A DNA stretch of 64,000 bases. It comes from Verrucomicrobiia bacterium (lineage in GTDB: Bacteria > Verrucomicrobiota > Verrucomicrobiia > Verrucomicrobiales > DEV007). Shown here piece after piece: positions 1-64,000 of the stretch. Every line of letters starts with the position of its first letter. The stretch's first letter is position 1. The DNA lies in contig JAUIAH010000042.1 in NCBI GenBank assembly GCA_030425385.1, positions 1 through 64,000 on the forward strand. Reading direction: 5' to 3'. A program made the position numbers and the translations under genes. The notes under the pieces are model-generated. The model made no database searches. It was not told the DNA's origin and was given only the letters and a program-made list of their open reading frames with translations.

Positions 1-196
1 GTCGGCCTCGTATGAGGTTCTTGTTCATCGGCCCATGGCTGTCGCCTAGTCTGCCTTCCCACGGTCGGTCACCCTTCCGCAGTTGACTTCGGCTAGTGCT
101 TCTGATCACTACTTCGTTGAACGGATATTTCATGATGCATTCGGTTTCACACAGGGGACTTGAACCCCTTCTGGTTCGTACCCATGCTGGGCACAC
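1..196 (-). mobile_element. Group II intron, 5' part (runs off the left edge)
   Basis: Read on the minus strand, the element starts at 196 with GTGTGCCCAGC, a GTGYG-type group II 5' end, and continues past base 1. The 196 bases match 1296-1491 almost base for base at equal length. The differences include paired changes in the stem beside the start: AGGGG/CCCCT here, GGAGG/CCTCC in the other copy. Such compensatory changes point to a selected RNA helix. The flanking exon ends in TTGT, as in the copy at 802-1491. Whether this copy keeps its reverse transcriptase lies outside the window. Confidence 0.75.
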
Positions 197-317
197 ACAA
201 TTTGGTGCTCTGAACCCCGGCTCCTTTCTGAGTTTCCAGCGATGAATTCTAGCTTTAGCACCAACTGTGCAAGTCATGCTTCCCGCCAGCCGGGTTAGCA
301 GTCCTCAAACGTTCTCC
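197..317 (+). other. attC-like recombination site (cassette boundary)
   Basis: An imperfect palindrome of about 120 bp lies between intron sequence and the first cassette ORF. The 5' arm begins AC (after intron 1-196) and contains TGAACCCCGGCT. The 3' arm contains AGCCGGGTTAGCA and ends CTCAAACGTTCTCC. The CCGGCT/AGCCGG cores pair and the spacing suits attC. R' would be GTTCTCC (311-317). It departs from the GTTRRRY consensus but is matched by an exact complement at the far end of the same cassette. The same 5' arm motif recurs at 3658-3778. Confidence 0.6.
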
Positions 318-322
318 TCAAA

Positions 323-862
323 ATGAGTAGCGTAATCACCGCAATACTTTTCTCGTTCTTGGTTGCTTCCTGTAGTTTCCAGGCGCTGAAGACAAAAGCT
401 GCATCTTCCGCTGGGTGGTGGCGTTCAATACCCGAGCGAAAATATGAAGGAACGGTCATTGACTCATTCGCTGAGCGTATTGGGTACGGATTCCGCAAGG
501 TGTCGGTTTCAGTGCCGTCGAAAAGTACCTTTGAGGCGATTGCCCACTACACGCATCTATACCACCACAGGCAACTTCTTGGAGACAGTGGTAACTACTC
601 AATCTCACCTTCAGGACGCTATGCAGTATACCACTACCAAGAGAACCTTGAACTGTTTGACAGACGCTCAGCGTCCATCGCTGTAGTGGGCATGGGCTTC
701 ACTACGTTAGCTCGATTCAAGTGGTCTCCAGATGAATCGATTCTGACCATTTACGACCCGCATCATGCCAAGACACTAGCGCTGTTAACCGCAACAGGAG
801 AATCGGGTAGGCGGAGGGTTTTAACCTCCGCCCCCCACACCACCGGCCATACGGGTCCGTAA
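323..862 (+). CDS. Cassette-encoded lipoprotein, 3' end altered by intron insertion
   Basis: A small secreted protein of unknown function. The N-terminus is a short lipoprotein signal with lipobox VASC (Cys17). The mature part (for example residues 90-115, SPSGRYAVYHYQ) has the feel of a beta-propeller repeat, but I cannot name a family. ATG 323 lies 6 bases after R', typical of cassette genes. From codon 161 onward the sequence is group II intron read antisense, so the last 19 residues are not original. Deleting 802-1491 extends the frame through GEQDGDGKPDPAAS to a TGA at 1529-1531. Because the intron lies antisense to the gene, it cannot be spliced from this mRNA. Confidence 0.65.
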   Translation: MSSVITAILFSFLVASCSFQALKTKAASSAGWWRSIPERKYEGTVIDSFAERIGYGFRKVSVSVPSKSTFEAIAHYTHLYHHRQLLGDSGNYSISPSGRYAVYHYQENLELFDRRSASIAVVGMGFTTLARFKWSPDESILTIYDPHHAKTLALLTATGESGRRRVLTSAPHTTGHTGP

Positions 863-1491
863 CACGGCGGTTCCGAGATGTTATATCACCGTTAGGTGAT
901 GACTGGTCCCCTTTGTTGGGAACTCGCATGAACTCTCTTTCTCTGCCCAACTTCCATACCCATGTCTGACTTCACCGGTCGGCTTCATTGTCGTGGATGG
1001 TTGGTTAGGTCGGTTCATCATTCTCGGTTCGGTCCTTCCTAGGCGGCTTGCGGATTCACTCTGTTTAAACGGACATCTTTCAGTCCCCCGGTTCCTATCC
1101 TAGTACTATGACCTCTGCTGACTTCTCGTTGATCACCCCTGACATTGCTGCCTGAGGCGCTCCCTGCTGAAGCAGGACGCCATGCCAACGAGATCTCCCC
1201 AGGTAAGGGCACGAACCTCCACCACACGACCGCCTCATTTACCTCCGGAGCAGAACCGAACGGTTTCGCTGTGTTGTGCCAGCTCACCTGGCTCCGTCGG
1301 CCTCGTATGAGGTTCTTGTTCATCGGCCCATGGCTGTCGCCTAGTCTGCCTTCCCACGGTCGGTCGCCCTTCCGCAGTTGACCTTGGCTAGTGCTTCTGA
1401 TCACTACTTCGTTGAACGGATATTTCATGATGCATTCGGTTTCACACGGAGGACTTGAACCTCCTCTGGTTCGTGCCCATGCTGGGCACAC
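802..1491 (-). mobile_element. ORF-less group II intron inserted in an attC R'' site
   Basis: The minus strand runs from GTGTGCCCAGC (1491) to CTACCCGAT (802). The 3' part holds a domain V-like hairpin (about 835-880): ACCGCCG pairs with CGGTGGT, followed by GTGTGGGG, then the stem GCGGAGG/CCTCCGC of domain VI. The region near 1020-930 resembles the first codons of an intron-encoded reverse transcriptase (MKPTGEVRHGYGSWAE), but the frame then jumps to sequence just before domain V. The usual enzyme of about 400 residues is therefore deleted. At about 690 nt it would need a maturase in trans. Orientation is opposite to the cassette genes, as in attC-inserting class C introns; the class assignment is inference. 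Confidence 0.75.
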
Positions 1492-1611
1492 ACAAGACGG
1501 AGATGGCAAGCCCGATCCCGCTGCGAGTTGATTGACTTCACTGATTCGAATCCTTACTCTGTCATCGTGACCGCGCCCTCGGATCGGGCTACCAGGTCTC
1601 AAACGTTATCC
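1492..1611 (+). other. attC-like site split by the intron
   Basis: The 3' portion of the attC of the first cassette. With 797-801 rejoined, R'' reads GGAGAAC. The arms AGCCCGATCC (near 1509) and GGATCGGGCT (1581-1590) are perfect 10-bp complements. The site closes with CTCAAACGTTATCC, with R' GTTATCC at 1605-1611. The closing segment matches 303-317 closely, as expected for successive cassette junctions. The next cassette would begin at 1606. Confidence 0.65.
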
Positions 1612-1617
1612 TCATAT

Positions 1618-2388
1618 ATGAGAACTGCCTTTTTGATAGCTTCGGCTTGGGTTTCACTTGGTTTGATCGCCTCAATTCAGGTCGCAAAATCTCAACACAA
1701 TGATGCTGGACAGAACCTCAATGCTATGGAACCTCTCCCTAAACTAACAAAGCTAGACAAAGAGATTGTTGACTTAATGCTCCAAAGAGCAATTGAAGTC
1801 TTTCAAGGTCTACCGGTTTCAACGTGGGATGATTTGTATCTCATCTCGATCTATGTGGATCTCGAAGAAGGATCCCATATACCGGAAATCCGTATCGGCT
1901 ACAACACGGGCTCACAATTCAAGAAATGTTGTCCGCGGCAGGGCGAAAAGCCAGGGCCGACTATAGCTTCATCGGCGGGAGAAGCTCGTTGGAATTATCC
2001 CTTCTGGATTCGTGATGAAGTCAACATATTTGGTGACTTTGAAGATGAAGATAAGGACCGAGCGCTCAAAGAAAGATGGATGCGTTCTCATCAATTCTGG
2101 TTCACAGAAGACGAATTTGATGAGTATGACGACGAGTGTGAGAACCTGGACAGATTATGTGGAACACGCCTTTGGGAACTAGCAACACACTGCGGCTTGC
2201 AACTTAGAGAGGCCGCCGTCGCTCAAAAGCTATTTGGCAAGGATCTTCCTATCTTAGTCCACGAATGTCATTTGGATGGAACGGAAGAGAGATTCGTGCG
2301 GCTCGCGAATCCCGATGGACAGGCGGATGACTATTTAAATGGATGGATTGCGATTGATCCTCACACTGGAAAACTAACAAAAGAATAA
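1618..2388 (+). CDS. Secreted hypothetical cassette protein
   Basis: A 256-residue protein of unknown function. Residues 1-25 form a signal peptide (MRTAFLIASAW, ending near VAKS). The body is acidic, with runs of Asp and Glu (DFEDEDKDRA, FDEYDDECENLD) and several Cys (CC near residue 105), suggesting an exported protein. I chose ATG 1618, 7 bases after R', because the in-frame start at 1528 would translate the attC site. The stop TAA (2386-2388) lies inside the R'' core GAATAAC (2383-2389), which is nearly the complement of this cassette's own R' GTTATCC. That pairing supports a genuine cassette. No relative is recognised. Confidence 0.75.
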   Translation: MRTAFLIASAWVSLGLIASIQVAKSQHNDAGQNLNAMEPLPKLTKLDKEIVDLMLQRAIEVFQGLPVSTWDDLYLISIYVDLEEGSHIPEIRIGYNTGSQFKKCCPRQGEKPGPTIASSAGEARWNYPFWIRDEVNIFGDFEDEDKDRALKERWMRSHQFWFTEDEFDEYDDECENLDRLCGTRLWELATHCGLQLREAAVAQKLFGKDLPILVHECHLDGTEERFVRLANPDGQADDYLNGWIAIDPHTGKLTKE

Positions 2389-2607
2389 CAAAGGCAGAGC
2401 TGCTGACACCTCTCTCGGCAGGCAGTTACGAGCGATGACGGTAGGACCGATCACAAGGCGAAGGGGAGGGCAGAGAGGCAAAGCAAGCAAAGCACTCACT
2501 GCGGGAGACGAATGCTCTCGATACCAGTGTCAAGCACTCTACTTGCATTAGGGCAAGGAGCTGCGAAGCTATTGGCGGCAACCGAGCCGAGTGCGCGTCT
2601 CTCTGAG
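2383..2607. other. Start of attC and unassigned sequence
   Basis: Begins with the R'' core GAATAAC that closes the preceding cassette. The matching 3' arm is not found here. The attC appears interrupted by the plus-strand intron remnant that follows. The stretch from about 2420 to 2607 could be degenerate upstream domains of that intron, but I cannot fold it convincingly. No coding frame is supported. Confidence 0.35.
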
Positions 2608-2674
2608 GAGCCTTGTGCGGGAAAACCGCACGCAGGGATCTGCGAGGGGGGCACTCGGTAACGGGTGTCTCTAC
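2608..2674 (+). mobile_element. Group II intron domain V-VI remnant, plus strand
   Basis: Positions 2608-2641 have the form of a 34-nt domain V: GAGCC at the start, a TGTGCGG/CCGCACG helix closed by a GAAA loop, and GGGATCT at the end. The usual CCGTG/CACGG pairing is replaced by CCTTG/CAGGG, which still pairs. A second hairpin (GGCACTCGG...GGGTGTC) follows in the place of domain VI, ending near CTACCTCAC. It differs in sequence and strand from the other introns here, so it is a separate lineage. No reverse transcriptase is nearby. Confidence 0.65.
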
Positions 2675-2693
2675 CTCACTCGCATTAAATATT

Positions 2694-3116
2694 ATGAAGC
2701 CACACAAGAAACGCTACATTGGCGCTGCACTTAGCGTCGCAGGTATAATCGGAGCGGTAGTGTTAGCAGCTTTGTGTCACACGTTGTCAGGTCGACATGT
2801 AATTGGAGAGATTGTGATGGATGATGGTCGAATTATTCGTGCAGTGCAGAACCGACATGGCCCGTTGCGCACTTTGGTTGGTGACTGCGCTACGGTCATC
2901 GAGGTTGAGCTTGCATCGGGAAGCGTTAGGACGGCGACGCTTTCTGCGGATGATAGTGTGCGCGCCGAGATGAATCTGAGAAAAAAGGGATCCTATGCGA
3001 TCGTGGAATGGTGTGGATCTCAGTTAACCATCGATCCACACGCCAAGTTCCTCAGTGAGAGCGACGGAAAGGTATTTCAGCCATTTGATGACCTGGTACA
3101 AGTGTTGGGATTATAG
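2694..3116 (+). CDS. Membrane-anchored hypothetical cassette protein
   Basis: A 140-residue protein of unknown function. A basic start (MKPHKKR) is followed by one hydrophobic segment (residues 8-28, IGAALSVAGIIGAVVLAAL), so it is probably an exported domain held by an N-terminal anchor. The remainder is mixed alpha/beta with no motif I recognise. ATG 2694 is preferred: the longer frame from 2613 would translate the domain V RNA of the neighbouring intron remnant. The downstream attC is not evident. Confidence 0.65.
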   Translation: MKPHKKRYIGAALSVAGIIGAVVLAALCHTLSGRHVIGEIVMDDGRIIRAVQNRHGPLRTLVGDCATVIEVELASGSVRTATLSADDSVRAEMNLRKKGSYAIVEWCGSQLTIDPHAKFLSESDGKVFQPFDDLVQVLGL

Positions 3117-3397
3117 GGCGGATCGCAAACCGCTACCACGGCTGGTCGAAGAACAACTAGGCTGGCATCGCAGCGACTAAAGGGAGCCTGCGTATGCAGC
3201 CCTTGTTGAACAACCCGCGATCGAACTCCCTAAAGCGCTCCTAGCGCGCTTGGAAAGACGTCCAGATCTCCCTATGGGATCTCCATTCGCCGTCACCCTG
3301 GCACTGTCCTATGTGACAGCCAGATGCATCCCTTTAGTGGACGCTGTCATCTTCAAGTTGACATGGTGAGGCTTCGTATCGCACCATCGACCGTTTA
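3117..3397. other. Intergenic stretch in the cassette array, no gene seen
   Basis: About 280 bases with no supported frame on either strand. It has short palindromes such as TTGTTGAACAA (near 3208) and a possible junction CCGTTTATTGG (near 3391), but no pair of arms convincing enough to call attC. It is probably a degraded attC plus the leader of the next cassette. Confidence 0.4.
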
Positions 3398-3415
3398 TTG
3401 GAGAGAATCCGTTTG

Positions 3416-3586
3416 ATGCCTGAGATCGCTCCAATCTACCACGGGCAATTTCATCGGAAAATCGTTAGGGGCACCCCCTTTGGAGCCTTTGACGCGATCG
3501 TTGGCGAGTGGATCATCGTTTCATTCGCTCTTGATTTACGACAGGATCCAGGTGTGATAATGCGCCGCCTATCAAGCGGGAGATAA
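3416..3586 (+). CDS. Small hypothetical cassette ORF
   Basis: A 56-residue ORF (MPEIAPIYHGQ...) of unknown function. An upstream TTG at 3398 would add six residues. The stop TAA (3584-3586) falls within the R''-like core AGATAAT, in the same way that the cassette gene ending at 2388 stops inside its R''. That position is the main reason to list it. Coding character is weak and it could be non-coding. Confidence 0.35.
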   Translation: MPEIAPIYHGQFHRKIVRGTPFGAFDAIVGEWIIVSFALDLRQDPGVIMRRLSSGR

Positions 3587-3657
3587 TCGGGTAGAAGCAG
3601 AGTTTGATCCGACTTGAACCTTGAACCCCTTCTGGTTCGTGCCCATGCTGGGCACAC
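3586..3657 (-). mobile_element. Group II intron relic with internal deletion
   Basis: Only the ends of the intron remain. On the minus strand the first bases from 3657 are GTGTGCCCAGCATGG, as in the other copies, and after about 45 bases the sequence jumps to the 3' end CTACCCGAT at 3586. Both ends sit where the other introns sit, between AGATA and AT of an R''-like core. Domains I to V are gone, so it cannot splice. It marks an old insertion. Confidence 0.65.
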
Positions 3658-3778
3658 ATAAGTTGAAGCACTGAACCCCGGCTCTGATCTGCGTTAAAAT
3701 GACACACTTTGATTACAACATTCAACCCGAAGTCGAAGCCCTCTGCCAGCCAGGGTCCAGAGGTCATTGACGTTCTGT
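3658..3778 (+). other. attC-like recombination site
   Basis: The 5' arm (after the relic) contains CTGAACCCCGGCTC, the same motif as in 197-317. The 3' arm contains GCCAGCCAGGGTCC and closes CATTGACGTTCTGT, with R' GTTCTGT at 3772-3778. The arms align over about 25 bases with mismatches, typical of attC. The cassette that follows ends in ACAGA (4131-4135) plus intron, and ACAGAAC is the exact complement of this R'. Confidence 0.6.
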
Positions 3779-3789
3779 CTTGAATCGAT

Positions 3790-4095
3790 ATGGCGAGTAG
3801 CATTGATCTATACGTGCCTGAGGACATGCCGATAGCCGTCAAGTTTGTCCTTGAGGAGGCTGGGCTTGAAGTCCGTTCGAAGCCAAAACGCCTGACAGGC
3901 GGAGCGCGAGGAATGGAGTATGACATTCGAAAAGGTAAGATGCGCGCATCGGTCCTGGAAACTCCCGGATACACGACCCCCGACGTGCCAGATACCTATC
4001 TTCTCTGCTCGGCATCAACCAGAAATACGGCCATGCTTCAGTGGATTGTCGATGCCCTGAAGCATGCGGGTGCGTATCAAAAGCGAGAAAGGTAA
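3790..4095 (+). CDS. Hypothetical cassette protein
   Basis: A soluble 101-residue protein of unknown function, without signal or membrane segment. It alternates short strands and helices (SIDLYVPEDMPIAVKFVLEEAG, then a basic hairpin KPKRLTGGARG, a short strand pair and a C-terminal helix WIVDALKHAG), a compact alpha/beta fold. ATG 3790 is 11 bases after R' GTTCTGT. The cassette ends at 4131-4135, where an intron interrupts its R''. The remainder of that attC is missing, so this is the last recognisable cassette. Confidence 0.7.
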   Translation: MASSIDLYVPEDMPIAVKFVLEEAGLEVRSKPKRLTGGARGMEYDIRKGKMRASVLETPGYTTPDVPDTYLLCSASTRNTAMLQWIVDALKHAGAYQKRER

Positions 4096-4135
4096 GATGA
4101 TAGTCGTTCCTAAAAACCGGACAGAATCGGGTTGG

Positions 4136-4230
4136 AGCAGGGTTTGAACCTGCTCCCCCCCCACACCACCGGCCATACGGGTCCGTCGCACGGCGGTTCC
4201 GAGACGCTAGATTACCTGTTAGGGTACAGC
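4136..4230 (-). mobile_element. Group II intron 3' fragment (domains V-VI)
   Basis: On the minus strand this matches the 3' part of the intron at 802-1491: a domain V-like hairpin (near 4165-4205) and GTGTGGGG, then a stem GGAGCAGG/CCTGCTCC and the terminal CCAACCCGAT at 4136. Homology fades near 4230, where ordinary chromosome begins. The 3' exon begins TCTGT, the complement of ACAGA, so it sits in R'' like the others. Its 5' half and the rest of the attC are lost. Confidence 0.65.
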
Positions 4231-4450
4231 TCAACGAGCTCCATTTGCTGCTGAGCTACTTTTCTCATTACCGGCCTTGCTAGATGGTGCTTCGACACGA
4301 CCGGAGGCATCCCAACTTTGGCACACCGCAGGCTGTTTCTGCCTCGATCTGCCCGGAGCTTTTCCGCTGAGGCCTCCCGCGATTCCCAAAGCCCCCAGGG
4401 CTGCGCGACTTGCTTGCGTGTCGAGTGAGAACCTGCTGAAGTTCCGGTCC

Positions 4451-5437
4451 ATGACGTTGCTCCGTTGCCTCCTGATCTTTGGCCTTGCTGGATGTCTCCA
4501 CGTACGAGCGGAAGATATCCGTTTGGCTGGGATGCGCATTGGGTCGGCCTGGTATGTGTTCAGTGCGACACTCTACAAGCTGATGCTCGATGAGTTGCCC
4601 GAGGGCACGCGTCTGGAAGTCATGGCGAAGGGTGGCGGGATTGCCAATCCGTTGCTGGTAGAATCGGGACGTGCCCAGGTGGCCCTGGCTAATCGGGCGA
4701 CAGCGGTGTGGGCGTACGAAGGGAATCCATTGGTGTATGGCGAGAGACGCTGCCCCAATCTCCGCGTCTTGGTGGGCGGCCTGAACACCGTGCCGGCCTC
4801 TTTCATTGTGCGCAACGCTTACGTAGAACGCACTGGCAATGACACCTTGGAGAAGATCCTTACAAGTGACGATCCCGTTCGCATCGTGATGAAGCCCAGG
4901 GGAAGCTCGGCACCCGTGGTCGCCGATCTGACGCTGGCTGCGGCGGGAACCAGCCGGGAAAAGATCGTGGCCAATGGGGGGCGCATCCTCCAGGTATCGT
5001 CCAAACAGATCGCCAATGTGATGCGGAACGGTCAGGCGGATCTCTACATTGAACTCGCGCCCGTGGGCCAACAGGTGATCACCGAAGTGAGCTTAACCGT
5101 GCCTATCACTTTTCTACATGTTTCTGATAGTCTTCGAGAAAAGCTAGTGGCGAAGGGATTGCGCGAAACGGTGGTGCCCCCTTTCTGGAAAGGTCAAGAA
5201 GGCCCGACACAGACCGTGGATATCGGCACGGTCATCGTGACTCACCGGGATCTTTCGGATGCGATGGCGTATCGATTGACAAAAGCCATCTGTGAGAATC
5301 GCGACGTATTGGGCAAGGCGCATAAGGCGTGGCGATCCTTTGATCCGGAACAGGCTGGGACGCGGGATGCGGGTGGGATTGCTCTGCATCCAGGGGCCGC
5401 CCGCTACTTCCAAGAACGTGGTTGGGCAACTGAATAG
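4451..5437 (+). CDS. TRAP transporter solute receptor, TAXI family
   Basis: Periplasmic solute-binding protein of a TRAP transporter, which captures a small, probably carboxylated, solute and delivers it to the permease. About 329 residues, close to the usual TAXI length. A short signal (MTLLRCLLIFGLAGCLHVRAED) is followed by the N-terminal GMRIGSAWYVFSATLY, which corresponds to the GSWYP-type TAXI signature. Then GGGIANPLLVESGRAQVALANR follows the TAXI ligand-pocket pattern. ATG 4451 is preferred to the in-frame start at 4277, which would add a long arm before the signal. The stop is immediately followed by the permease ATG, so the two are translationally linked. The substrate cannot be told. 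Confidence 0.85.
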   Translation: MTLLRCLLIFGLAGCLHVRAEDIRLAGMRIGSAWYVFSATLYKLMLDELPEGTRLEVMAKGGGIANPLLVESGRAQVALANRATAVWAYEGNPLVYGERRCPNLRVLVGGLNTVPASFIVRNAYVERTGNDTLEKILTSDDPVRIVMKPRGSSAPVVADLTLAAAGTSREKIVANGGRILQVSSKQIANVMRNGQADLYIELAPVGQQVITEVSLTVPITFLHVSDSLREKLVAKGLRETVVPPFWKGQEGPTQTVDIGTVIVTHRDLSDAMAYRLTKAICENRDVLGKAHKAWRSFDPEQAGTRDAGGIALHPGAARYFQERGWATE

Positions 5438-7249
5438 ATGAATCGCGCACATTTGTCAGGAACACATCGTGAGTGGGCTGTTGGCATCTTGGGCGTGCTT
5501 TGGCTCGCCTTTCAACTCTACATCCTCTTCTCGCCACAACTCCCCATGGTGCAGCGCCCCTGGCACCTGGTCTTCGCGGTGAGCCTCTTTGTCCTCGCGC
5601 CCCGTCGGGATGGGCAACGGACATCACCGTGGATGGATGGCATTCTTCTGTTAGGGATCGCGTCCGTGGCGAGTTACTACCTGGTTTCCTGGCGACGCCT
5701 CAGTGCACGCATGGAAGCGGTGGACCCGATCCTCACGCTGGACGTGGTGTTTGGGCTTCTCTTTGTGGCTATCATGCTGATCTGTGTCTGGCGGGCGGTG
5801 GGTTGGTCGTTGTTAGGCGTCCTTCTGGCCTGTCTGGTCTTTGGTTTCATTGGGAGGGTCTTTCCTGGATGGACTTCCCTCACCTGGGTGCCGGAACTCT
5901 TCAAATTCAGCGGGTTCACGCTGAGTGATGCGGTGGAGAGTTTCACCATGACGCCTAATGGGTTGTTAGGGGTAACCACCTCCACCTCGATGACGTTTGT
6001 CTTCTACTTTGTCTTCTTTGGCGCGGTGTATTCGGCCATCGGAGGCGGTCAGCTATTCATCGACATGGGTCTGCGAGTGGCGGGACGACAACGTGGTGGT
6101 GCCGCGAAGGCGGCCGTGCTCTCTAGCAGTCTGATGGGCAGCATTTCCGGCAGTGCGGTGGCGAATGTGGCAAGCACGGGCCTCTTTACGATTCCCGTGA
6201 TGCGCCGCGCGGGCTATTCGGCACCGATGGCGGGCGCGGTGGAGGCGATCGCCTCCACAGGCGGGCAATTGATGCCACCGATCATGGGCATTGCTGCCTT
6301 CGTCATGGCGGAACTCTTACAACAACCCTACGGGACCATTGCCTTGGCAGGCATCATTCCGGCCCTCGCTTTCTACTGGTCTCTGCTCCTCACGATCGAC
6401 CTCCATGCTCGCCGAGCCAATCTCCACCCTGTGGCTGCCGATCCTGACATCGACACGAAGCCGATTCGCCAGCGCCTCCACCTGCTACTGCCGTTGGTCC
6501 TTCTCATAGGGCTCTTGGCCAAAGGCTTATCGGCCAATCTCTGTGCTGTCCTCGCCATGGCCACCTGCGTGGTGATGGGCCTGGCGCAACGCGCGCTCTC
6601 TGCCGCGGGATGGATGGAGGTCCTCCGCAAAGCCGCGCGCCAAGCTGCTGAAGTGGCGATCCCAATTGCCGCCATTGGCATTCTCATCGAGGTCGCGGTG
6701 CAATCGAGCTTGGTGCTCAAGTTCTCGGTGCATCTGGTAGACCTCAGTGGCGGCACCTTGGTCGGCGCCCTCTTTTGGATCATCATCGGGTGCATCATCA
6801 TGGGGATGGGCTTACCGACGGTCGCAGCCTATATTATTGGGGCGACTCTCTTTGTCCCGGCATTGCTTGATCTCGGATTGGCGAAACTGCCAGCGCATTT
6901 CTTTGTGATGTATTACTGCGTACTTTCGATGGTGACGCCGCCAGTCGCCCTCGCCTCTTACACGGCTGCAGGTCTTGCAGAAGCCTCGGTGACAAAGACG
7001 TCTATGTTAGCATTGCGTCTCAGCCTGGTAGCGTTCGTTGTCCCCTTCGCCTTTGTCTTCAATCCAGCTTTACTGGGTCAGGGGAGCGCGGCCGCGATCG
7101 CCCTTGGAATTCTCCTCCTCCTGCTTGGCACTTCGCTTTGGGCGGTGGCATTGCAAGGGCAGGGGTTAGGCAAACCCATTTCCCTTCCTGGACGCCTGAT
7201 CCTTGCACTCGTCGCCATCGCTCTTCTTCTGCAGCCACTTTGGAGATAG
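5438..7249 (+). CDS. TRAP transporter permease, fused 4TM/12TM subunits
   Basis: Inner-membrane permease of 603 residues in which the small (DctQ-like) and large (DctM-like) TRAP subunits are fused, the arrangement normally paired with TAXI receptors. It drives solute uptake with an ion gradient. Nearly the whole chain is hydrophobic. The conserved block GSISGSAVANVASTGLFTIP (near residue 233) and ASTGGQLMPPIMG are typical of the large subunit. A second half-repeat has GMGLPTVAAYIIGATLFVP near residue 450. No gap from the receptor gene. The final segments (residues 550-600) may be extra helices. Confidence 0.9.
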   Translation: MNRAHLSGTHREWAVGILGVLWLAFQLYILFSPQLPMVQRPWHLVFAVSLFVLAPRRDGQRTSPWMDGILLLGIASVASYYLVSWRRLSARMEAVDPILTLDVVFGLLFVAIMLICVWRAVGWSLLGVLLACLVFGFIGRVFPGWTSLTWVPELFKFSGFTLSDAVESFTMTPNGLLGVTTSTSMTFVFYFVFFGAVYSAIGGGQLFIDMGLRVAGRQRGGAAKAAVLSSSLMGSISGSAVANVASTGLFTIPVMRRAGYSAPMAGAVEAIASTGGQLMPPIMGIAAFVMAELLQQPYGTIALAGIIPALAFYWSLLLTIDLHARRANLHPVAADPDIDTKPIRQRLHLLLPLVLLIGLLAKGLSANLCAVLAMATCVVMGLAQRALSAAGWMEVLRKAARQAAEVAIPIAAIGILIEVAVQSSLVLKFSVHLVDLSGGTLVGALFWIIIGCIIMGMGLPTVAAYIIGATLFVPALLDLGLAKLPAHFFVMYYCVLSMVTPPVALASYTAAGLAEASVTKTSMLALRLSLVAFVVPFAFVFNPALLGQGSAAAIALGILLLLLGTSLWAVALQGQGLGKPISLPGRLILALVAIALLLQPLWR

Positions 7250-7304
7250 GCGCGACCGTTCGAAAACGGGTTGCTCATGGGAGATCGGTCGCCTAACTTC
7301 CGGG

Positions 7305-7715
7305 GTGGGCATCCTACGAACATCTTGCCAGCTGATTCTGCTGGGACTTGCGGTCTTGCAGATCGCGGGGGGCCATTTGGGGATCGCTCAAGGGTATGCG
7401 TGGGTCAAGATGGTGGTCGCGTATTCGCAGACGGATGGCTTGAGAGAGGGCATCACGAAGACCTTTGATGGCGAGCATCCTTGCCAACTTTGCATTTCGA
7501 TTCAGGAAGAGCGTGAGCGGGAATCAGACCAGCCGGAGACACCGCGCTCGCCCTCGGACCAGAAACTCGGCCCTATTGTTCTAACCCTTTCTCAAGAGCG
7601 CTTGCAGCCCGTCCAAGACGAGACAGAGGCGAGGTCGCCCGTTGCCTGGGAGCGCGCTCTGCGCACTCAATGGTCGGCACAGCCGAAGGGGCCGCCTCCA
7701 CGGGTGCTGGCGTAG
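7305..7715 (+). CDS. Small membrane protein with HPCQLC motif
   Basis: About 136 residues, unknown function. One hydrophobic helix (residues 6-33) leads into YSQTDGLREGITKTFDGEHPCQLC, a motif I associate with small verrucomicrobial/Bacteroidetes proteins near metal transport genes (DUF2946-like). The Cys pair and His could bind a metal ion. The tail is polar and Pro/Glu-rich. GTG 7305 is the likely start because the frame upstream lacks signal character; this is uncertain. It precedes a cytochrome and two His-rich proteins, which suggests metal handling. Confidence 0.6.
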   Translation: MGILRTSCQLILLGLAVLQIAGGHLGIAQGYAWVKMVVAYSQTDGLREGITKTFDGEHPCQLCISIQEERERESDQPETPRSPSDQKLGPIVLTLSQERLQPVQDETEARSPVAWERALRTQWSAQPKGPPPRVLA

Positions 7716-7730
7716 GTTCGTTAAGATCAG

Positions 7731-7755
7731 CGGCACGAGGAATCTTCCCGTGCCG
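7731..7755 (+). terminator. Intergenic hairpin
   Basis: CGGCACG pairs with CGTGCCG, with two more G-C pairs after a bulge and a 6-nt loop. No U-run follows, so it is either a weak terminator of the small-protein gene or a leader structure for the cytochrome gene. A second, shorter inverted repeat (TCGGG/CCCGA) follows near 7765-7783. Confidence 0.35.
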
Positions 7756-7824
7756 GGTCATTCGTTCGGGTGATACCGCCCGAGTGTCCATGTGGACACC
7801 CTAATCGCCAATCCCCTTCCTCCT

Positions 7825-10383
7825 ATGGGATCATCTCATCCCCAAGTCGTTCTCTACTCACTTGCTCTAACACTCTCTTTACTCACTCAGCTATCTCAAC
7901 TCCTCGCCTTCGAGCATTTCGAGGCGCGGATGACGCATCCCTTGGCCTACTCCGCAGAGCGGGCCGAACTCTACGCGGTCTACCCTGGCAGCGCGACCCT
8001 AGCGATCTTCGAGGTGGGATCGACCCGGGAGCACGTGCCTGTTCGCGTTGCCGAGATCCCCGTGGGCTTGGAAAGCGTCTCGGTCCGTGTGATGACACCG
8101 AACGAGGCCTGGGTCGTCAATGAGCTCTCTGACAGTGTCACGGTGATTGATTTGGATCGACGTGAAGTGGTGGCCACTCTTTCCGTCCTCGACGAGCCCT
8201 CGGACATCGTCCGCGCGGGCGAAATGGCGTTCGTCTCGTGTGCCCAGGCACAGTGTGTGCAGGTCATTGCTCTCGGCACTCGTGAAGTCGTGCGCACGAT
8301 TCCCTTGCGAGGCATCCGCCCCAGCACGCTCGCGGTCGCCCCTGATGAAAGTCGGGTTTACGTGTCCTTTCTCTACTCTGGCAATAACACCACCGTGGTG
8401 CCTCCGAGTGCGGCTGACCCTCAACCCGCTCCCGACAATCCCGCGCTACCTGATCCTCCCGTCACCGCAGAGATCGTCGCCGACTCGGATCCGCGACTGA
8501 GCTACGAGGTGATCGACCACGATGTGGCCGTGATCGATGTCGCCACGCTCACCGTGCTCAACTACTATTCTGACATTGGCACCAACTTATTCGCCACGGC
8601 GTCAGACTCTCAGGGGCGCCTGTGGATAGGCAACTCGGAGGCACACAACCTGATTCGCTACGAGCCTGCCTTGCGTGGGCTCTTTGCTAGTAGTCGGCTC
8701 AGCATGATTTCTCCTGATGGCGAGCCCGTCATCTATGATCTCAACGCTCCCATCAATACCGTGACCGTCAGCGCGGAGGTGAAGGACACCGCGCTCTCGC
8801 AGCCTATGAGCATCGTGATCGAGCCAGATGGGCGCCACGCCTGGATCGGTGCCTTTGCTTCAGATCGTGTGGCTCGCGTGCGCGACGATGGCGAAGTCAT
8901 CCTTCGAGTAGATTTGCGGAAACCCAAGGACGATTCACGTCAGATGCGCGGCCCTCGCGGTCTCATCTTCGATCCTGATCGAGAACGGCTTTACGTCTAT
9001 CATAAACTCAGCGGCACCCTAGCAACCATCGATCTCGCCTCGGAAGAGCCTCGCATCCTCAGCGAAATCCCTCTGGGTGCTACCAATCCCATGCCTAAAC
9101 CGATCCGTGAAGGGCGCGGCTTCCTCTTTGATGCGCGTTTGTCAGGAAATGGCCTCACCGCCTGCGGCACGTGCCACATTGATGCCGACCACGATGGCAT
9201 GGCATGGGACCTCGGCGACCCCACGGCCGACTTGCAAGTCGTGATGGGAGCTGACTTGGCGATCCATGATGAAACGCCTCGCGAACGCCTCCTGCATCCT
9301 ATGAAAGGCCCCATGGTCACCCAGACGCTCCGCGGTGTGCGCGACCAAGCCCCCTTCCATTGGCGCGGGGACCGTCCGACCATCAGCCATTTCAACCCAA
9401 CCTATCACCGTCTCATGGGCGGTGACGAAATCGCCGATGACGCCATGGCCGATCTCACCACCTATCTCGAATCGCTCAGTCATCACCCTAATCCTAACCG
9501 AACCCTTGAACGCGGGCTCAAGACGGACGTGGATGGCGGCGATGCCACTCTTGGCCGTCTCCTCTTTCTTCCCCACCTCCATCATTGTTCCATCTGCCAT
9601 CTCTTGCCGGACGGCTCCGATCACAACGTAGACGATCATCGGCTGGTGCGTGCCGAACAACCCGTGAAGACAGCACCGCTTCGCCTGGTCTATCAGAAAC
9701 GCCATTTCACGCCGAAGAAAGGTGAAACCCTCAGCGGCTTCGGCATGAACCACGACGGGACGGGCTTCTCCCTACCGCGCGGCCATTTCTACGAACTGGA
9801 TCAACTGAGTGGGCGAGAATTCCAAGATCTCACGGCCTTCCTCCTTTCGTTCGACACCGGGACGGCACCGGCTGCGGGCCATGCGGTCACGCTCGCGCCA
9901 ACCGCATCGGACCCTGATGACTCGACGCTCGCGCTCTTGGAAAGCCAGGCGCAGGCAGGTGGCATTGATCTCATTGTTCGTGGCCAGGGTCATCACTATC
10001 ACTTTGATCCAGAGTCTGGAGTCTATCATGATCTCCATTCGGAACAGGATGGGCGGACGCGCGCAGAACTCGTGAACGCGCTTCGTCAAGAAGAAGCCAC
10101 ACTCACCTGGATGGGCGTGCCGCCAGACATGCAGCATGCGTTTCTCTCACCACGAACGACCATTGCCCCCGCCGCCACTATCCGACGCGATGCGTCGGGC
10201 GTTTGGCTAGAACCGATGAGTTCCGACGAGAGCCACCTCCCGCACTGGTACTGGCAACATGCTGCTGACCTACGAGGTCCTTGGAGGACATGGGCTCCTC
10301 TGCGATCACGTATTCCTCTCTCTGAATCTTCCGGGCAAGGCTATTTCCGACTCCGAGCCATCTTTCCAACACCTTTCAACTAA
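7825..10383 (+). CDS. Secreted beta-propeller di-haem cytochrome c
   Basis: An exported protein of about 852 residues combining a YVTN/NHL-type beta-propeller with two c-type haem sites. After a signal (to LSQLLA), the propeller covers roughly residues 20-430 with repeats such as EAWVVNELSDSVTVIDL and ESRVYVSFLYSG. Haem sites are CGTCH (near residue 450) and CSICH (near 590), set in a cytochrome c peroxidase-like part containing PMVTQTLRG and WRGDRP. The C-terminus carries the tail WYWQHAADLRGPWRTW...YFRLR seen in neighbours. A GTG at 7792 is an alternative start. It sits just upstream of a Trp/His-rich secreted protein, recalling di-haem enzymes that act on copper-binding partners. That link is inference. 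Confidence 0.75.
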   Translation: MGSSHPQVVLYSLALTLSLLTQLSQLLAFEHFEARMTHPLAYSAERAELYAVYPGSATLAIFEVGSTREHVPVRVAEIPVGLESVSVRVMTPNEAWVVNELSDSVTVIDLDRREVVATLSVLDEPSDIVRAGEMAFVSCAQAQCVQVIALGTREVVRTIPLRGIRPSTLAVAPDESRVYVSFLYSGNNTTVVPPSAADPQPAPDNPALPDPPVTAEIVADSDPRLSYEVIDHDVAVIDVATLTVLNYYSDIGTNLFATASDSQGRLWIGNSEAHNLIRYEPALRGLFASSRLSMISPDGEPVIYDLNAPINTVTVSAEVKDTALSQPMSIVIEPDGRHAWIGAFASDRVARVRDDGEVILRVDLRKPKDDSRQMRGPRGLIFDPDRERLYVYHKLSGTLATIDLASEEPRILSEIPLGATNPMPKPIREGRGFLFDARLSGNGLTACGTCHIDADHDGMAWDLGDPTADLQVVMGADLAIHDETPRERLLHPMKGPMVTQTLRGVRDQAPFHWRGDRPTISHFNPTYHRLMGGDEIADDAMADLTTYLESLSHHPNPNRTLERGLKTDVDGGDATLGRLLFLPHLHHCSICHLLPDGSDHNVDDHRLVRAEQPVKTAPLRLVYQKRHFTPKKGETLSGFGMNHDGTGFSLPRGHFYELDQLSGREFQDLTAFLLSFDTGTAPAAGHAVTLAPTASDPDDSTLALLESQAQAGGIDLIVRGQGHHYHFDPESGVYHDLHSEQDGRTRAELVNALRQEEATLTWMGVPPDMQHAFLSPRTTIAPAATIRRDASGVWLEPMSSDESHLPHWYWQHAADLRGPWRTWAPLRSRIPLSESSGQGYFRLRAIFPTPFN

Positions 10384-10396
10384 CAATCAATCAATC

Positions 10397-11941
10397 ATGA
10401 TGAAGCTACCCAAACACACACGACCACTCGCGTTCGCATTTCTCGCACTCGCCACCGTCCCCGTTTCGGCGAGCACGGTGACGCAGGACGATCCTGTTCC
10501 TAACGAATATCCTGAGCCCGACTTCATTACCAACGGCGGCATCCCCTACACCTGGACTGTCCGCATGGCTGATCGGGACACGGCAGAAATGAGTTCTCAC
10601 GTGGGTGCGTGGAGCTGGGATGAAGATGCCTTTCCTGAAACGGCCAAGGGATGGACCCACACCAGCCACTGGGTTGCCCTCGAATTGGAAAAGGACACCT
10701 CGTTCACCGTCCGCCTTCAGGCCAAGAGCGATGTTCCCAATCCCGATCCCGACGCGGAAAGCCCTACCTTCGGAGGCCATCTCTTCCCCGGCTTCTCCCT
10801 CTACCGTGGCTGGCAGGATCACGGCGAGGATGGCCACACTTTCAACAACGTGGGCACCATTGCCTGGGCTCCCGACGTGACCTATGTCGCGCATGCGTCC
10901 ACCACGGAGGCACACACCCTGGAGCGGACCTGGCATTTGGCCGCAGGCAAATACAGTCTCGCGCTCGGTGGCAATTCCCCTAGCACATTAGCTGAAGGGC
11001 GCCAAGGCTATCTGGCGAGCTTCACGACTGTGCCCACGGCCGAATCCGCTACGGTGCGTCAGGAAGATCCCGTGCCTAACACGTATCCTGAGCCCGATTT
11101 CGTCACCGACGGCGGCCTTCCCTACACATGGACCGTTCGCATGGAGAACGCGACATTTGCCAGTGTGAGTGCCCATGTGGGGGCTTGGAGTTGGGATGAG
11201 GATGCCTTTCCCGAAACGGCCAAGGGATGGACCCACACCAGCCACTGGGTCGCGCTGGAATTGAAGGAGAACGCCTCGTTCACGGTGCGCTTGTCGTCCA
11301 AAGACGACGTTCCCAATCCCGATCCCGACGCGGAAAGTCCCACATTCGGAGGCCATCTCTTCCCTGGCTTCTCCCTTTACCGTGGCTGGCAGGATCACGG
11401 CGAGGATGGCCACACCTTCAACAATGTGGGTAACATTGCCTGGGCTCCCGACGTGACCTATATCGCGCATGCGTCCACCACAGAGGTACACTCCCTGGAG
11501 CGGACCTGGCATTTGGCCGCAGGCAAATACAGTCTCGCGCTCGGTGGCAATTCCCCTAGCGCATTAGCCGAAGGTCGCCAAGGCATCCTCGCCGAGTTCG
11601 CAACGGCTCCGTTGGATTTGAATCTGACCATCGCCCGTATGGAAGGCGGCCACAAGATGCTTCGCTCGCACACCCACGAAGGCCTTCGCTATCAGTGGCA
11701 ATCCTCGGCTGATCTTGTGAAGTGGTCAGCCATGGGTGATCCCTTCACGGGCGATGGCTCTCTTCAAACCATGCATTTGCCTCATGCCGGCAAAGCCACC
11801 TATGCGCGCTTGGCGATCCTCGCCGATCACGCCATGGCTCATGAAGACATGACGGTGGAACCTGGCGACGGCGACGGCGAAGCGGATCCCGAAAGCGAAG
11901 GCGGGAACCACCAGCATCAACATGGAGGCGGCGGCGAATGA
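10397..11941 (+). CDS. Trp/His-rich secreted protein with duplicated domain
   Basis: An exported 514-residue protein of unknown function. A signal peptide (MMKLPKHTRPLAFAFLALATVPVSA) precedes two tandem copies of a 192-residue domain (residues 27-218 and 219-410). Each has the conserved WTVRM, HVGAWSWDEDAF, GWTHTSHWVALEL and FPGFSLYRGWQDHGEDGHTF. The many Trp and His suggest metal binding or an oxidised cofactor site. A C-terminal YQWQSSADLVKWS tail follows, and the last residues are acidic then HQHQH. ATG 10397 is preferred over the upstream 10259 frame, which overlaps the cytochrome gene. Its stop overlaps the next start (ATGA), indicating coupled translation with the His-loop outer-membrane protein. 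Confidence 0.7.
   Translation: MMKLPKHTRPLAFAFLALATVPVSASTVTQDDPVPNEYPEPDFITNGGIPYTWTVRMADRDTAEMSSHVGAWSWDEDAFPETAKGWTHTSHWVALELEKDTSFTVRLQAKSDVPNPDPDAESPTFGGHLFPGFSLYRGWQDHGEDGHTFNNVGTIAWAPDVTYVAHASTTEAHTLERTWHLAAGKYSLALGGNSPSTLAEGRQGYLASFTTVPTAESATVRQEDPVPNTYPEPDFVTDGGLPYTWTVRMENATFASVSAHVGAWSWDEDAFPETAKGWTHTSHWVALELKENASFTVRLSSKDDVPNPDPDAESPTFGGHLFPGFSLYRGWQDHGEDGHTFNNVGNIAWAPDVTYIAHASTTEVHSLERTWHLAAGKYSLALGGNSPSALAEGRQGILAEFATAPLDLNLTIARMEGGHKMLRSHTHEGLRYQWQSSADLVKWSAMGDPFTGDGSLQTMHLPHAGKATYARLAILADHAMAHEDMTVEPGDGDGEADPESEGGNHQHQHGGGGE
10475..11626 (+). repeat. Tandem intragenic duplication, period 576 bp
   Basis: Two copies, 10475-11050 and 11051-11626, in frame with a 192-codon period. 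Long stretches are nearly identical in DNA, including third positions (for example around 10636-10680 and 11212-11256). That implies a recent duplication or ongoing gene conversion rather than old domain repetition. Confidence 0.8.
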
Positions 11942-12816
11942 AGCTTCTCGTCCTCGGATGCCTCGGATGGTGCCTCTGCCAGAGCGCTGCTCTTGGCGAT
12001 CATGGGAAAGACTTCGCTCTCCTCGATGACTACTATCTCCCCGACGTTCTCGGGGGCACCCTCATCGGCAACCTCGATTGGGCGAGCCTTGAAGGAGACG
12101 ATGAACTCGCCTTCGAGCAGGGTTTCCTGCTCGGCGTGGCCCCACGCCTGGCGGCAGGTCTGACGTTTCGCTTCACCGACAACGGTGATGGTTCCTGGGA
12201 CTATGATAGCATCACTCCTTCGCTTCAATGTCAGTTGACCTCTCCGCAATCGGACTTTCCGATCCGTCTAGCGCTTTCCGTATCCTATACCTTTGCCGAA
12301 GACCGGGATGGTCACTCACACGACGATGACGGTCACTCGCATGCGAGTGGCGCCGGCGACATCCCCTGCGGACCCACCTACGGCCCTGACGCCTTGCCCT
12401 GTGATCACCCATTGGTGCTCGCAGGGCTGGGAGATCACTCCCATGGTGAGGATGCCCACTATCACGCTCACGATGGCATCCACCGCCACGGGGAAAACGC
12501 CTTCCGAGCGCGTCTCATCGCACAGGCAGACCTCAATGCCCATCTGCTCATGGTGGCGAACCTCATCGCCGTGCTCCCGGAAGACGGCGGCCCGGCTTGG
12601 GGCTACGGCATTGGCATTCGCCATGCTTTCAACCATGACTATGCGGTAGGTGTGGAAGCCACAGGAGACTTCGCCAACGATGGGGAACACACGATCCTAG
12701 CAGGCTTCTACTACACAGCCACGCATGCGCTCACCTTCAAGCTCGCGGCCGGGGCTCGACTCACCGATGACGAAAGCAGCCCCACGCTTGTAGGCGGCTA
12801 CACCTGGCGCTTCTAG
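11938..12816 (+). CDS. Outer-membrane-like protein with a histidine-rich loop
   Basis: A 292-residue exported protein. After a signal (MKLLVLGCLGWCLCQSAALG), alternating strands and a final aromatic residue (TWRF) fit a small beta-barrel. Between residues 120 and 185 lies a loop packed with His and Asp (GHSHDDDGHSH, GDHSHGEDAHYHAHDGIHRHG) plus two Cys, an obvious metal-binding segment. The gene overlaps the Trp/His-rich protein by ATGA and is last of the group. It could be a porin-like route for, or store of, Zn, Ni or Cu. The metal cannot be assigned. Confidence 0.7.
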   Translation: MKLLVLGCLGWCLCQSAALGDHGKDFALLDDYYLPDVLGGTLIGNLDWASLEGDDELAFEQGFLLGVAPRLAAGLTFRFTDNGDGSWDYDSITPSLQCQLTSPQSDFPIRLALSVSYTFAEDRDGHSHDDDGHSHASGAGDIPCGPTYGPDALPCDHPLVLAGLGDHSHGEDAHYHAHDGIHRHGENAFRARLIAQADLNAHLLMVANLIAVLPEDGGPAWGYGIGIRHAFNHDYAVGVEATGDFANDGEHTILAGFYYTATHALTFKLAAGARLTDDESSPTLVGGYTWRF

Positions 12817-12846
12817 CGTCATTGGCACCCGACCAGAGGTCACCCT

Positions 12847-14670
12847 TCAAAGATTCGTCGTGATCGATTCGGCATAGGCCAATTCCCCGGTCCTTCCGTC
12901 GTAATATTGAAAGACCACCTGAGGGTGTGGGTAGGCCACCAGCCGCTTGCCGCCAAGCTCTTTGGGCATGTTAAACACGTTGTTCACCTGCACCACACAG
13001 AAGTGAGGATACAGACGTTCCAAACGCGGAAGATCTGGAAGGATGTAGGAACTCCAGCGGATATCGCACTCTCGGGGGCCAAAGCGCCATTTCCCCGTTG
13101 CTGGCCGATCACTTTCATCCAGCGCGGGAACGTGATTGACGCTATTGTGAGGACCACAACAGAATTCCCACACATTCTCAGTCACTTTGATCACAAAACT
13201 GTTATGCAAATCTCCCGTCAACACGAAGACTTTCTTTCCGAGTGTCTCCCAAGCCTCGATCAGCGCCTCGCGTTCATCGAAGAAGCCCGTCCAGGCCTCT
13301 TCCTTATTGGCAGCATCCGATTCAAAGCCTCCCGCCCCACTGTGTGGGATCATGAATGGAACAGAAGAGGTCAGAAAGAAGAAATCCGCATCGCTCGCTT
13401 TCATGGATTGGAGCAACCAATCACGTTGCCTCGATCCTAACATAGTGAGTCCAGGTTTATCCCTTTCCCGTACGTCGTGCATCTCACGCGCCCCGCGTGT
13501 ATCGAGCAGATAGAACTCGCAATTGGCCACCTTGAACTTCCCATAGCTCGCCCGGCCAATCGAGTAGGACACGTCATCGCTCACCTTCGCTTCCTGATGA
13601 AGCTCTAGCGTTTGCGCATCAATCACTTTCTCAATTCCGTAGACATAGGCATTCTTGTGCCCCGCATCATTATCAAAGCGCATGTCATTCACCCCTGCTT
13701 CCGGAGTGCCCCAATGCACGTGCAGGTTCAGCATCGCCTCTAACGGCAGCGCCGTGAAATCCGCCTCGGGATCGACCAGGCGTTTGCTTCCTGCCTCCAT
13801 CTTGGCGCGCCCAAAGTGGACGCGCTGAGCGTGTTCCATCGGGTTTGCCCAGCCCAGGTAGTCAAGCCATGCTCGCGTGCCGATATCGCGGAACACCGTC
13901 CGCCGATGACGTTTGCCCACCGTACCCGCACCCCAAATGTCGTTCACCAATTCGTGATCATCAAAGGTGAAATAGCTAGGGACGTGCCGATGCCATCTTG
14001 AAAGCGCGTGGCCTCGGCTGAGATACAGTTTGTAGTTCTCCCAGACGCCCACAATTGTGGGCATGACGCGGACCGTTGCGGGAATCTGCTCTAACTCTAG
14101 CCCTTGCACCAATCGCCAGGCTTCGGGCGGATACGTCCTCAGCTCCTCATAGAGCCAATCGCCATTCATGATGTGGAAATGCACCTTATCTGCCCAATCA
14201 CGGTTTAGATGTTCGTAGACTGGCAACGCATGGCCGATACCATGCAAGGGGTTCTGATTGGCACAGGAACCTACTTCAAACCGGAAATTGAAGAGCCCTT
14301 TTGGATTGTGCTCTGCATCACGGCTCGCTTCAACACTTGGCAAGGTTCGAAATCGCCCGGTCTCCCCATGCGGCCGCCCATTCACCCATGCCTGATAATG
14401 ATAGAGCGTGTCGGCCTCAAGACCATTTAAGGTAATCCAACCGGTGTTATCGGAGGCAATCACGGTCTCCCCACCCGCTTCCTGGGACATCTCCCCTGCT
14501 CCATAGCGGACGTGGAACTCCCCTGGATCAGAGGTGCGCACCCACACGCGAACGGAATGGGCTGTCACATGTCCTAACATCGGCCCATGCGTAAGCCGAA
14601 TGGGATCTCGCTCCGCAAAGAGGTGCCCATTGAGAACGAGTAGAGTAAGGAAGGCAAGAAGTCGCATCAT
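12847..14670 (-). CDS. PhoD-like alkaline phosphatase family protein
   Basis: Secreted metallophosphoesterase of the PhoD family, which hydrolyses phosphomono- or diesters outside the inner membrane. About 607 residues. The signal is MMRLLAFLTLLVLNGHLFA. An N-terminal Ig-like domain (residues 20-120, GHVTAHSVRVWVRT, WVNGRPHGETGRFRT) precedes the catalytic domain with metal ligands in NGDWLYEE (near 168), FDDHELVND (near 235) and LTGDLHNSF (near 484). I chose the ATG at 14670 because 24 upstream in-frame codons precede a good signal. Transcribed towards the metal gene group, with no other gene in its unit. Confidence 0.85.
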   Translation of the reverse strand: MMRLLAFLTLLVLNGHLFAERDPIRLTHGPMLGHVTAHSVRVWVRTSDPGEFHVRYGAGEMSQEAGGETVIASDNTGWITLNGLEADTLYHYQAWVNGRPHGETGRFRTLPSVEASRDAEHNPKGLFNFRFEVGSCANQNPLHGIGHALPVYEHLNRDWADKVHFHIMNGDWLYEELRTYPPEAWRLVQGLELEQIPATVRVMPTIVGVWENYKLYLSRGHALSRWHRHVPSYFTFDDHELVNDIWGAGTVGKRHRRTVFRDIGTRAWLDYLGWANPMEHAQRVHFGRAKMEAGSKRLVDPEADFTALPLEAMLNLHVHWGTPEAGVNDMRFDNDAGHKNAYVYGIEKVIDAQTLELHQEAKVSDDVSYSIGRASYGKFKVANCEFYLLDTRGAREMHDVRERDKPGLTMLGSRQRDWLLQSMKASDADFFFLTSSVPFMIPHSGAGGFESDAANKEEAWTGFFDEREALIEAWETLGKKVFVLTGDLHNSFVIKVTENVWEFCCGPHNSVNHVPALDESDRPATGKWRFGPRECDIRWSSYILPDLPRLERLYPHFCVVQVNNVFNMPKELGGKRLVAYPHPQVVFQYYDGRTGELAYAESITTNL

Positions 14671-14823
14671 TCGCCAAGTATGGTTCCACGCTACACGCGG
14701 GGAATGACGGATCGGTTCAAGAAGTGATTCCAATGATGCCATTTCCCCTCAACTCTATCCCTTCACGCACCATCGCCAAACGGATTCCTCGACAAGCCAT
14801 TGGGTCCACTTTAAAACGGCTGG

Positions 14824-17800
14824 ATGCCCCTGATCCTGTTGCTCCTCCTGCTGTCGACCGTTCCTCTGTGGGCGGCTCCGATCATTAGCGAGTTCTCGTC
14901 GGCAGGACAGGGTGTGGTGATGGATGAAGATGATGACTTCCCCGATTGGATCGAACTCTTCAATCCTGATGAGGTGCCTTACACGCTCACCGATCATTTC
15001 CTCACGGATGATCCTAGCAACTTGACGAAATGGATGTTTCCCCGAGGCGAGCAATTGCGTGCGGGCAATCATCGTCTCATCTTCGCTTCGCGCAAAGACA
15101 CAAGCAATATCTTCGTGGGGACCGTGCATACGAACTTCGCGTTGGCATCGAATGACGGCTTCATCGCGCTGGTGGCTCCTGACGGAGCGACGATCGTGCA
15201 TCAGTGGGAAGCCTATCCCAAGCAACGTGCGGGTCTATCCTACGGGATCGGTGAGGATGGCGTGCCGGGGTATTTCGCAGCCCCTACTCCAGGCGAGGCC
15301 AATGGCGAGGCCCTGCCAACCATCGTGGCGGACACGAAGTTTAGCGTGGATCGTGGATTCTACGAGGAGCCGATCCGCTTGATGATCACGACGGCGACAG
15401 AAGGCGCGTCCATCTACTTCACTCTCGATGGAAGTGCGCCTTCTCCAAAGAATGGCACCCTCTTCGAGTCCCCACTCGACATCGAGGAGACGACTATCGT
15501 TCGAGCCATGGCGGTGAAAGAGGGAATGATCGCCACAGACGTTGACACCCAGAGCTATCTCTTTCTCGCCAGCGTCCTGACACAATCCGATTCGCCGGAT
15601 GGCTTCCCCAATCGCTGGGGCTCTGTTCCCGCAGACTATGCCTTTGATACCAGTGTGGGGACCACTGAGGAATTCAGAAGAGCGTTGTTAGACTATCCTA
15701 GCATTTCCCTGGTGATGTCCACAGATGCATGGTTTGACCCGAGTCGACAAGCCGGTGTGGGCGGAATCTATGCCAACTCGCTTGGGCGCGGCTTGGATTG
15801 GGAAAAGGCGGTGTCTGCAGAGTTCCTCAACTTTGCGGGAGAGCCGAATGCGCAGGTCGACTGCGGCATTCGCATCTATGGCAATGCTAGTCGACAAACC
15901 AGTCGCCCCAAGCACAACATGCGCCTTGCCTTTCGCGCTCGCTATGGCGCGGCCAAGCTCGACTTCCCCGTCTTTGGAAAGGGCCAGGCAACGGGAATCA
16001 ATGGACTGCTCTTTAACGGACAGAATGGCGATTCCTGGTTTCACCCCACGATCGGTCAGCGGCAAGCGGCCTCCTATCTCCGTGACCATTTCGCCCACGA
16101 ATTGCTAGGCGAGATGGGCCATCTCACACCACCGCAAGCGCGCGCCCATCTCTACGTGAATGGTCTCTACTGGGGATTCTATCAAACCATCGAACGCGTC
16201 GATCAGCATTTCATGGCGCGTTTGTTAGGCGGCGAACCCGAAGAGTATGATTCCATGAAAGCTTCCAACACAGATGGCCCCACTCTGGTGGCTGGCGACA
16301 CGCGTGCCTATGAGGAGCTGTTTGCCATTGCCGATGCAGGCGTAGCGGATGCCGATGGGTATGCAGCCATCCAGGAACATCTCCATCTCGACAGCTTCAT
16401 TGACTACATGCTGATCAATTTCTGGACGGGCAATCGCGACTGGGACCACAACAACTGGCGCAGTGGTCGGCATCGCTCGGCCGGGAGTCCCTGGCATTAT
16501 TTCATGTGGGATTCCGAGAATATCTTCAAAGAAGACGGGATTGATCGCACGACTAACAACACCGCAGACAATCCCACGCGGCTCCACCAGCAGCTTGCCA
16601 AGAATGCTGCCTACCGCCTGAAATTCGCTGATAGCGTCCAGCGGCATCTCTTTCAAGATGGTTTACTCACCCTCGAATCGGTGCGCGCACGGTGGGAACG
16701 CTGGGCCGCTTACATTCGTCCAGGATTGAAAGCGGAGTCCGCTCGGTGGGGCGACCACCATCGGTCTGGCAATCCGCACACGGTCGAGGACGACTTTGAA
16801 GCGGCTTACGCTCAACTGATGGACACGCGCTTTCCCGCACGTGCACGGAATGTCATCCGGCAATTCGAAGCCCGCGACCTCTATCCGACGCACATTCAAC
16901 CAGTGGAATTTCATCAACATGGCGGGCCCATTGAAGAAGGCTTTGTTCTGCGCATGTTCGCCGGATCGCTCTTTGAACCGCAAGACGGGGCGATTCATTT
17001 CACCCTCGACGGTACGGATCCCATGGATGGCCCTGGAACGCTCTATGAAGCGGCCGTTCCCCTCACCCAATCCACCACCGTGAAGGCTCGCATCCTAGAT
17101 GAGGAGGGGCGCTGGAGTCCCCTCACAGAAGCACGATTCACGCTTGGGCAAGCGCCTCAAGTGGGAGAACTGCTTCTCTCTGAGATCCACTATCACCCTG
17201 CTGCACCCACCCCAGAGGAAGACCCAGAAGGACAGTGGTCGCGCACGGATTTCGAGTTCGTCGAGATTTGGAATGTGGCCGAACGCACGCTGCAACTGCA
17301 AGGACTCAGCTTTGATGAAGGCATACGTTTCACCTTTCCAGAAGCAATCCTTGAACCAGGTGCGCGCGCCCTGGTGATTGAGGATCGGGAAGCGTTTGTG
17401 AGTCGCTATGGCAATGTGCCTACAGTGTTAGGGGAATATCAGGGCCAGTTATCGAATGGCGGCGAGCAAGTCACGCTCCGGGACGCGACGGGTTCTATCC
17501 TTCACACACTCTTCTACGATGACGAGAGCCCGTGGCCTACGGCGGCCGATGGCGAGGGTTTCTCGCTCGAGCTCACCACCAGGACGGCAAGCGAATCCGC
17601 GGACGGTTGGGAAACGAGTGTAATGGTAGGCGGCACCCCTGGTTCGGGGACAGACGCATTGCCAACCGACGCCAATTTCCCAGTGAGCATCACCCTCGAT
17701 GGCATCCACGTGCGTGCTGACCCGGCGGCCTGGGAGATTGTCCTGGAGGGCTCTGATGATTTGCTAGAGTGGTCTGTGGATGCACGGATGCGCGATGAGA

Positions 17801-17880
17801 CCAGCGACCGATGGACGTTTCCGCTAGGCGAGCGGCCCAGCAGGCGCTATTTCCGCTTTCGTCTGACGCCTCTTCGTTAG
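14824..17880 (+). CDS. Secreted CotH-like protein with lamin-tail and chitobiase-C domains
   Basis: A large exported protein (1,018 residues) of a type common in Verrucomicrobiota and Planctomycetes. Order: signal (to LWA, residue 18); lamin-tail domain (about 20-150, ISEFSSAG...DDFPDWIELFNPD); chitobiase C-terminal-like domain (about 160-235, IYFTLDGSAPS); CotH kinase-like domain (about 285-620, CGIRIYGNASRQ, RDWDHNNWRSG, FMWDSEN); second chitobiase-like domain (about 715-775, HFTLDGTDP); second lamin-tail (about 780-890, LLLSEIHYHPAA); and a C-terminal SDDLLEWS...YFRFRL tail. CotH relatives are atypical protein kinases; whether this one is active is unknown. Its TAG overlaps the TAA of the converging oxidase gene. 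Confidence 0.85.
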   Translation: MPLILLLLLLSTVPLWAAPIISEFSSAGQGVVMDEDDDFPDWIELFNPDEVPYTLTDHFLTDDPSNLTKWMFPRGEQLRAGNHRLIFASRKDTSNIFVGTVHTNFALASNDGFIALVAPDGATIVHQWEAYPKQRAGLSYGIGEDGVPGYFAAPTPGEANGEALPTIVADTKFSVDRGFYEEPIRLMITTATEGASIYFTLDGSAPSPKNGTLFESPLDIEETTIVRAMAVKEGMIATDVDTQSYLFLASVLTQSDSPDGFPNRWGSVPADYAFDTSVGTTEEFRRALLDYPSISLVMSTDAWFDPSRQAGVGGIYANSLGRGLDWEKAVSAEFLNFAGEPNAQVDCGIRIYGNASRQTSRPKHNMRLAFRARYGAAKLDFPVFGKGQATGINGLLFNGQNGDSWFHPTIGQRQAASYLRDHFAHELLGEMGHLTPPQARAHLYVNGLYWGFYQTIERVDQHFMARLLGGEPEEYDSMKASNTDGPTLVAGDTRAYEELFAIADAGVADADGYAAIQEHLHLDSFIDYMLINFWTGNRDWDHNNWRSGRHRSAGSPWHYFMWDSENIFKEDGIDRTTNNTADNPTRLHQQLAKNAAYRLKFADSVQRHLFQDGLLTLESVRARWERWAAYIRPGLKAESARWGDHHRSGNPHTVEDDFEAAYAQLMDTRFPARARNVIRQFEARDLYPTHIQPVEFHQHGGPIEEGFVLRMFAGSLFEPQDGAIHFTLDGTDPMDGPGTLYEAAVPLTQSTTVKARILDEEGRWSPLTEARFTLGQAPQVGELLLSEIHYHPAAPTPEEDPEGQWSRTDFEFVEIWNVAERTLQLQGLSFDEGIRFTFPEAILEPGARALVIEDREAFVSRYGNVPTVLGEYQGQLSNGGEQVTLRDATGSILHTLFYDDESPWPTAADGEGFSLELTTRTASESADGWETSVMVGGTPGSGTDALPTDANFPVSITLDGIHVRADPAAWEIVLEGSDDLLEWSVDARMRDETSDRWTFPLGERPSRRYFRFRLTPLR

Positions 17881-19268
17881 TCAAAGATCTTGCCCGGATT
17901 GAGCAAGCCCTGAGGGTCGAGCGTGGATTTGATACGTTTCATCAGCGCAAAGCTGGCATCGCCCAATTGCTGGCGCAGAAACGGTTTCTTGGCGAGGCCG
18001 ACCCCGTGCTCACCCGTGATGGTACCTTTCAAGGAGAGCGCTTTGTGGACGATGTCCTCGATCGCCGCCTCCACACGCTCCATCTCTTCGTGATCCCGTT
18101 CATCGGTGAGGATGGTAGGGTGCAAATTCCCGTCGCCGAGATGACCAAAGGTTGCAATCTGCACCCGGTGACGCTTCCCCACCTCGGCGATGAAACGCAC
18201 CATCTCGGCAAGGTGCGTTCGCGGCACGGTGACGTCCTCCAAGATCGTCGTGGGCTTCACCCGCGCCAACGCGGAGAAAGCACTGCGACGCGCGGCTGCG
18301 AGGCGTGCCGCCTCCTCGGCATCAGCCGCCACCCGGACATCGGTCGCGCCGTTTGCTTTCGCTAGAGCCATCATCTCCGCACCCTCACGTTCCACCACAC
18401 TCTCCGCGCCATCGGTCTCCATGAGCACGAGCGAGCCGGCGTCCACCGGGAGTCCTGCGTGAGAAAAGTCCTCCACGCACCGGATCGTGGTCTGATCGAG
18501 GAACTCCAGCGTGCAGGGTATGATCTTGGCAGCAATGATATCCGATACGGTCTGGGCCCCTTGATCCAATTGTGGAAAGGTTGCCAAGAGCGTTCGACGT
18601 GCCTCAGGGCGTGGGAGCAATTTGAGCAAGACCTTGGTGATGACGCCCAGGGTGCCCTCAGATCCAATGAAGAGGTCTTTCATTGAATACCCCGCCACAT
18701 CTTTGACGCACTGATTGCCTAACCAAACCACTTCGCCGTCAGCAAGCACGACCTCGATCCCCATGATGTAGTCGCGCGTCACCCCATACTTCAAGCCGCG
18801 AAGGCCACCGGAATTCTCCGCGACGTTCCCCCCTATGGTTGCAATCTTCATCGACCCCGGATCTGGCGGATAGAAGAGGCCATGCGCCCCTGCGGCTTCA
18901 TCGATCCGCTGGGTGATGACGCCCGTTTCCACTAGCATGGTGAGATTGTGAGGATCCACTTCAAGGATACGATCCAGTTGGTTCAGCCCCAGGACGAGAC
19001 ATCCTGGGACAGGCACACTGCCACCGCTCAAGCCCGTGCCCGACCCACGAGCCACGACCGGCACCGCCGCCTCGTGCGCGAGCCGCATCACCTCCGAGAC
19101 CTGCTCGGTCTTCGTCGCCAAGACGACCGCACCCGGGCGCTCTTTCAGCGTGGCTGTCCCGTCGAAACCATAGGGAACGAGATCAATCGGCTCGGTGAGG
19201 ACTTGATCCGAGCCTAACAAATCCTGCAACGCTCGCAGGAGAGATTCAGGAAACGCCGGAACGATCAT
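17877..19268 (-). CDS. glcD: FAD-linked oxidase, glycolate oxidase GlcD-like
   Basis: FAD-dependent 2-hydroxyacid dehydrogenase, 463 residues, the usual GlcD length; such enzymes oxidise glycolate or D-lactate. The N-terminal FAD-binding domain (about 35-215) has PVVARGSGTGLSGG, YPPDPGSMKIATIGGNVAENSGG and GSEGTLGVIT. The C-terminal domain (about 225-460) has GHLGDGNLHPTI and GTITGEHGVG. No GlcE or GlcF neighbour is present, so it may be a stand-alone D-lactate-type enzyme. The start overlaps the stop of the upstream esterase (ATGA), so the pair is one transcription unit. Confidence 0.85.
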   Translation of the reverse strand: MIVPAFPESLLRALQDLLGSDQVLTEPIDLVPYGFDGTATLKERPGAVVLATKTEQVSEVMRLAHEAAVPVVARGSGTGLSGGSVPVPGCLVLGLNQLDRILEVDPHNLTMLVETGVITQRIDEAAGAHGLFYPPDPGSMKIATIGGNVAENSGGLRGLKYGVTRDYIMGIEVVLADGEVVWLGNQCVKDVAGYSMKDLFIGSEGTLGVITKVLLKLLPRPEARRTLLATFPQLDQGAQTVSDIIAAKIIPCTLEFLDQTTIRCVEDFSHAGLPVDAGSLVLMETDGAESVVEREGAEMMALAKANGATDVRVAADAEEAARLAAARRSAFSALARVKPTTILEDVTVPRTHLAEMVRFIAEVGKRHRVQIATFGHLGDGNLHPTILTDERDHEEMERVEAAIEDIVHKALSLKGTITGEHGVGLAKKPFLRQQLGDASFALMKRIKSTLDPQGLLNPGKIFD

Positions 19269-20242
19269 TTGACGGGATCCAACGTCATATCCTCGAAGGA
19301 ACCTGATGCACCGCGCATATGCACCGCAAAGAACTGCTCTAACATGGCATCCAACTTGGGATGGCGAAAGCCTCCATGCCCCTTATCCTTCATCGTGATG
19401 AGGAACGACGGGACCCCGACGTGATCGAGCGCTTCATCGAGAACGACAGACTGATTGTGAGGCACGAGCATGTCGCGATTGCCATGCACGTGCAAGAAAG
19501 GAGCGTCATCCTTGGTCACATGAGTAAAGGGTGAGGCCTGCTCCGATTGCTCGGGATGTTCCTGAATGGCCCCACCAACCAGCTGCGATTCCGGTGAACC
19601 TGGAGCATTGTGCGTCATCTTTCCCGGATGATCATCCATGGTCAGGAGCCTCGATGGCCCGAAATAATTGGCAACACAAGTCACGCGGCTACTCTCTTGC
19701 ACATGTGCTCCCAAAGTACCTTCCAGATCTTTCATACCACCCGACACGCCTAACATCGCCACTAGGTGGCCGCCTGCGGAGCTCCCCCACACGCCAATCC
19801 TCTCTGGATCCAATCCGTGGGTGGCCGCTTCGCCGCGAATCCATCGGATGGCGGCCTTGCAATCGTGGATCTGAGCGGGCCAGATCGCCTCTTGCGAGAG
19901 TCGATAGCCGACACTGACACAGGCGTATTCCCCGCTTTTGACAAAAGGCATGAGCCGCGCGCGCGCTGTGCGCTTATCTCCCTGCCGCCACGCGCCGCCG
20001 TGAATGTAGACAATGACGGGAAGTTTGTCAGAGGCAGGCTCGGCAGGCAGGTAGAGGTCTAATTGCTGACGAGGATTGTCTGTCCCTGCGTAAGGCAGGT
20101 CAGGGAGTACTCGCACCTCTTTGGCCACGGTCGGAGGCAAGGGCCTCTTCTTCAGGGGATCGGCCGGGGCCTGACCCATAACCGGAAGGCAGAAGATGGC
20201 CCAGGAACTCGCGACCACGGAAAGACGACGGATGGCATGCAT
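19265..20242 (-). CDS. Secreted alpha/beta-hydrolase esterase
   Basis: Exported esterase of the BD-FAE/hormone-sensitive-lipase-like group, about 325 residues. Signal MHAIRRLSVVASSWAIFCLPVMG. The oxyanion motif HGGAW is at residues 81-85 and the nucleophile elbow GSSAGG places Ser near 155. HGNRDMLVP supplies the acid and DKGHGGF the His. ATG 20242 is preferred because the longer frame reads into the divergent gene's leader. First gene of a two-gene unit with the GlcD-like oxidase and divergent from dsbD, so 20243-20366 should hold both promoters. Substrate unknown; carbohydrate acetyl esters are a reasonable guess. Confidence 0.8.
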   Translation of the reverse strand: MHAIRRLSVVASSWAIFCLPVMGQAPADPLKKRPLPPTVAKEVRVLPDLPYAGTDNPRQQLDLYLPAEPASDKLPVIVYIHGGAWRQGDKRTARARLMPFVKSGEYACVSVGYRLSQEAIWPAQIHDCKAAIRWIRGEAATHGLDPERIGVWGSSAGGHLVAMLGVSGGMKDLEGTLGAHVQESSRVTCVANYFGPSRLLTMDDHPGKMTHNAPGSPESQLVGGAIQEHPEQSEQASPFTHVTKDDAPFLHVHGNRDMLVPHNQSVVLDEALDHVGVPSFLITMKDKGHGGFRHPKLDAMLEQFFAVHMRGASGSFEDMTLDPVK

Positions 20243-20366
20243 GGCGGAAAGTCTACGAAAGCCAGGAGGGCAATCAAGAGCGGGAATAAGGAGCCGTGAC
20301 ATCCCTCTCCCGTTTGTGGATAAAAAACCTTTGGCTCTGCACACGATCTCGCGTTTGCTATCGACC

Positions 20367-22496
20367 ATGAAGTGGTTCGTTACCCTAGCACTCTTGTGGG
20401 CAATGATAGCTCCCGCGCTGGCCCAATTCCCGGGCCTGGGTGGTGGCAGCAATTCCGTGAAGGTGGAGTTGGTGAGCGAATTGCGAACCGTGGTGCCCGG
20501 AGAGGCATTCTTTGTCGGGCTCAAGATGGAGCACGATCCCGGCTGGCATAGCTACTGGACGAACCCAGGCATTGGCATGCCGACTGAGGTGGCGTGGGAA
20601 TTGCCTGAGGGGTTTGAGGCGGGAGAGAAACTTTCGCCCATGCCAGAGGTGAAGGAAGACGTCATCGGGAACACCCACATCTATCACGACACCATCTATC
20701 ATGTTTACCAAATCAAGGTGCCCGCCGATTTGGAAGCTGAGACCGTGACCCTCAAGGGAACGGCAAGTTGGCTGCAATGCATTGAGGATCGTTGTGATCC
20801 GCCTCAAAGGGCCCCAGTCGAAATCACGCTCGCCGTGGGAGACACCGCCGAGGTCAATGAAGATGTCCGCATCGATCTCGACGAGGTGCTCGCGCAACAG
20901 CCAGAGGCCCTCGATGCTTGGGAGATCGCGACGAGTCAGACCGCGGAGACCTACACCTTTACGTTGACACCGGGCGACGGCGCGAATCGCGATCCTGGAA
21001 AGATCTATGTTTTCGAAGAAGAACAATTGCTCGCCGCGGCGAATCCTCAGGTGACGAAAGAGGGCGACAAGATCATCGTGACGGCAGCTAAAGAGGGCGA
21101 AGACGAGATCGCTCAAGTGTCAGGATTCCTTCACGCCGAGAATGGCTGGGTGGATGGCGTGGAAGGCAAGGTCGCCTTGGCTCTCTCGAAGCCGGAAGCT
21201 GGCGATGATGGGCGTAGCGGCAAAGTCGTTAATCTGTCAGGGGAAGAAGAGAAATCGCTCACCATCTGGCTCGCCCTGGTGCTCGCCTTCATCGGCGGCA
21301 TGATCCTCAATCTCATGCCCTGTGTCTTTCCAGTCCTGAGCATCAAGATCTTGGGATTTGTCGAGCAAGCCTCGGAAGACCCTGGCAAAGTCAAACAACA
21401 CGGTCTTGCCTTTGGCGTGGGCGTCATCGTTTCCTGTCTCCTCCTCGCGGCCATCATCATTGGGATCAACGCGGCCACGGGACAGGCGAAAGGATGGGGA
21501 TCGCACATGGGATATCCGCCAGTGGCCGCAGCCGTGGTCATCATCATGTTTGTGCTAGGACTGAACCTCGCTGGCCTTTTCGAAATGGGCACGTCGTTGG
21601 TGGGCGCCGGGAGTACGCTTTCGCAAAAGAAGGGCCTCAGTGGCAGTTTCTTCTCCGGCGTGCTCACCACGGTTGTGGCCACGCCATGCAGCGGCCCCTT
21701 CCTAGGGGTGGTGATGAGTTACACCCTTTCCCAACCCATTCATCTGGCCCTTGTGCTCTTCACCTTCTTCGGCGCGGGCGTGGCAGCTCCCTATGTCCTC
21801 CTCTCCTTCTTTCCAAAGCTGGTGGAGAAGCTGCCTCCTCCGGGCGCCTGGATGGAGACGTTCAAACAAGTCATGGCTTTTCCCATGTTCGGTGCGGCCA
21901 TCTTCTTCTTCCGCAACTTTGTCGATAAAACAGGGGCTGCCGGAGCGACCTGGTTTCTCACGGGCCTGCTCTTCATTGCCATGGCCCTGTGGATCTATGG
22001 GAAATGGTGCACGCCCATGCGCAGCAAAGCGACACGCAACCGCGGGATCATCATCGCGCTCCTGGTGGCTGCGCTAGGCTTGAAGGTCGTTCATTCCTCG
22101 ACCCAATACCGCGCCAAGCCCAAGAATACCGAACTCGCTACCGCCACCCAGTTGGCTGACCGCATCCGCGACCTGCGCGACGAAGGGCGGATGGTCTTCG
22201 TCGATTTCACAGCCAGTTGGTGAGCGACTTGCCAAGCCAACCACAAGCGTGTCTTCTCCTTGCCAGGTTCTGGTGAGGTGAAAGCCAAGATCAAGGCCGA
22301 GAACATTGCCGTTCTGGAGATCGACATTGACGAACTCGAAGGCGGCTGGGAATTTCTCAAGGAGGAATACAATCGCGCTAACATTCCGGTCAACGTGATC
22401 TACCCGACCGACTTGCAGCGCGCCCCTATCTTGCTCCCGGAGTTCATCGGTCCTACCGAGGTCCTGAAAGGATTCGAGAGCGCGAGCAATCCCTAA
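20367..22496 (+). CDS. dsbD: DsbD thiol:disulfide interchange protein with in-frame TGA (possible selenocysteine)
   Basis: Inner-membrane protein that moves reducing power from cytoplasmic thioredoxin to the periplasm. A signal (MKWFVTLALLWAMIAPALAQF), an N-terminal domain (about 25-190), a multi-helix core (about 290-590; LNLMPCVFPVLSIK and ATPCSGPFLG carry its Cys) and a C-terminal thioredoxin domain. Codon 619 is TGA (22221-22223) where FTASW-x-ATCQAN requires the first Cys of WCxxC. The frame then runs on in good thioredoxin-like sequence to TAA at 22496. This suggests UGA read as selenocysteine, giving a UxxC site. Alternatives are a Cys-to-stop mutation or a base error. About 709 residues if read through; the part before TGA would lack the whole thioredoxin domain. 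Confidence 0.8.
22258..22278 (+). promoter_or_regulatory. Candidate bacterial SECIS-like hairpin
   Basis: CCTTGCCA pairs over eight positions (two G-U) with TGGTGAGG around a 5-nt loop GGTTC. The loop begins with G, as bacterial SECIS loops do. It starts 43 nt after the TGA, further than the usual 16-37 nt, so the fit is imperfect. A nearer hairpin (22224-22250, stem GCG-CTTG/CAAGCGT with one bulge) has a 12-nt loop with a single G. Neither is conclusive. Confidence 0.3.
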
Positions 22497-22500
22497 CACC

Positions 22501-23394
22501 ATGGCGACTCTCTACGGAGCGATCGAGGCCGGCGGAACCAAGTTTGTCTGTGCCGTGGGACGGGGTCCTGACGCCTTGTTAGAGACGGCAACCTTTCCCA
22601 CGACGGAACCGGAGAAGACGTTCGGCCAATGCCTCGCCTTCTTTCGTGACGTCGCCTCCGAGCACGGGAAACTCGCGAGCCTCGGGATCGCCTCCTTTGG
22701 TCCTATCGATTGTCGGGTAGGGTCTGAAGCTTACGGATACATCACCACCACCCCAAAGGAGGGCTGGGCGCAGACGGATTTCGTCGGCACCTTTGCTAAA
22801 GCGTTAGATCTCCCCGTGGGATTCGACACCGATGTGAATGCTGCGGCCCTCGCTGAATGGCGATGGGGGTGTGCCCGGGATTTGGACACCTGTCTCTACG
22901 TCACCGTCGGGACAGGCATTGGTGGTGGCTTTGTCCATCGCGGGACCACGCTCAAGGGGCTCCTCCACCCCGAAATGGGCCATGTGCGCATCCATCGCCT
23001 GCCTGAGGATGGCTATTCCGGGAATTGCCCCTATCATGGTCACCAATGTTTGGAAGGGCTCGCAGCTGGCCCGGCCTTGGCGAAGCGCTGGGGAACGCAG
23101 GCAGACGCCTTGCCCCCCGATCACATTGCCTGGACCTGGCAAGCTGATTACCTGGCACAGGCGGCGGTCAATTGGATCGTCACCCTTTCGCCCGAAGTCA
23201 TCGTGTTGGGTGGTGGGGTCATGCAGCAGCAGCATCTTTTCCCCCAGATACGCGATCGCGTTCGCGCCCTACTCAATGGGTATCTCCAAGTTCCTGCCAT
23301 CCTCGACGCCTCTCCTGACTTCATCCGCCAACCCGGACTGGGCACCCAATCTGGGATCTTGGGAGCGCTCGCCCTGGCCATGGATGCGGCTTAG
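22501..23394 (+). CDS. ROK-family sugar kinase, fructokinase-like
   Basis: Cytoplasmic ATP-dependent hexose kinase of the ROK family, 297 residues, a normal length. The N-terminal phosphate loop is GAIEAGGTKFVCAV. The catalytic region FDTDVNAAALAEW is followed by TVGTGIGGGFV. The zinc-site pattern GHVRIHR...GNCPYHGHQCLEG (about residues 160-185) is typical of bacterial fructokinases of the YdhR/GmuE type. It begins four bases after the dsbD stop codon at 22496, so it depends on the same transcript. The functional link to dsbD is unclear. Fructose or mannose is the likely substrate. Confidence 0.85.
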   Translation: MATLYGAIEAGGTKFVCAVGRGPDALLETATFPTTEPEKTFGQCLAFFRDVASEHGKLASLGIASFGPIDCRVGSEAYGYITTTPKEGWAQTDFVGTFAKALDLPVGFDTDVNAAALAEWRWGCARDLDTCLYVTVGTGIGGGFVHRGTTLKGLLHPEMGHVRIHRLPEDGYSGNCPYHGHQCLEGLAAGPALAKRWGTQADALPPDHIAWTWQADYLAQAAVNWIVTLSPEVIVLGGGVMQQQHLFPQIRDRVRALLNGYLQVPAILDASPDFIRQPGLGTQSGILGALALAMDAA

Positions 23395-23452
23395 CCATGT
23401 CAATACAATGTCTTTGCTTGCTGCCCCGTAGACGGTGCGTTTAGTTCCGGCC

Positions 23453-24958
23453 ATGCCGCAGTCAGCAGGAAAGAAATGGGCCTTTCGAATCATCGCCATG
23501 AGCCTTGGACTCTTGGTCCTTCTCGCCGTGGAAGGCCTCCTGAGGCTCGGAAACTGGGGCACTCCTGACCCAGCGGAAGATCCCTTTGCGGGATTCGCCA
23601 ACGTCCGCCCGCTATTCGCCCTTTCCGAGGATGGCAGTCATTATGAGATCGCTGAGAATCGGCGTGATTGGTTCTACAACGTGCAATTCGACGCCGAGAA
23701 GGGGCCCGATACCTACCGGATCTTCTGCATCGGCGGATCGACCGTCGCCGGCCGTCCCTACACCGTGGAAACGGCGTTCAGCACTTTTCTTCAGGTGATG
23801 GTGCGTCAGCTGGACCCTGACCGTAACTGGGAGGTGATCAATTGCGGGGGGATCTCCTACGCCAGTTATCGTCTCGTGCCCATTGTGGAGGAAGTGTTAG
23901 CCAACTATGAGCCCGATCTCCTCATCGTCTATACCGGCCACAACGAATTCCTGGAAGATCGCACCTACGAACACCTCAAAGGCCTCCCCACCGCCGTGAC
24001 GAAACCGTATGAGCTGGCATCCCATTTGCGCCTCTTCAACGTCATCCGCCAAAGCTACCTCGGACTCACAGGAAAAGGAACGGCCTCCATCATGGATGCC
24101 CGCGCGATCTTGCCGGAGGAGGTCGATGCTCTGCTAGAACATCAAGGAGGGATGGAACATTACTACCGCGATGACGCCTGGCACCAACGCGTGATGGAGC
24201 ATTTCGAGCTCAACCTCGATCGCATGTGTGTGTTAGCCGAGAACGTGGGAGTGCCGCTCCTCTTCATGAATCCCTCCTGCAACCTGCGGGACACCCCCCC
24301 TTTCAAGTCGGAGCACCGCGCCGATCTTACTGATCGTGAACGGAAAGAAGTGGAAGAACTCTTGGGAGCTGCAAGCAAGGCGTTTGCGGAATCCGAGATC
24401 GAACGCGCCATCGCCCTTTGTGATCAAGCCATCGGTGTGGATCCCCTCTACGCACTCTCACACTATCGTCGTGCCAAGCTTCTCGATGTCCTCAGGCGCT
24501 GGGACGAGGCCTATGACGCCTATGTGAAAGCGAAAGACTTGGACGTGTGTCCCTTACGAATGTTAGAACCCATGCACACTATTCTGAAAGAAGTCGTCGA
24601 TCGGCACGGCATGCCGTGGGTCGATGTGCATGGTGAGACCTTGAAGAACTTTGAAACGGGCATTCCAGGAAAGGATGGCTTTCTCGATCATGTCCATCCA
24701 ACCATCGGTGGCCATCAATTCTTCGCCTCCCTCCTCGTGGAGAAACTTGCAGAAATGGGCGTGATTCCCCCGTTGGACGACACGTGGCAGCAACGGGTCA
24801 TGCCCGGATTGCAGGCCCACGGCCGCACGATCACCCGCGCCTACCTCGCTGATGGGGAAATGCGTCTGGAGAATCTGCGCCACTGGGCGGAGGGCAAATC
24901 AGAAGCCGAACCACCCGTCGCATCCAAACGCAAGCGCCCCGGTCAGGAATCGGATTGA
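23453..24958 (+). CDS. Membrane-anchored SGNH-hydrolase-like protein with TPR segment
   Basis: A 501-residue protein with an N-terminal hydrophobic anchor (about 10-30) and an SGNH/GDSL-type hydrolase domain. GGSTVAG puts the candidate Ser at residue 96, VINCGG supplies the Gly block, YTGHNEF the Asn block, and LDHVHPT (near 412) the Asp-His pair. Between about 290 and 360 a helical segment (AIALCDQAIGVDPLYALSHYRRAKLL) reads as TPR repeats. ATG 23453 is used; a GTG at 23435 would add six residues. Probably an extracytoplasmic esterase or acyl-modifying enzyme. Substrate unknown. Confidence 0.75.
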   Translation: MPQSAGKKWAFRIIAMSLGLLVLLAVEGLLRLGNWGTPDPAEDPFAGFANVRPLFALSEDGSHYEIAENRRDWFYNVQFDAEKGPDTYRIFCIGGSTVAGRPYTVETAFSTFLQVMVRQLDPDRNWEVINCGGISYASYRLVPIVEEVLANYEPDLLIVYTGHNEFLEDRTYEHLKGLPTAVTKPYELASHLRLFNVIRQSYLGLTGKGTASIMDARAILPEEVDALLEHQGGMEHYYRDDAWHQRVMEHFELNLDRMCVLAENVGVPLLFMNPSCNLRDTPPFKSEHRADLTDRERKEVEELLGAASKAFAESEIERAIALCDQAIGVDPLYALSHYRRAKLLDVLRRWDEAYDAYVKAKDLDVCPLRMLEPMHTILKEVVDRHGMPWVDVHGETLKNFETGIPGKDGFLDHVHPTIGGHQFFASLLVEKLAEMGVIPPLDDTWQQRVMPGLQAHGRTITRAYLADGEMRLENLRHWAEGKSEAEPPVASKRKRPGQESD

Positions 24959-25040
24959 GAGACTGTTTCTATGAACAGTTGGATCCAAAGGCGCCTACAA
25001 TCGGCTCCGATGGTGGACTCCACAACGTGGCGCTTTCGAA

Positions 25041-25076
25041 GACCCCTTTACAGGCTCGCTAGCCTCGGCAAGGGTC
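25041..25076 (+). other. Nested hairpin upstream of der
   Basis: Outer stem GACCC-TT with AA-GGGTC and inner stem AGGCT/AGCCT with a CGCT loop, 12 bases before the der start. No U-run follows. It could be a leader structure for der or a terminator for the upstream gene. Confidence 0.35.
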
Positions 25077-25088
25077 CGGGCTCACATC

Positions 25089-26498
25089 ATGGCGCGTTCT
25101 GATTCACCCTCCGCTCCCGATACCGCGCGCCACTTGGTGGCGATCGTCGGGCGACCCAATGTCGGCAAGTCAGCGATCTTCAATCGCTTGGCGGGCCGCC
25201 GCATTGCGATTGTGCACGATCAACCCGGCGTGACCCGCGATCGCATCACGGCGCCCGCCCGCGCCGAGACCCAACACCCCTTCGCCATCATCGATACCGG
25301 CGGGATCGGCGCGACCCTGGACGATGGCTTCGCCGAACAGGTCGCCGCCGAGGTGGATATCGCGATCGAGACAGCCGACATGATCCTCTTTGTGGTTGAT
25401 GGGATGGAAGGCATCACGACGATCGATGAATCCTTGGCCCTGCAACTGAGACGCTCCAATCACCCCGTGCTACTGTTAGTCAACAAGGTGGATCACGAGA
25501 AACACGATGGGAGCGAAGTCGAATTCGCGAGTCTGGGTTTCTCACCGACTCTCCCCGTGAGCGCTGCGCACGGCCGCGGCTTCGAGCGCCTGACCAGAGC
25601 GATCGACACCACGTTGAGCAAGCTTCCCCCACCCCAGGCAGCGACCTCCGTGCCCAGCAAAGATCCGATCAAGGTCGCCATCGTGGGCCGACCGAACGTG
25701 GGCAAGAGTTCCCTCATCAACGCGATCTTGGGCGAACAGCGAACGATCGTGAGCGACGTCGCCGGAACGACGCGCGATGCGGTCGACGTTCCCTTTGAAC
25801 TGGGTGGCAAGCACTATCAATTGATCGATACGGCTGGGATACGGAAACGCACGCGACGCGATAGTTCGGTGGAAGTCTTCAGCGTCATGCGCTCAGAGAA
25901 ATCGATCCGACGCGCTGACATCTGCGCGCTTGTGGTGGACGGGGCCGCGGGCATCACGTCACAAGATCGCCGCATTGCTAGGATGATCCTGGAGGAGCAC
26001 AAGCCCTGCGTCATCCTCTCGAACAAATTCGATCTCTTTCATCCAGATGCACCTCGCAAGGATCGCCTGGAGTTCCTCACGGACATCATCAGACGAGAAC
26101 TCTTCTTCCTTCATTACGCGCCGATGATGGCCTTATCAGCGTTGAAAGGGCAGCATGTGAATCGCCTTTTCCATGTGATTCAGCAAGTGCAGGAGGCTTC
26201 CGCGCGCCCCATTTCTACGGGCGAGTTGAATCGCTTGTTAGAGCAAGCGTTGCATCGCAACCCGCCGCCTCTGCGCAAACAGAAACGCCTCAATCTCCTC
26301 TACGCGAGCGCCTTGAAATCGGATCGGCCAGGACCGATCCCGGTCCCCCACTACGTCTTCTTCATCAATAAGAAGGCACTGATGAGCGACGATTATCTTC
26401 GGTATTTGGAGAATCAAATCCGCAAGGCCAATCCCTTTGAAGGACTCCCTATCCGCATCGACTTGCGGGCGCGTCCTCCCCGCAAGAAGAGTGGCTAG
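25089..26498 (+). CDS. der: Ribosome-assembly GTPase Der (EngA)
   Basis: Essential tandem GTPase acting in late 50S subunit assembly, 469 residues. Two G domains are clear: GRPNVGKS (residue 21), DTGG (about 69), NKVD (about 132); then GRPNVGKSS (about 200), DTAG (about 247), NKFD (about 312). The C-terminal KH-like domain (about 375-465) includes LYASALKSDRPGP and the family-typical end. A short polar leader precedes the first G domain. Monocistronic by appearance: 130 bases upstream without a gene, and a converging gene follows. Confidence 0.95.
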   Translation: MARSDSPSAPDTARHLVAIVGRPNVGKSAIFNRLAGRRIAIVHDQPGVTRDRITAPARAETQHPFAIIDTGGIGATLDDGFAEQVAAEVDIAIETADMILFVVDGMEGITTIDESLALQLRRSNHPVLLLVNKVDHEKHDGSEVEFASLGFSPTLPVSAAHGRGFERLTRAIDTTLSKLPPPQAATSVPSKDPIKVAIVGRPNVGKSSLINAILGEQRTIVSDVAGTTRDAVDVPFELGGKHYQLIDTAGIRKRTRRDSSVEVFSVMRSEKSIRRADICALVVDGAAGITSQDRRIARMILEEHKPCVILSNKFDLFHPDAPRKDRLEFLTDIIRRELFFLHYAPMMALSALKGQHVNRLFHVIQQVQEASARPISTGELNRLLEQALHRNPPPLRKQKRLNLLYASALKSDRPGPIPVPHYVFFINKKALMSDDYLRYLENQIRKANPFEGLPIRIDLRARPPRKKSG

Positions 26499-26509
26499 AG
26501 GTCGGTGAT

Positions 26510-27112
26510 TTAGTGAGAATCGTTCACAAGCTCATGTTTCAATCGTTTCAATTCTCCAAGTTTTGGAATGAGAACGTGCCGCATGTGGTGCCTCATGAGA
26601 GTGATCATGCCGATCATGCCGGCAATGACGAGCGCTACGAACACCCATTCGGATGGGTCCTCAAAGCCAGCGTGAATGGATTGCCATTTGGCGAGGATGA
26701 TGAGAACGGCAAAGAGACCCAGGATTGCCGGTATCTGTTTCCGCATATCCCGGATATCCTTTTCCAGACGGCGAATCATCAGCGAAAGGCAGCGAGTGGT
26801 ATCCTCGCCAAGCGCTTCCCATTCACGACGCGCCCTTCTCCAATAAACCAAGCTCACCCCCACACACACGACACCTAACAAGGCGATAACCAACTCCAAA
26901 GATGTATTCATGACGGTCATGTCTGGCCGAATCAGAACCTTGTGCAGCTTCAGACCCAGCGCCCCCACGGTGATGATCAGCGCCCCCCAGCTCAACCAAC
27001 CAGTTTTCGCAAGCAGGCGCTGAGAATGCGCAATACGGTTGGCGGCTTTCTTCTGGGAGAGGGAGCGAGCAGGCTGCGCACTCCACGTGGATTCCATTTC
27101 TTTAATACTCAT
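26510..27112 (-). CDS. Membrane protein paired with an ECF sigma factor
   Basis: A 200-residue protein with about four membrane helices (near residues 37-55, 68-90, 128-145 and 155-172) and charged loops (RRLEKDIRDMRKQ). No family recognised. It starts 3 bases after the ECF sigma stop, so it is co-transcribed and probably co-translated. Position and topology suggest it senses or sequesters that sigma factor, although no zinc anti-sigma motif is visible. Start is ATG 27112; ATG 27097 is possible. Confidence 0.7.
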   Translation of the reverse strand: MSIKEMESTWSAQPARSLSQKKAANRIAHSQRLLAKTGWLSWGALIITVGALGLKLHKVLIRPDMTVMNTSLELVIALLGVVCVGVSLVYWRRARREWEALGEDTTRCLSLMIRRLEKDIRDMRKQIPAILGLFAVLIILAKWQSIHAGFEDPSEWVFVALVIAGMIGMITLMRHHMRHVLIPKLGELKRLKHELVNDSH

Positions 27113-27115
27113 AAT

Positions 27116-27625
27116 TTAAGGCTGGGACGGGATGTCTGTAAGCATTCTCGCTAGCTTCTGGCGGATACGTGTGAGGCGTGCGCCCACATTGGTAGGAGAG
27201 ATTCCCAAGGTGCCAGCGATCTCTTCATAGCGAAATCCTTCCAGCTGGAGAAGGATCAGGGCGCGATCGGCCTTCGGAAGTCGTCTGATCGCAGCATAGA
27301 TCGCTTCCAATCGAGGATCTTCCGTGTCTTCGCCGTCTGAGTGCTCAATGCCTTCGTGTTCGTAGGCCGCGACCTTTCGCCGATAGGCACGCTCACGACG
27401 CACCCACGAGAGGGCACGATTGAGCGCAATTCGATAAATGTAAGACGACGGTTCGCTCTCTTTTCTGAACGTTGGCAGGGCATGCCAGATGGCAATTTGG
27501 ATCTCCTGAATCAGATCCTCTCTCCTGGTGAGACAGTCCTCATACAACCGCGCCACCTTATGCAAGATGCCTGCGTGATCGCGCATCCATGCGTGAAAGA
27601 TGTCGTGTTGTTCCTGGCCAGTCAT
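27116..27625 (-). CDS. ECF-type RNA polymerase sigma factor
   Basis: A 169-residue sigma-70 family regulator of the extracytoplasmic-function group. Region 2 (about 15-80) has DLIQEIQIAIWHALPTF and YIYRIALNRALSWVRRE. Region 4 (about 112-165) has LPKADRALILLQLEGFRYEE, IAGTLGISPTNVGARLTRIR, a classic helix-turn-helix. It directs polymerase to a limited gene set, unknown here. It is divergent from the sulfatase operon, which may be one target (inference). It heads a two-gene unit with a membrane protein. Confidence 0.9.
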   Translation of the reverse strand: MTGQEQHDIFHAWMRDHAGILHKVARLYEDCLTRREDLIQEIQIAIWHALPTFRKESEPSSYIYRIALNRALSWVRRERAYRRKVAAYEHEGIEHSDGEDTEDPRLEAIYAAIRRLPKADRALILLQLEGFRYEEIAGTLGISPTNVGARLTRIRQKLARMLTDIPSQP

Positions 27626-27662
27626 CGGGTTCCCTTATGAGGCGTCCTCCACACGGACTTTC

Positions 27663-27793
27663 TTACAGAAATCGGTAGAAATTCTCCGCCAGCCACACGG
27701 GAAGCCACTGCTCTTGAGGGGACCGGCACCGAACGGCCTCGATCAAGGCTAGAACTTCTTCCCTTTGAAGAATCGATTCTTTGTCTCGCGCAT
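27663..27793 (-). pseudogene. Possible small frameshifted ORF upstream of the sigma gene
   Basis: On the minus strand AGGAGG precedes ATG 27793, but that frame stops after 14 codons. A second frame runs on with protein-like sequence ILQREEVLALIEAVR then QEQWLPVWLAENFYRFL, ending TAA at 27663-27665. A two-base difference near the start would join them into about 43 codons. It could be a decayed gene, a frameshifted small protein, or chance. Confidence 0.25.
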
Positions 27794-27823
27794 GACCTCC
27801 TCTGAGTGGTATAGACTGGGTAT

Positions 27824-30025
27824 ATGCGTCACTTTCCTCTCTTAGCTTTCCTGGCCGGGCTGGCTCTTGTGCCAGCAGCCATTGCGGCGAAGCCGCCTAA
27901 CATTGTCTTCATCTTTTCCGATGACCACGCCCTGGAGGCGATCTCCGCCTATAGTGGCGGTCGATTGAACCAGACGCCTAACATCGATCGATTGGCGAAG
28001 GAAGGGATGCTATTTGAGAACTCTTTCTGCGCGAACTCGATTTGCGGGCCTTCGCGGGCGAATATCCTCACAGGGAAACACAGTCATGTGAATGGCTTCC
28101 TCAGCAATGAACGAGCCCGGTTCGATGGCTCCCAGATGACTTTCCCTAAGCTCTTGCAGAAAGCGGGCTACCAGACGGCGCTGATGGGGAAATGGCATCT
28201 CAATTCCGATCCCACGGGATTTGATCAGTGGGAGATTCTTCCTGGGCAAGGCAGCTACTACAATCCTGTCTTCCTCCAGATGGATGGCTCCCGGAAGCAG
28301 CGTCCAGGCTACTGCTCTGACATCATCACGGATCTCTCCTTGGATTGGCTCGAGGAGCGCGATCCTGACAAACCCTTCCTTCTCATGTGCCAGCACAAGG
28401 CACCTCATCGCAATTGGTCGCCACCCGCACGCCATCTCACCTTGTTCGACGATCGGAAGATTCCCGAGCCGGACACCTTGTTTGATCGCTATGAGAATCG
28501 CTCCAAACTCTTACAAGAGCACGAAATGGGAATCGCCAAGCACATGTTCTGGGGCCATGACATGAAGTTCCACGGGAAGAATCAGTTTCCAGGTGCCTTC
28601 CGTGATGGGATTCCCAATCGCGAGTATGAGCGCATGACGCCTGCGCAGAAGGCGCTCTGGGATGCTGCTTATGAACCCAAGAATCAGGCCTTCATTAAGG
28701 CAATGCAAGAGGGAGAATTGTCAGAAGAGGGTATCGTGCGCTGGAAGTATCAACGCTACATCAAGGACTATTTGCGGACGGTTCAGGCGATGGACGACGG
28801 CATTGGGCGCGTGTTAGACTATCTAGACGCTCATGAATTGACGGACAATACGATTGTGATCTACTCGTCTGATCAAGGTTTCTACCTCGGCGAGCATGGC
28901 TGGTATGATAAGCGATGGATGTTTGAGGAGTCCTTTAAGATGCCCTTTCTCATCCGGTGGCCAGGCATTCTGAATCCTGGGACGCGCTCACAAGCGCTCA
29001 TTCAGAACATCGACTACGCGCCGACGTTTCTGGAGATTGCCGGTGCGGAAGTTCCCAAGGAGATTCAGGGGAGGAGCCTTCTCCCGGTCTTGAAGAATCG
29101 TGGTTACGCGCCAGCGGACTGGCGAGAGGCTCTCTACTACGCCTACTATGGCGAACGCACGCACCATGTGGCGGCTCATGATGGGGTGCGCACCACACGC
29201 CACAAGCTCATGCATTTCCCGCGGACCCGCGAATGGCAGCTCTTTGACCTGGTGCGTGATCCTCAAGAGATGCACAGTCTGCACGCTCATCCTGACTACT
29301 CAGACGTGTTGGAACAAATGAAAGAGCGTTATGCGAGGCTCCGTGATCAGTATGGGGTCAACAGCGCGGCCATTCCTGTATCGCGCTTGAATGAATCGTG
29401 GTGGCAGCAGCGTTACCAATCCAAGCAGAAGGAAACGCGTCAGGGTCCTGGCAAACTCCTCTTTATTGGGGACTCGATCACACAAGGATGGGAAGGCGCG
29501 GGCAACGACGTCTGGCAACAATACTACGCCGAGCGCGACGCTATCAATCTGGGATTCTCCGGTGACCGCACCGAGCACGCGCTTTGGCGCTTGGTGAAAG
29601 GCGATTTCAAAGGCGTCACCGATCCTCAATTGGCGGTAGTGATGATCGGGACCAACAATACGGGGCATCTGGAACAGGACCCCGAGGAAACGCGCGTTGG
29701 GATTGAGAAGATCGTGGCCCAGCTCCGAGGTGCCTATCCCAAGATGCCCGTGCTCTTGTTAGGTGTGTTTCCCCGGGGGGCCACTCCAGACGATCCCATG
29801 CGGCGCATCAATGTGGCGATCAATGAGAGGATTGCCGCCCTGGCAAGCGATGAGAAAGTAACCTTTCTCGATATCGGAAAGACATTTCTCAATGACGACG
29901 GCAGCCTTCCGAAGGATATCATGCCCGATCTCCTCCACCTCTCGCCCAAAGGCTACGAACTTTGGGCAGAGGCGATCGAAGATCAGGTGGCCTCTCTCGG
30001 TGGCTTTTCCAAAGTCACGCCTTGA
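27824..30025 (+). CDS. Secreted sulfatase fused to an SGNH esterase-like domain
   Basis: A 733-residue exported enzyme. After the signal (to AIAA, residue 21), a sulfatase domain (about 24-505) starts NIVFIFSDDHALEA, with the metal-binding Asp pair, and has CGPSR at residues 74-78, whose Cys would become formylglycine. GKWHLN and YDKRWMFEESFKMPFLIRWPG follow. The C-terminal 200 residues form a second, SGNH-type hydrolase: GDSITQG (Ser about 551), GFSGDRTEHALWR, GTNNTG (about 609) and a final His near 704 in LLHLSPKGYELWAEA. The pairing could remove sulfate and acyl groups from one polysaccharide. First gene of a four-gene operon. Confidence 0.9.
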   Translation: MRHFPLLAFLAGLALVPAAIAAKPPNIVFIFSDDHALEAISAYSGGRLNQTPNIDRLAKEGMLFENSFCANSICGPSRANILTGKHSHVNGFLSNERARFDGSQMTFPKLLQKAGYQTALMGKWHLNSDPTGFDQWEILPGQGSYYNPVFLQMDGSRKQRPGYCSDIITDLSLDWLEERDPDKPFLLMCQHKAPHRNWSPPARHLTLFDDRKIPEPDTLFDRYENRSKLLQEHEMGIAKHMFWGHDMKFHGKNQFPGAFRDGIPNREYERMTPAQKALWDAAYEPKNQAFIKAMQEGELSEEGIVRWKYQRYIKDYLRTVQAMDDGIGRVLDYLDAHELTDNTIVIYSSDQGFYLGEHGWYDKRWMFEESFKMPFLIRWPGILNPGTRSQALIQNIDYAPTFLEIAGAEVPKEIQGRSLLPVLKNRGYAPADWREALYYAYYGERTHHVAAHDGVRTTRHKLMHFPRTREWQLFDLVRDPQEMHSLHAHPDYSDVLEQMKERYARLRDQYGVNSAAIPVSRLNESWWQQRYQSKQKETRQGPGKLLFIGDSITQGWEGAGNDVWQQYYAERDAINLGFSGDRTEHALWRLVKGDFKGVTDPQLAVVMIGTNNTGHLEQDPEETRVGIEKIVAQLRGAYPKMPVLLLGVFPRGATPDDPMRRINVAINERIAALASDEKVTFLDIGKTFLNDDGSLPKDIMPDLLHLSPKGYELWAEAIEDQVASLGGFSKVTP

Positions 30026-30026
30026 G

Positions 30027-33000
30027 ATGATTCGCATCTCCCTCCTTGTCCTCGCTTGCATCGCCTCTTTGTCAGGAAGCGAGTGGGAGGCGATCACCCT
30101 TGAGGCGAACGGCAACGGGACAAACGCAGACGAAGGGCCCACTTGGTATCGTTGCCACCTGCAAGTGCCCGAACGGTTGGTGGTGCCGGAAGGTGCCAAT
30201 CGCCGCGATCTCTGGCGCAGCTCTACCATGCTGGTGATCGCAGATTGCCCTCATCCGTTCGAAGCTTTTCTCAACGGCAAACGCATCGTTCAGTCTGAAG
30301 GGGTGCCCAACGGAACGAGCCAACGGTTCAAAGTCCCGAAAGACATCTTTGTGCGCAATGACTACAATGCCTTGGTGTTGCACTTGCAGAAGGGTGCCCT
30401 CACACAGCCCCCTTTCGTCATCGACTATTTCCATGAGGTAGCGCTAGGACCTGCCTGGGAACGGACAAGCACGGAACCACCCGTCGCGGCCTTTGCGAGT
30501 ATCGCAAGCCGCCCTGCGCATGCGGTCTACACGGCCGACGACTTCCGCCTCTCGGCCACCCCTCTCGACGCGACCGTGAATCCCATTCCGGGGAAGCAGT
30601 TGGCCCCAGAGGCGGCTCTCGCGACGCTGAAGACGGAAGATGATCTCACCGTGGAGCTGCTGCTCCACGAGCCTCGCATTGCCCAACCAACACACTTCAG
30701 CTTCGATGCTCGTGGGCGCCTATGGGTTTCCCAATACCGTCAATACCCGTATCCGAAGGGGCTCAAGATGCTGAGTCGCGATCAATACTATCGGTCCCAC
30801 TACGATCGCGTGCCGCCACCGCCGCCGCATCACGACCTCGGTGCGGACATTGTCAGTGTCCATGAGGATACAGATGGTGATGGCTTCTACGACCGGCACA
30901 AGAGGGTGTTAGGCGGACTCAATATGGCCAATGCGGCGCTGCGTGGCTGGGGTGGACTCTGGGTGATGCACACTCCTTACCTGCTCTTCTACCCAGATGC
31001 CGACGGTGATGACTTGCCGGATGGTCCCCCTGAAGTCCGGCTGGCTGGCTTTGGTCTGGAAGACACCCACAGCGTTGCCAATGGCCTCACCTGGGGACCA
31101 GATGGATGGCTCTACGGGGGTCAAGGCAGTACTGTCATCAGCCGCGTCACGCGCCCTGACATCGATCCCACCGATGCTCCCGGCGTCTATAATGAGGGCT
31201 GCCATGTCTGGCGCTATCACCCGCACACCAAGGCGTTCGAAACCTTCGCGGATGGTGGCGGAAACATCTTTGGACTGTCTTTCGACGCGGAAGGACGGCT
31301 GTTCATTGGTCACAACGGAGGCGACACCCGCGGATGGCATCTCGTCCAGGGAGGGCAGTATTTGAAACAGGGCAAGAATCCCGGGAAATTTGGGCCACCG
31401 CCCAATCCGTATGCCTTCGGAGAGATGCCCATGATGCGGAGCACGCACCCGATCCCGCGTTTCTCGAACATGACCATTGTGATCGAAGGCACTGCCATGC
31501 CCGCGCGACTCCAGCAACACTTTCTCGGAGTGGATCCGCTTCATCATCATCTCGTCGCAGCGCATCGACGCCCGCTCGGGAGCAGCTTCGAAACGACCGA
31601 CGTGGGGTTCCCGATCCAAACGGAAGAAATCACTTTCCGTCCCGTCTTCCTCAACAACGCACCCGATGGCAGTGTCTACGTTGCGGACTTCTGTGAAGAA
31701 TTCATCGCCCATGGGCAGAATTATCAGGGGCAGATCGATCCCTTCAGTGGACGCCTTTATCGCCTGCGCGGACGTGCGCGGCCCTTGGAGGCTGACATTC
31801 ACCTGGAGGCCAAGTCTAACAAAGAACTGGTCACCCTTCTCTCTCATGCCAATCTCTGGCATCGTCACACGGCTGTTCGCCTGCTCGGACAACGCGGTGA
31901 TGTCGCCATCCTGCCCGAACTGAAGGACGCTCTGCAGCGCTCCGAGCGTCATCCCGCCTTGGAAGCTCTCTGGGCGATTCACCAGATGGATCAGTTGTCA
32001 GAGACTTTGGCCATTGCTGCGTTGGCCCACCCGCAGCCGCCCGTCCGTCTTTGGGCGATCCGGCTCATGGGAGACCGGCAGACCCTTCCCAGCGCCTTTC
32101 GGCAAGCTCTCCTCACGCATGCCGCATCCGAGCCTGACGCCGAAGTGCGTTGCCAGATCCTCGCCACCGCTGGGCGACTCCCTGTCGATCAAAGCCTATC
32201 ATTGATCGAGGCGCTTCACTTTTCAGAAGGCGATGCGAACGATCCATTCCTTCCGCTCATGCTCTGGTTCGTGCTGGAATCTCACTGTGAAGCCCATCCG
32301 GATGACGTCTTAGCCCTTTTCGAACAACCCGCCCGTTGGCATGAACCCGTCTTGGCCCAGCACATCGTGGAAAGGCTCATGCGACGCTTCGCGTCAGCCG
32401 GGACACAGGCCAACTTTCTCCGCTGTGCGCGCCTCCTTGAGCGGGCACCTAACGAAGCGTCAACCCAGGCATTGTTAGAAGGATTTGAGAAGGCGTTTCA
32501 AGGACGTATCCCACCTCTCCTACCGGAGTCTCTCGTCGCTGCCACTGGGCGAGGATCGCTCTCGATGAGAATCCGTCAGGGTGACGCCGACGCGATTGAC
32601 CAGGGACTCCAGCGGCTTCGGGAGGACCAATCCGATCGGCTTGAGGCCATTCATGCCTTTGGCACGCGCGCCATCCCTGCCGCGCAGAGTCCCCTTCTGG
32701 CGATCGCGACTCAAGCAGAGGACGCGAGCGAACGTCACGCTGCGTTGACAGCCTTGCAGATCTACACGGATCCTACCATTGCCACAGCACTGATCGATGC
32801 CTATTCCGAGCAGGTGCCTGAATTGAAGACGGCCATTCTCAATCTCCTGGCTTCGAGACGCCCTTGGGCGACTCAGCTCATCGAATCCACACAGATTCCC
32901 CGTCAAGACCTGGTCGCAGACATTCGCGCCCGGCTCGCCATGCACGACCTCAACCTTCCGGAGGAGAGCATCAAGAACGGCGGCCTATCCACCAAGGAAC

Positions 33001-33455
33001 GCGTGACGGCACTCACCACCCTCTTGCGCGCCCAGCCGGGCGACCCCTATCGCGGCGAAACTCTCTACGCGACTCGTTGCGGCACGTGTCACAAACTCTT
33101 CTTTAAAGGTGGCGCGATCGGCCCTGATCTCACGCAATACCAGCGTCAAGATCTCCCGACTCTCCTTCACAGTATTCTCGACCCCAATGCCGAGATCCGC
33201 GAAGGGTACGAGAACATCGTGATTCGAACGCACGACCATCGACTCTTGAGCGGCTTTCTGGTCGAGGACGGTGCCCACGCGATCGTTCTCCGCATGCTTG
33301 ATGGAGCCAATGCCACCATTCCACGCGCTGACATCCGATCTATGAAACCCACCGGACGGAGCCTCATGCCTGAAGGACTCCTCGCGGGTCTCACGGATCA
33401 ACAATTGCGCGACCTCTTTGCCTACCTGCGGATTCCCCAACCCATCTCACCATAA
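30027..33455 (+). CDS. PVC-type dehydrogenase/HEAT protein with C-terminal cytochrome c
   Basis: An exported protein of 1,142 residues. A signal (MIRISLLVLACIASLSGS) precedes an N-terminal part (to about 190), then the dehydrogenase-like propeller domain (about 215-590; RLWVSQYRQYP, NGLTWGPDGWLYGGQGS, ADFCEEFIAHG). Next come helical HEAT-type repeats (about 600-985) and a C-terminal CxxCH haem domain (about 1005-1140; Cys1018 in CGTCH, then GPDLT and SILDPNAEIREGYEN). This architecture is characteristic of Planctomycetes and Verrucomicrobia. Role inferred: sugar or alcohol oxidation in the periplasm. ATG 30027 lies one base after the sulfatase TGA. Confidence 0.85.
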   Translation: MIRISLLVLACIASLSGSEWEAITLEANGNGTNADEGPTWYRCHLQVPERLVVPEGANRRDLWRSSTMLVIADCPHPFEAFLNGKRIVQSEGVPNGTSQRFKVPKDIFVRNDYNALVLHLQKGALTQPPFVIDYFHEVALGPAWERTSTEPPVAAFASIASRPAHAVYTADDFRLSATPLDATVNPIPGKQLAPEAALATLKTEDDLTVELLLHEPRIAQPTHFSFDARGRLWVSQYRQYPYPKGLKMLSRDQYYRSHYDRVPPPPPHHDLGADIVSVHEDTDGDGFYDRHKRVLGGLNMANAALRGWGGLWVMHTPYLLFYPDADGDDLPDGPPEVRLAGFGLEDTHSVANGLTWGPDGWLYGGQGSTVISRVTRPDIDPTDAPGVYNEGCHVWRYHPHTKAFETFADGGGNIFGLSFDAEGRLFIGHNGGDTRGWHLVQGGQYLKQGKNPGKFGPPPNPYAFGEMPMMRSTHPIPRFSNMTIVIEGTAMPARLQQHFLGVDPLHHHLVAAHRRPLGSSFETTDVGFPIQTEEITFRPVFLNNAPDGSVYVADFCEEFIAHGQNYQGQIDPFSGRLYRLRGRARPLEADIHLEAKSNKELVTLLSHANLWHRHTAVRLLGQRGDVAILPELKDALQRSERHPALEALWAIHQMDQLSETLAIAALAHPQPPVRLWAIRLMGDRQTLPSAFRQALLTHAASEPDAEVRCQILATAGRLPVDQSLSLIEALHFSEGDANDPFLPLMLWFVLESHCEAHPDDVLALFEQPARWHEPVLAQHIVERLMRRFASAGTQANFLRCARLLERAPNEASTQALLEGFEKAFQGRIPPLLPESLVAATGRGSLSMRIRQGDADAIDQGLQRLREDQSDRLEAIHAFGTRAIPAAQSPLLAIATQAEDASERHAALTALQIYTDPTIATALIDAYSEQVPELKTAILNLLASRRPWATQLIESTQIPRQDLVADIRARLAMHDLNLPEESIKNGGLSTKERVTALTTLLRAQPGDPYRGETLYATRCGTCHKLFFKGGAIGPDLTQYQRQDLPTLLHSILDPNAEIREGYENIVIRTHDHRLLSGFLVEDGAHAIVLRMLDGANATIPRADIRSMKPTGRSLMPEGLLAGLTDQQLRDLFAYLRIPQPISP

Positions 33456-33495
33456 AGACCACGAACTCGCCCGCACTTGTGGGGTTTCTCTGTCG

Positions 33496-35703
33496 ATGCG
33501 CCTCCTCATCGTATCCACCTTCCTCTGCCTGATCGGTATCGTTTCGGCATCGGAGACGATCTCCTTTCGTCACGATGTCATGGCGGTGCTCTCCAAGGGT
33601 GGCTGTAACAATGGTGGCTGTCACGGAAACGCCCACGGTCGCGGGTCACTCCGGCTTTCATTGCGCGGCGAGTTTCCCGACGAAGACCTCTTGGCCCTGA
33701 CACAAAGCAACGCGTCGCGACTCTTGCGGATCGACGCCCCTGAGAAGAGTACGCTCTTGCAAAAGCCTACCTTACAGATCGGTCATGAAGGCGAAAAGCG
33801 TTTCGAGGTGGGTTCGTTAGAATACGAAACGTTGCGGCAATGGATCGCGCAAGGAGCTGCCGCTGATCCTGACGATGCGCCCACACTGACGTCACTGGAA
33901 GTCACGCCGGCCACATGCGTGGTGGAGGCACCGACAGATCACTTTCAGATTCACGTGTCGGCTCTATTCTCAGATGGCACCCGCCGGAATGTCTCGCGCT
34001 GGGCAGTCTATGAACCGTCGGAGTTGAATGTCTCCATCGATGCCCATGGCCGTGTCGAGGCGCTTCGCCCTGGAGAAACCACCATCACTGTCCGCTACCT
34101 CCACCTCCAAGCACCCGTGCAGGCCGCCTTCATCCCTGCGCGCGCTGACTTCGCCTGGATCGCCCCTGCGCCCGTCAACGCCATTGATCGTGCCGTGTTT
34201 GCGAAGTTGAAACGGCTGCGCATGAATCCCTCACCCAGATGTGATGATGCCACCTTCATCCGCCGAGTATCGCTCGACTTGTTAGGCCTCCTCCCGACAG
34301 CAGTGGAAGCAAGAGCCTTCGTCGCGGATCCCCATCCTCACAAACGCGCCGCATTGGTTGAGTCGATGCTTGCACGCCCGGCATTCGCCACCCGCTGGGC
34401 CTTGAAATGGAGCGATCTCTTACGCAATGAAGAGAAAGCGCTCGATGAGAAAGGTGTCCGCGTCTTTCATGAGTGGATTCGGTCAGCGATGGCAGCCAAT
34501 GAGCCCTTGGACGCGTTCGCGCGCGACTTGGTTACGACGTTAGGCAGCACCTACGAAGCGCCACCCGCCAATTATTACCGAGCCCTCCGAGATCCCACCC
34601 TGCGGGCTGAAGCCACTGCCCAGCTCTTTCTAGGGACAAGGCTCCAATGTGCTCGCTGCCATCGCCATCCCTATGAACGCTGGACCCAGGACGACTACTA
34701 TCAGTTTGCCGCCGTGTTCGATGGCTTGGGCTACGAGATCCTCGAGAATGAAAGGCGTGACCGCCTGGACAAGAATCAGTTCATTGGAGAACAGATCGTC
34801 AAGGTGGGAATGGAGCGTGAATTGAAAGATCCCCGCACAGGGGAACCGCCCGCCGCTGCTCTCTTACCCATTCCGGGGATGCCTCTCCCCGAATCCGATC
34901 CTGCGGCCCTCGACACGCTGGCCACCTGGATGACAGCGCCTGAGAATCCCCTCTTCGCCAAAGTGCAAGCCAATCGGGTGTGGTTTCAGTTGATGGGACG
35001 TGGCGTCGTGGATCCGGTCGACGATTTCCGCTCTACAAATCCGCCGATCAATCCAGATTTGCTAAAGGTGTTAGAACGCGAATTGATCGTAAGCGGTTTC
35101 AATCTCCGGCATCTCATTCGCCTCATCACCGCCTCACACACTTACCAAGCTTCCGCGCACCCCACTGCCAGCAATGCTCAAGATGAACGCAATTTCTCTC
35201 ACACCATTGCCCGACGTCTCGATGCGGAAGTCCTACTGGACGCGATTCACCAGGTATTGGGAACGCAGCCAACCTTTTCCGACGTGGATTCGCCTCTGCG
35301 TGCAGGAGAACTTCCGGGGGTGGAGTCGATCCATCGCAATCGCAAGCCGAAACCCGATGAACACTTTCTCAAGCTATTCGGGCGCCCCGCTCGGCAATTG
35401 AATTCCGATCTCGAACGGTCGAACGGGACCTCACTCGCTCAAGTCTTCGAGATGATGAGCGGTCGCACCCTTCATCGCCTGCTTTCACAAGAAGGCAACG
35501 CGCTGACCACGATGTTAGCCTCTGAATTAAGCCCCGAGGACATGATCACTGCCCTCTACTGGTCCACCCTCACACGAGCACCTAGCCCTCGAGAATGTGA
35601 GGCCGCTTTGGCTCACCTTCAAGCGGCTCCCAATCAGCGCTCTGGGCTCGAAGATCTCACCTGGGCCTTGCTCAATGCCCATGCCTTTCTTCTCCGCAAC
35701 TAA
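33496..35703 (+). CDS. DUF1549/DUF1553 domain protein with N-terminal Cys-His motif
   Basis: A 735-residue exported protein of the planctomycete-cytochrome group. Signal MRLLIVSTFLCLIGIVSA. An N-terminal cytochrome-like segment has CNNGGCH (Cys37, Cys42, His43), lacking the standard CxxCH spacing. A bacterial Ig-like domain (about 130-215; VSALFSDGTRRNVSRWAVY) follows. DUF1549 (about 230-430) has FIRRVSLDLLGLLPT and CARCHRHPYERWTQDDYYQFAA. DUF1553 (about 475-725) has NPLFAKVQANRVWFQLMGRG. Function is unproven; the family nearly always sits next to DUF1501, as here. 40 bases after the dehydrogenase gene. Confidence 0.85.
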   Translation: MRLLIVSTFLCLIGIVSASETISFRHDVMAVLSKGGCNNGGCHGNAHGRGSLRLSLRGEFPDEDLLALTQSNASRLLRIDAPEKSTLLQKPTLQIGHEGEKRFEVGSLEYETLRQWIAQGAAADPDDAPTLTSLEVTPATCVVEAPTDHFQIHVSALFSDGTRRNVSRWAVYEPSELNVSIDAHGRVEALRPGETTITVRYLHLQAPVQAAFIPARADFAWIAPAPVNAIDRAVFAKLKRLRMNPSPRCDDATFIRRVSLDLLGLLPTAVEARAFVADPHPHKRAALVESMLARPAFATRWALKWSDLLRNEEKALDEKGVRVFHEWIRSAMAANEPLDAFARDLVTTLGSTYEAPPANYYRALRDPTLRAEATAQLFLGTRLQCARCHRHPYERWTQDDYYQFAAVFDGLGYEILENERRDRLDKNQFIGEQIVKVGMERELKDPRTGEPPAAALLPIPGMPLPESDPAALDTLATWMTAPENPLFAKVQANRVWFQLMGRGVVDPVDDFRSTNPPINPDLLKVLERELIVSGFNLRHLIRLITASHTYQASAHPTASNAQDERNFSHTIARRLDAEVLLDAIHQVLGTQPTFSDVDSPLRAGELPGVESIHRNRKPKPDEHFLKLFGRPARQLNSDLERSNGTSLAQVFEMMSGRTLHRLLSQEGNALTTMLASELSPEDMITALYWSTLTRAPSPRECEAALAHLQAAPNQRSGLEDLTWALLNAHAFLLRN

Positions 35704-35718
35704 CCTCCATCGGTCCCT

Positions 35719-37125
35719 ATGAGACGTTCCACCGCCTGCCGCAGTTTCCACGAAACGTCACGCCATCGTCGCCTGCTATTGAAAGCTGGTGGGATGGGTT
35801 TGCTAGGGCTTACCATGCCCAAGCTCATGCAGGGGGCCGCGGCTTCCGAACGCGTCCAGAAGATCGCTCCACGGGCCAAGAATGTGATCTTCCTCTTTCA
35901 GTTCGGCGGGCCAAGCCACGTCGACATGTTTGACATGAAGCCCGACGCTCCCAGCGCCTATCGGAGCCCTCATGGCCGGATCTCCACGCGCATGGCGGGG
36001 ATGGAGATCAATGAACATCTGCCAGAGGTGGCGCAGGTGATGGATGAGTTCACGGTGATCCGGAGCATGCATCACACGATGAAGAATCACAACTCCGCGG
36101 CCTATTATGCCTTGAGTGGGCACGCACCTCCCAGTGATGATCAACGCCTGCGAGACACGCCCGATCTCTATCCAGCCTATGGCAGCGTGGTCGATTGCCT
36201 TGCCCCAAGCACCGATCCAGCCTTGCCGACCTTTGTCTCTTATCCACACACGATCGCTGACGGCTCGCGGACGCCTGGTCAGCATGCTAGTTTCCTTGGC
36301 AAACGCCACGACCCCCTCTTCATTCCGCGCGACCCTAACAAAACCAATTTCCAACTCCCCGAGCTCAGCTTGCCGGAAGACCTCAGTTTGGACCGCCTTC
36401 AGCAACGGCGCGGACTCCAGCAACTGATCGATCAGCAATCGCAATTGCTCGATCATGCCGCCGAAGCGAAAGGGCTCAACGACTACTATGCCAAGGCGCT
36501 CTCCATGTTGCATTCGCCACGGGTCCGACAAGCGTTCGACCTCTCCCAGGAACCCGCATCACTTAGAGAACGCTACGGTCGCACGACCTACGGGCAGGGC
36601 TGCCTCCTCGCTCGGCGACTTGTGGAAGCCGGCGTGAAATTCACCACGGTCTATTTCTCCCGTTCCATCGGCGGGCGCTCCAAGACGGACGGCGGTTGGG
36701 ATACCCATGGCTTTGACAATACGAGGATGTTCCCCATCATCGAATCCTACCATTTGCCCATCACCGATCAAACCTTACCCACTCTCATCACCGATCTCAA
36801 GATGCGTGGTTTGTTAGATGAAACCCTGGTTCTTTGGATGGGAGAATTCGGGCGCACGCCCAAGATCAACAAGAATGTCAGTCGGGATCACTGGCCACAA
36901 TGCTATTCGGTTCTGTTGGCGGGCGGCGGAGTCAAGCGCGGTTACATCTACGGCGCCTCGGATGCCAAGGGCGAGCATCCTGCTGAAGATCCCGTCACTC
37001 CAGAAGATCTGGCGGCCACCATCTACTACCTCTTGGGTATCGATCCCAATGCCATGATCATTGATACCCAGGACCGCCCCTTGCCCATTTCCAGCGGCAA
37101 GCCCATTCTAGATATCATCGCCTAA
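35719..37125 (+). CDS. DUF1501 family protein
   Basis: A 468-residue protein of the DUF1501 family, distantly related to sulfatase/alkaline-phosphatase folds, exported probably by Tat: the leader RHRRLLLKAGGMGLLGL has twin Arg before a hydrophobic stretch. FLFQFGGPSHVDMFDMKPDAP and IRSMHHTMKNHNSAAYYALSG are family signatures. GEFGRTPKINKNVSRDHWP and YLLGIDPNAM lie near the end. The biochemical role is unknown; it accompanies the DUF1549/1553 protein. Last gene of the sulfatase operon, 15 bases downstream of its neighbour. Confidence 0.9.
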   Translation: MRRSTACRSFHETSRHRRLLLKAGGMGLLGLTMPKLMQGAAASERVQKIAPRAKNVIFLFQFGGPSHVDMFDMKPDAPSAYRSPHGRISTRMAGMEINEHLPEVAQVMDEFTVIRSMHHTMKNHNSAAYYALSGHAPPSDDQRLRDTPDLYPAYGSVVDCLAPSTDPALPTFVSYPHTIADGSRTPGQHASFLGKRHDPLFIPRDPNKTNFQLPELSLPEDLSLDRLQQRRGLQQLIDQQSQLLDHAAEAKGLNDYYAKALSMLHSPRVRQAFDLSQEPASLRERYGRTTYGQGCLLARRLVEAGVKFTTVYFSRSIGGRSKTDGGWDTHGFDNTRMFPIIESYHLPITDQTLPTLITDLKMRGLLDETLVLWMGEFGRTPKINKNVSRDHWPQCYSVLLAGGGVKRGYIYGASDAKGEHPAEDPVTPEDLAATIYYLLGIDPNAMIIDTQDRPLPISSGKPILDIIA

Positions 37126-37132
37126 CATCACG

Positions 37133-37825
37133 CTATTCGAAGCGGCCATGGCGCAAGAAATGATGTGTCATGCCGATGACACGACGATTCTTCATGATAA
37201 ATGGATGGGAAACGGGATACACGCGGAAATCGCGCATGCCCTCCAACTGCGCACTGGCGACGGTGACCTTGCCGTCATCAGGGCCAGGCAGAAGACGCGA
37301 AAGGAGAATATTGATGCTGCGATTACCCGTCACGATACCCGTTTCCATCTGAGCAGATGGCAGTTGAGCCAAGAACCCATCGTGAGCCGTCCCGAGTTGG
37401 GTGCCTGCGGGTCCATTGAGCCATCGAAAGAGGCGCCAATGGCCTAACTTATCAACCACCTCACTCCCGTGGTTTGGCGGACTGAGCATGACCAAGCGCC
37501 CCATGTTCGGCAGCGGATCCTCATGGTGAAGGTATCGGACCAGGATACCACCAAGGCTGTGCGCGACGAAATGGACCGTATGATGCTCCGGGACCTGCGA
37601 GGCCACGGTTGCACGGATATGGGCAGCCAATGCGGGAATGGCATGGCGGCGACTTGGGTAGGCGATGTTATAGACCTGATAGTCTTTCTGCAACGCACGC
37701 TCCATCGCTTTCATGCTCCGAGAAGTCCGCGCCAACCCGTGCAGCAACACCACCGATTCCTTGGGCGGTTGGGCGTTGGCAAGGGTCATCAAGGCTAGAA
37801 TGACGACTGATATGAGGCGTGTCAT
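37133..37825 (-). CDS. Secreted lipase-like alpha/beta hydrolase
   Basis: A 230-residue exported hydrolase. Signal MTRLISVVILALMTLANA; oxyanion-side HGLARTSRSM (near residue 29); nucleophile in AHSLGG (Ser90); then NMGRLVMLSPPNHGSEVVD, typical of lipase class 2/PGAP1-like proteins. A His near the C-terminus (SHPFIMKN or THHFLRHGRF) would complete the triad. ATG 37825 is used in preference to a TTG six codons upstream, as the signal starts there. It converges on the DUF1501 gene with only 7 bases between stops. Confidence 0.8.
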   Translation of the reverse strand: MTRLISVVILALMTLANAQPPKESVVLLHGLARTSRSMKAMERALQKDYQVYNIAYPSRRHAIPALAAHIRATVASQVPEHHTVHFVAHSLGGILVRYLHHEDPLPNMGRLVMLSPPNHGSEVVDKLGHWRLFRWLNGPAGTQLGTAHDGFLAQLPSAQMETGIVTGNRSINILLSRLLPGPDDGKVTVASAQLEGMRDFRVYPVSHPFIMKNRRVIGMTHHFLRHGRFE

Positions 37826-37916
37826 GAGAAAAGACGTGACCAAGCGTACATGGAAACAGCGGACCTCGCCAGGAGATCCGCTGTCGCCAATGAAAGCAAT
37901 GTTCGCTAGAGTGCGA

Positions 37917-38186
37917 TCAGCGCACGATGTTCATGGCACCCGTGCCCGCGTCGCGTGCGGTGTTCATGGCGCCACTGCCCACATTGCGCGTGGTATCCAG
38001 CGCGCCGCCACCGACCTTCTTGGTCGTGTTCACGGCACCACTTGTGGCATCCGTCGCCATGTTCGCAGCGCCACCAACGGTGTTGCCCGCCATGTCGAGG
38101 GCACCACCGCCAATATCGCTTGCCGTGGAGCACGCGCTGAGAGAAACAATGATCGCAGAAGCACCGAGGAGAAGGAGTGATTTCAT
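37917..38186 (-). CDS. Small lipoprotein with 11-residue repeats
   Basis: An 89-residue protein with lipobox LSAC (Cys19). The mature part is almost wholly tandem 11-residue units of the form GGALDxxxNxV / GGAANMATDAT / SGAVNTTKKVG / GGALDTTRNVG / SGAMNTARDAG, rich in Ala, Gly, Asn and Thr. Such hendecads form amphipathic helices in LEA-like and apolipoprotein-like proteins. No enzymatic motif. It may coat or stabilise the envelope, or be a stress lipoprotein; this is inference. Confidence 0.75.
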   Translation of the reverse strand: MKSLLLLGASAIIVSLSACSTASDIGGGALDMAGNTVGGAANMATDATSGAVNTTKKVGGGALDTTRNVGSGAMNTARDAGTGAMNIVR

Positions 38187-38298
38187 AGTCTTAAGAGGGT
38201 GAGATTATAGGAAGTTTGTGTTGAATGGCCCTCGTGTTGAGAGGCACGATTGGATTGTGTCTTGATAGATTCCCGATGGAAAGCGAAAAGTCACATTG

Positions 38299-39954
38299 CT
38301 ATTTGGTAGATTCCGATCGCCTGCGACGAGACAAGTCTCCACGGAGGTCCTCTACCAAGCGGTCAAGCTGCGCCTGTTGCGGGACTTCCAAGCGCGCAGC
38401 CGCAAAGGCGATCGCTTTCTCGGCGGTCTCCCACTCCCTTATCCGCATGAGATGATTCACGAATGGGCGCACGATGCGATGTCCCGTAATCAAACCCGCC
38501 TTTCGGAACGTGGAGACATCGCGCCGATAACGATTCACTAGGGCATCGAGAGACTCCTCCCGCATGGCTCGACGCCATGCGGTCGCGGCTTCAATCAGAG
38601 CGAGGTCAGGCCGATCCTTCCGATTGCGGGACACAATCCGCTGACGCAACTGCTGTCCTTCGGCAGATTCCCCGCGTGCCTCCACCAGAGAAGCGGTCTT
38701 CCGAAGGAAACGCGCCTCCAAGTCTGGATAATCGTTGAAAGCAATCGCTGCTTGCCGGGCCAGCTTCTCTAGCATCGCCACATCTTCACTCTCCCCAACC
38801 TGCAGGAGCCATTCCCAAGATGGCAAGTGGCGAGGATGTTCTCGCACTGCTCGTGCAGCCCGGTCCTTTGCACCTAGGAGATTCCCCTCTCGTTGCGCCA
38901 AAAGTGCAAAGTCAAAGTGCAATTGCGCCCGTCGGTAGCGTGGCTCTTCGGCTAGTCGCTCTTTCAGGAAAGCCAATTCGTGGTCCATGGGGCGCTCCCA
39001 CGTTTGCGGATCAAAGGTTCGCCCGGTCACGTAAGCGGAATCTGGACGGCGACCCGCTTCGAAGTTCCATTTGCCGGGTGCCTCAAGATAGCCCACCCAG
39101 GCATGGAGACCATCCTCCATCACACCGATGACCGCAATGCTAGGCACCAGATGCGCTTTGGCTACTTGAGTGAGATAATAGGCCTGATCCACACAGATGC
39201 CTCCTTTCTCCCGAATAGCGGACAATTGATAGGGCCCATCACGCCAAGTCGTTTCCAACGCTTCATAGCGATCATAGTCATAAGGCACTTCCCAATACTG
39301 GCGTTTCAAATGCTCCGCAGTCACCTCCAGATGGTCACGTGCCCATCGCAGTTCATCGATACTCGCTGACACATCCACCACATACGTCAACTCCTCCATG
39401 AGCAATGCATCTAACCGATGCACCCCCTTCTTTTCCCGATCCGTCTCCACCCAGAATCGAAAGGCTTCAACCAGATCCGGCAAGCGGCGGTCAAGCGAAT
39501 CCCTCGACACCTGGCGATGCGGCCAATGGCGTTGGGGAGGCGATTGATCATACACCAACGCCATGGCCATGGCGAGCTGAGGATGTGCTCGGAACGCTTC
39601 AGGCTCCGCCTGGAAGAGCCTTTGCAAACATCCGTAGACCTCTTCATGGGCATCGGTGGGTCTGAGCAGGCGAAAGAAAGTCCTCGCCACAAACGGCGCT
39701 TCCCACCACCAACGCTTGAGGGATTCTTCTAACACGGCACCACGGAAGGCATAGGCATAGGCCAATTGTGCTCGGGCCATGGCCTCGGCTGCGGGCTTCC
39801 AAGCCTTCTTATCATAGGCTTCCGAGGCTTCTTCTTCACATTGGAAAGCCACTTCCCGCCAGGTGCCCCGCTCGCTCACATCAGGATAAGGCATGGCTGC
39901 AAGCCAACCCATGGTTTGCCACCAGATAATCACAAAGAGCCCGCGGGTCACCAT
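38299..39954 (-). CDS. Secreted transglutaminase-like protein with helical repeats
   Basis: A protein of about 551 residues with a short signal (MVTRGLFVIIWWQTMGWLAA). The middle holds a transglutaminase-like core: GGICVDQAYYLTQVAKA (Cys near 252), GLHAWVGY (His near 286) and WNFEAGRRPD (acidic residue near 299), the Cys-His-Asp/Glu order. The flanking parts are alpha-helical and TPR-like (LHFDFALLAQREGNLLGAKDRAARAVREHPRHLPSW). It may cleave or cross-link proteins or peptidoglycan peptides. ATG 39954 is preferred; a longer frame runs under the divergent giant gene. Confidence 0.7.
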   Translation of the reverse strand: MVTRGLFVIIWWQTMGWLAAMPYPDVSERGTWREVAFQCEEEASEAYDKKAWKPAAEAMARAQLAYAYAFRGAVLEESLKRWWWEAPFVARTFFRLLRPTDAHEEVYGCLQRLFQAEPEAFRAHPQLAMAMALVYDQSPPQRHWPHRQVSRDSLDRRLPDLVEAFRFWVETDREKKGVHRLDALLMEELTYVVDVSASIDELRWARDHLEVTAEHLKRQYWEVPYDYDRYEALETTWRDGPYQLSAIREKGGICVDQAYYLTQVAKAHLVPSIAVIGVMEDGLHAWVGYLEAPGKWNFEAGRRPDSAYVTGRTFDPQTWERPMDHELAFLKERLAEEPRYRRAQLHFDFALLAQREGNLLGAKDRAARAVREHPRHLPSWEWLLQVGESEDVAMLEKLARQAAIAFNDYPDLEARFLRKTASLVEARGESAEGQQLRQRIVSRNRKDRPDLALIEAATAWRRAMREESLDALVNRYRRDVSTFRKAGLITGHRIVRPFVNHLMRIREWETAEKAIAFAAARLEVPQQAQLDRLVEDLRGDLSRRRRSESTK

Positions 39955-40065
39955 GACGCGGAGTCTATCGTGCCCAAACAAGCATTCAACTCGTTTGCGA
40001 ATGATGATAGAGAGATGAGAATTTGTCTGTAACATCTGACCTTCATTTGCGAAGATGGTGTCGTC

Positions 40066-43000
40066 ATGTCGCATCGCTTGTCTTTCATAGGGGCCTGTTG
40101 GCTTCTGATCACCTCTGCAGCCACGATGGCGGGCACCATTCGTGGACAAATCATCGATCAATCGACGGGGCTCCCCCTCGATGGAGCCGTCATCACCCTT
40201 CAAAGTGATACTGGCAAAGTCGATCGCTCCGACTTGTTTGGATTCTATACTCTGGCCGATGTCGCCGAAGGCACACAGACGATCGATGTGAATCGGCGCG
40301 GGTATTTACCGAAGACTAGCACGATCACTGTCGGATCCGAGTTGGCCTCAGCCAATGCCGCCTTGACCCCGGATCCCTCCCTACCGCCAAACGATAGCCG
40401 CGAAATCATCTCTCTCGTGATTTCAATCGTTGATGCAAAGAGCAATGTGCCCATCGGCGGCGTGCCGGTAGTGGCACAACATGCAATGGATAGCTTTTCT
40501 GGCAGCACTACTGGTGATGGCACGCTCATTCTTGAGGACGTGCCTGAAGGCGCTTACACCTTTCTTATCAATCAAGGAGGTCGTGCTGGCTGGGAAACCT
40601 ACACCTCGGCAAGCCACACGATTGGACAGAGCCACCACATCAATGTGCAACTGAAGCACATTCCCCAAGACCTCACCCTGACGGTGCGCGGCTGCGACCC
40701 GAGTACGCAAGAAGAGCGCGGGTTGGAGGGAGTCTATGTGGAGCTGGAAGGTGTCGACCCCGAAGATGAAGACATTGTCGTCGTTCCCAAGCGCACCCTT
40801 CTCTCCGACGGCAATGGAGAGGTTCATCTCAACGATCTCTGTCCCATTCACTGGAAAGTGAAGACGATCCGCTACGGATATCAATCAGTCGACGAAACCC
40901 TCACTCCCGGTGGCGGCGACCAACTCCCGAGCGCCACAACCCTCACGCTTCCGATGCGTCAAACCGGACTCCACCTGACCCTTACCTCTGACTATCAAAC
41001 GAACGATTTCTATGAAGGCATCGAGGTGATCGTCGAAGGTGTTGCCGAATCAAACACCGAAGGTATCCGTCGCACATTGGACAGCCCTCTGGAGGGTGAT
41101 GAGGCCAATGTGAGGAGCTTTCCCAAGCTCCTGCCGGGACGCTATATCGTCACGGTGAATGACACCTTTGAACCGGCCGATCCCTCGACGATGGCCGCTC
41201 CACACTTCACGACTCAGACAGTGGTGGAAGCCATCGACAACGAGATGACCGAAGTGGACCTGACGTTGGACGTGAAACGGGCCCTCGTGCGCGGTCGCCT
41301 CTTCGCGGCGCAGGGAGAACTGGTTAAGGTCGACAGTCCCGGGGGTCTGCAAGCCTTTGGTCGGGAGCCGGTTTACGAAGCCTTCGAAACGGAAGGCATC
41401 GCCCTGGTAGCGGCAAGTGTCTTCCAGGAGAACTTGTTAGAGGAGGCTCGCAAGCCAGCCGCCGATTCCAATGCAGCGGGCGAGTTTCTCATCGAGGTGC
41501 TGCCAGGAAGCTATGGCGTGGGATTGGAATCCCTCACTGAACACTATGGAAGTCATTGTGTCCTGCGCCACCAACGCCCGATCGTTGGAGCGGATGGCAG
41601 CCTCACCACGGAAGAAACGACGCTCAAACAAGAATGGCCAATGTTTGACACTTGGCCTGACACCTTCGCCAATGGCCCACCCGTTGGCATCACGGGCAAT
41701 CCCGGCGTTCCCCTCGTCATCAACTCAGAAGGCGACTACGACCTTAGCCTCTACCTCCATCCGAAGACGGTGACCATGTGGCTGCAGTTCGTCACGCAAG
41801 CGGGTGCGCCGACGGAGAATCTCGTTCAGGGCATGGACCCCGACACAGGCCAGATCGTCACCGTCGATTTCAATGAAGCCGTAGCCAATCCTGCCATGCT
41901 CACGCTCGGAGGGCAAACCAAGCCCGTGAAACTGTTCGACGGCTTCGCTCTGGCAGAGTTCGAAGATCTACAACCGGGGTCGCATTCCTGGTCCGGGTCG
42001 CATCCGCGCTTCACCATCGGCCCTACGATTCAAGGACCGGACGGCGAGGTGCCTGACTTTGGAGATCTACCAGACATCCCGGGCATTCCCAATCCCGGGG
42101 ACGCTTCGATCGATGCACTCATCAATGCTTTGCAGGCGCTCGTAGTGACTCTGCAAGTTGCGGGGGCGACCGAACTCGCCGCACAGTATCAGGAGGCCTT
42201 GGATGATTTGTTAGCCTCGCAAGAGAACGGCGGCGGCAACAATGGCCCTGACCCAGGCATGGATGGCGATCTTTTCTCAACGGAGTTCACCATCCCTGAA
42301 TGGCCCGATTACCCCGGCAAAGCGTATCCTACCGATCCTGGTCTAGCATTCCCCTTCATCCCCACACTGTTATATCAGCGAGTGCCCACCCCAAACAATG
42401 CTGTGGCGCAGTACAAATCAACAGGCACGGTGAAAGTGATCGAACTCACCTGGCAAGACGAGGCTACAGGTATGCTCGAGGAAGGTGAAGAACCACACTA
42501 CGAAGACGACGCGGGCAACGACAGCGACTTCATCGAGCGCGAGATCACCACCTTTGGACTCATTCAGCCAGACTACGCAGAAGGGGCTTTGTTTGCTGGT
42601 GGAGGACGTCCGCTTGGTTCCTTCACCCACTGGGAAGGTGGACGTCCGTTGCGCGTCGAAGGGAGTGGCGACGTCACCATCACTCTCTACCACGGTGGCC
42701 CGCAGGAGAATACGGGAGACTTCGTTCCCCCCCGTCTCAACAAGACTCTAACCATCCGCGCACTCAATGACAACGCTCCGGATGAAGAGATCAGTGGCAT
42801 TGAATTATTCCTTGGCACGCAGGAGCAGATGTTCACCACTGGGACGAAAGCGGCGCCCACCCGAATCCAAATTCCGCAACAGTATGACGGCGCCTTGCGG
42901 GTGGCACGCGTCAACGTTCCTGCCCAAGACTGGGTGCCGCAACCGGGCTTCGATGTCATCCAATCGGGTACGTTCAACACGGAAGTCACCCTCGTCGTAC

Positions 43001-46000
43001 GCCTCAGTCAGGGGGTGGATGTTGAGGGATCGGTCACCAACGCCATCACGGGTGTGCCGCTCGAGGGCGTGCGCGTGCGCGCCTACGAACGCTTTGGTCA
43101 AGCCCTAGCGGGTGCAGGCGTCCTGACAGCATCCGATGGATCCTTCGACTTTGGCGAACCAGCAGAAGAGGTCGGCGTGTTCTTCCTAGAGTTCACCGCG
43201 CTGGGATTTCTGCCGAAACGCATCCGATACGGAGTCAATGATCCCGCCTTCACCGCCGATCCCGGAAAACCTAACATTCGCAAGTTGAATGCGATGGTGG
43301 AACTCACGCCGCGTTCGCTCCCTGACATTGAGCCCTTTGGTGATCGCTTTGGTTCTTTCCTGCCCTACGTCTCGGCAAAGAGCACCCAGGGACTGGGGCC
43401 GATCCAGGCAGAGGAGGAATTGACCCTCACCTGGGAGGCGCAAACGGGTGCCCCAGATGATCCCGTCACCGTCTTGCCTTTCGATGCCTTTGATGGTGCC
43501 GCGCAAGAAGCCGTGACCGAAACCATGACGGACCCCATTGCCCTCATTGCTCTCGTGGACCCTCGCATCTTCCCACCTGATCCCTCCGAGATGGCGGGAA
43601 CAGGTGCAGAAGCGGCGACTGGGCAGGCCGCGCCTCAAGACGTGATCGACTTTCTCCCTCCTGACGAACTCACCACAAATGACCACGACGTGCAGGGGCG
43701 TCGCCGATGGTGGGACGCGATCACGAGTCAGATGTTTCCTGGTGATGGCGCCCTCTTACCAAACGGCTACTTCCTTACCATGCACCTCGAAGACCGCGAG
43801 ATGCGCGTCGGTCAGCCTGATGGCGAACTGAATGGTGGTGGACAAGTGCTCTTGTCCTCGATTCACCCTGGGAAATACAACCCGTATCTCGTCGTGGAAA
43901 CCGTGGGAGGCGCTGTGGGAATCACGCGCTTGGTCGATGAGGACTCGGAACCTGACAAAGTCCTACGGGGACTTCGAGCGCCGCAATACCTCTCCTTTGT
44001 CGGTGATTTCATGGCTCTTGCCCAGCGTTTCTCCGGTTCGGATAATTTCAAGGACTACGTCAAAGACATCACCCCCGATGGGCGCTTTGTTCCCTTGCCT
44101 AACATCACGGGTGAGATCTCCGAGGAGAACGGGTTCCTCACCTACGACTATCGCTTTGCCCTCCAGTGGAAAGAAGGCATGCAAATGCCAGGCAAGAACT
44201 ATGGCGGCATGGGACTGGGTTATGCAGGAGCCGTCATCGAGGGCAGCGCGGGTCTCAAGCTGGAAGGCAAGGATAACAAGCTGACGCTCGATATCGCCGG
44301 ACAAGCCTCGACAACGCCGCCGGAAGAGCGGAACGATGCCTTCCTCCCGCGGATCGTGCCGCAACGGGTTCGCGACACGCTCGACCCGAAGTTCACCATG
44401 ACGGGAGGTGGGGAAACGAATTTCGCTCAGGTTTATGATCCCGAGGCGAATCCGTTAGAGATACAGACGCAACTTTGTCTCAATGTGGGGGCGAAACTCG
44501 ATGTGTCCTACGATCTCAAACCCTATGTGGCCCGGCTCCCACAGATTGGCCCGTTCATCACCACCCTCGACTTCATCGATCCTAAAGCGCTTACCATTGC
44601 CGCCACCGGTAGTGGAGCTTTGGGAGTGAAATCGATCTCTACCTGGACGACCAAATATCCCATGCCTAGTGGTCCCACCGGCGGGCAGCCCGAGAACGGC
44701 AGCATCTTGGGAGGTGACGAGGATCTTGTCAGTGGCTCTGCCGTTCGCACCTTCACTCAAGACTTCGATCTCTGTATGAGTCTCGGCATTGGCTTGGAAC
44801 TCGATGTCGCGAAGACAGCCGGCGGCAGCATTGGACTGGTGTTAGAAGGAGAGAATTGCGAGATTCCGATCGTGGGAGGAGGCGTGCCCGGCATGAATTT
44901 CACCACCAACTTTGGTTCGTGGCCACCTTTGAAAGAGGTATCCGGCAAGCTCAACGCTCATGCCAATCTCTACCTCGATGTGTGGGTGAAACGCTTCGCC
45001 GCAGAGCGCACCTGGGAGTTGTTCGAGTTCACGAATCAGTTTGGGACAGAAAGCCGCCTGCAAGTTGTGCCCATCTCTAATACGATCGAGGTGATTGAAA
45101 GAACGACCGGACCAGGCAGCACGCTTGACCCTGACAATTCGACTCAGCCCCTAACTGATCTCATCCCAGGCGGTGTCGCTAGCCTCACAAATGGCGGTAT
45201 CGATCTCCTCGTGCACACAGATGTCAATCCTGACACAGGCATGATCCAACTCAAGGTCACGCCACGTCTCAATGACGGCCAGTTGGGAACATCTTCAAAG
45301 ATCGCTGAGAATGTTGGGATCATTGCAGCCGACGTGGCCCTGCTACCCAACGGGGACGTCCTTGGCGTCTGGAGCACCGTGAACGAGGCCGACCTCACCA
45401 ATCCCTTTGCCAGCCAATCAGAAGTCTATTTCGCCAAGAGCACGGACGCCGGTGCCACCTGGAGCGCCCCCATGATGATCGATTCCCCTGACAAAGTGGT
45501 CAACGCGATCGATCTGCTTGTGACGGAGAATTTGACGGTGGCTCTCTGCGCGGGAGTCACCAGCGTCTTCGGAGATGGTCAAGTGCTCTATGGCACCCGC
45601 TATGACGAAGACGCGTGGAATGATCCCGTCCTGCTGCTGCCTGAAGGTTCGGTTCAGGACCACGCCGGGCTCGCCATCGATGGCAAGATCATCGTGGCCT
45701 CTATCAATGATACCTCTGTGCTCGGCGTGAGCTGGGATGGGACAGGCGCACCAGAAACGATCGCCCTTTCCGATCAAGGCGGCAGTGCCATTGCCATTGA
45801 TTCTCAGAGTCCTGATCAGAGCACGGTAGCTTGGGGCAAGATCGACGGCGGTCTGGGCTTTGCGGCGTATGCCCAAGGCGCTTGGTCCGCTGGTAATCCG
45901 ATGTATCCTAACATCCAGGCAGATGAACTCTCCATGCTGTCTCAGGGTGCGTTCACCCACCTTGCTTGGACTCACTCTGGACAGATCTTCACTGCCACTC

Positions 46001-46710
46001 TGGGGAACGAACCCACGCCACTCACGAACAATACCGCTGGACTCTACCAGAATCTCCACCTCAGTGCGCCTAGCAATGACGATGGCATTGTGGTTTCAAG
46101 TGTGTTTCAGTTAGGCACATCGCAAGAGTTGCGCACCTTTCTCCTGGGCCCTGATGGCACTGCCCGGTCCGATCGGGACAACGACGGGGTGAATGACTTC
46201 GCCGAGCTACGTCTCGTGGACGCCGATCCCGATGACGCTCTTCGTTCTCTCACAGACCTCGACGGCAGCGGCGACTTTGATCGTGATGGACTGAGCGATG
46301 CTGAAGAGATTGCATCTGGAAGTGACCCCACTTCTCCTGATCGCCCAATCGATCCTGGCACCGATCTCCCCAGTGAGCGGTGGTTGGCAGAGAATGCGCC
46401 TGGCCAGAGTTGGTTGGCCCGTGACGCCAGCGGCCGAACGTTGTTAGAACGCTACGCCACTACAGACAAGCCCATTGAAATCATGGCGTCACCCAATGGC
46501 TCTCTTTCGTTGATCTACACACAGCCTCGTGATGCCAATGTCATCTACACGCTGCAAACAGGCGACGGTGCAACCTGGACAGATCAGGCCACCACCGAGA
46601 CGGCGCGCCAACTCAATGACGACGAGACGGACACGGTGACCCTCACCTTTCCCACTGATGACGCCCGTGCCATCTTATTAGGCCGATTGCACCTCGAACT
46701 GGATCTTTGA
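40066..46710 (+). CDS. Giant secreted protein with carboxypeptidase-regulatory-like and TSP3-like segments
   Basis: A 2,214-residue exported protein. Signal to about residue 23 (SAATMAG). Several carboxypeptidase regulatory-like (CNA-B-like) beta-sandwiches: about 24-105 (GTIRGQIIDQSTGLPLDGAV), 120-200 and 985-1065 (VEGSVTNAITGVPLEGVRV). A large unassigned middle follows. Between about 1740 and 1960 there is a BNR/sialidase-like propeller (VYFAKSTDAGATWSAPMMI). Calcium-binding thrombospondin type 3-like repeats lie near 2025-2085 (DRDNDGVNDFAELR, DRDGLSDAEEIASGSDP). A short beta tail (YTLQTGDGATWTDQ) ends it. Probably a surface adhesin or matrix protein. Transcribed alone, divergent from the transglutaminase-like gene. 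Confidence 0.8.
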   Translation: MSHRLSFIGACWLLITSAATMAGTIRGQIIDQSTGLPLDGAVITLQSDTGKVDRSDLFGFYTLADVAEGTQTIDVNRRGYLPKTSTITVGSELASANAALTPDPSLPPNDSREIISLVISIVDAKSNVPIGGVPVVAQHAMDSFSGSTTGDGTLILEDVPEGAYTFLINQGGRAGWETYTSASHTIGQSHHINVQLKHIPQDLTLTVRGCDPSTQEERGLEGVYVELEGVDPEDEDIVVVPKRTLLSDGNGEVHLNDLCPIHWKVKTIRYGYQSVDETLTPGGGDQLPSATTLTLPMRQTGLHLTLTSDYQTNDFYEGIEVIVEGVAESNTEGIRRTLDSPLEGDEANVRSFPKLLPGRYIVTVNDTFEPADPSTMAAPHFTTQTVVEAIDNEMTEVDLTLDVKRALVRGRLFAAQGELVKVDSPGGLQAFGREPVYEAFETEGIALVAASVFQENLLEEARKPAADSNAAGEFLIEVLPGSYGVGLESLTEHYGSHCVLRHQRPIVGADGSLTTEETTLKQEWPMFDTWPDTFANGPPVGITGNPGVPLVINSEGDYDLSLYLHPKTVTMWLQFVTQAGAPTENLVQGMDPDTGQIVTVDFNEAVANPAMLTLGGQTKPVKLFDGFALAEFEDLQPGSHSWSGSHPRFTIGPTIQGPDGEVPDFGDLPDIPGIPNPGDASIDALINALQALVVTLQVAGATELAAQYQEALDDLLASQENGGGNNGPDPGMDGDLFSTEFTIPEWPDYPGKAYPTDPGLAFPFIPTLLYQRVPTPNNAVAQYKSTGTVKVIELTWQDEATGMLEEGEEPHYEDDAGNDSDFIEREITTFGLIQPDYAEGALFAGGGRPLGSFTHWEGGRPLRVEGSGDVTITLYHGGPQENTGDFVPPRLNKTLTIRALNDNAPDEEISGIELFLGTQEQMFTTGTKAAPTRIQIPQQYDGALRVARVNVPAQDWVPQPGFDVIQSGTFNTEVTLVVRLSQGVDVEGSVTNAITGVPLEGVRVRAYERFGQALAGAGVLTASDGSFDFGEPAEEVGVFFLEFTALGFLPKRIRYGVNDPAFTADPGKPNIRKLNAMVELTPRSLPDIEPFGDRFGSFLPYVSAKSTQGLGPIQAEEELTLTWEAQTGAPDDPVTVLPFDAFDGAAQEAVTETMTDPIALIALVDPRIFPPDPSEMAGTGAEAATGQAAPQDVIDFLPPDELTTNDHDVQGRRRWWDAITSQMFPGDGALLPNGYFLTMHLEDREMRVGQPDGELNGGGQVLLSSIHPGKYNPYLVVETVGGAVGITRLVDEDSEPDKVLRGLRAPQYLSFVGDFMALAQRFSGSDNFKDYVKDITPDGRFVPLPNITGEISEENGFLTYDYRFALQWKEGMQMPGKNYGGMGLGYAGAVIEGSAGLKLEGKDNKLTLDIAGQASTTPPEERNDAFLPRIVPQRVRDTLDPKFTMTGGGETNFAQVYDPEANPLEIQTQLCLNVGAKLDVSYDLKPYVARLPQIGPFITTLDFIDPKALTIAATGSGALGVKSISTWTTKYPMPSGPTGGQPENGSILGGDEDLVSGSAVRTFTQDFDLCMSLGIGLELDVAKTAGGSIGLVLEGENCEIPIVGGGVPGMNFTTNFGSWPPLKEVSGKLNAHANLYLDVWVKRFAAERTWELFEFTNQFGTESRLQVVPISNTIEVIERTTGPGSTLDPDNSTQPLTDLIPGGVASLTNGGIDLLVHTDVNPDTGMIQLKVTPRLNDGQLGTSSKIAENVGIIAADVALLPNGDVLGVWSTVNEADLTNPFASQSEVYFAKSTDAGATWSAPMMIDSPDKVVNAIDLLVTENLTVALCAGVTSVFGDGQVLYGTRYDEDAWNDPVLLLPEGSVQDHAGLAIDGKIIVASINDTSVLGVSWDGTGAPETIALSDQGGSAIAIDSQSPDQSTVAWGKIDGGLGFAAYAQGAWSAGNPMYPNIQADELSMLSQGAFTHLAWTHSGQIFTATLGNEPTPLTNNTAGLYQNLHLSAPSNDDGIVVSSVFQLGTSQELRTFLLGPDGTARSDRDNDGVNDFAELRLVDADPDDALRSLTDLDGSGDFDRDGLSDAEEIASGSDPTSPDRPIDPGTDLPSERWLAENAPGQSWLARDASGRTLLERYATTDKPIEIMASPNGSLSLIYTQPRDANVIYTLQTGDGATWTDQATTETARQLNDDETDTVTLTFPTDDARAILLGRLHLELDL

Positions 46711-46714
46711 CCTA

Positions 46715-48430
46715 TCATCCCACTCGACGACGATGATAGAGAATTGATTCGACGACCAAGATACCGATGGCGAACAAGGTAAGCCACCAACTCCACGGTA
46801 AGCTCGCTGCCGTCCGCGTGCCTGATGGCGATTCCGATTGACCTGCTCCTAGCAAGCTTTCGGTGGCATTGAGGAGGCCCACCCCGAAGGCGCGCGACGG
46901 CACGCCTTCTTCCAAGTCGATGGTATGAACGCCAATGGCATCAAGCGGTCCATAGACCCCTTCGCCTCCCATGTTGTGCTCCTGTCCGTCGGGGGCGATC
47001 ACGCGTGCCGATGGTGGCAATGAGATCCATTCTCCCGTCGCATACGCCGAGCGATAGGATGCGGTCTGACCCGCCAAGTGTGTGGCCGCTCCATGGATCA
47101 GGACGGGAAACCACGGGGACAGTCGACTCTCCGTCAGGGCGGGGTCCATGTTCACGACGATCACTCGCTGGCTTTCTCGTTGGCTCTCGTAGATGAGTGG
47201 TACTCCACGATCAGAAGCCACCAGGACCACCGCATCGTCCGGGGCGGTCATCGCACGGGCTCCATCGAATCGCATGCTAGACACGTCGAGATACCGCAGT
47301 GCAGGGTGACCTGCGGTCGTGACGACCGGCACAGGATTGTCAAGATCGTCTCCCAATCCGTGCCACCAGGGTGATTCCCCGTCCGGCTGAAAGACGAGGC
47401 TCCGCTCAGCTTCTGACACTTGCCCCAATGTCAGAACAACGTCAGGATCATCAACCTCGAGCGCTAACCCAGAATGCTCTGCAAATGAGAGGATAGCTTG
47501 TTGGAAGAAATAGCCTTCCTCCAAGGCAACCCCGACCCGAATGGGGGGACGCTTAGTCACCACGAGAGGCACCACGTTATCGAGCGGCAAGGCGTCCGTC
47601 TGCTCCACTTGAAGAAGCCACGCCCCTCGCAAGGCCGACGCTAACCGGTAAACCTCTGGGGCGTTGGTTCCCGGAAGCACCTCCACGGCAATCACCTTCC
47701 CCAAGGTATCCGTCGCTTCATGGCGGAGCGTGATATCGATCCTCACCGGTTCACCAAAGGTGGAGACTAACTGAAAGTAGAGCCCTAATTCCCCATCTGG
47801 CAATGCTTGCAGATCAGCAGCGACAATCCCGATGTTGGCTTCCTGGCGGCCGACCGCGATTTGCTCGACCGTTTCGGGTAAGTCGTGGAAACGATCAGTG
47901 ATCAACACTCGCGTGGGTGGCGATTCTCCAAGGGCACCTCGTGGTCCCGGCAATGCGGTCGGCTTGAGATCGTCCAAGGACGCTAACAACGCGCGCGGAT
48001 CAGCCGTGAGATGCGCGTGAAGGTGGAGGTCGTTTGCCCATGTGGCGATGGCCGCCCGCTGATGGCCGCGCATGCCGAGAATGCGTTTGCGGGCCACCGC
48101 TTTGGCCCGCGTGAAGCGCGAAGGATCGCCCGCCTGCATGGATGCGGAGGCATCAATCACCAGAACCACGTCCTCGTGCGGACCACCTTCCCTCACGGGA
48201 TCGGCAAGAGCCAGCACCACGAAGACAAATGCCATCGCCAACAAGATCAATGATAGAAGATCACGCAGGCGACGAAAGAGAGCCCTCGACCGCCGCTCTT
48301 CCAGCACTTTCTCCCAGAGGAAATAGGCCGAGGTCTGCTGACGCCGTGGACGCACTTTGAGAAAGTAGATGCCTATGAGAGGGATCAATGTCAGTAATCC
48401 CCAAAGGAATGCGGGTGAGAGAAAGCTCAC
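46715..48430 (-). CDS. BatA/VWA domain membrane protein
   Basis: A 571-residue inner-membrane protein. The N-terminus is the BatA module (SPAFLWGLLTLIPLIGIYFL, then a second helix near 60-80). A von Willebrand A domain begins VVLVIDASASMQAGD (near residue 88) with a MIDAS-like DxSxS. The C-terminal region has a beta domain and a last helix near 545-565. Partners with MoxR ATPase and DUF58 proteins in aerotolerance-type clusters that remodel or chaperone envelope complexes. Its ATG overlaps the DUF58 stop (48427-48430). Last gene of the unit. Confidence 0.85.
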   Translation of the reverse strand: MSFLSPAFLWGLLTLIPLIGIYFLKVRPRRQQTSAYFLWEKVLEERRSRALFRRLRDLLSLILLAMAFVFVVLALADPVREGGPHEDVVLVIDASASMQAGDPSRFTRAKAVARKRILGMRGHQRAAIATWANDLHLHAHLTADPRALLASLDDLKPTALPGPRGALGESPPTRVLITDRFHDLPETVEQIAVGRQEANIGIVAADLQALPDGELGLYFQLVSTFGEPVRIDITLRHEATDTLGKVIAVEVLPGTNAPEVYRLASALRGAWLLQVEQTDALPLDNVVPLVVTKRPPIRVGVALEEGYFFQQAILSFAEHSGLALEVDDPDVVLTLGQVSEAERSLVFQPDGESPWWHGLGDDLDNPVPVVTTAGHPALRYLDVSSMRFDGARAMTAPDDAVVLVASDRGVPLIYESQRESQRVIVVNMDPALTESRLSPWFPVLIHGAATHLAGQTASYRSAYATGEWISLPPSARVIAPDGQEHNMGGEGVYGPLDAIGVHTIDLEEGVPSRAFGVGLLNATESLLGAGQSESPSGTRTAASLPWSWWLTLFAIGILVVESILYHRRRVG

Positions 48431-49290
48431 GCCACCAATCCTCCCCGCCGCAAGATCGTTTGCATTACCTCTTCAAAGGAGATCGCAGTGGTGGTGGAAA
48501 TGAGCCCGATACCATGGCGGGCACAGTAGCGCTCTAGCGAGGCATTCCAGGCCTCCACCGCGTCCACATAGGCACGCGCTTCCTTGGGTGTCACGGTCAC
48601 TCGCTGGCGACGCCCCGTCTCAATACACTCTAATTCCACATCCCCTTTCCACGTACACTGGCGGTCACTCAAGGCTTGCACTTGCAAGCAGAAGACCTCA
48701 TTGCCATGCCAGCTGAGATAGCGCAAGCCTTCGTCAAAGCCACCGGGGAAGAAGAAGTCTGACAGAACAATCACCAGGCCTCGACGTCGATGCCGCGCCT
48801 GGAAGGCACGTGCCGATGCCGTGAAATCAGATGCCCCCGAAGTCGTGTTGAGTTGCTCCAGCGACTCGAGCAATGCGAGGGTCTTCCCCCGCCCTCGCGA
48901 TTTCGGGAGAACGACCTGAAGACGATCTGTCATGCCATGCACACAAACCTGATCAAGTCCGTGGAGACCAATGTATCCCAGAGCCGCCGCGAGCTCGCGT
49001 ATCTCCGTCCACTTTGCTTTCATGGAATGGCTTTGATCCACCATCAGGTGAATGGTCGTATCCTCCTCGATCTCAAACAACTTGACGATCAATTCGCCAA
49101 ACCGCGCATAGACCCGCCAATCGATCGAACGGAAATCATCGCCAAATGAATACTCCGCGTAATCCGCGAAGGTGATTCCGGCCCCTTTCTTCGTCGATCG
49201 TCGATCAGCCTGAAGCGTGCCACCAAGCACCTTGCGAGCCAGCAAATAGAGTGACTCTAGCTTGCGAACGAATGCCGGATCAGTCAGCAT
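48427..49290 (-). CDS. DUF58 domain protein
   Basis: Cytoplasmic-facing DUF58/VWA-like protein of about 287 residues. Family signatures: GTLQADRRSTKKGAGITFADYAEYSFGDDFRSIDWRVYAR and IHLMVDQSHSMK, a degenerate MIDAS. Works with MoxR ATPases; exact role unsettled. I use ATG 49290, which lies 8 bases after the moxR stop. Starts at 49329 or 49347 would overlap moxR by 30 to 50 bases and are possible. The BatA-like gene follows with a 4-base overlap. Confidence 0.85.
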   Translation of the reverse strand: MLTDPAFVRKLESLYLLARKVLGGTLQADRRSTKKGAGITFADYAEYSFGDDFRSIDWRVYARFGELIVKLFEIEEDTTIHLMVDQSHSMKAKWTEIRELAAALGYIGLHGLDQVCVHGMTDRLQVVLPKSRGRGKTLALLESLEQLNTTSGASDFTASARAFQARHRRRGLVIVLSDFFFPGGFDEGLRYLSWHGNEVFCLQVQALSDRQCTWKGDVELECIETGRRQRVTVTPKEARAYVDAVEAWNASLERYCARHGIGLISTTTAISFEEVMQTILRRGGLVA

Positions 49291-49297
49291 GAAGGCG

Positions 49298-50320
49298 TCA
49301 GTGAATCTGATAGTCCGAGTAGCGGTCATCCCCCGGCCGCGGACCACTGTCTAACACCGCTCGAATCACATCATCAGGGAGCACGCCAGCAGACTCGCCC
49401 TCAAACGATAAGATCAAGCGATGGCGCATCGCGGGTATGGCCACCGCCAAGATGTCTCCCGCAGCCACATGAAAACGGTTCTGCAAGAGGGCGCGGGCGC
49501 GACTCGCGGCAAGGATAGCCTGGGCCGCCCGTGGGCTAGCTCCGTGCCTCACATAGTGACGAACTTCATCTGGGGCATGAGGATCCATCGGGTGAGTCGC
49601 ACGCACCAACCTGACCAGATAATCTTCGATCTCCTTGGCAATGGGCACTTCGCGGAGAGTCCTTCCCATCCGTAAGATATCCTCTCCCGAAGCCACGGGG
49701 CGCACTTCCGGAGGGGTGTTTCCACTGGTCCGATGAAGGATCTCGACGAAGTCTGCGTGACTTGGCAGCGAAACCGTTAGTTTAAAGAAGAAGCGATCCA
49801 ATTGCGCCTCCGGCAGCGGATAGGTACCGTCATGCTCGATGGGGTTCTGCGTGGCCAGCACAAAGAATGGTGGCTCTAACCGGTGCGTTCTATTGGCCAC
49901 CGTCACGGATCGCTCTTGCATGGTCTCCAAGAGAGCCGACTGCGTCTTCGGGGTGGCACGATTGATTTCATCAGCCAAGAGCACCTGACAGAAGACTGGG
50001 CCCGGCTGAAACTCGAAGACCTTGTCCCCTCCCCGCTCGACCAGGATCTGGGTCCCGACAACATCCGCCGGTAAGAGATCTGGCGTGAACTGAATCCGTT
50101 GGAAGTGAAGATCTAACACTTGCGACAATGTGGTCACCAACGCCGTCTTGCCCAACCCTGGCACACCTTCCAGCAATACATGCCCTCCACTGACCACCGC
50201 GATGAGCACATGCTCAATGATGTCTCCTTGCCCGACGATGAATGTGGAAATTTCTCCTCGGATCTTCTCAAAGACATCTCGGAAATGCTCGGCGTCTGCT
50301 TCTTGGGCGATAACACTCAT
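49298..50320 (-). CDS. MoxR-family AAA+ ATPase
   Basis: A 340-residue AAA+ ATPase of the MoxR/RavA type, a chaperone that inserts cofactors or remodels protein complexes. Walker A is in [11 protein letters not shown] (near residue 55), Walker B in [19 protein letters not shown], with sensor 1 [22 protein letters not shown] and a C-terminal lid with [16 protein letters not shown]. The start falls 2 bases beyond the stop of the upstream coiled-coil gene. Operon order is coiled-coil membrane protein, MoxR, DUF58, BatA. Confidence 0.95.
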
Positions 50321-50322
50321 TC

Positions 50323-51909
50323 TTATTCGTCGGTTCCGTCGGGCTCGGTAGCGGGTGGGATCTGATGGATTCTGGTGAAGTATTCTCGCACGGCAGATTT
50401 CACCTGTTCAGGAACATCATCGCGTTGCACGAATGCCTCTAACTGTTTGGCGTAGTCACGCTCACGGCCCGTCGCGCTCAACTGACTCACGCCCGTTCCC
50501 TCAGTCGAATCTTCAATTTGGGTTTGAGACGTTCCTATTCCTTCCAAGCCTTTGAGTTCCGTGAACTGGCCATTGTCAACGACGGCATCTTGCGCCTCGC
50601 GGCGCTCCTCGGAGTGGCCATCGCCTGGTCGGGGCGCCCCAGGAGAAGTGAAAGGGGCATCCACCCTCCCTGCCAGCAATCTCTGAGCCTGACTCAGTTG
50701 GCGCCCAAGCATGCGAAGCTTTCCCTGCAAATCGCGCGTTGCCTCCATGCGCTCCAGGCGAAGACTCATCTCCTCCATGTGCAGATCCAATGCCTCCATC
50801 TTCTCTAACAACGTTCGCAGCGCCTCTTCGTCCATCGCGGAGACATCGGTGTCATCCACATCGGACAGCTGCTGCCATTCGCCTCCTAGTGTTTCCGTGA
50901 GGGCATTCAGCTGTTCTAACAACGCTTCAAGTGCAGGAGATGTCTCTGACCTATCCTGGTTCTCTTGGGCGGCGGCAGCCATGCGTCTCGCTGCCGAGCG
51001 CCAATGCTCAAAGCGCTCACGTTTCTCTGACAGTTTGGTCATCCCTTTCTTGCGGCCTCGCATCTGCATCTCCCGAAGACGCGCCGCGGCATCACGATAC
51101 TTGCGCCGTTTGAGTTGATCGCCCAGCTGCTCATGACCACGCTCACGAAGCAGTTCCTCTCCGATACGATTCATCAGTTGCTCTTCCCGGCGCTGTTCGA
51201 GGCGCCCGCTCAATTGACTCACGCGGCGTTCCAGCGCCGCATACTGACGCATCGCCACCTTGAGATCGTCTGTCGTGCGAAGCTCGCTGAGCCATTCCCG
51301 CCACTGTCCTGAGGGCAGGAGTCCCATGGGCTCTGGTGTTTCCCGCGCGAACGCCTCCAAGGTTTCCGAAAGCTCTGCATTGAGGGCTTCTGTCTGCGCT
51401 TGAATCGCCAGCGCCTGGCGCTTCGCATGCACCGTTGCCTCCGAGTCAGGAACCAAAGCCGTGCCCCCCACGAGGAGGATCGCCCCCATGGTGGCGAAGC
51501 ACAGCATCGGAGAAACAGCCACCGGCACGGATTCTGGATCCAATCGAGACACCAACTCTTCCGTACGCTGACGTTGCAAAGCATAGAATCCGCCGTCCTT
51601 CTCTTCGCTCGCAAAGCGTCGCGCTGAGGTGAGCGCATCGCTCAAGCGAAAGAAAGCATCCGCAAACGCCGCGCTCACTTCGGGGCGACATCGTGTTCCT
51701 AACAGGATTGCCAGCAACGCAACGACCCAGAGAATCAGGCCCAGTCCATACAGCGCATGGGGAACCGCCCTCCCATTTGCCAAACTGACAGTGGCGATGG
51801 CCAAGATGAGGACACCAACCAACACGGTCGCCCAGAGAACGCGTCCCAGAACCGCCTGGCTCCAGAGGCGCCTCCTGACTGCCTCTTCGAAAGCGACCAA
51901 AGCGTCCAT
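50323..51909 (-). CDS. Membrane-anchored coiled-coil protein (DUF4175-like)
   Basis: A 528-residue protein with two adjacent N-terminal helices (about 20-45 and 50-72), a third near 135-155, then a long, highly charged coiled coil (about 165-430; ELSETLEAFARETPEP, RRVSQLSGRLEQRREEQLMNR, MRGRKKGMTKLSEKRERF). The C-terminal part is polar. The layout resembles DUF4175-like proteins found at the head of MoxR/BatA operons. Probably a scaffold for the complex. First gene of the four-gene unit; promoter expected in 51910-52121. Confidence 0.75.
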   Translation of the reverse strand: MDALVAFEEAVRRRLWSQAVLGRVLWATVLVGVLILAIATVSLANGRAVPHALYGLGLILWVVALLAILLGTRCRPEVSAAFADAFFRLSDALTSARRFASEEKDGGFYALQRQRTEELVSRLDPESVPVAVSPMLCFATMGAILLVGGTALVPDSEATVHAKRQALAIQAQTEALNAELSETLEAFARETPEPMGLLPSGQWREWLSELRTTDDLKVAMRQYAALERRVSQLSGRLEQRREEQLMNRIGEELLRERGHEQLGDQLKRRKYRDAAARLREMQMRGRKKGMTKLSEKRERFEHWRSAARRMAAAAQENQDRSETSPALEALLEQLNALTETLGGEWQQLSDVDDTDVSAMDEEALRTLLEKMEALDLHMEEMSLRLERMEATRDLQGKLRMLGRQLSQAQRLLAGRVDAPFTSPGAPRPGDGHSEERREAQDAVVDNGQFTELKGLEGIGTSQTQIEDSTEGTGVSQLSATGRERDYAKQLEAFVQRDDVPEQVKSAVREYFTRIHQIPPATEPDGTDE

Positions 51910-52121
51910 AGATGGGCGTCACGGTGGCAGAGCTTCCCAGCGCTTGCGAGCACCATTCGCCCGTCACAGAGGTCATCTTAAGAACATTTCCATCCAAACC
52001 ATAATAACCATTACTTTCAGCCCATCGCGCTTTCGACGCCATAATGAAAGTTATTCAATAATCACTATATTTATCATGTTTTATTGTTTCATTAACTATA
52101 TCTCCATTCTCCATTACAACT
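51910..52121. promoter_or_regulatory. AT-rich divergent promoter region
   Basis: Lies between the MoxR operon (leftward) and the PEP-CTERM gene (rightward). Bases 52040-52120 are strikingly AT-rich compared with the surroundings (ATAATGAAAGTTATTC, TTTATCATGTTTTATTG) and probably contain promoter elements for the PEP-CTERM pair. No exact -35/-10 pair can be fixed by eye. Confidence 0.4.
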
Positions 52122-52922
52122 ATGAGGACACTCATCTTTCAACTTTCTATCCTTTCTTCATTCCTCGGCGCTGCTTCCATTTCTGTGAGTGAGGGAGCAA
52201 CCTTTATTACGCGAGTGGTCTTCGATGACTACCGTGACCCCTTTGATACCACCGGTCTCGTAGGGCCCCCGATCGTTATCAAAGCGTATCCTGATCCCCT
52301 TCCCAGCTCACAGATGGTCACGACCACCTTGACGAGCCCAGACACGGCTGGAGCTACCCGCGTGGCCACCCTCACTCATCTCAATCCCACCATCGAACTA
52401 GGTGTCATCAAGGGAAACTCTTCCGCCATCATCTTCTCCGAAAAGTTGGCGTTCGGAACGGATACCAATTCCCCGACCCTCCTCACCGTGCACTATGATT
52501 TCACGACGATCCCCGGCAGTGATGGATTAGACGCCGGAACGGGAAATGATCATATGGTGATCTCTGTCTTCGATACGGACGGTGGTGATAATGATGTCAG
52601 GGCTTCGCTTCTGGTAAAGGACCTCGATGGGAGTCTCTTCGAGGATGATCTTGCTGATCTCGGCATCGATATCCAAACGCTTGGCGAGCATTACATTCCG
52701 TTCTCGGCGTTCACCGATATCAATTTCGAAGAGCTGACAGAATTTCAGCTTCAGTGGGAAAGCCGCGGTTTGGCGCAATTCGACGGAGTTCTATCGTTCG
52801 CAGGCGCGGGAACCTTCAACACTGGATCTAACGCTGTTCCCGAACCTGGATTCCTCTTTCCTCTCGCAGGCCTCGCCACTGCCTTTCTCGGATGGCGACG
52901 CAAACCTCGCGATCAATCCTAG
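52122..52922 (+). CDS. PEP-CTERM sorted secreted protein
   Basis: A 266-residue surface or secreted protein of unknown role. Signal (MRTLIFQLSILSSFLGAASI), a beta-rich body, and the sorting tail VPEPG (near 239) followed by a hydrophobic helix (FLFPLAGLATAFLGW) and RRKPR. The tail would be recognised by an exosortase encoded elsewhere. The body shares with its downstream neighbour the segments VVFDDYRDPF/FTFDDFETPY and DTAGATR, so the two are tandem paralogues. Confidence 0.8.
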   Translation: MRTLIFQLSILSSFLGAASISVSEGATFITRVVFDDYRDPFDTTGLVGPPIVIKAYPDPLPSSQMVTTTLTSPDTAGATRVATLTHLNPTIELGVIKGNSSAIIFSEKLAFGTDTNSPTLLTVHYDFTTIPGSDGLDAGTGNDHMVISVFDTDGGDNDVRASLLVKDLDGSLFEDDLADLGIDIQTLGEHYIPFSAFTDINFEELTEFQLQWESRGLAQFDGVLSFAGAGTFNTGSNAVPEPGFLFPLAGLATAFLGWRRKPRDQS

Positions 52923-52940
52923 CATCCCCACCTTATTCCC

Positions 52941-53723
52941 ATGAAGAGACACGCCATGCCACTCCTCACGAGTGTTCTCCTTGGATGCCTTCCGTGCCAG
53001 GGCGCCATCATCCTCACACAATTCACGTTCGATGACTTCGAGACACCTTACTCGACGCCCTCTGTGGGGGAAGCAGCCGTCCAGCCTGGAATCTTGGAGG
53101 TCACCGCTACCAACCCTCGCGTGGAAACCCTCGACACCATCACGACTGGCGACACGGCTGGGGCTACCCGGTTCACTTCGCTCGTAATCGATCCCTCCAA
53201 TCAGATTGGCGATGTCACCGTCTTCATGGCCAGCGCCTCGGGAGCGCTTCCCCCGCGGTTAAGTCTCAATACCGACTTCTTTACGGCAGGCACCCTCGTC
53301 ACCGAATATGATTATTCCTCCATCGGTGGAGCCGTTGATGTGACCGCTAATGCTACCCATCTCATCGTCGATCTGGTCTCGACTGACAACCGTGATGTGG
53401 GTCTCGTTCTAACCTTTACCGACAGCTTTGGAAATGAGGCCACCGTCGATATCTCGACCATCGTTTCAGAGATCACCGGAGAACCCATCGACTTGAGGAC
53501 TCCGGGGCAGAAAGTGCTTCCATTCGATACCTTCGCACCCGTGCGCTTCGACAGCATTTCAGGAATGAAGATTGAGTGGGAAGCTGGAACGGGTTACGAT
53601 GGGGAAATGGCGCTTATAGGCGCTGGAGTGGTTCTTGACCCCGTACCCGAATCGAGCAGCGCTCTTCTTGTGCTGCTTGGCAGCGCCCTTCTCGTCACCC
53701 GCAGGCGACGAGAAAGGGACTGA
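52941..53723 (+). CDS. PEP-CTERM sorted secreted protein, paralogue
   Basis: A 260-residue paralogue of the preceding protein, starting 18 bases after it, so probably co-transcribed. Signal MKRHAMPLLTSVLLGCLPCQG; conserved FTFDDFETPY and TGDTAGATRFTS; tail VPESSSALLVLLGSALLV then RRRRE. The Pro of the usual VPEP is replaced by Ser (VPES), a common variant in Verrucomicrobiota. Function unknown. Confidence 0.8.
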   Translation: MKRHAMPLLTSVLLGCLPCQGAIILTQFTFDDFETPYSTPSVGEAAVQPGILEVTATNPRVETLDTITTGDTAGATRFTSLVIDPSNQIGDVTVFMASASGALPPRLSLNTDFFTAGTLVTEYDYSSIGGAVDVTANATHLIVDLVSTDNRDVGLVLTFTDSFGNEATVDISTIVSEITGEPIDLRTPGQKVLPFDTFAPVRFDSISGMKIEWEAGTGYDGEMALIGAGVVLDPVPESSSALLVLLGSALLVTRRRRERD

Positions 53724-53745
53724 CAAACGCTAATAGATCGTCGAA

Positions 53746-54585
53746 CTAAACGATTGGCGCGAGATTCTCCTGACACCAGGCACCGTTCTGCTTGGTCACT
53801 CCGTCAGGATTCTTGATCGCATCATGGCATTCATCTTCGCAGATGATCCATCCTTCGTAATTGCGCAAAGTGAGCCACTCGGTGATACGGTGGAAGTCTA
53901 ATTTCCCCGTCCCCATCTGCGCCCAAGGTTCAGGGCCATTGCCACTAAAGTCCTTATAGTGGATGTGATTCACCAAATGCGCCCATTTCGTCATGGTCGC
54001 AATCACGTCCATGCCACCCCGAGCAATGTGTCCTACATCAGGCGTCCAACCGGTCACCGTTGGGTCGAGGCTGTTCAAGACCACATCGTAGTCATCCTGA
54101 GTCCGCACCAAGGAAGGCGGTGGACTGTTAGGGTGGAAGGAACACTGCAACCCTGCCTCGGCTGCCCGCCGTGAAACACGGTTGACGTTGTTGACGAGAT
54201 TCAATCGGCGCTGCTCCAAATGATGCCTTCCGTCTGGCAACGGCACGGTACCGAGAGCCGCTCCGGGGAAGAGCTTGAGCGTCTCAATGGTCCAATCCGC
54301 GCAAGCCCGCTCGGACTCCGTCTCTTCTGGTTCATCCCATTTGCAAATCAGTGCTAGGGCAGCGAGTTCGATCCCTGCTTCGTCCAAGGCATCCTTGAGC
54401 TTGGCAGGATCCTTGCAGTCACCCATCCAGTAGGTGTCATATGGCTCCAGCACCATGGGCTCAATGCCCGTGAACCCTGATTCCCCAATCACCTTGGCCA
54501 TGTGAGGCAACTGATTGTTATTTCCATCACCATAGCCGTCCATGAACCAGGTGTAGACTTCCGAACCGAATTTAATGTTTCCCAT
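53746..54585 (-). CDS. Sugar phosphate isomerase/epimerase-like TIM barrel
   Basis: A 279-residue cytoplasmic protein of the AP-endonuclease-2 type TIM-barrel group (IolE/xylose-isomerase-like). GFTGIEPMVLEP, CSFHPNSPPPSLV, TPDVGHIARGGMD and NHIHYKDFSGNG place His, Asp and Glu metal ligands at strand ends. GWIICEDECHDA closes the barrel. These enzymes isomerise or epimerise keto sugars or inositol derivatives; substrate unknown. The upstream hydrolase gene is in the same direction, 47 bases away, so an operon is likely. Confidence 0.85.
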   Translation of the reverse strand: MGNIKFGSEVYTWFMDGYGDGNNNQLPHMAKVIGESGFTGIEPMVLEPYDTYWMGDCKDPAKLKDALDEAGIELAALALICKWDEPEETESERACADWTIETLKLFPGAALGTVPLPDGRHHLEQRRLNLVNNVNRVSRRAAEAGLQCSFHPNSPPPSLVRTQDDYDVVLNSLDPTVTGWTPDVGHIARGGMDVIATMTKWAHLVNHIHYKDFSGNGPEPWAQMGTGKLDFHRITEWLTLRNYEGWIICEDECHDAIKNPDGVTKQNGAWCQENLAPIV

Positions 54586-54632
54586 GAGTAATACGTGTTA
54601 TGAATTCAATGTTAGAATGTGAGCCGCGATTA

Positions 54633-55436
54633 TCAGTGCGCCTTGAGCCACTCGGTCGTGCGCGGATTGAAATCATCAAGGCACTCCCAGTGGAACGCAT
54701 GCCCCGCACCTTCATAAAGATGGAGATCACTATGAGGAATGGCCGCCGCTGTTTCCTCGCCCATCCACTTCGGAGTGAAGATATCGTCCTGCCCCCCAAT
54801 GACCAAGCATGGGCATTGGATATCTTTCAATTGATCATACACATCGTGGCCCGTGCAGGCCGCCGCTTGCGCTTCCATCGCGTGGAGGGGTTGAGGAGCC
54901 GCCCCAATCGCCGCCTCCTGACGCCCATCCAAGAGACTTTGATGAGCATCATCATGATCCCAAAAGGGCTTGGTGAAGATCAACAATTGGATGTATTCCA
55001 TGAATTCTTCGGGCCGCAAACGCGCCTTGATGTGCTTCATGTGTTCAAACACCGAGGTCGCATAGCGATCACACCGCGCCCAGGTACACATGAGAATGGC
55101 ACTGGTCACCTTCTGAGGATGACGCAAAGCCAACTGCTGGGCAATGATGCTCCCCATCGAGCACCCCACCACGCGGGCTTTCTCGATGCCTAACGCATCC
55201 ATCAACCCAGCGTAATCATCCGCCATCATTGCGCTGGAATAGGGCCCCTCCGGCTTGTCACTCTGCCCCACCCCGCGGTTGTCTCCCATGATGCAGCGGA
55301 AATGGTCCTGCCAGGCGGCCACGTGGGCTTCCCAGACCGAACCCGGTGCGGTGATCCCCATGATGCAAATCAGAGGATCTCCCGATCCACATTCCTCGTA
55401 ATACATTTGAATTCCGTTGGTCTCGACGTGTGGCAT
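54633..55436 (-). CDS. Alpha/beta-fold hydrolase
   Basis: A 267-residue cytoplasmic hydrolase. DNRGVGQSDKP (residues 52-62) follows the first strand, the nucleophile elbow is GCSMGS (Ser93), the acid lies in IGGQDDIFTP and the His in GAGHAFHWE. No signal. It resembles 3-oxoadipate enol-lactonase and related ester or C-C bond hydrolases, but the substrate cannot be fixed. Probably transcribed with the TIM-barrel gene. Confidence 0.85.
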   Translation of the reverse strand: MPHVETNGIQMYYEECGSGDPLICIMGITAPGSVWEAHVAAWQDHFRCIMGDNRGVGQSDKPEGPYSSAMMADDYAGLMDALGIEKARVVGCSMGSIIAQQLALRHPQKVTSAILMCTWARCDRYATSVFEHMKHIKARLRPEEFMEYIQLLIFTKPFWDHDDAHQSLLDGRQEAAIGAAPQPLHAMEAQAAACTGHDVYDQLKDIQCPCLVIGGQDDIFTPKWMGEETAAAIPHSDLHLYEGAGHAFHWECLDDFNPRTTEWLKAH

Positions 55437-55555
55437 GAGCGTTTCGTTTATTGATAGAGTTTCAGCTAAGGGAGGCGTTGACGCCTCTCCGCGATGCTAT
55501 ACCGGGAAAGCACAGGCCGTCCAAGCAAGAAATCCGGCTTCCGGATGGAGAGTTC

Positions 55556-56503
55556 TCACGATCCCGAGGCACCCGCCAAGCGCGCCGGAGGATCATCGAA
55601 ATGCAAATGATAGGGTTTGGCCATCTCCGGGTAGGAAAACCCAAAGCCCGACTCATACTCATAGCGTGTGAAGAGCTCCAGATCGCGATACTGCGAGAAA
55701 CGCTTGGATGCCATGTCCGCCGCCCGATCGCGCAGAGGACCGAACTCCTGGGGATTCAAGTAGTAGAAGAAGCGTTTCTTCGGCATGCCATCAGCCGCTG
55801 GAGAGATCACACCCAAGCGCGAGAACGGATCCGAATCCAGCAAGGCGGCTACTGTCTCATGGGCCATGGGCTCATGGATCTCCACGCGGCTCGTCACCCA
55901 GGCCAACGCCTCAGCCGTGGGCGCGGGCAACGGACAGGTGAGAAATCCGCCTGCTGCCGCAGGGGCCAGCACCTTGCTCACCACCTCGTTAGGATTGACG
56001 TCATCGATCCCCGGCCAGGACCGAATCGCGAGCAACAGCACGGGCAAGGAGAGATGTTCCGAACGCTCAAAGACAACGAGGCGCCCCTCCGACACGACAA
56101 GAAATTGGTAGAGGCAAAGGAGCAATTCTCCCACTTCCGCGACCCGCTCGGGCTCGATGCAGAAGTCTGCAATCAAGGTGCTTCCAGTCTCAAAGCTACC
56201 CAACTGATCCTCGAAATACTTTGCAAACCCATGTGGCCCCTTGGCACTGAACTCGTGACTGCCCAGATACTTGGACTCCTCCTGCTTCAGCGCCCGTGCC
56301 AACGCCTTCTTCAACGCCGTGGACGGCATCTTTGCCCTGCCATTCTCCAAATGATGGATCCACGACGCCGAAATCTTCCGATCCGTACCCAAAGCATGGT
56401 CCGCATTCAGGAGGGCCGCCAAGCCCTTGAGCGAAAGCCCCTGGGCCACGCGATCCGCCTGGATGACCGATCCCAAATCTTCGAGTGTGGCAGCGTCCGG
56501 CAA
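55556..56503 (-). CDS. XRE-type transcriptional regulator
   Basis: A 315-residue DNA-binding protein. The helix-turn-helix lies in residues 8-70 (IQADRVAQGLSLKGLAALLN, then ISASWIHHLENGRAKMPS). The long C-terminal part (90-315) is unfamiliar and mostly helical, perhaps a sensing domain. It is divergent from the metal-efflux locus, which it may control (inference). The 194 bases between carry repeats of TTAAG around GGCATC (56512-56527) that could be an operator. A long opposite-strand frame here (55451-56509) is rejected. Confidence 0.75.
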   Translation of the reverse strand: MPDAATLEDLGSVIQADRVAQGLSLKGLAALLNADHALGTDRKISASWIHHLENGRAKMPSTALKKALARALKQEESKYLGSHEFSAKGPHGFAKYFEDQLGSFETGSTLIADFCIEPERVAEVGELLLCLYQFLVVSEGRLVVFERSEHLSLPVLLLAIRSWPGIDDVNPNEVVSKVLAPAAAGGFLTCPLPAPTAEALAWVTSRVEIHEPMAHETVAALLDSDPFSRLGVISPAADGMPKKRFFYYLNPQEFGPLRDRAADMASKRFSQYRDLELFTRYEYESGFGFSYPEMAKPYHLHFDDPPARLAGASGS

Positions 56504-56703
56504 AGTTAGTTAAGGCATCTTAAGTAGTTTCTATCAGCCTGCATCAAGTCTGTCTCAAACCACTGCAAACATGCCATTGTCTGAGACATCATTCAAGTTT
56601 TATCAAAACATCTCAGGAAATTCACAAACAGATCACGGGGCGCTCAGTTGACACCAAGATATGCAAAGCAACTCGCACTCTCCGACACCCTAGTCCTCAA
56701 CAC

Positions 56704-57135
56704 ATGGGAGTCCTCGTGGCCAAGAAATCGATCCATCACCCGCTGAGCAGCCTCATCATCGCCCTACGCGCGACGTTGATCGTCCTCGTCGGTCTTCATT
56801 TGGTGCTCCCCTCGTGTCTATGCCAGGTGCTTGCGGTCTTGGGTCTCAGCCCGGATCCACAGCCAGACCATCTGCAGCATCAGATCCAAGCGGTCTCGGA
56901 CATCAGTAATGACGCCATCCTACCCTGTCATTGCGATGAACCCAATCCGAAGAACGCGGAGATTCCTCGGGAGACCTCATTGCCTACGGGAGTCCCTGTC
57001 ACCGATATCGTCGATCATGCTGATCACGTTCCCTTGTTAGGGACCCGATCCCTCACACGCTCCTCACGAGCTCCGCCTGATCGACCGATTCCCACGGCGC
57101 CGAGTCGTGCCTGGATCCCTGTCTACTTGCTTTGA
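56704..57135 (+). CDS. Small Cys/His protein at the head of the metal-efflux locus
   Basis: A 143-residue protein. One hydrophobic helix (about 15-45, SLIIALRATLIVLVGLHLVLP) contains CLC, followed by LPCHCDEPNPKN (near residue 76) and a His/Asp stretch DIVDHADH. Similar small proteins precede RND metal pumps in related genomes (recollection, not a search). It may bind the exported ion in the periplasm. Its resemblance in layout to the HPCQLC protein at 7305-7715 is notable. Followed by the TolC-like gene after 129 bases. Confidence 0.6.
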   Translation: MGVLVAKKSIHHPLSSLIIALRATLIVLVGLHLVLPSCLCQVLAVLGLSPDPQPDHLQHQIQAVSDISNDAILPCHCDEPNPKNAEIPRETSLPTGVPVTDIVDHADHVPLLGTRSLTRSSRAPPDRPIPTAPSRAWIPVYLL

Positions 57136-57264
57136 TCTGAAGTGAAATCGCCGCGCTTGCGCCGTTCGCCAAGCGCCGAGCGATCCCGCCGTACCCTGCC
57201 CAAGTCACCCCTTGGGCTGTCATGAACCGTCTCATGACTGCGTCTCCTTTCACTTCAATCACCC

Positions 57265-58524
57265 ATGTTCAGGTCTACCCATTTCATATTTCTTTCATTC
57301 ATTGTCAGTTCTCTCTGGTCGCCGTCGCTTCGCGGAGAAGTCGCCCCTAACGTTCCCACCCATCTTACCCTCGCCGACGCTCTATCATTGACGCTTGCGA
57401 GGAATCGCGAACTCGAAGCGTTCCATTGGGAAATTCGAATCCACGAAGCGGATGCCTTGCAAGCCGCCCTGCGACAGAATCCCGAACTTTCTGTCGAGGT
57501 TGAAGACGGTCTTGGTTCAGGTGCCTATGACGCCTTCGACGTCGCGCAGACCACTGTCTCCCTGAGTCAGACGATCGAGACCGCGGGGAAACGGTTGAGA
57601 CGCCTGCGCCTCGCGGAAGCAGGAACGAAGCTCGCGAAACAAGACTATGTGCTGAAGCGATCGCGGATTCTCAACGTGGTGACCAAGGCCTTTCTCGATG
57701 TGTTAGAAAGACAACAGGAAGTGGTCTTTGCAAGTGACCTGCTGCAGATGCAGCGCGAGCTCCTGGCCGCACAGATCGACCGCATTGAGGCAGGACGCGC
57801 GGCTGAATCGGAGCGGGAAATGTCCGCTCCCGCAGTGGCCCTGGCAGAACTCAATGTGCGCGAAGCCGAACAGCAGTTGGCCTCCGCTCAGCTCGCTCTT
57901 GCCAAATTCTGGGCCAGCGAATCGCCTCGGTTCCATACCGCCGTCGGCTCGCTGGAACTACCGGAATCGCTGCCCTCGCTTTCGGCTCTGCGCGCACAAC
58001 TCACGGCGAATCCGATCCTCGGCTATCACCATCTGTTATTGAATCAGCATCGGGCAGCGCTTGCATTGGAACGTTCCTCGCGCTTCTCGGATGTGGATGT
58101 GTCGGTTGGTGCCCGCCGATTTGAGGACACGGATGATCATGCGCTCACCTTTGGCGTCTCGATTGCCCTGCCGCTGTTCAATCGGAATCAGGGGAAGATT
58201 CGCAAGGCGGAGGCCACTCTGGAGAAAGCCAAAGCCGAGCAGGCTGACATGCTCACCAATCTCGGCAACGCCCTCACAGGTGCGCATCAAGAATTGGTAT
58301 CAAGCCATGCTCAGGCGCACATCTTAGCCACCGAAGTCGTGCCTGCAGCGAGTAATGGATACGATCTCACGCGCGAGAGCTTCCGTTTGGGGAAGGCCAG
58401 TTACCTCGAACTCAGGCAGGCACAAACCACCGCCATCGAAGCCCGTCAGAAACTCTTTCAAGCCCAAGTCCGCTATCACAAAGCCAACGTCGATCTCGAG
58501 ACGCTGACTGGACGAATCAACTAA
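57265..58524 (+). CDS. TolC-family outer-membrane channel of a metal efflux pump
   Basis: A 419-residue outer-membrane factor (CzcC/CusC-like). Signal to about residue 24. Two long helical hairpin repeats start LTLADALSLTLARNRELEAF (near 32) and LSALRAQLTANPILGYHHLL (near 237), the usual internal duplication. SLSQTIETAGKRLRR is a strong family motif. It forms the exit duct for the RND pump encoded downstream. 9 bases separate it from the membrane-fusion gene. Confidence 0.9.
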   Translation: MFRSTHFIFLSFIVSSLWSPSLRGEVAPNVPTHLTLADALSLTLARNRELEAFHWEIRIHEADALQAALRQNPELSVEVEDGLGSGAYDAFDVAQTTVSLSQTIETAGKRLRRLRLAEAGTKLAKQDYVLKRSRILNVVTKAFLDVLERQQEVVFASDLLQMQRELLAAQIDRIEAGRAAESEREMSAPAVALAELNVREAEQQLASAQLALAKFWASESPRFHTAVGSLELPESLPSLSALRAQLTANPILGYHHLLLNQHRAALALERSSRFSDVDVSVGARRFEDTDDHALTFGVSIALPLFNRNQGKIRKAEATLEKAKAEQADMLTNLGNALTGAHQELVSSHAQAHILATEVVPAASNGYDLTRESFRLGKASYLELRQAQTTAIEARQKLFQAQVRYHKANVDLETLTGRIN

Positions 58525-58533
58525 CATCTCACC

Positions 58534-59688
58534 ATGAATCTATCAACACTTACCGTGGCAGGCATGGCCCTTTGCGCCCTCGTTGCCTGCGATCAAACCC
58601 TGCCAACCATCGACACCGACGCTGACCCAAGCGGGGAAACGAGCGTGCTTCAGGTGGCACCCGAAGCCCTGCGCAACGCCCAACTCGGCTACGAGAAGGC
58701 TTCCTCTCACCCGATTCAGGAACGAATCAGCGCCTATGGCGAAATCACACCGCAAGCCGATAAGATGGCGTCCATTGTGAGCCGGGTGAGCGGGATCGTC
58801 GTGGACATTCGCAAACAGTTAGGAGAATCGGTTGATGAAGGAGAAGTGGTTGCGGTGCTCGAAAGCCAAGCCCTTGCGGAAGCGGTGATGCGCTACTTGC
58901 AGGCCGAATCAACGTTAGAGGCGGCAAAGAAAGCTTTCGCGCGAGAGAAGGAGCTGTTTGGGAAGAAACTGACTTCTGCGGAGGCATACCAAGGGGCTGA
59001 GCAAGCGTTGCAAACCGCCAAGATCACCCATGCAACGACGCGGCAATCGCTCCAACTGCTTCACTTTGAAGAATCGGAGCTGCATGCCTACCTCGATGCG
59101 CCCGAGTCTGCTGATCTCACTCGGTTCCCCATTCGCTCACCCTTGAATGGCGTAGTGACGAATCGTGAGATCCATCGCGGTGAAGCCGTGGCTGCCGACG
59201 CGCCCCTCTTTAAAATCGCGGATTTGGAAGAGGTCTGCGTTCACTTTCACGTTCCGTTAGAATCTGTTCGCTACCTTGAGAAGGGAGGGCTCGTGAACGT
59301 TGCGGACGACAGCGCTGCTCAAGCAGCTGATGCCACGGTGACCTTCGTTTCGCCCATCGCAAGTGAGAGTAGCCGGACGGTCACAGTGAGAGCAGCTCTC
59401 ACAAACACGCAAGGCCACTGGCGGCCTGGAACGCCCGTGACCGTGACCATGAAGCGCACGGCAGCTAACGCTGCCATCGCCATTCCGAGCGATGCGCTTC
59501 TCGATTACGAAGGTGGCTACGTGGTCTTCGTCCAGGAGCGTGAGGGTGTCTTTCATTTGCGCGAAGTGGAGCCCGGGAGACGGGATGACGCCTTCGTGGA
59601 AATCAAATCCGGCCTTCGAGAAGGCGAAACCGTCGTCACTACCAATGCCTTTGCGTTGAAAGCGCTTTGGCAGTCTCAAGGAGCTTAG
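58534..59688 (+). CDS. RND efflux membrane-fusion lipoprotein
   Basis: A 384-residue periplasmic adaptor (CzcB/CusB-like). The N-terminus is a lipoprotein signal (LCALVAC, Cys19). Barrel-sandwich halves SIVSRVSGIVVDIRKQLGESVDEGEVVAVLES (about 80-110) and RSPLNGVVTNREIHRGEAVA flank a helical hairpin. A beta-barrel domain and membrane-proximal end (GLREGETVVTTNAFALKALW) follow. No extra metal-binding N-terminal His or Met cluster is seen. It joins the RND pump to the TolC-like channel. Confidence 0.9.
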   Translation: MNLSTLTVAGMALCALVACDQTLPTIDTDADPSGETSVLQVAPEALRNAQLGYEKASSHPIQERISAYGEITPQADKMASIVSRVSGIVVDIRKQLGESVDEGEVVAVLESQALAEAVMRYLQAESTLEAAKKAFAREKELFGKKLTSAEAYQGAEQALQTAKITHATTRQSLQLLHFEESELHAYLDAPESADLTRFPIRSPLNGVVTNREIHRGEAVAADAPLFKIADLEEVCVHFHVPLESVRYLEKGGLVNVADDSAAQAADATVTFVSPIASESSRTVTVRAALTNTQGHWRPGTPVTVTMKRTAANAAIAIPSDALLDYEGGYVVFVQEREGVFHLREVEPGRRDDAFVEIKSGLREGETVVTTNAFALKALWQSQGA

Positions 59689-59698
59689 TTTAGTCATC

Positions 59699-62600
59699 AT
59701 GTTAGCCAAGTTACTCAAGTTCTCGCTCAGCGAACGCTTTCTCATCGTCGTCGTGGCTGCCGTGCTAGGCGTATGGGGATTCACCTGCTACCGGCAGTTG
59801 CCCATTGATGCGTTTCCTGACATTTCCAACACGCAGGTACAAGTCATCGTCAAAGCGCCCGGCATGACGCCGGTAGAGGTCGAGCAGCGCATCACGAACC
59901 CGATCGAGGTGGAGGTGCGCGGCATTCAGAATCAAACGATTCTCCGATCGATGACGAAATATGCCCTGTCCATCGTCACGATCGATTTCACCGATAGCAC
60001 GGATATCTACTGGGCACGTCAACAGGTTTCCGAGCGGATCAGTCAAGTGTTAGCCGGATTGCCTGACGGCGTGGAAGGGGGGCTTGCGCCGATCACCATG
60101 CCTATGAGCGACATTTATATGTTCATGGTCGAAGGCGACGGCTATACGAATATGGAGCTACGCGGGATCCTAGACTGGATCATCCGTCCGCGGCTACTCT
60201 CCGTCGAAGGCGTGGCCGATGTGAATGCGCTAGGGGGTGAAGTGCGGAGCTACCAGGTGACGCCTCATCCCGAGAAACTCGCTTCCTACGATCTCACCAT
60301 AGCCGATGTCGTGACAGCGTTAGAAGAGAATAACCGGAACACGGGTGGTGATCGTTTCACCCGACACCATGAAGTCATTCTCATCACGACCGTGGGGCAA
60401 CTCACCAATATCGAGGACATTCGCGGCATTCCGATTGCCACTCGGGACGGGGTGCCCATCCACATCCACGACGTCGCCTCCGTCGAGGTCGGCGCGCTCA
60501 CGCGATACGGCGGAGTGACGGCACACGGGGCCGGCGAGGGCGTGGAAGGGCTGGTGCTCAACCGGCGCGGAGCAAATAGCAGACGTACCATTGAGGGCGT
60601 GAAACGCGTGCTTGAGGAGGTGAAACCGTCGCTGCCCGATGGCGTTCGTATAGTGCCCTTCTATGATCGCAGTGATCTCATCACTCAAGCGGTGGGCACC
60701 GTGGAATCGGCCTTGATCCAAGCCGTGGTTCTTGTTCTTGTCGTGCTGCTAGTATTCCTCGCCAATATCCGAAGCGCAATCAGCGTTGGGATCATCCTTC
60801 CGCTCACCGTTCTCGGAACCTTCGTTCCCATGTACTACGCAGGTCTCACGGCCAATCTGATGTCGCTGGGAGGGATTGCCATTGCCGTCGGCATCCTCGT
60901 GGATTCAGCCGTCGTGATGGTGGAGAACATTCACGGGCGTATCCGCGGCACGAAAGGAGGCGAACGCCTTCGCGTGGTGTGGGCTGCCTCCAGAGAAGTC
61001 GCCACCCCCATCGTTTCCGGAGTGATCATTATCGTCGTCTCTTTCCTCCCCATTCTCAGCCTCACAGGGATCGAAGGGAAACTCTTCCGTCCGCTGGCTT
61101 GGACCGTCGTCATTGCGTTGACCATGTCCATGATCCTTTCTCTCACGGTCATTCCTGTTGTCTCCAGTTTGATCATGAACGGTGGTAAGGAGGGCGGAAA
61201 CGCGCTCCATCGCGTGCTCAATCGTCTCTACGAACCAATCGTTCGTCTCGCCCTACGCCAGCGAAAGCTCGCTGTAGCGGTCGCTATCTGTTTGCTAGTC
61301 ATTTCCGGCTTTCTGGCGACTCGCACGGGCAAAGAATTCCTACCGTATCTCGATGAAGGAACCCTCGTCGTACAGTTCGAGAAATTGCCGAGCATCTCCC
61401 TTGAGAAATCGATGGAGATCGATGATGCCATTGCTAGGGAATTGATGCAATTGCCAGAGGTGACGGGCGTCGTCTCACGTGTAGGTTCGGATGAATTGCG
61501 GCTAGATCCCATGGGGCTCAACGAAACGGATGTGTTCTTAGTCACCAAGCCGCGATCAGAATGGACCGTTGCCAGCCAGGCCGAGTTGGAAGCGCAGATG
61601 CGCGCCATCATCGAGAATCACCCGGGCGTGATTTATGGGTTTACCCAACCCATTGACATGCGCGTCTCGGAGATGATCTCGGGATCCTCGGCGGCGGTGG
61701 CTATCAAGCTCATGGGCGACGATCTCGCCGTGCTAGAATCCAAGGCCAAACAGATTGAGAGCGTGGTGAATGGTATTGATGGCGCGATCGATGTCAGTCG
61801 CACGCCACTGCGGGGTCAGATGTACCTCAGCGTGCGAATGAAACATCGAGAACTCAGCCGTTTAGGAATCAGCGTCGATGATGTGAATCAGTTAGTCGAT
61901 CACGCCGTGGCTGGCGTTCAGGCAACCGAGGTGATCGAGGGAAATCGTCGGGTTCCCGTCATGGTGCGTTATCCGGAAGATTTGCGAAGTTCGCCCGAAG
62001 CCCTCTCCCGACTGCGCCTCAAGCCGAAAAGCGGCGAAAGCATTCCCTTGGCCTCTATCGCCGAGATCGATGAGGAAGATGGCCCGGTGCAAATCGAACG
62101 GGAGGATGGCAAACGCCAAGTGGTGATTGAGGCAAATGTACAAGGGCGCGATGTGGTCGGCTTCGTTGATGAAATCCGTCAAACCGTCGCTGCAAAGGTC
62201 TCCTTACCGCCAGGCTACTTTGTCCAATACGACGGCCAATTCGCCAATCAAGCGCGCGCCAGTCAGCGCTTGGTGCTTGTCGTTCCCGTCTCGCTCTTTC
62301 TCATCTTCATGATCCTGCTCTCGACATTCAATTCGATGCGCCAGGCACTGCTCATTCTTTGCAATGTGCCCTTCGCCTTCATCGGTGGCATCCTGCTTCT
62401 CTACGCCACGGGAATGTATTTGTCGGTCCCAGCTTCGGTCGGATTCATTGCGTTGTTAGGGCTCGCCGTCATGAACGGTGTCGTGCTGATCAATCACTTC
62501 AATCAGCTGCGGAAACAAGGCGAGCAGGATTTGGAAGCGATCGCCGTGCAAGGAGCCACGCGCCGATTGCGCCCGGTGCTCATGACGGCGATTCTCACCG

Positions 62601-62824
62601 TCCTCGGGTTGATCCCCCTCCTTCTCGCCACGGGTCCCGGATCCGAAGTCCAGAAGCCCCTCGCGGTGGTCGTCATTGGCGGCACCTTCTCCTCGACGAT
62701 CCTCACCCTCGTGTTGCTTCCGACCCTTTACGTATGGATCGAACGCCGTGCGCTCAAGCACGGAGCGCAAGCCGATGAATCGGAGGGGTGGCACCTCTTG
62801 AGCGAGCCCGTCGGCCAACGTTAG
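59699..62824 (+). CDS. Heavy-metal RND transporter (CzcA/CusA family)
   Basis: A 1,041-residue inner-membrane proton-driven pump exporting metal ions. Family marks: LPIDAFPDISNTQVQVIV (near residue 34), and GGIAIAVGILVDSAVVMVENIH in TM4 with the proton-relay Asp. Large periplasmic loops follow TM1 and TM7. Of the CusA copper-binding Met triad only the one in PIDMR aligns; the positions in RLGI and GPVQ are not Met. Substrate may therefore be divalent (Co/Zn/Cd/Ni) rather than Cu/Ag. Third gene of the C-B-A operon. Confidence 0.9.
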   Translation: MLAKLLKFSLSERFLIVVVAAVLGVWGFTCYRQLPIDAFPDISNTQVQVIVKAPGMTPVEVEQRITNPIEVEVRGIQNQTILRSMTKYALSIVTIDFTDSTDIYWARQQVSERISQVLAGLPDGVEGGLAPITMPMSDIYMFMVEGDGYTNMELRGILDWIIRPRLLSVEGVADVNALGGEVRSYQVTPHPEKLASYDLTIADVVTALEENNRNTGGDRFTRHHEVILITTVGQLTNIEDIRGIPIATRDGVPIHIHDVASVEVGALTRYGGVTAHGAGEGVEGLVLNRRGANSRRTIEGVKRVLEEVKPSLPDGVRIVPFYDRSDLITQAVGTVESALIQAVVLVLVVLLVFLANIRSAISVGIILPLTVLGTFVPMYYAGLTANLMSLGGIAIAVGILVDSAVVMVENIHGRIRGTKGGERLRVVWAASREVATPIVSGVIIIVVSFLPILSLTGIEGKLFRPLAWTVVIALTMSMILSLTVIPVVSSLIMNGGKEGGNALHRVLNRLYEPIVRLALRQRKLAVAVAICLLVISGFLATRTGKEFLPYLDEGTLVVQFEKLPSISLEKSMEIDDAIARELMQLPEVTGVVSRVGSDELRLDPMGLNETDVFLVTKPRSEWTVASQAELEAQMRAIIENHPGVIYGFTQPIDMRVSEMISGSSAAVAIKLMGDDLAVLESKAKQIESVVNGIDGAIDVSRTPLRGQMYLSVRMKHRELSRLGISVDDVNQLVDHAVAGVQATEVIEGNRRVPVMVRYPEDLRSSPEALSRLRLKPKSGESIPLASIAEIDEEDGPVQIEREDGKRQVVIEANVQGRDVVGFVDEIRQTVAAKVSLPPGYFVQYDGQFANQARASQRLVLVVPVSLFLIFMILLSTFNSMRQALLILCNVPFAFIGGILLLYATGMYLSVPASVGFIALLGLAVMNGVVLINHFNQLRKQGEQDLEAIAVQGATRRLRPVLMTAILTVLGLIPLLLATGPGSEVQKPLAVVVIGGTFSSTILTLVLLPTLYVWIERRALKHGAQADESEGWHLLSEPVGQR

Positions 62825-62951
62825 AAATCGCCGATGCCCACGCCATCGCTACGTGTTCGAGCACCCAATGCGGAGAGTATGGCAAGATACGCATCGCCAA
62901 ACCGTCATTTCACAACTATATAACGATACAAACGAAAACCTAACGCCATCC

Positions 62952-63572
62952 ATGAAACTGAAATACCTCCTCATCTCTTCAACTCTCATCTTCACAGCCC
63001 TATCGTCGGCCTTGGCTCAGCGTGGCATGCCTCAAGCCAATCGGGATACCATTCACGCCCTCTTGGCAGCGCACGACCAAATCAAACGCGAAGTCAAGGT
63101 GACCGACGACGGCTACACCGCCACCACGACATCGGAAGACCCGAACGTCGCCGCGACACTCCAGCGGCATGTGGGCCAAATGGACGCTCGCATGAAGAAA
63201 GGGCTCATGGTGCGCCGTTGGGATCCCGCCTACGTCGAATTCGTCAATCACTATGACGATATGGATATCACGATCAAGAAGATCGCGAATGGCGTGCAGG
63301 TCATTGGCAAGGGAAAGACCGAAGACGCCAAGAAAGTCCTACGCAATCACGCTGGTATCATTACCAAACTCGTCGCCCATGGCATGGAAGAGGCCCATAA
63401 AGAACACGCAGCGGTGTTATCGGCAACCGCGGATCCCGCAACGGAAGAGCAGGCCGAGACGCCCTGCTGCCAAGCCAAGGAGAACAGCAATGCTTGCTGC
63501 AAAGAGAAAGGGCCCAAGGGAAAGGCAAACTGTTGCGCTCAAGATACCAAAGCGAAGGAGACGAAATCATGA
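62952..63572 (+). CDS. Secreted protein with Cys-pair-rich C-terminus
   Basis: A 206-residue exported protein. Signal MKLKYLLISSTLIFTALSSALA. The helical body (HDQIKREVKVTDDGYTATT, MDARMKKGLMVRRWDPAYVEF) has no recognised family. The last 50 residues hold three Cys pairs among Lys (ETPCCQAK, NACCKEKG, ANCCAQD), a likely soft-metal ligand set. ATG 62952 is chosen because upstream in-frame codons precede the signal. It overlaps the DUF2202 gene by ATGA and follows the pump, so a periplasmic metal-sequestration role is likely. Confidence 0.7.
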   Translation: MKLKYLLISSTLIFTALSSALAQRGMPQANRDTIHALLAAHDQIKREVKVTDDGYTATTTSEDPNVAATLQRHVGQMDARMKKGLMVRRWDPAYVEFVNHYDDMDITIKKIANGVQVIGKGKTEDAKKVLRNHAGIITKLVAHGMEEAHKEHAAVLSATADPATEEQAETPCCQAKENSNACCKEKGPKGKANCCAQDTKAKETKS

Positions 63573-64000
63573 GAACGCCCACCACACTCTTCATCATGGC
63601 TGCCACGCTCATGCCAGCGTGGAGTCTTACTCAGAAGGAATCCGAGCTGGTGCTCTTCATGAGACAGGAAGAGCAGTTGGCCCATGATGTCTACGCTGCG
63701 CTCTTTGAGAAGTGGGGGCAGAGTATCTTTTCTAACATTGCCCGATCTGAATCTCGGCATGTGGATTCGGTGAAAGGACTCATAGCCAAATTCAACCTAG
63801 ATGACACCACTCCCAGCGAACCTGGCACTTTCACCATCCCGTCCTTGCAGACCTTGCACGACGACCTCTTGGAGAAGGGCGAACGCTCGCTGATCGATGC
63901 GTTACTGGTTGGAGTGCTTATCGAAGAGACTGATATCGCTGATCTCACCGCTGCTATTGAAGCAAGTGAAGATGTTTCAGTCATTTCCGTCTTCTCCAAC
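63569..64000 (+). CDS. DUF2202 ferritin-like protein, truncated by the window edge
   Basis: The first 144 codons of a secreted DUF2202 protein. A short leader (MRTPTTLFIMAATLMPAWS) precedes the family core EEQLAHDVYAALFEKWG, IFSNIARSESRHVDSVKGL, with Glu and His residues of a ferritin-like di-metal helix bundle. A second pair of helices follows (DALLVGVLIEETDIADL). It starts inside the stop of the Cys-rich gene (ATGA), so the two are translated together. Related proteins often sit near copper or silver resistance genes. The C-terminus is outside the window. Confidence 0.8.
   Translation, partial: MRTPTTLFIMAATLMPAWSLTQKESELVLFMRQEEQLAHDVYAALFEKWGQSIFSNIARSESRHVDSVKGLIAKFNLDDTTPSEPGTFTIPSLQTLHDDLLEKGERSLIDALLVGVLIEETDIADLTAAIEASEDVSVISVFSN

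Follow-up and report, generated by a model that had tools for sequence, protein, structure and literature searches.

A DsbD from Verrucomicrobiota with selenocysteine almost certainly at its first thioredoxin-domain redox position and a probably relocated SECIS hairpin

The window, the whole 64,000-nucleotide stretch of DNA analysed here, derives from an uncultured Verrucomicrobiales bacterium. Judging from sequence comparison, this organism almost certainly makes a form of the membrane disulfide reductase DsbD in which selenocysteine (Sec) replaces the first cysteine of the active site, a trait that it shares with dozens of relatives. Taken as a whole, the observations are best explained, with high confidence, by a selenoprotein DsbD in which UGA 22221 is read as Sec and a hairpin with its loop 43 nt after the UGA (+43) has most likely taken over the SECIS role. 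Disulfide isomerases and the maturation of cytochrome c both draw on DsbD; the finding would make Sec central to periplasmic disulfide reduction across a large Verrucomicrobiota/Planctomycetota group, in a gene that ordinary annotation would cut short at the UGA.

Architecture of the dsbD gene

The dsbD open reading frame, with a signal-peptide-like N terminus, runs from an ATG at 20367 to a TAA at 22494-22496. It contains a single in-frame TGA (22221-22223), followed by 90 sense codons before the TAA. Reading across it yields ...RMVFVDFTASW-TGA-ATCQANHKRVF..., which places the TGA at the first Cys position of WCxxC, and the thioredoxin domain thus reads WUATC. The first-pass annotation had described the frame FVDFTASW-TGA-ATCQANH, with TGA at the first redox Cys, and re-reading the sequence bears this out; the peptide itself starts at 22197 rather than 22201, and the frame is open as described, the quoted length of 91 codons having counted the stop.

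Pfam places DsbD_N (alpha, 43-149), DsbD_TM (beta, 301-517) and Thioredoxin_7 (gamma, 595-679) on one chain, each above its cut-off, in agreement with the DsbD identity proposed earlier; PF13098 scores weakly. Each of the three domains carries a redox pair, with U replacing the first C in gamma. The alpha pair is Cx4C here and Cx5C in E. coli DsbD. A homology search of the organism's own genome found one DsbD only and no second copy, and a PDB sequence search returned generic thioredoxins and one DsbE-like chain, nothing closer.

Table 1. Features of the dsbD gene and of its candidate recoding elements, in window coordinates
Feature	Position	Strand	Basis
dsbD gene, 709 codons including one putative Sec codon; signal peptide, alpha/beta/gamma domains	20367..22496	+	sequence, Pfam
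Alpha-domain Cys pair C138-x4-C143 (QCIEDRC)	20778..20795	+	read from sequence
First transmembrane (TM) redox Cys, C319 (LMPCVFP)	21321..21323	+	read from sequence
Second TM redox Cys, C441 (TPCSGPF)	21687..21689	+	read from sequence
Gamma thioredoxin-like domain (Thioredoxin_7)	22149..22403	+	Pfam
TGA as putative selenocysteine U619, position 1 of the UATC redox motif	22221..22223	+	homologue comparison
Resolving cysteine C622 of UxxC	22230..22232	+	sequence
Predicted spacer helix starting in the UGA and adjoining the +43 hairpin (speculative)	22222..22253	+	fold
Decayed 3-bp remainder of the +24 SECIS hairpin typical of the family (AAG-CGUGU-CUU)	22245..22255	+	fold; by-eye comparison with sister sequences
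Candidate relocated SECIS UUC-U-CCUUGCCAG-GUU-CUGGUGAGG-U-GAA, loop 22267-22269	22254..22282	+	folding, G002 comparison

Conservation of the UGA codon

The same codon is UGA in at least 77 non-identical DsbD homologues from Verrucomicrobiota and Planctomycetota, with conserved sequence downstream, and this recurrence excludes chance. The UGA aligns with the conserved redox Cys of homologues, and the Cys homologues checked carry TGC or TGT at that codon. Comparing relatives at the codon, and beyond it as a pseudogene check, had been proposed by the first-pass annotation; relatives carry either UGA or TGC/TGT, followed by intact sequence, which, together with the Sec genes described below, upholds its selenoprotein reading.

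UGA DsbD is present in all four genomes of the genus and, at the same codon, in 21 of the 63 family genomes with a DsbD match. Twenty of these 21 carry selA, the single exception being 54% complete, and selA is missing from 19 of the 42 non-UGA family genomes (Fisher p = 0.0012 for the association of UGA-DsbD with selA). Because 23 non-UGA genomes also possess selA, the co-occurrence is one-directional. Beyond the family, a 388-genome sample of the phylum gave one further internal-TGA match among the matches listed, so the trait is patchy within the phylum. A pattern scan of GTDB contigs revealed, among the matches listed, many further UGA DsbDs. They come from Verrucomicrobiales, Akkermansiaceae, a Kiritimatiellia MAG and Planctomycetota, and most of them are full-length proteins with an intact downstream domain. 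Against the nearest relative (G002), protein identity is 66% before the UGA and 63% after it, with dN/dS (NG86) of ~0.16 upstream and ~0.12 downstream.

One family member (G030; C86, C182, C296; L028, L058) carries UGA-DsbD beside Cys-DsbD paralogues, possibly as a Se-responsive pair. The TAG noted in the G217 DsbD turned out to be the ordinary stop at its end.

On a 123-row tree, UGA forms cluster, with 2 state changes against ~38 in shuffles; this tree is biased because the GTDB-contig scan took in UGA forms only, its Cys forms coming from the window's phylum alone. One UGA group spans 50 rows, mostly Verrucomicrobiota with Pirellulaceae embedded, and the other 25 planctomycete rows. The position of Pirellulaceae inside the Verrucomicrobiota-type UGA clade suggests transfer. 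Members of the planctomycete clade (L097, L099, L101, L106-L108, L115, L125, L129, L131-L132 and others) are ~30% identical to the window protein and have their hairpin at the same position as other UGA homologues.

Selenocysteine machinery and other UGA frames

The 8.0-Mb host genome encodes selA (491 bits), selB (283 bits, 658-aa frame), tRNA-Sec (selC; 65 bits, anticodon TCA, i.e. UCA) and selD (361 bits, with an internal TGA). Since all four components are present, which is the check the earlier reading had called for, the organism is a Sec decoder. The selD gene is itself a UGA gene (L018, ~1500-2454 on the minus strand of C23 in the same genome), with the motif TCGUAAKIDPVG (CGUAAK) at its UGA and a GGUC-loop hairpin 17 nt 3' of it.

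Further UGA frames were noticed during the searches. Shorter thioredoxin-like proteins (L133, L159, L162, L166, L170, L171) read DFTAxW-UGA-xxC with the frame open downstream, and are candidate non-DsbD Sec thioredoxin-like proteins of Planctomycetota, Phycisphaerae, Granulosicoccaceae and others. DFTADW-UGA-PSC thioredoxin-like frames in two Planomicrobium genomes (L111, L137) could be errors, pseudogenes or Sec genes. Within the window, a read-through scan gave three other TGA continuations, with no recognisable conserved context. A 573-codon plus-strand frame at 11939 stops at a TGA, beyond which another 73 codons of high GC3 (0.78) remain open, with no conserved Cys context; its TGA is probably an ordinary stop.

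SECIS position in related genes

Hairpins were evaluated with histograms of their positions, with Cys homologues as controls and by synonymous recoding. When each sequence was searched for its best hairpin bearing a G at one of the first two loop positions, the loop fell 23-25 nt after the UGA in 70 of the 77 UGA homologues; hairpin positions in Cys homologues are scattered, with no preference for +23-25. The strict bSECIS model specifies a loop of 3-9 nt with G in the first two positions, a stem of 4-16 bp, an MFE <= -7.5 and a loop 16-37 nt from the UGA (PMC13188914), a distance that applies, according to the same review, to most but not all bSECIS. These rules are satisfied by 51 of the 77 UGA homologues versus 6 of the 48 Cys homologues. 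The commonest geometry is shared by 31 sequences. Of these, 16 have GC and 15 have CG as the closing pair, and at an outer pair 12 have UA and 11 have CG; these GC/CG and UA/CG swaps in the +23-25 hairpin are, on sequence comparison, compensatory change.

A probably displaced hairpin in the window and its nearest relative

The +24 stem is reduced to 3 bp in the window and has none in G002. The two sequences share a GUU-loop hairpin at +43, encoded by LPGSG codons where sister sequences are ~3 residues shorter. In the window, this hairpin comprises a GUU loop, a 9-bp stem and 3 outer bp (~-15 kcal/mol), values within the bSECIS limits for loop, stem and MFE; its loop lies 43 nt after the UGA, as in G002, outside the 16-37 nt range. 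Both the hairpin and its unusual distance had been flagged in the first-pass annotation and both are real, the loop lying at 23-25 nt in nearly all other Sec-DsbD genes.

The hairpin core, CCAGGTTCTGG, is identical between the window and G002, whereas upstream fourfold sites are only 44% identical (99/225). Synonymous recodings fold as well as the native hairpin in 4.5% of cases for the window and 5.4% for G002, borderline values that are not independent of each other, and against shuffles the stability of the G002 hairpin is unremarkable (z -0.59). Across 387 genomes of the order, 2 carry the +43 hairpin and no third genome has the arrangement. The spacer helix is predicted in both sequences, with z-scores against shuffles that are not significant.

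Sequence comparison thus makes it probable that the +43 hairpin is the SECIS, relocated in the window lineage by ~20 bases from its usual place. To a fuller account we give slightly less than even credence: the +24 hairpin was lost, a GUU hairpin arising de novo in the +43 insertion recruits SelB, and the spacer helix shortens the effective distance. If true, this would represent a natural bacterial SECIS past the 37-nt limit and a captured instance of SECIS turnover, and the window/G002 pair would make the SelB distance rule testable on natural sequences.

Alternative explanations and proposed mechanism

TGA is a stop in code 11, and a true stop here would truncate DsbD and make the gene a pseudogene. 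This reading is very improbable, as this UGA is shared by 77 non-identical homologues, drawn from two phyla, whose downstream domains are intact, the genome holds the Sec machinery and the sequence 3' of the UGA is under purifying selection. The chance of a one-base sequencing or assembly error at the TGA is next to negligible, with three genus relatives and other genera carrying UGA at the same codon in independent assemblies; by these comparisons the pseudogene and sequencing-error readings are untenable. Under a variant code that assigns UGA to Trp, Cys or Gly the frame would also remain open, but UGA is confined to the redox-Cys position and the full Sec pathway, including a Sec-SelD, is present, which makes such a code exceedingly improbable.

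Alternatively, the UGA may be a Sec codon by descent that is now served by a weak SECIS, with most translation stopping there and leaving a DsbD that lacks the gamma domain, perhaps as a form of Se-dependent regulation. Consistent with this, the +24 hairpin typical of the family is broken (3 bp) in the window and missing from G002, and its substitute lies outside the usual distance range. The gamma domain is nevertheless under purifying selection (dN/dS ~0.12) and the genome has a single DsbD found, which together indicate that the full-length product matters and leave the weak-SECIS account unlikely.

Under the preferred selenoprotein reading, SelB and tRNA-Sec would decode UGA 22221 as Sec, producing a periplasmic gamma domain with W-U-A-T-C; in the window lineage the +24 hairpin would have decayed and the GUU hairpin in the ~3-residue insertion at +43 taken over. 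The first gamma Cys of E. coli DsbD is the exposed nucleophile, receiving electrons from the TM domain and passing them to the alpha domain. By analogy, electrons would flow from cytoplasmic thioredoxin to the TM pair C319/C441, on to the U619/C622 selenenylsulfide/thiol pair of gamma, and then through C138/C143 of alpha to periplasmic disulfide or cytochrome-maturation partners. As the exposed gamma nucleophile, Sec would be expected to accelerate both gamma exchange steps or improve resistance to over-oxidation, and a more reactive DsbD reductant is plausible on the same analogy. Because only one DsbD was found in the genome, this disulfide-reduction branch would depend on selenium.

Comparison with known systems

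E. coli DsbD (NF001419, PRK00293) has the same alpha-TM-gamma order and redox pairs, but has Cys at the first gamma position where the window has Sec; the window protein scores 95.8 bits, below the 330-bit cut-off. Verrucomicrobiota Cys-DsbDs are mostly 37-46% identical to it over TM plus gamma and differ in carrying TGC/TGT at the site and no consistent +23-25 hairpin.

The conserved-domain entry cd02953 is presumably DsbDgamma. Under it, 22 GOS metagenomic Sec sequences are recorded as 'Trx-like 2 (thiol disulfide interchange protein)' and, like the window, have UxxC in a DsbD-gamma-type thioredoxin domain; the available part of that source presents metagenomic sequences and does not describe a full-length three-domain form, host phyla or a conserved SECIS position (PMC2398784). 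A Sec 'thiol:disulfide interchange protein' of the UxxC type, again like the window, is known from three Deltaproteobacteria, in Syntrophus and Geobacter (PMC1794560), and a thiol:disulfide interchange selenoprotein, WP_011366075.1, is listed under PF13098 (PMC13188914). By these descriptions, the Syntrophus/Geobacter protein is set apart from the window protein by its host group and by PF13098 versus Thioredoxin_7.

The best NCBIfam match is the TsoB rhodanese/DsbD fusion-like selenoprotein (NF045694), which covers the DsbD TM and gamma regions at 128.6 bits. Membership was rejected: the cut-off is 805 bits, and where TsoB combines two Sec residues in UxxxxU with a rhodanese fusion (PMC13188914), the window protein has a single Sec, in UxxC, and lacks a rhodanese domain.

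A search of the open-access literature, supplementary tables apart, found no mention of a DsbD from Verrucomicrobiota or Planctomycetota, and in that searchable literature neither the shifted SECIS nor the wide spread of full-length Sec-DsbD appears to have been reported. Sec thiol:disulfide interchange proteins as such are already on record; what is unusual here is the lineage-specific shift of the SECIS.
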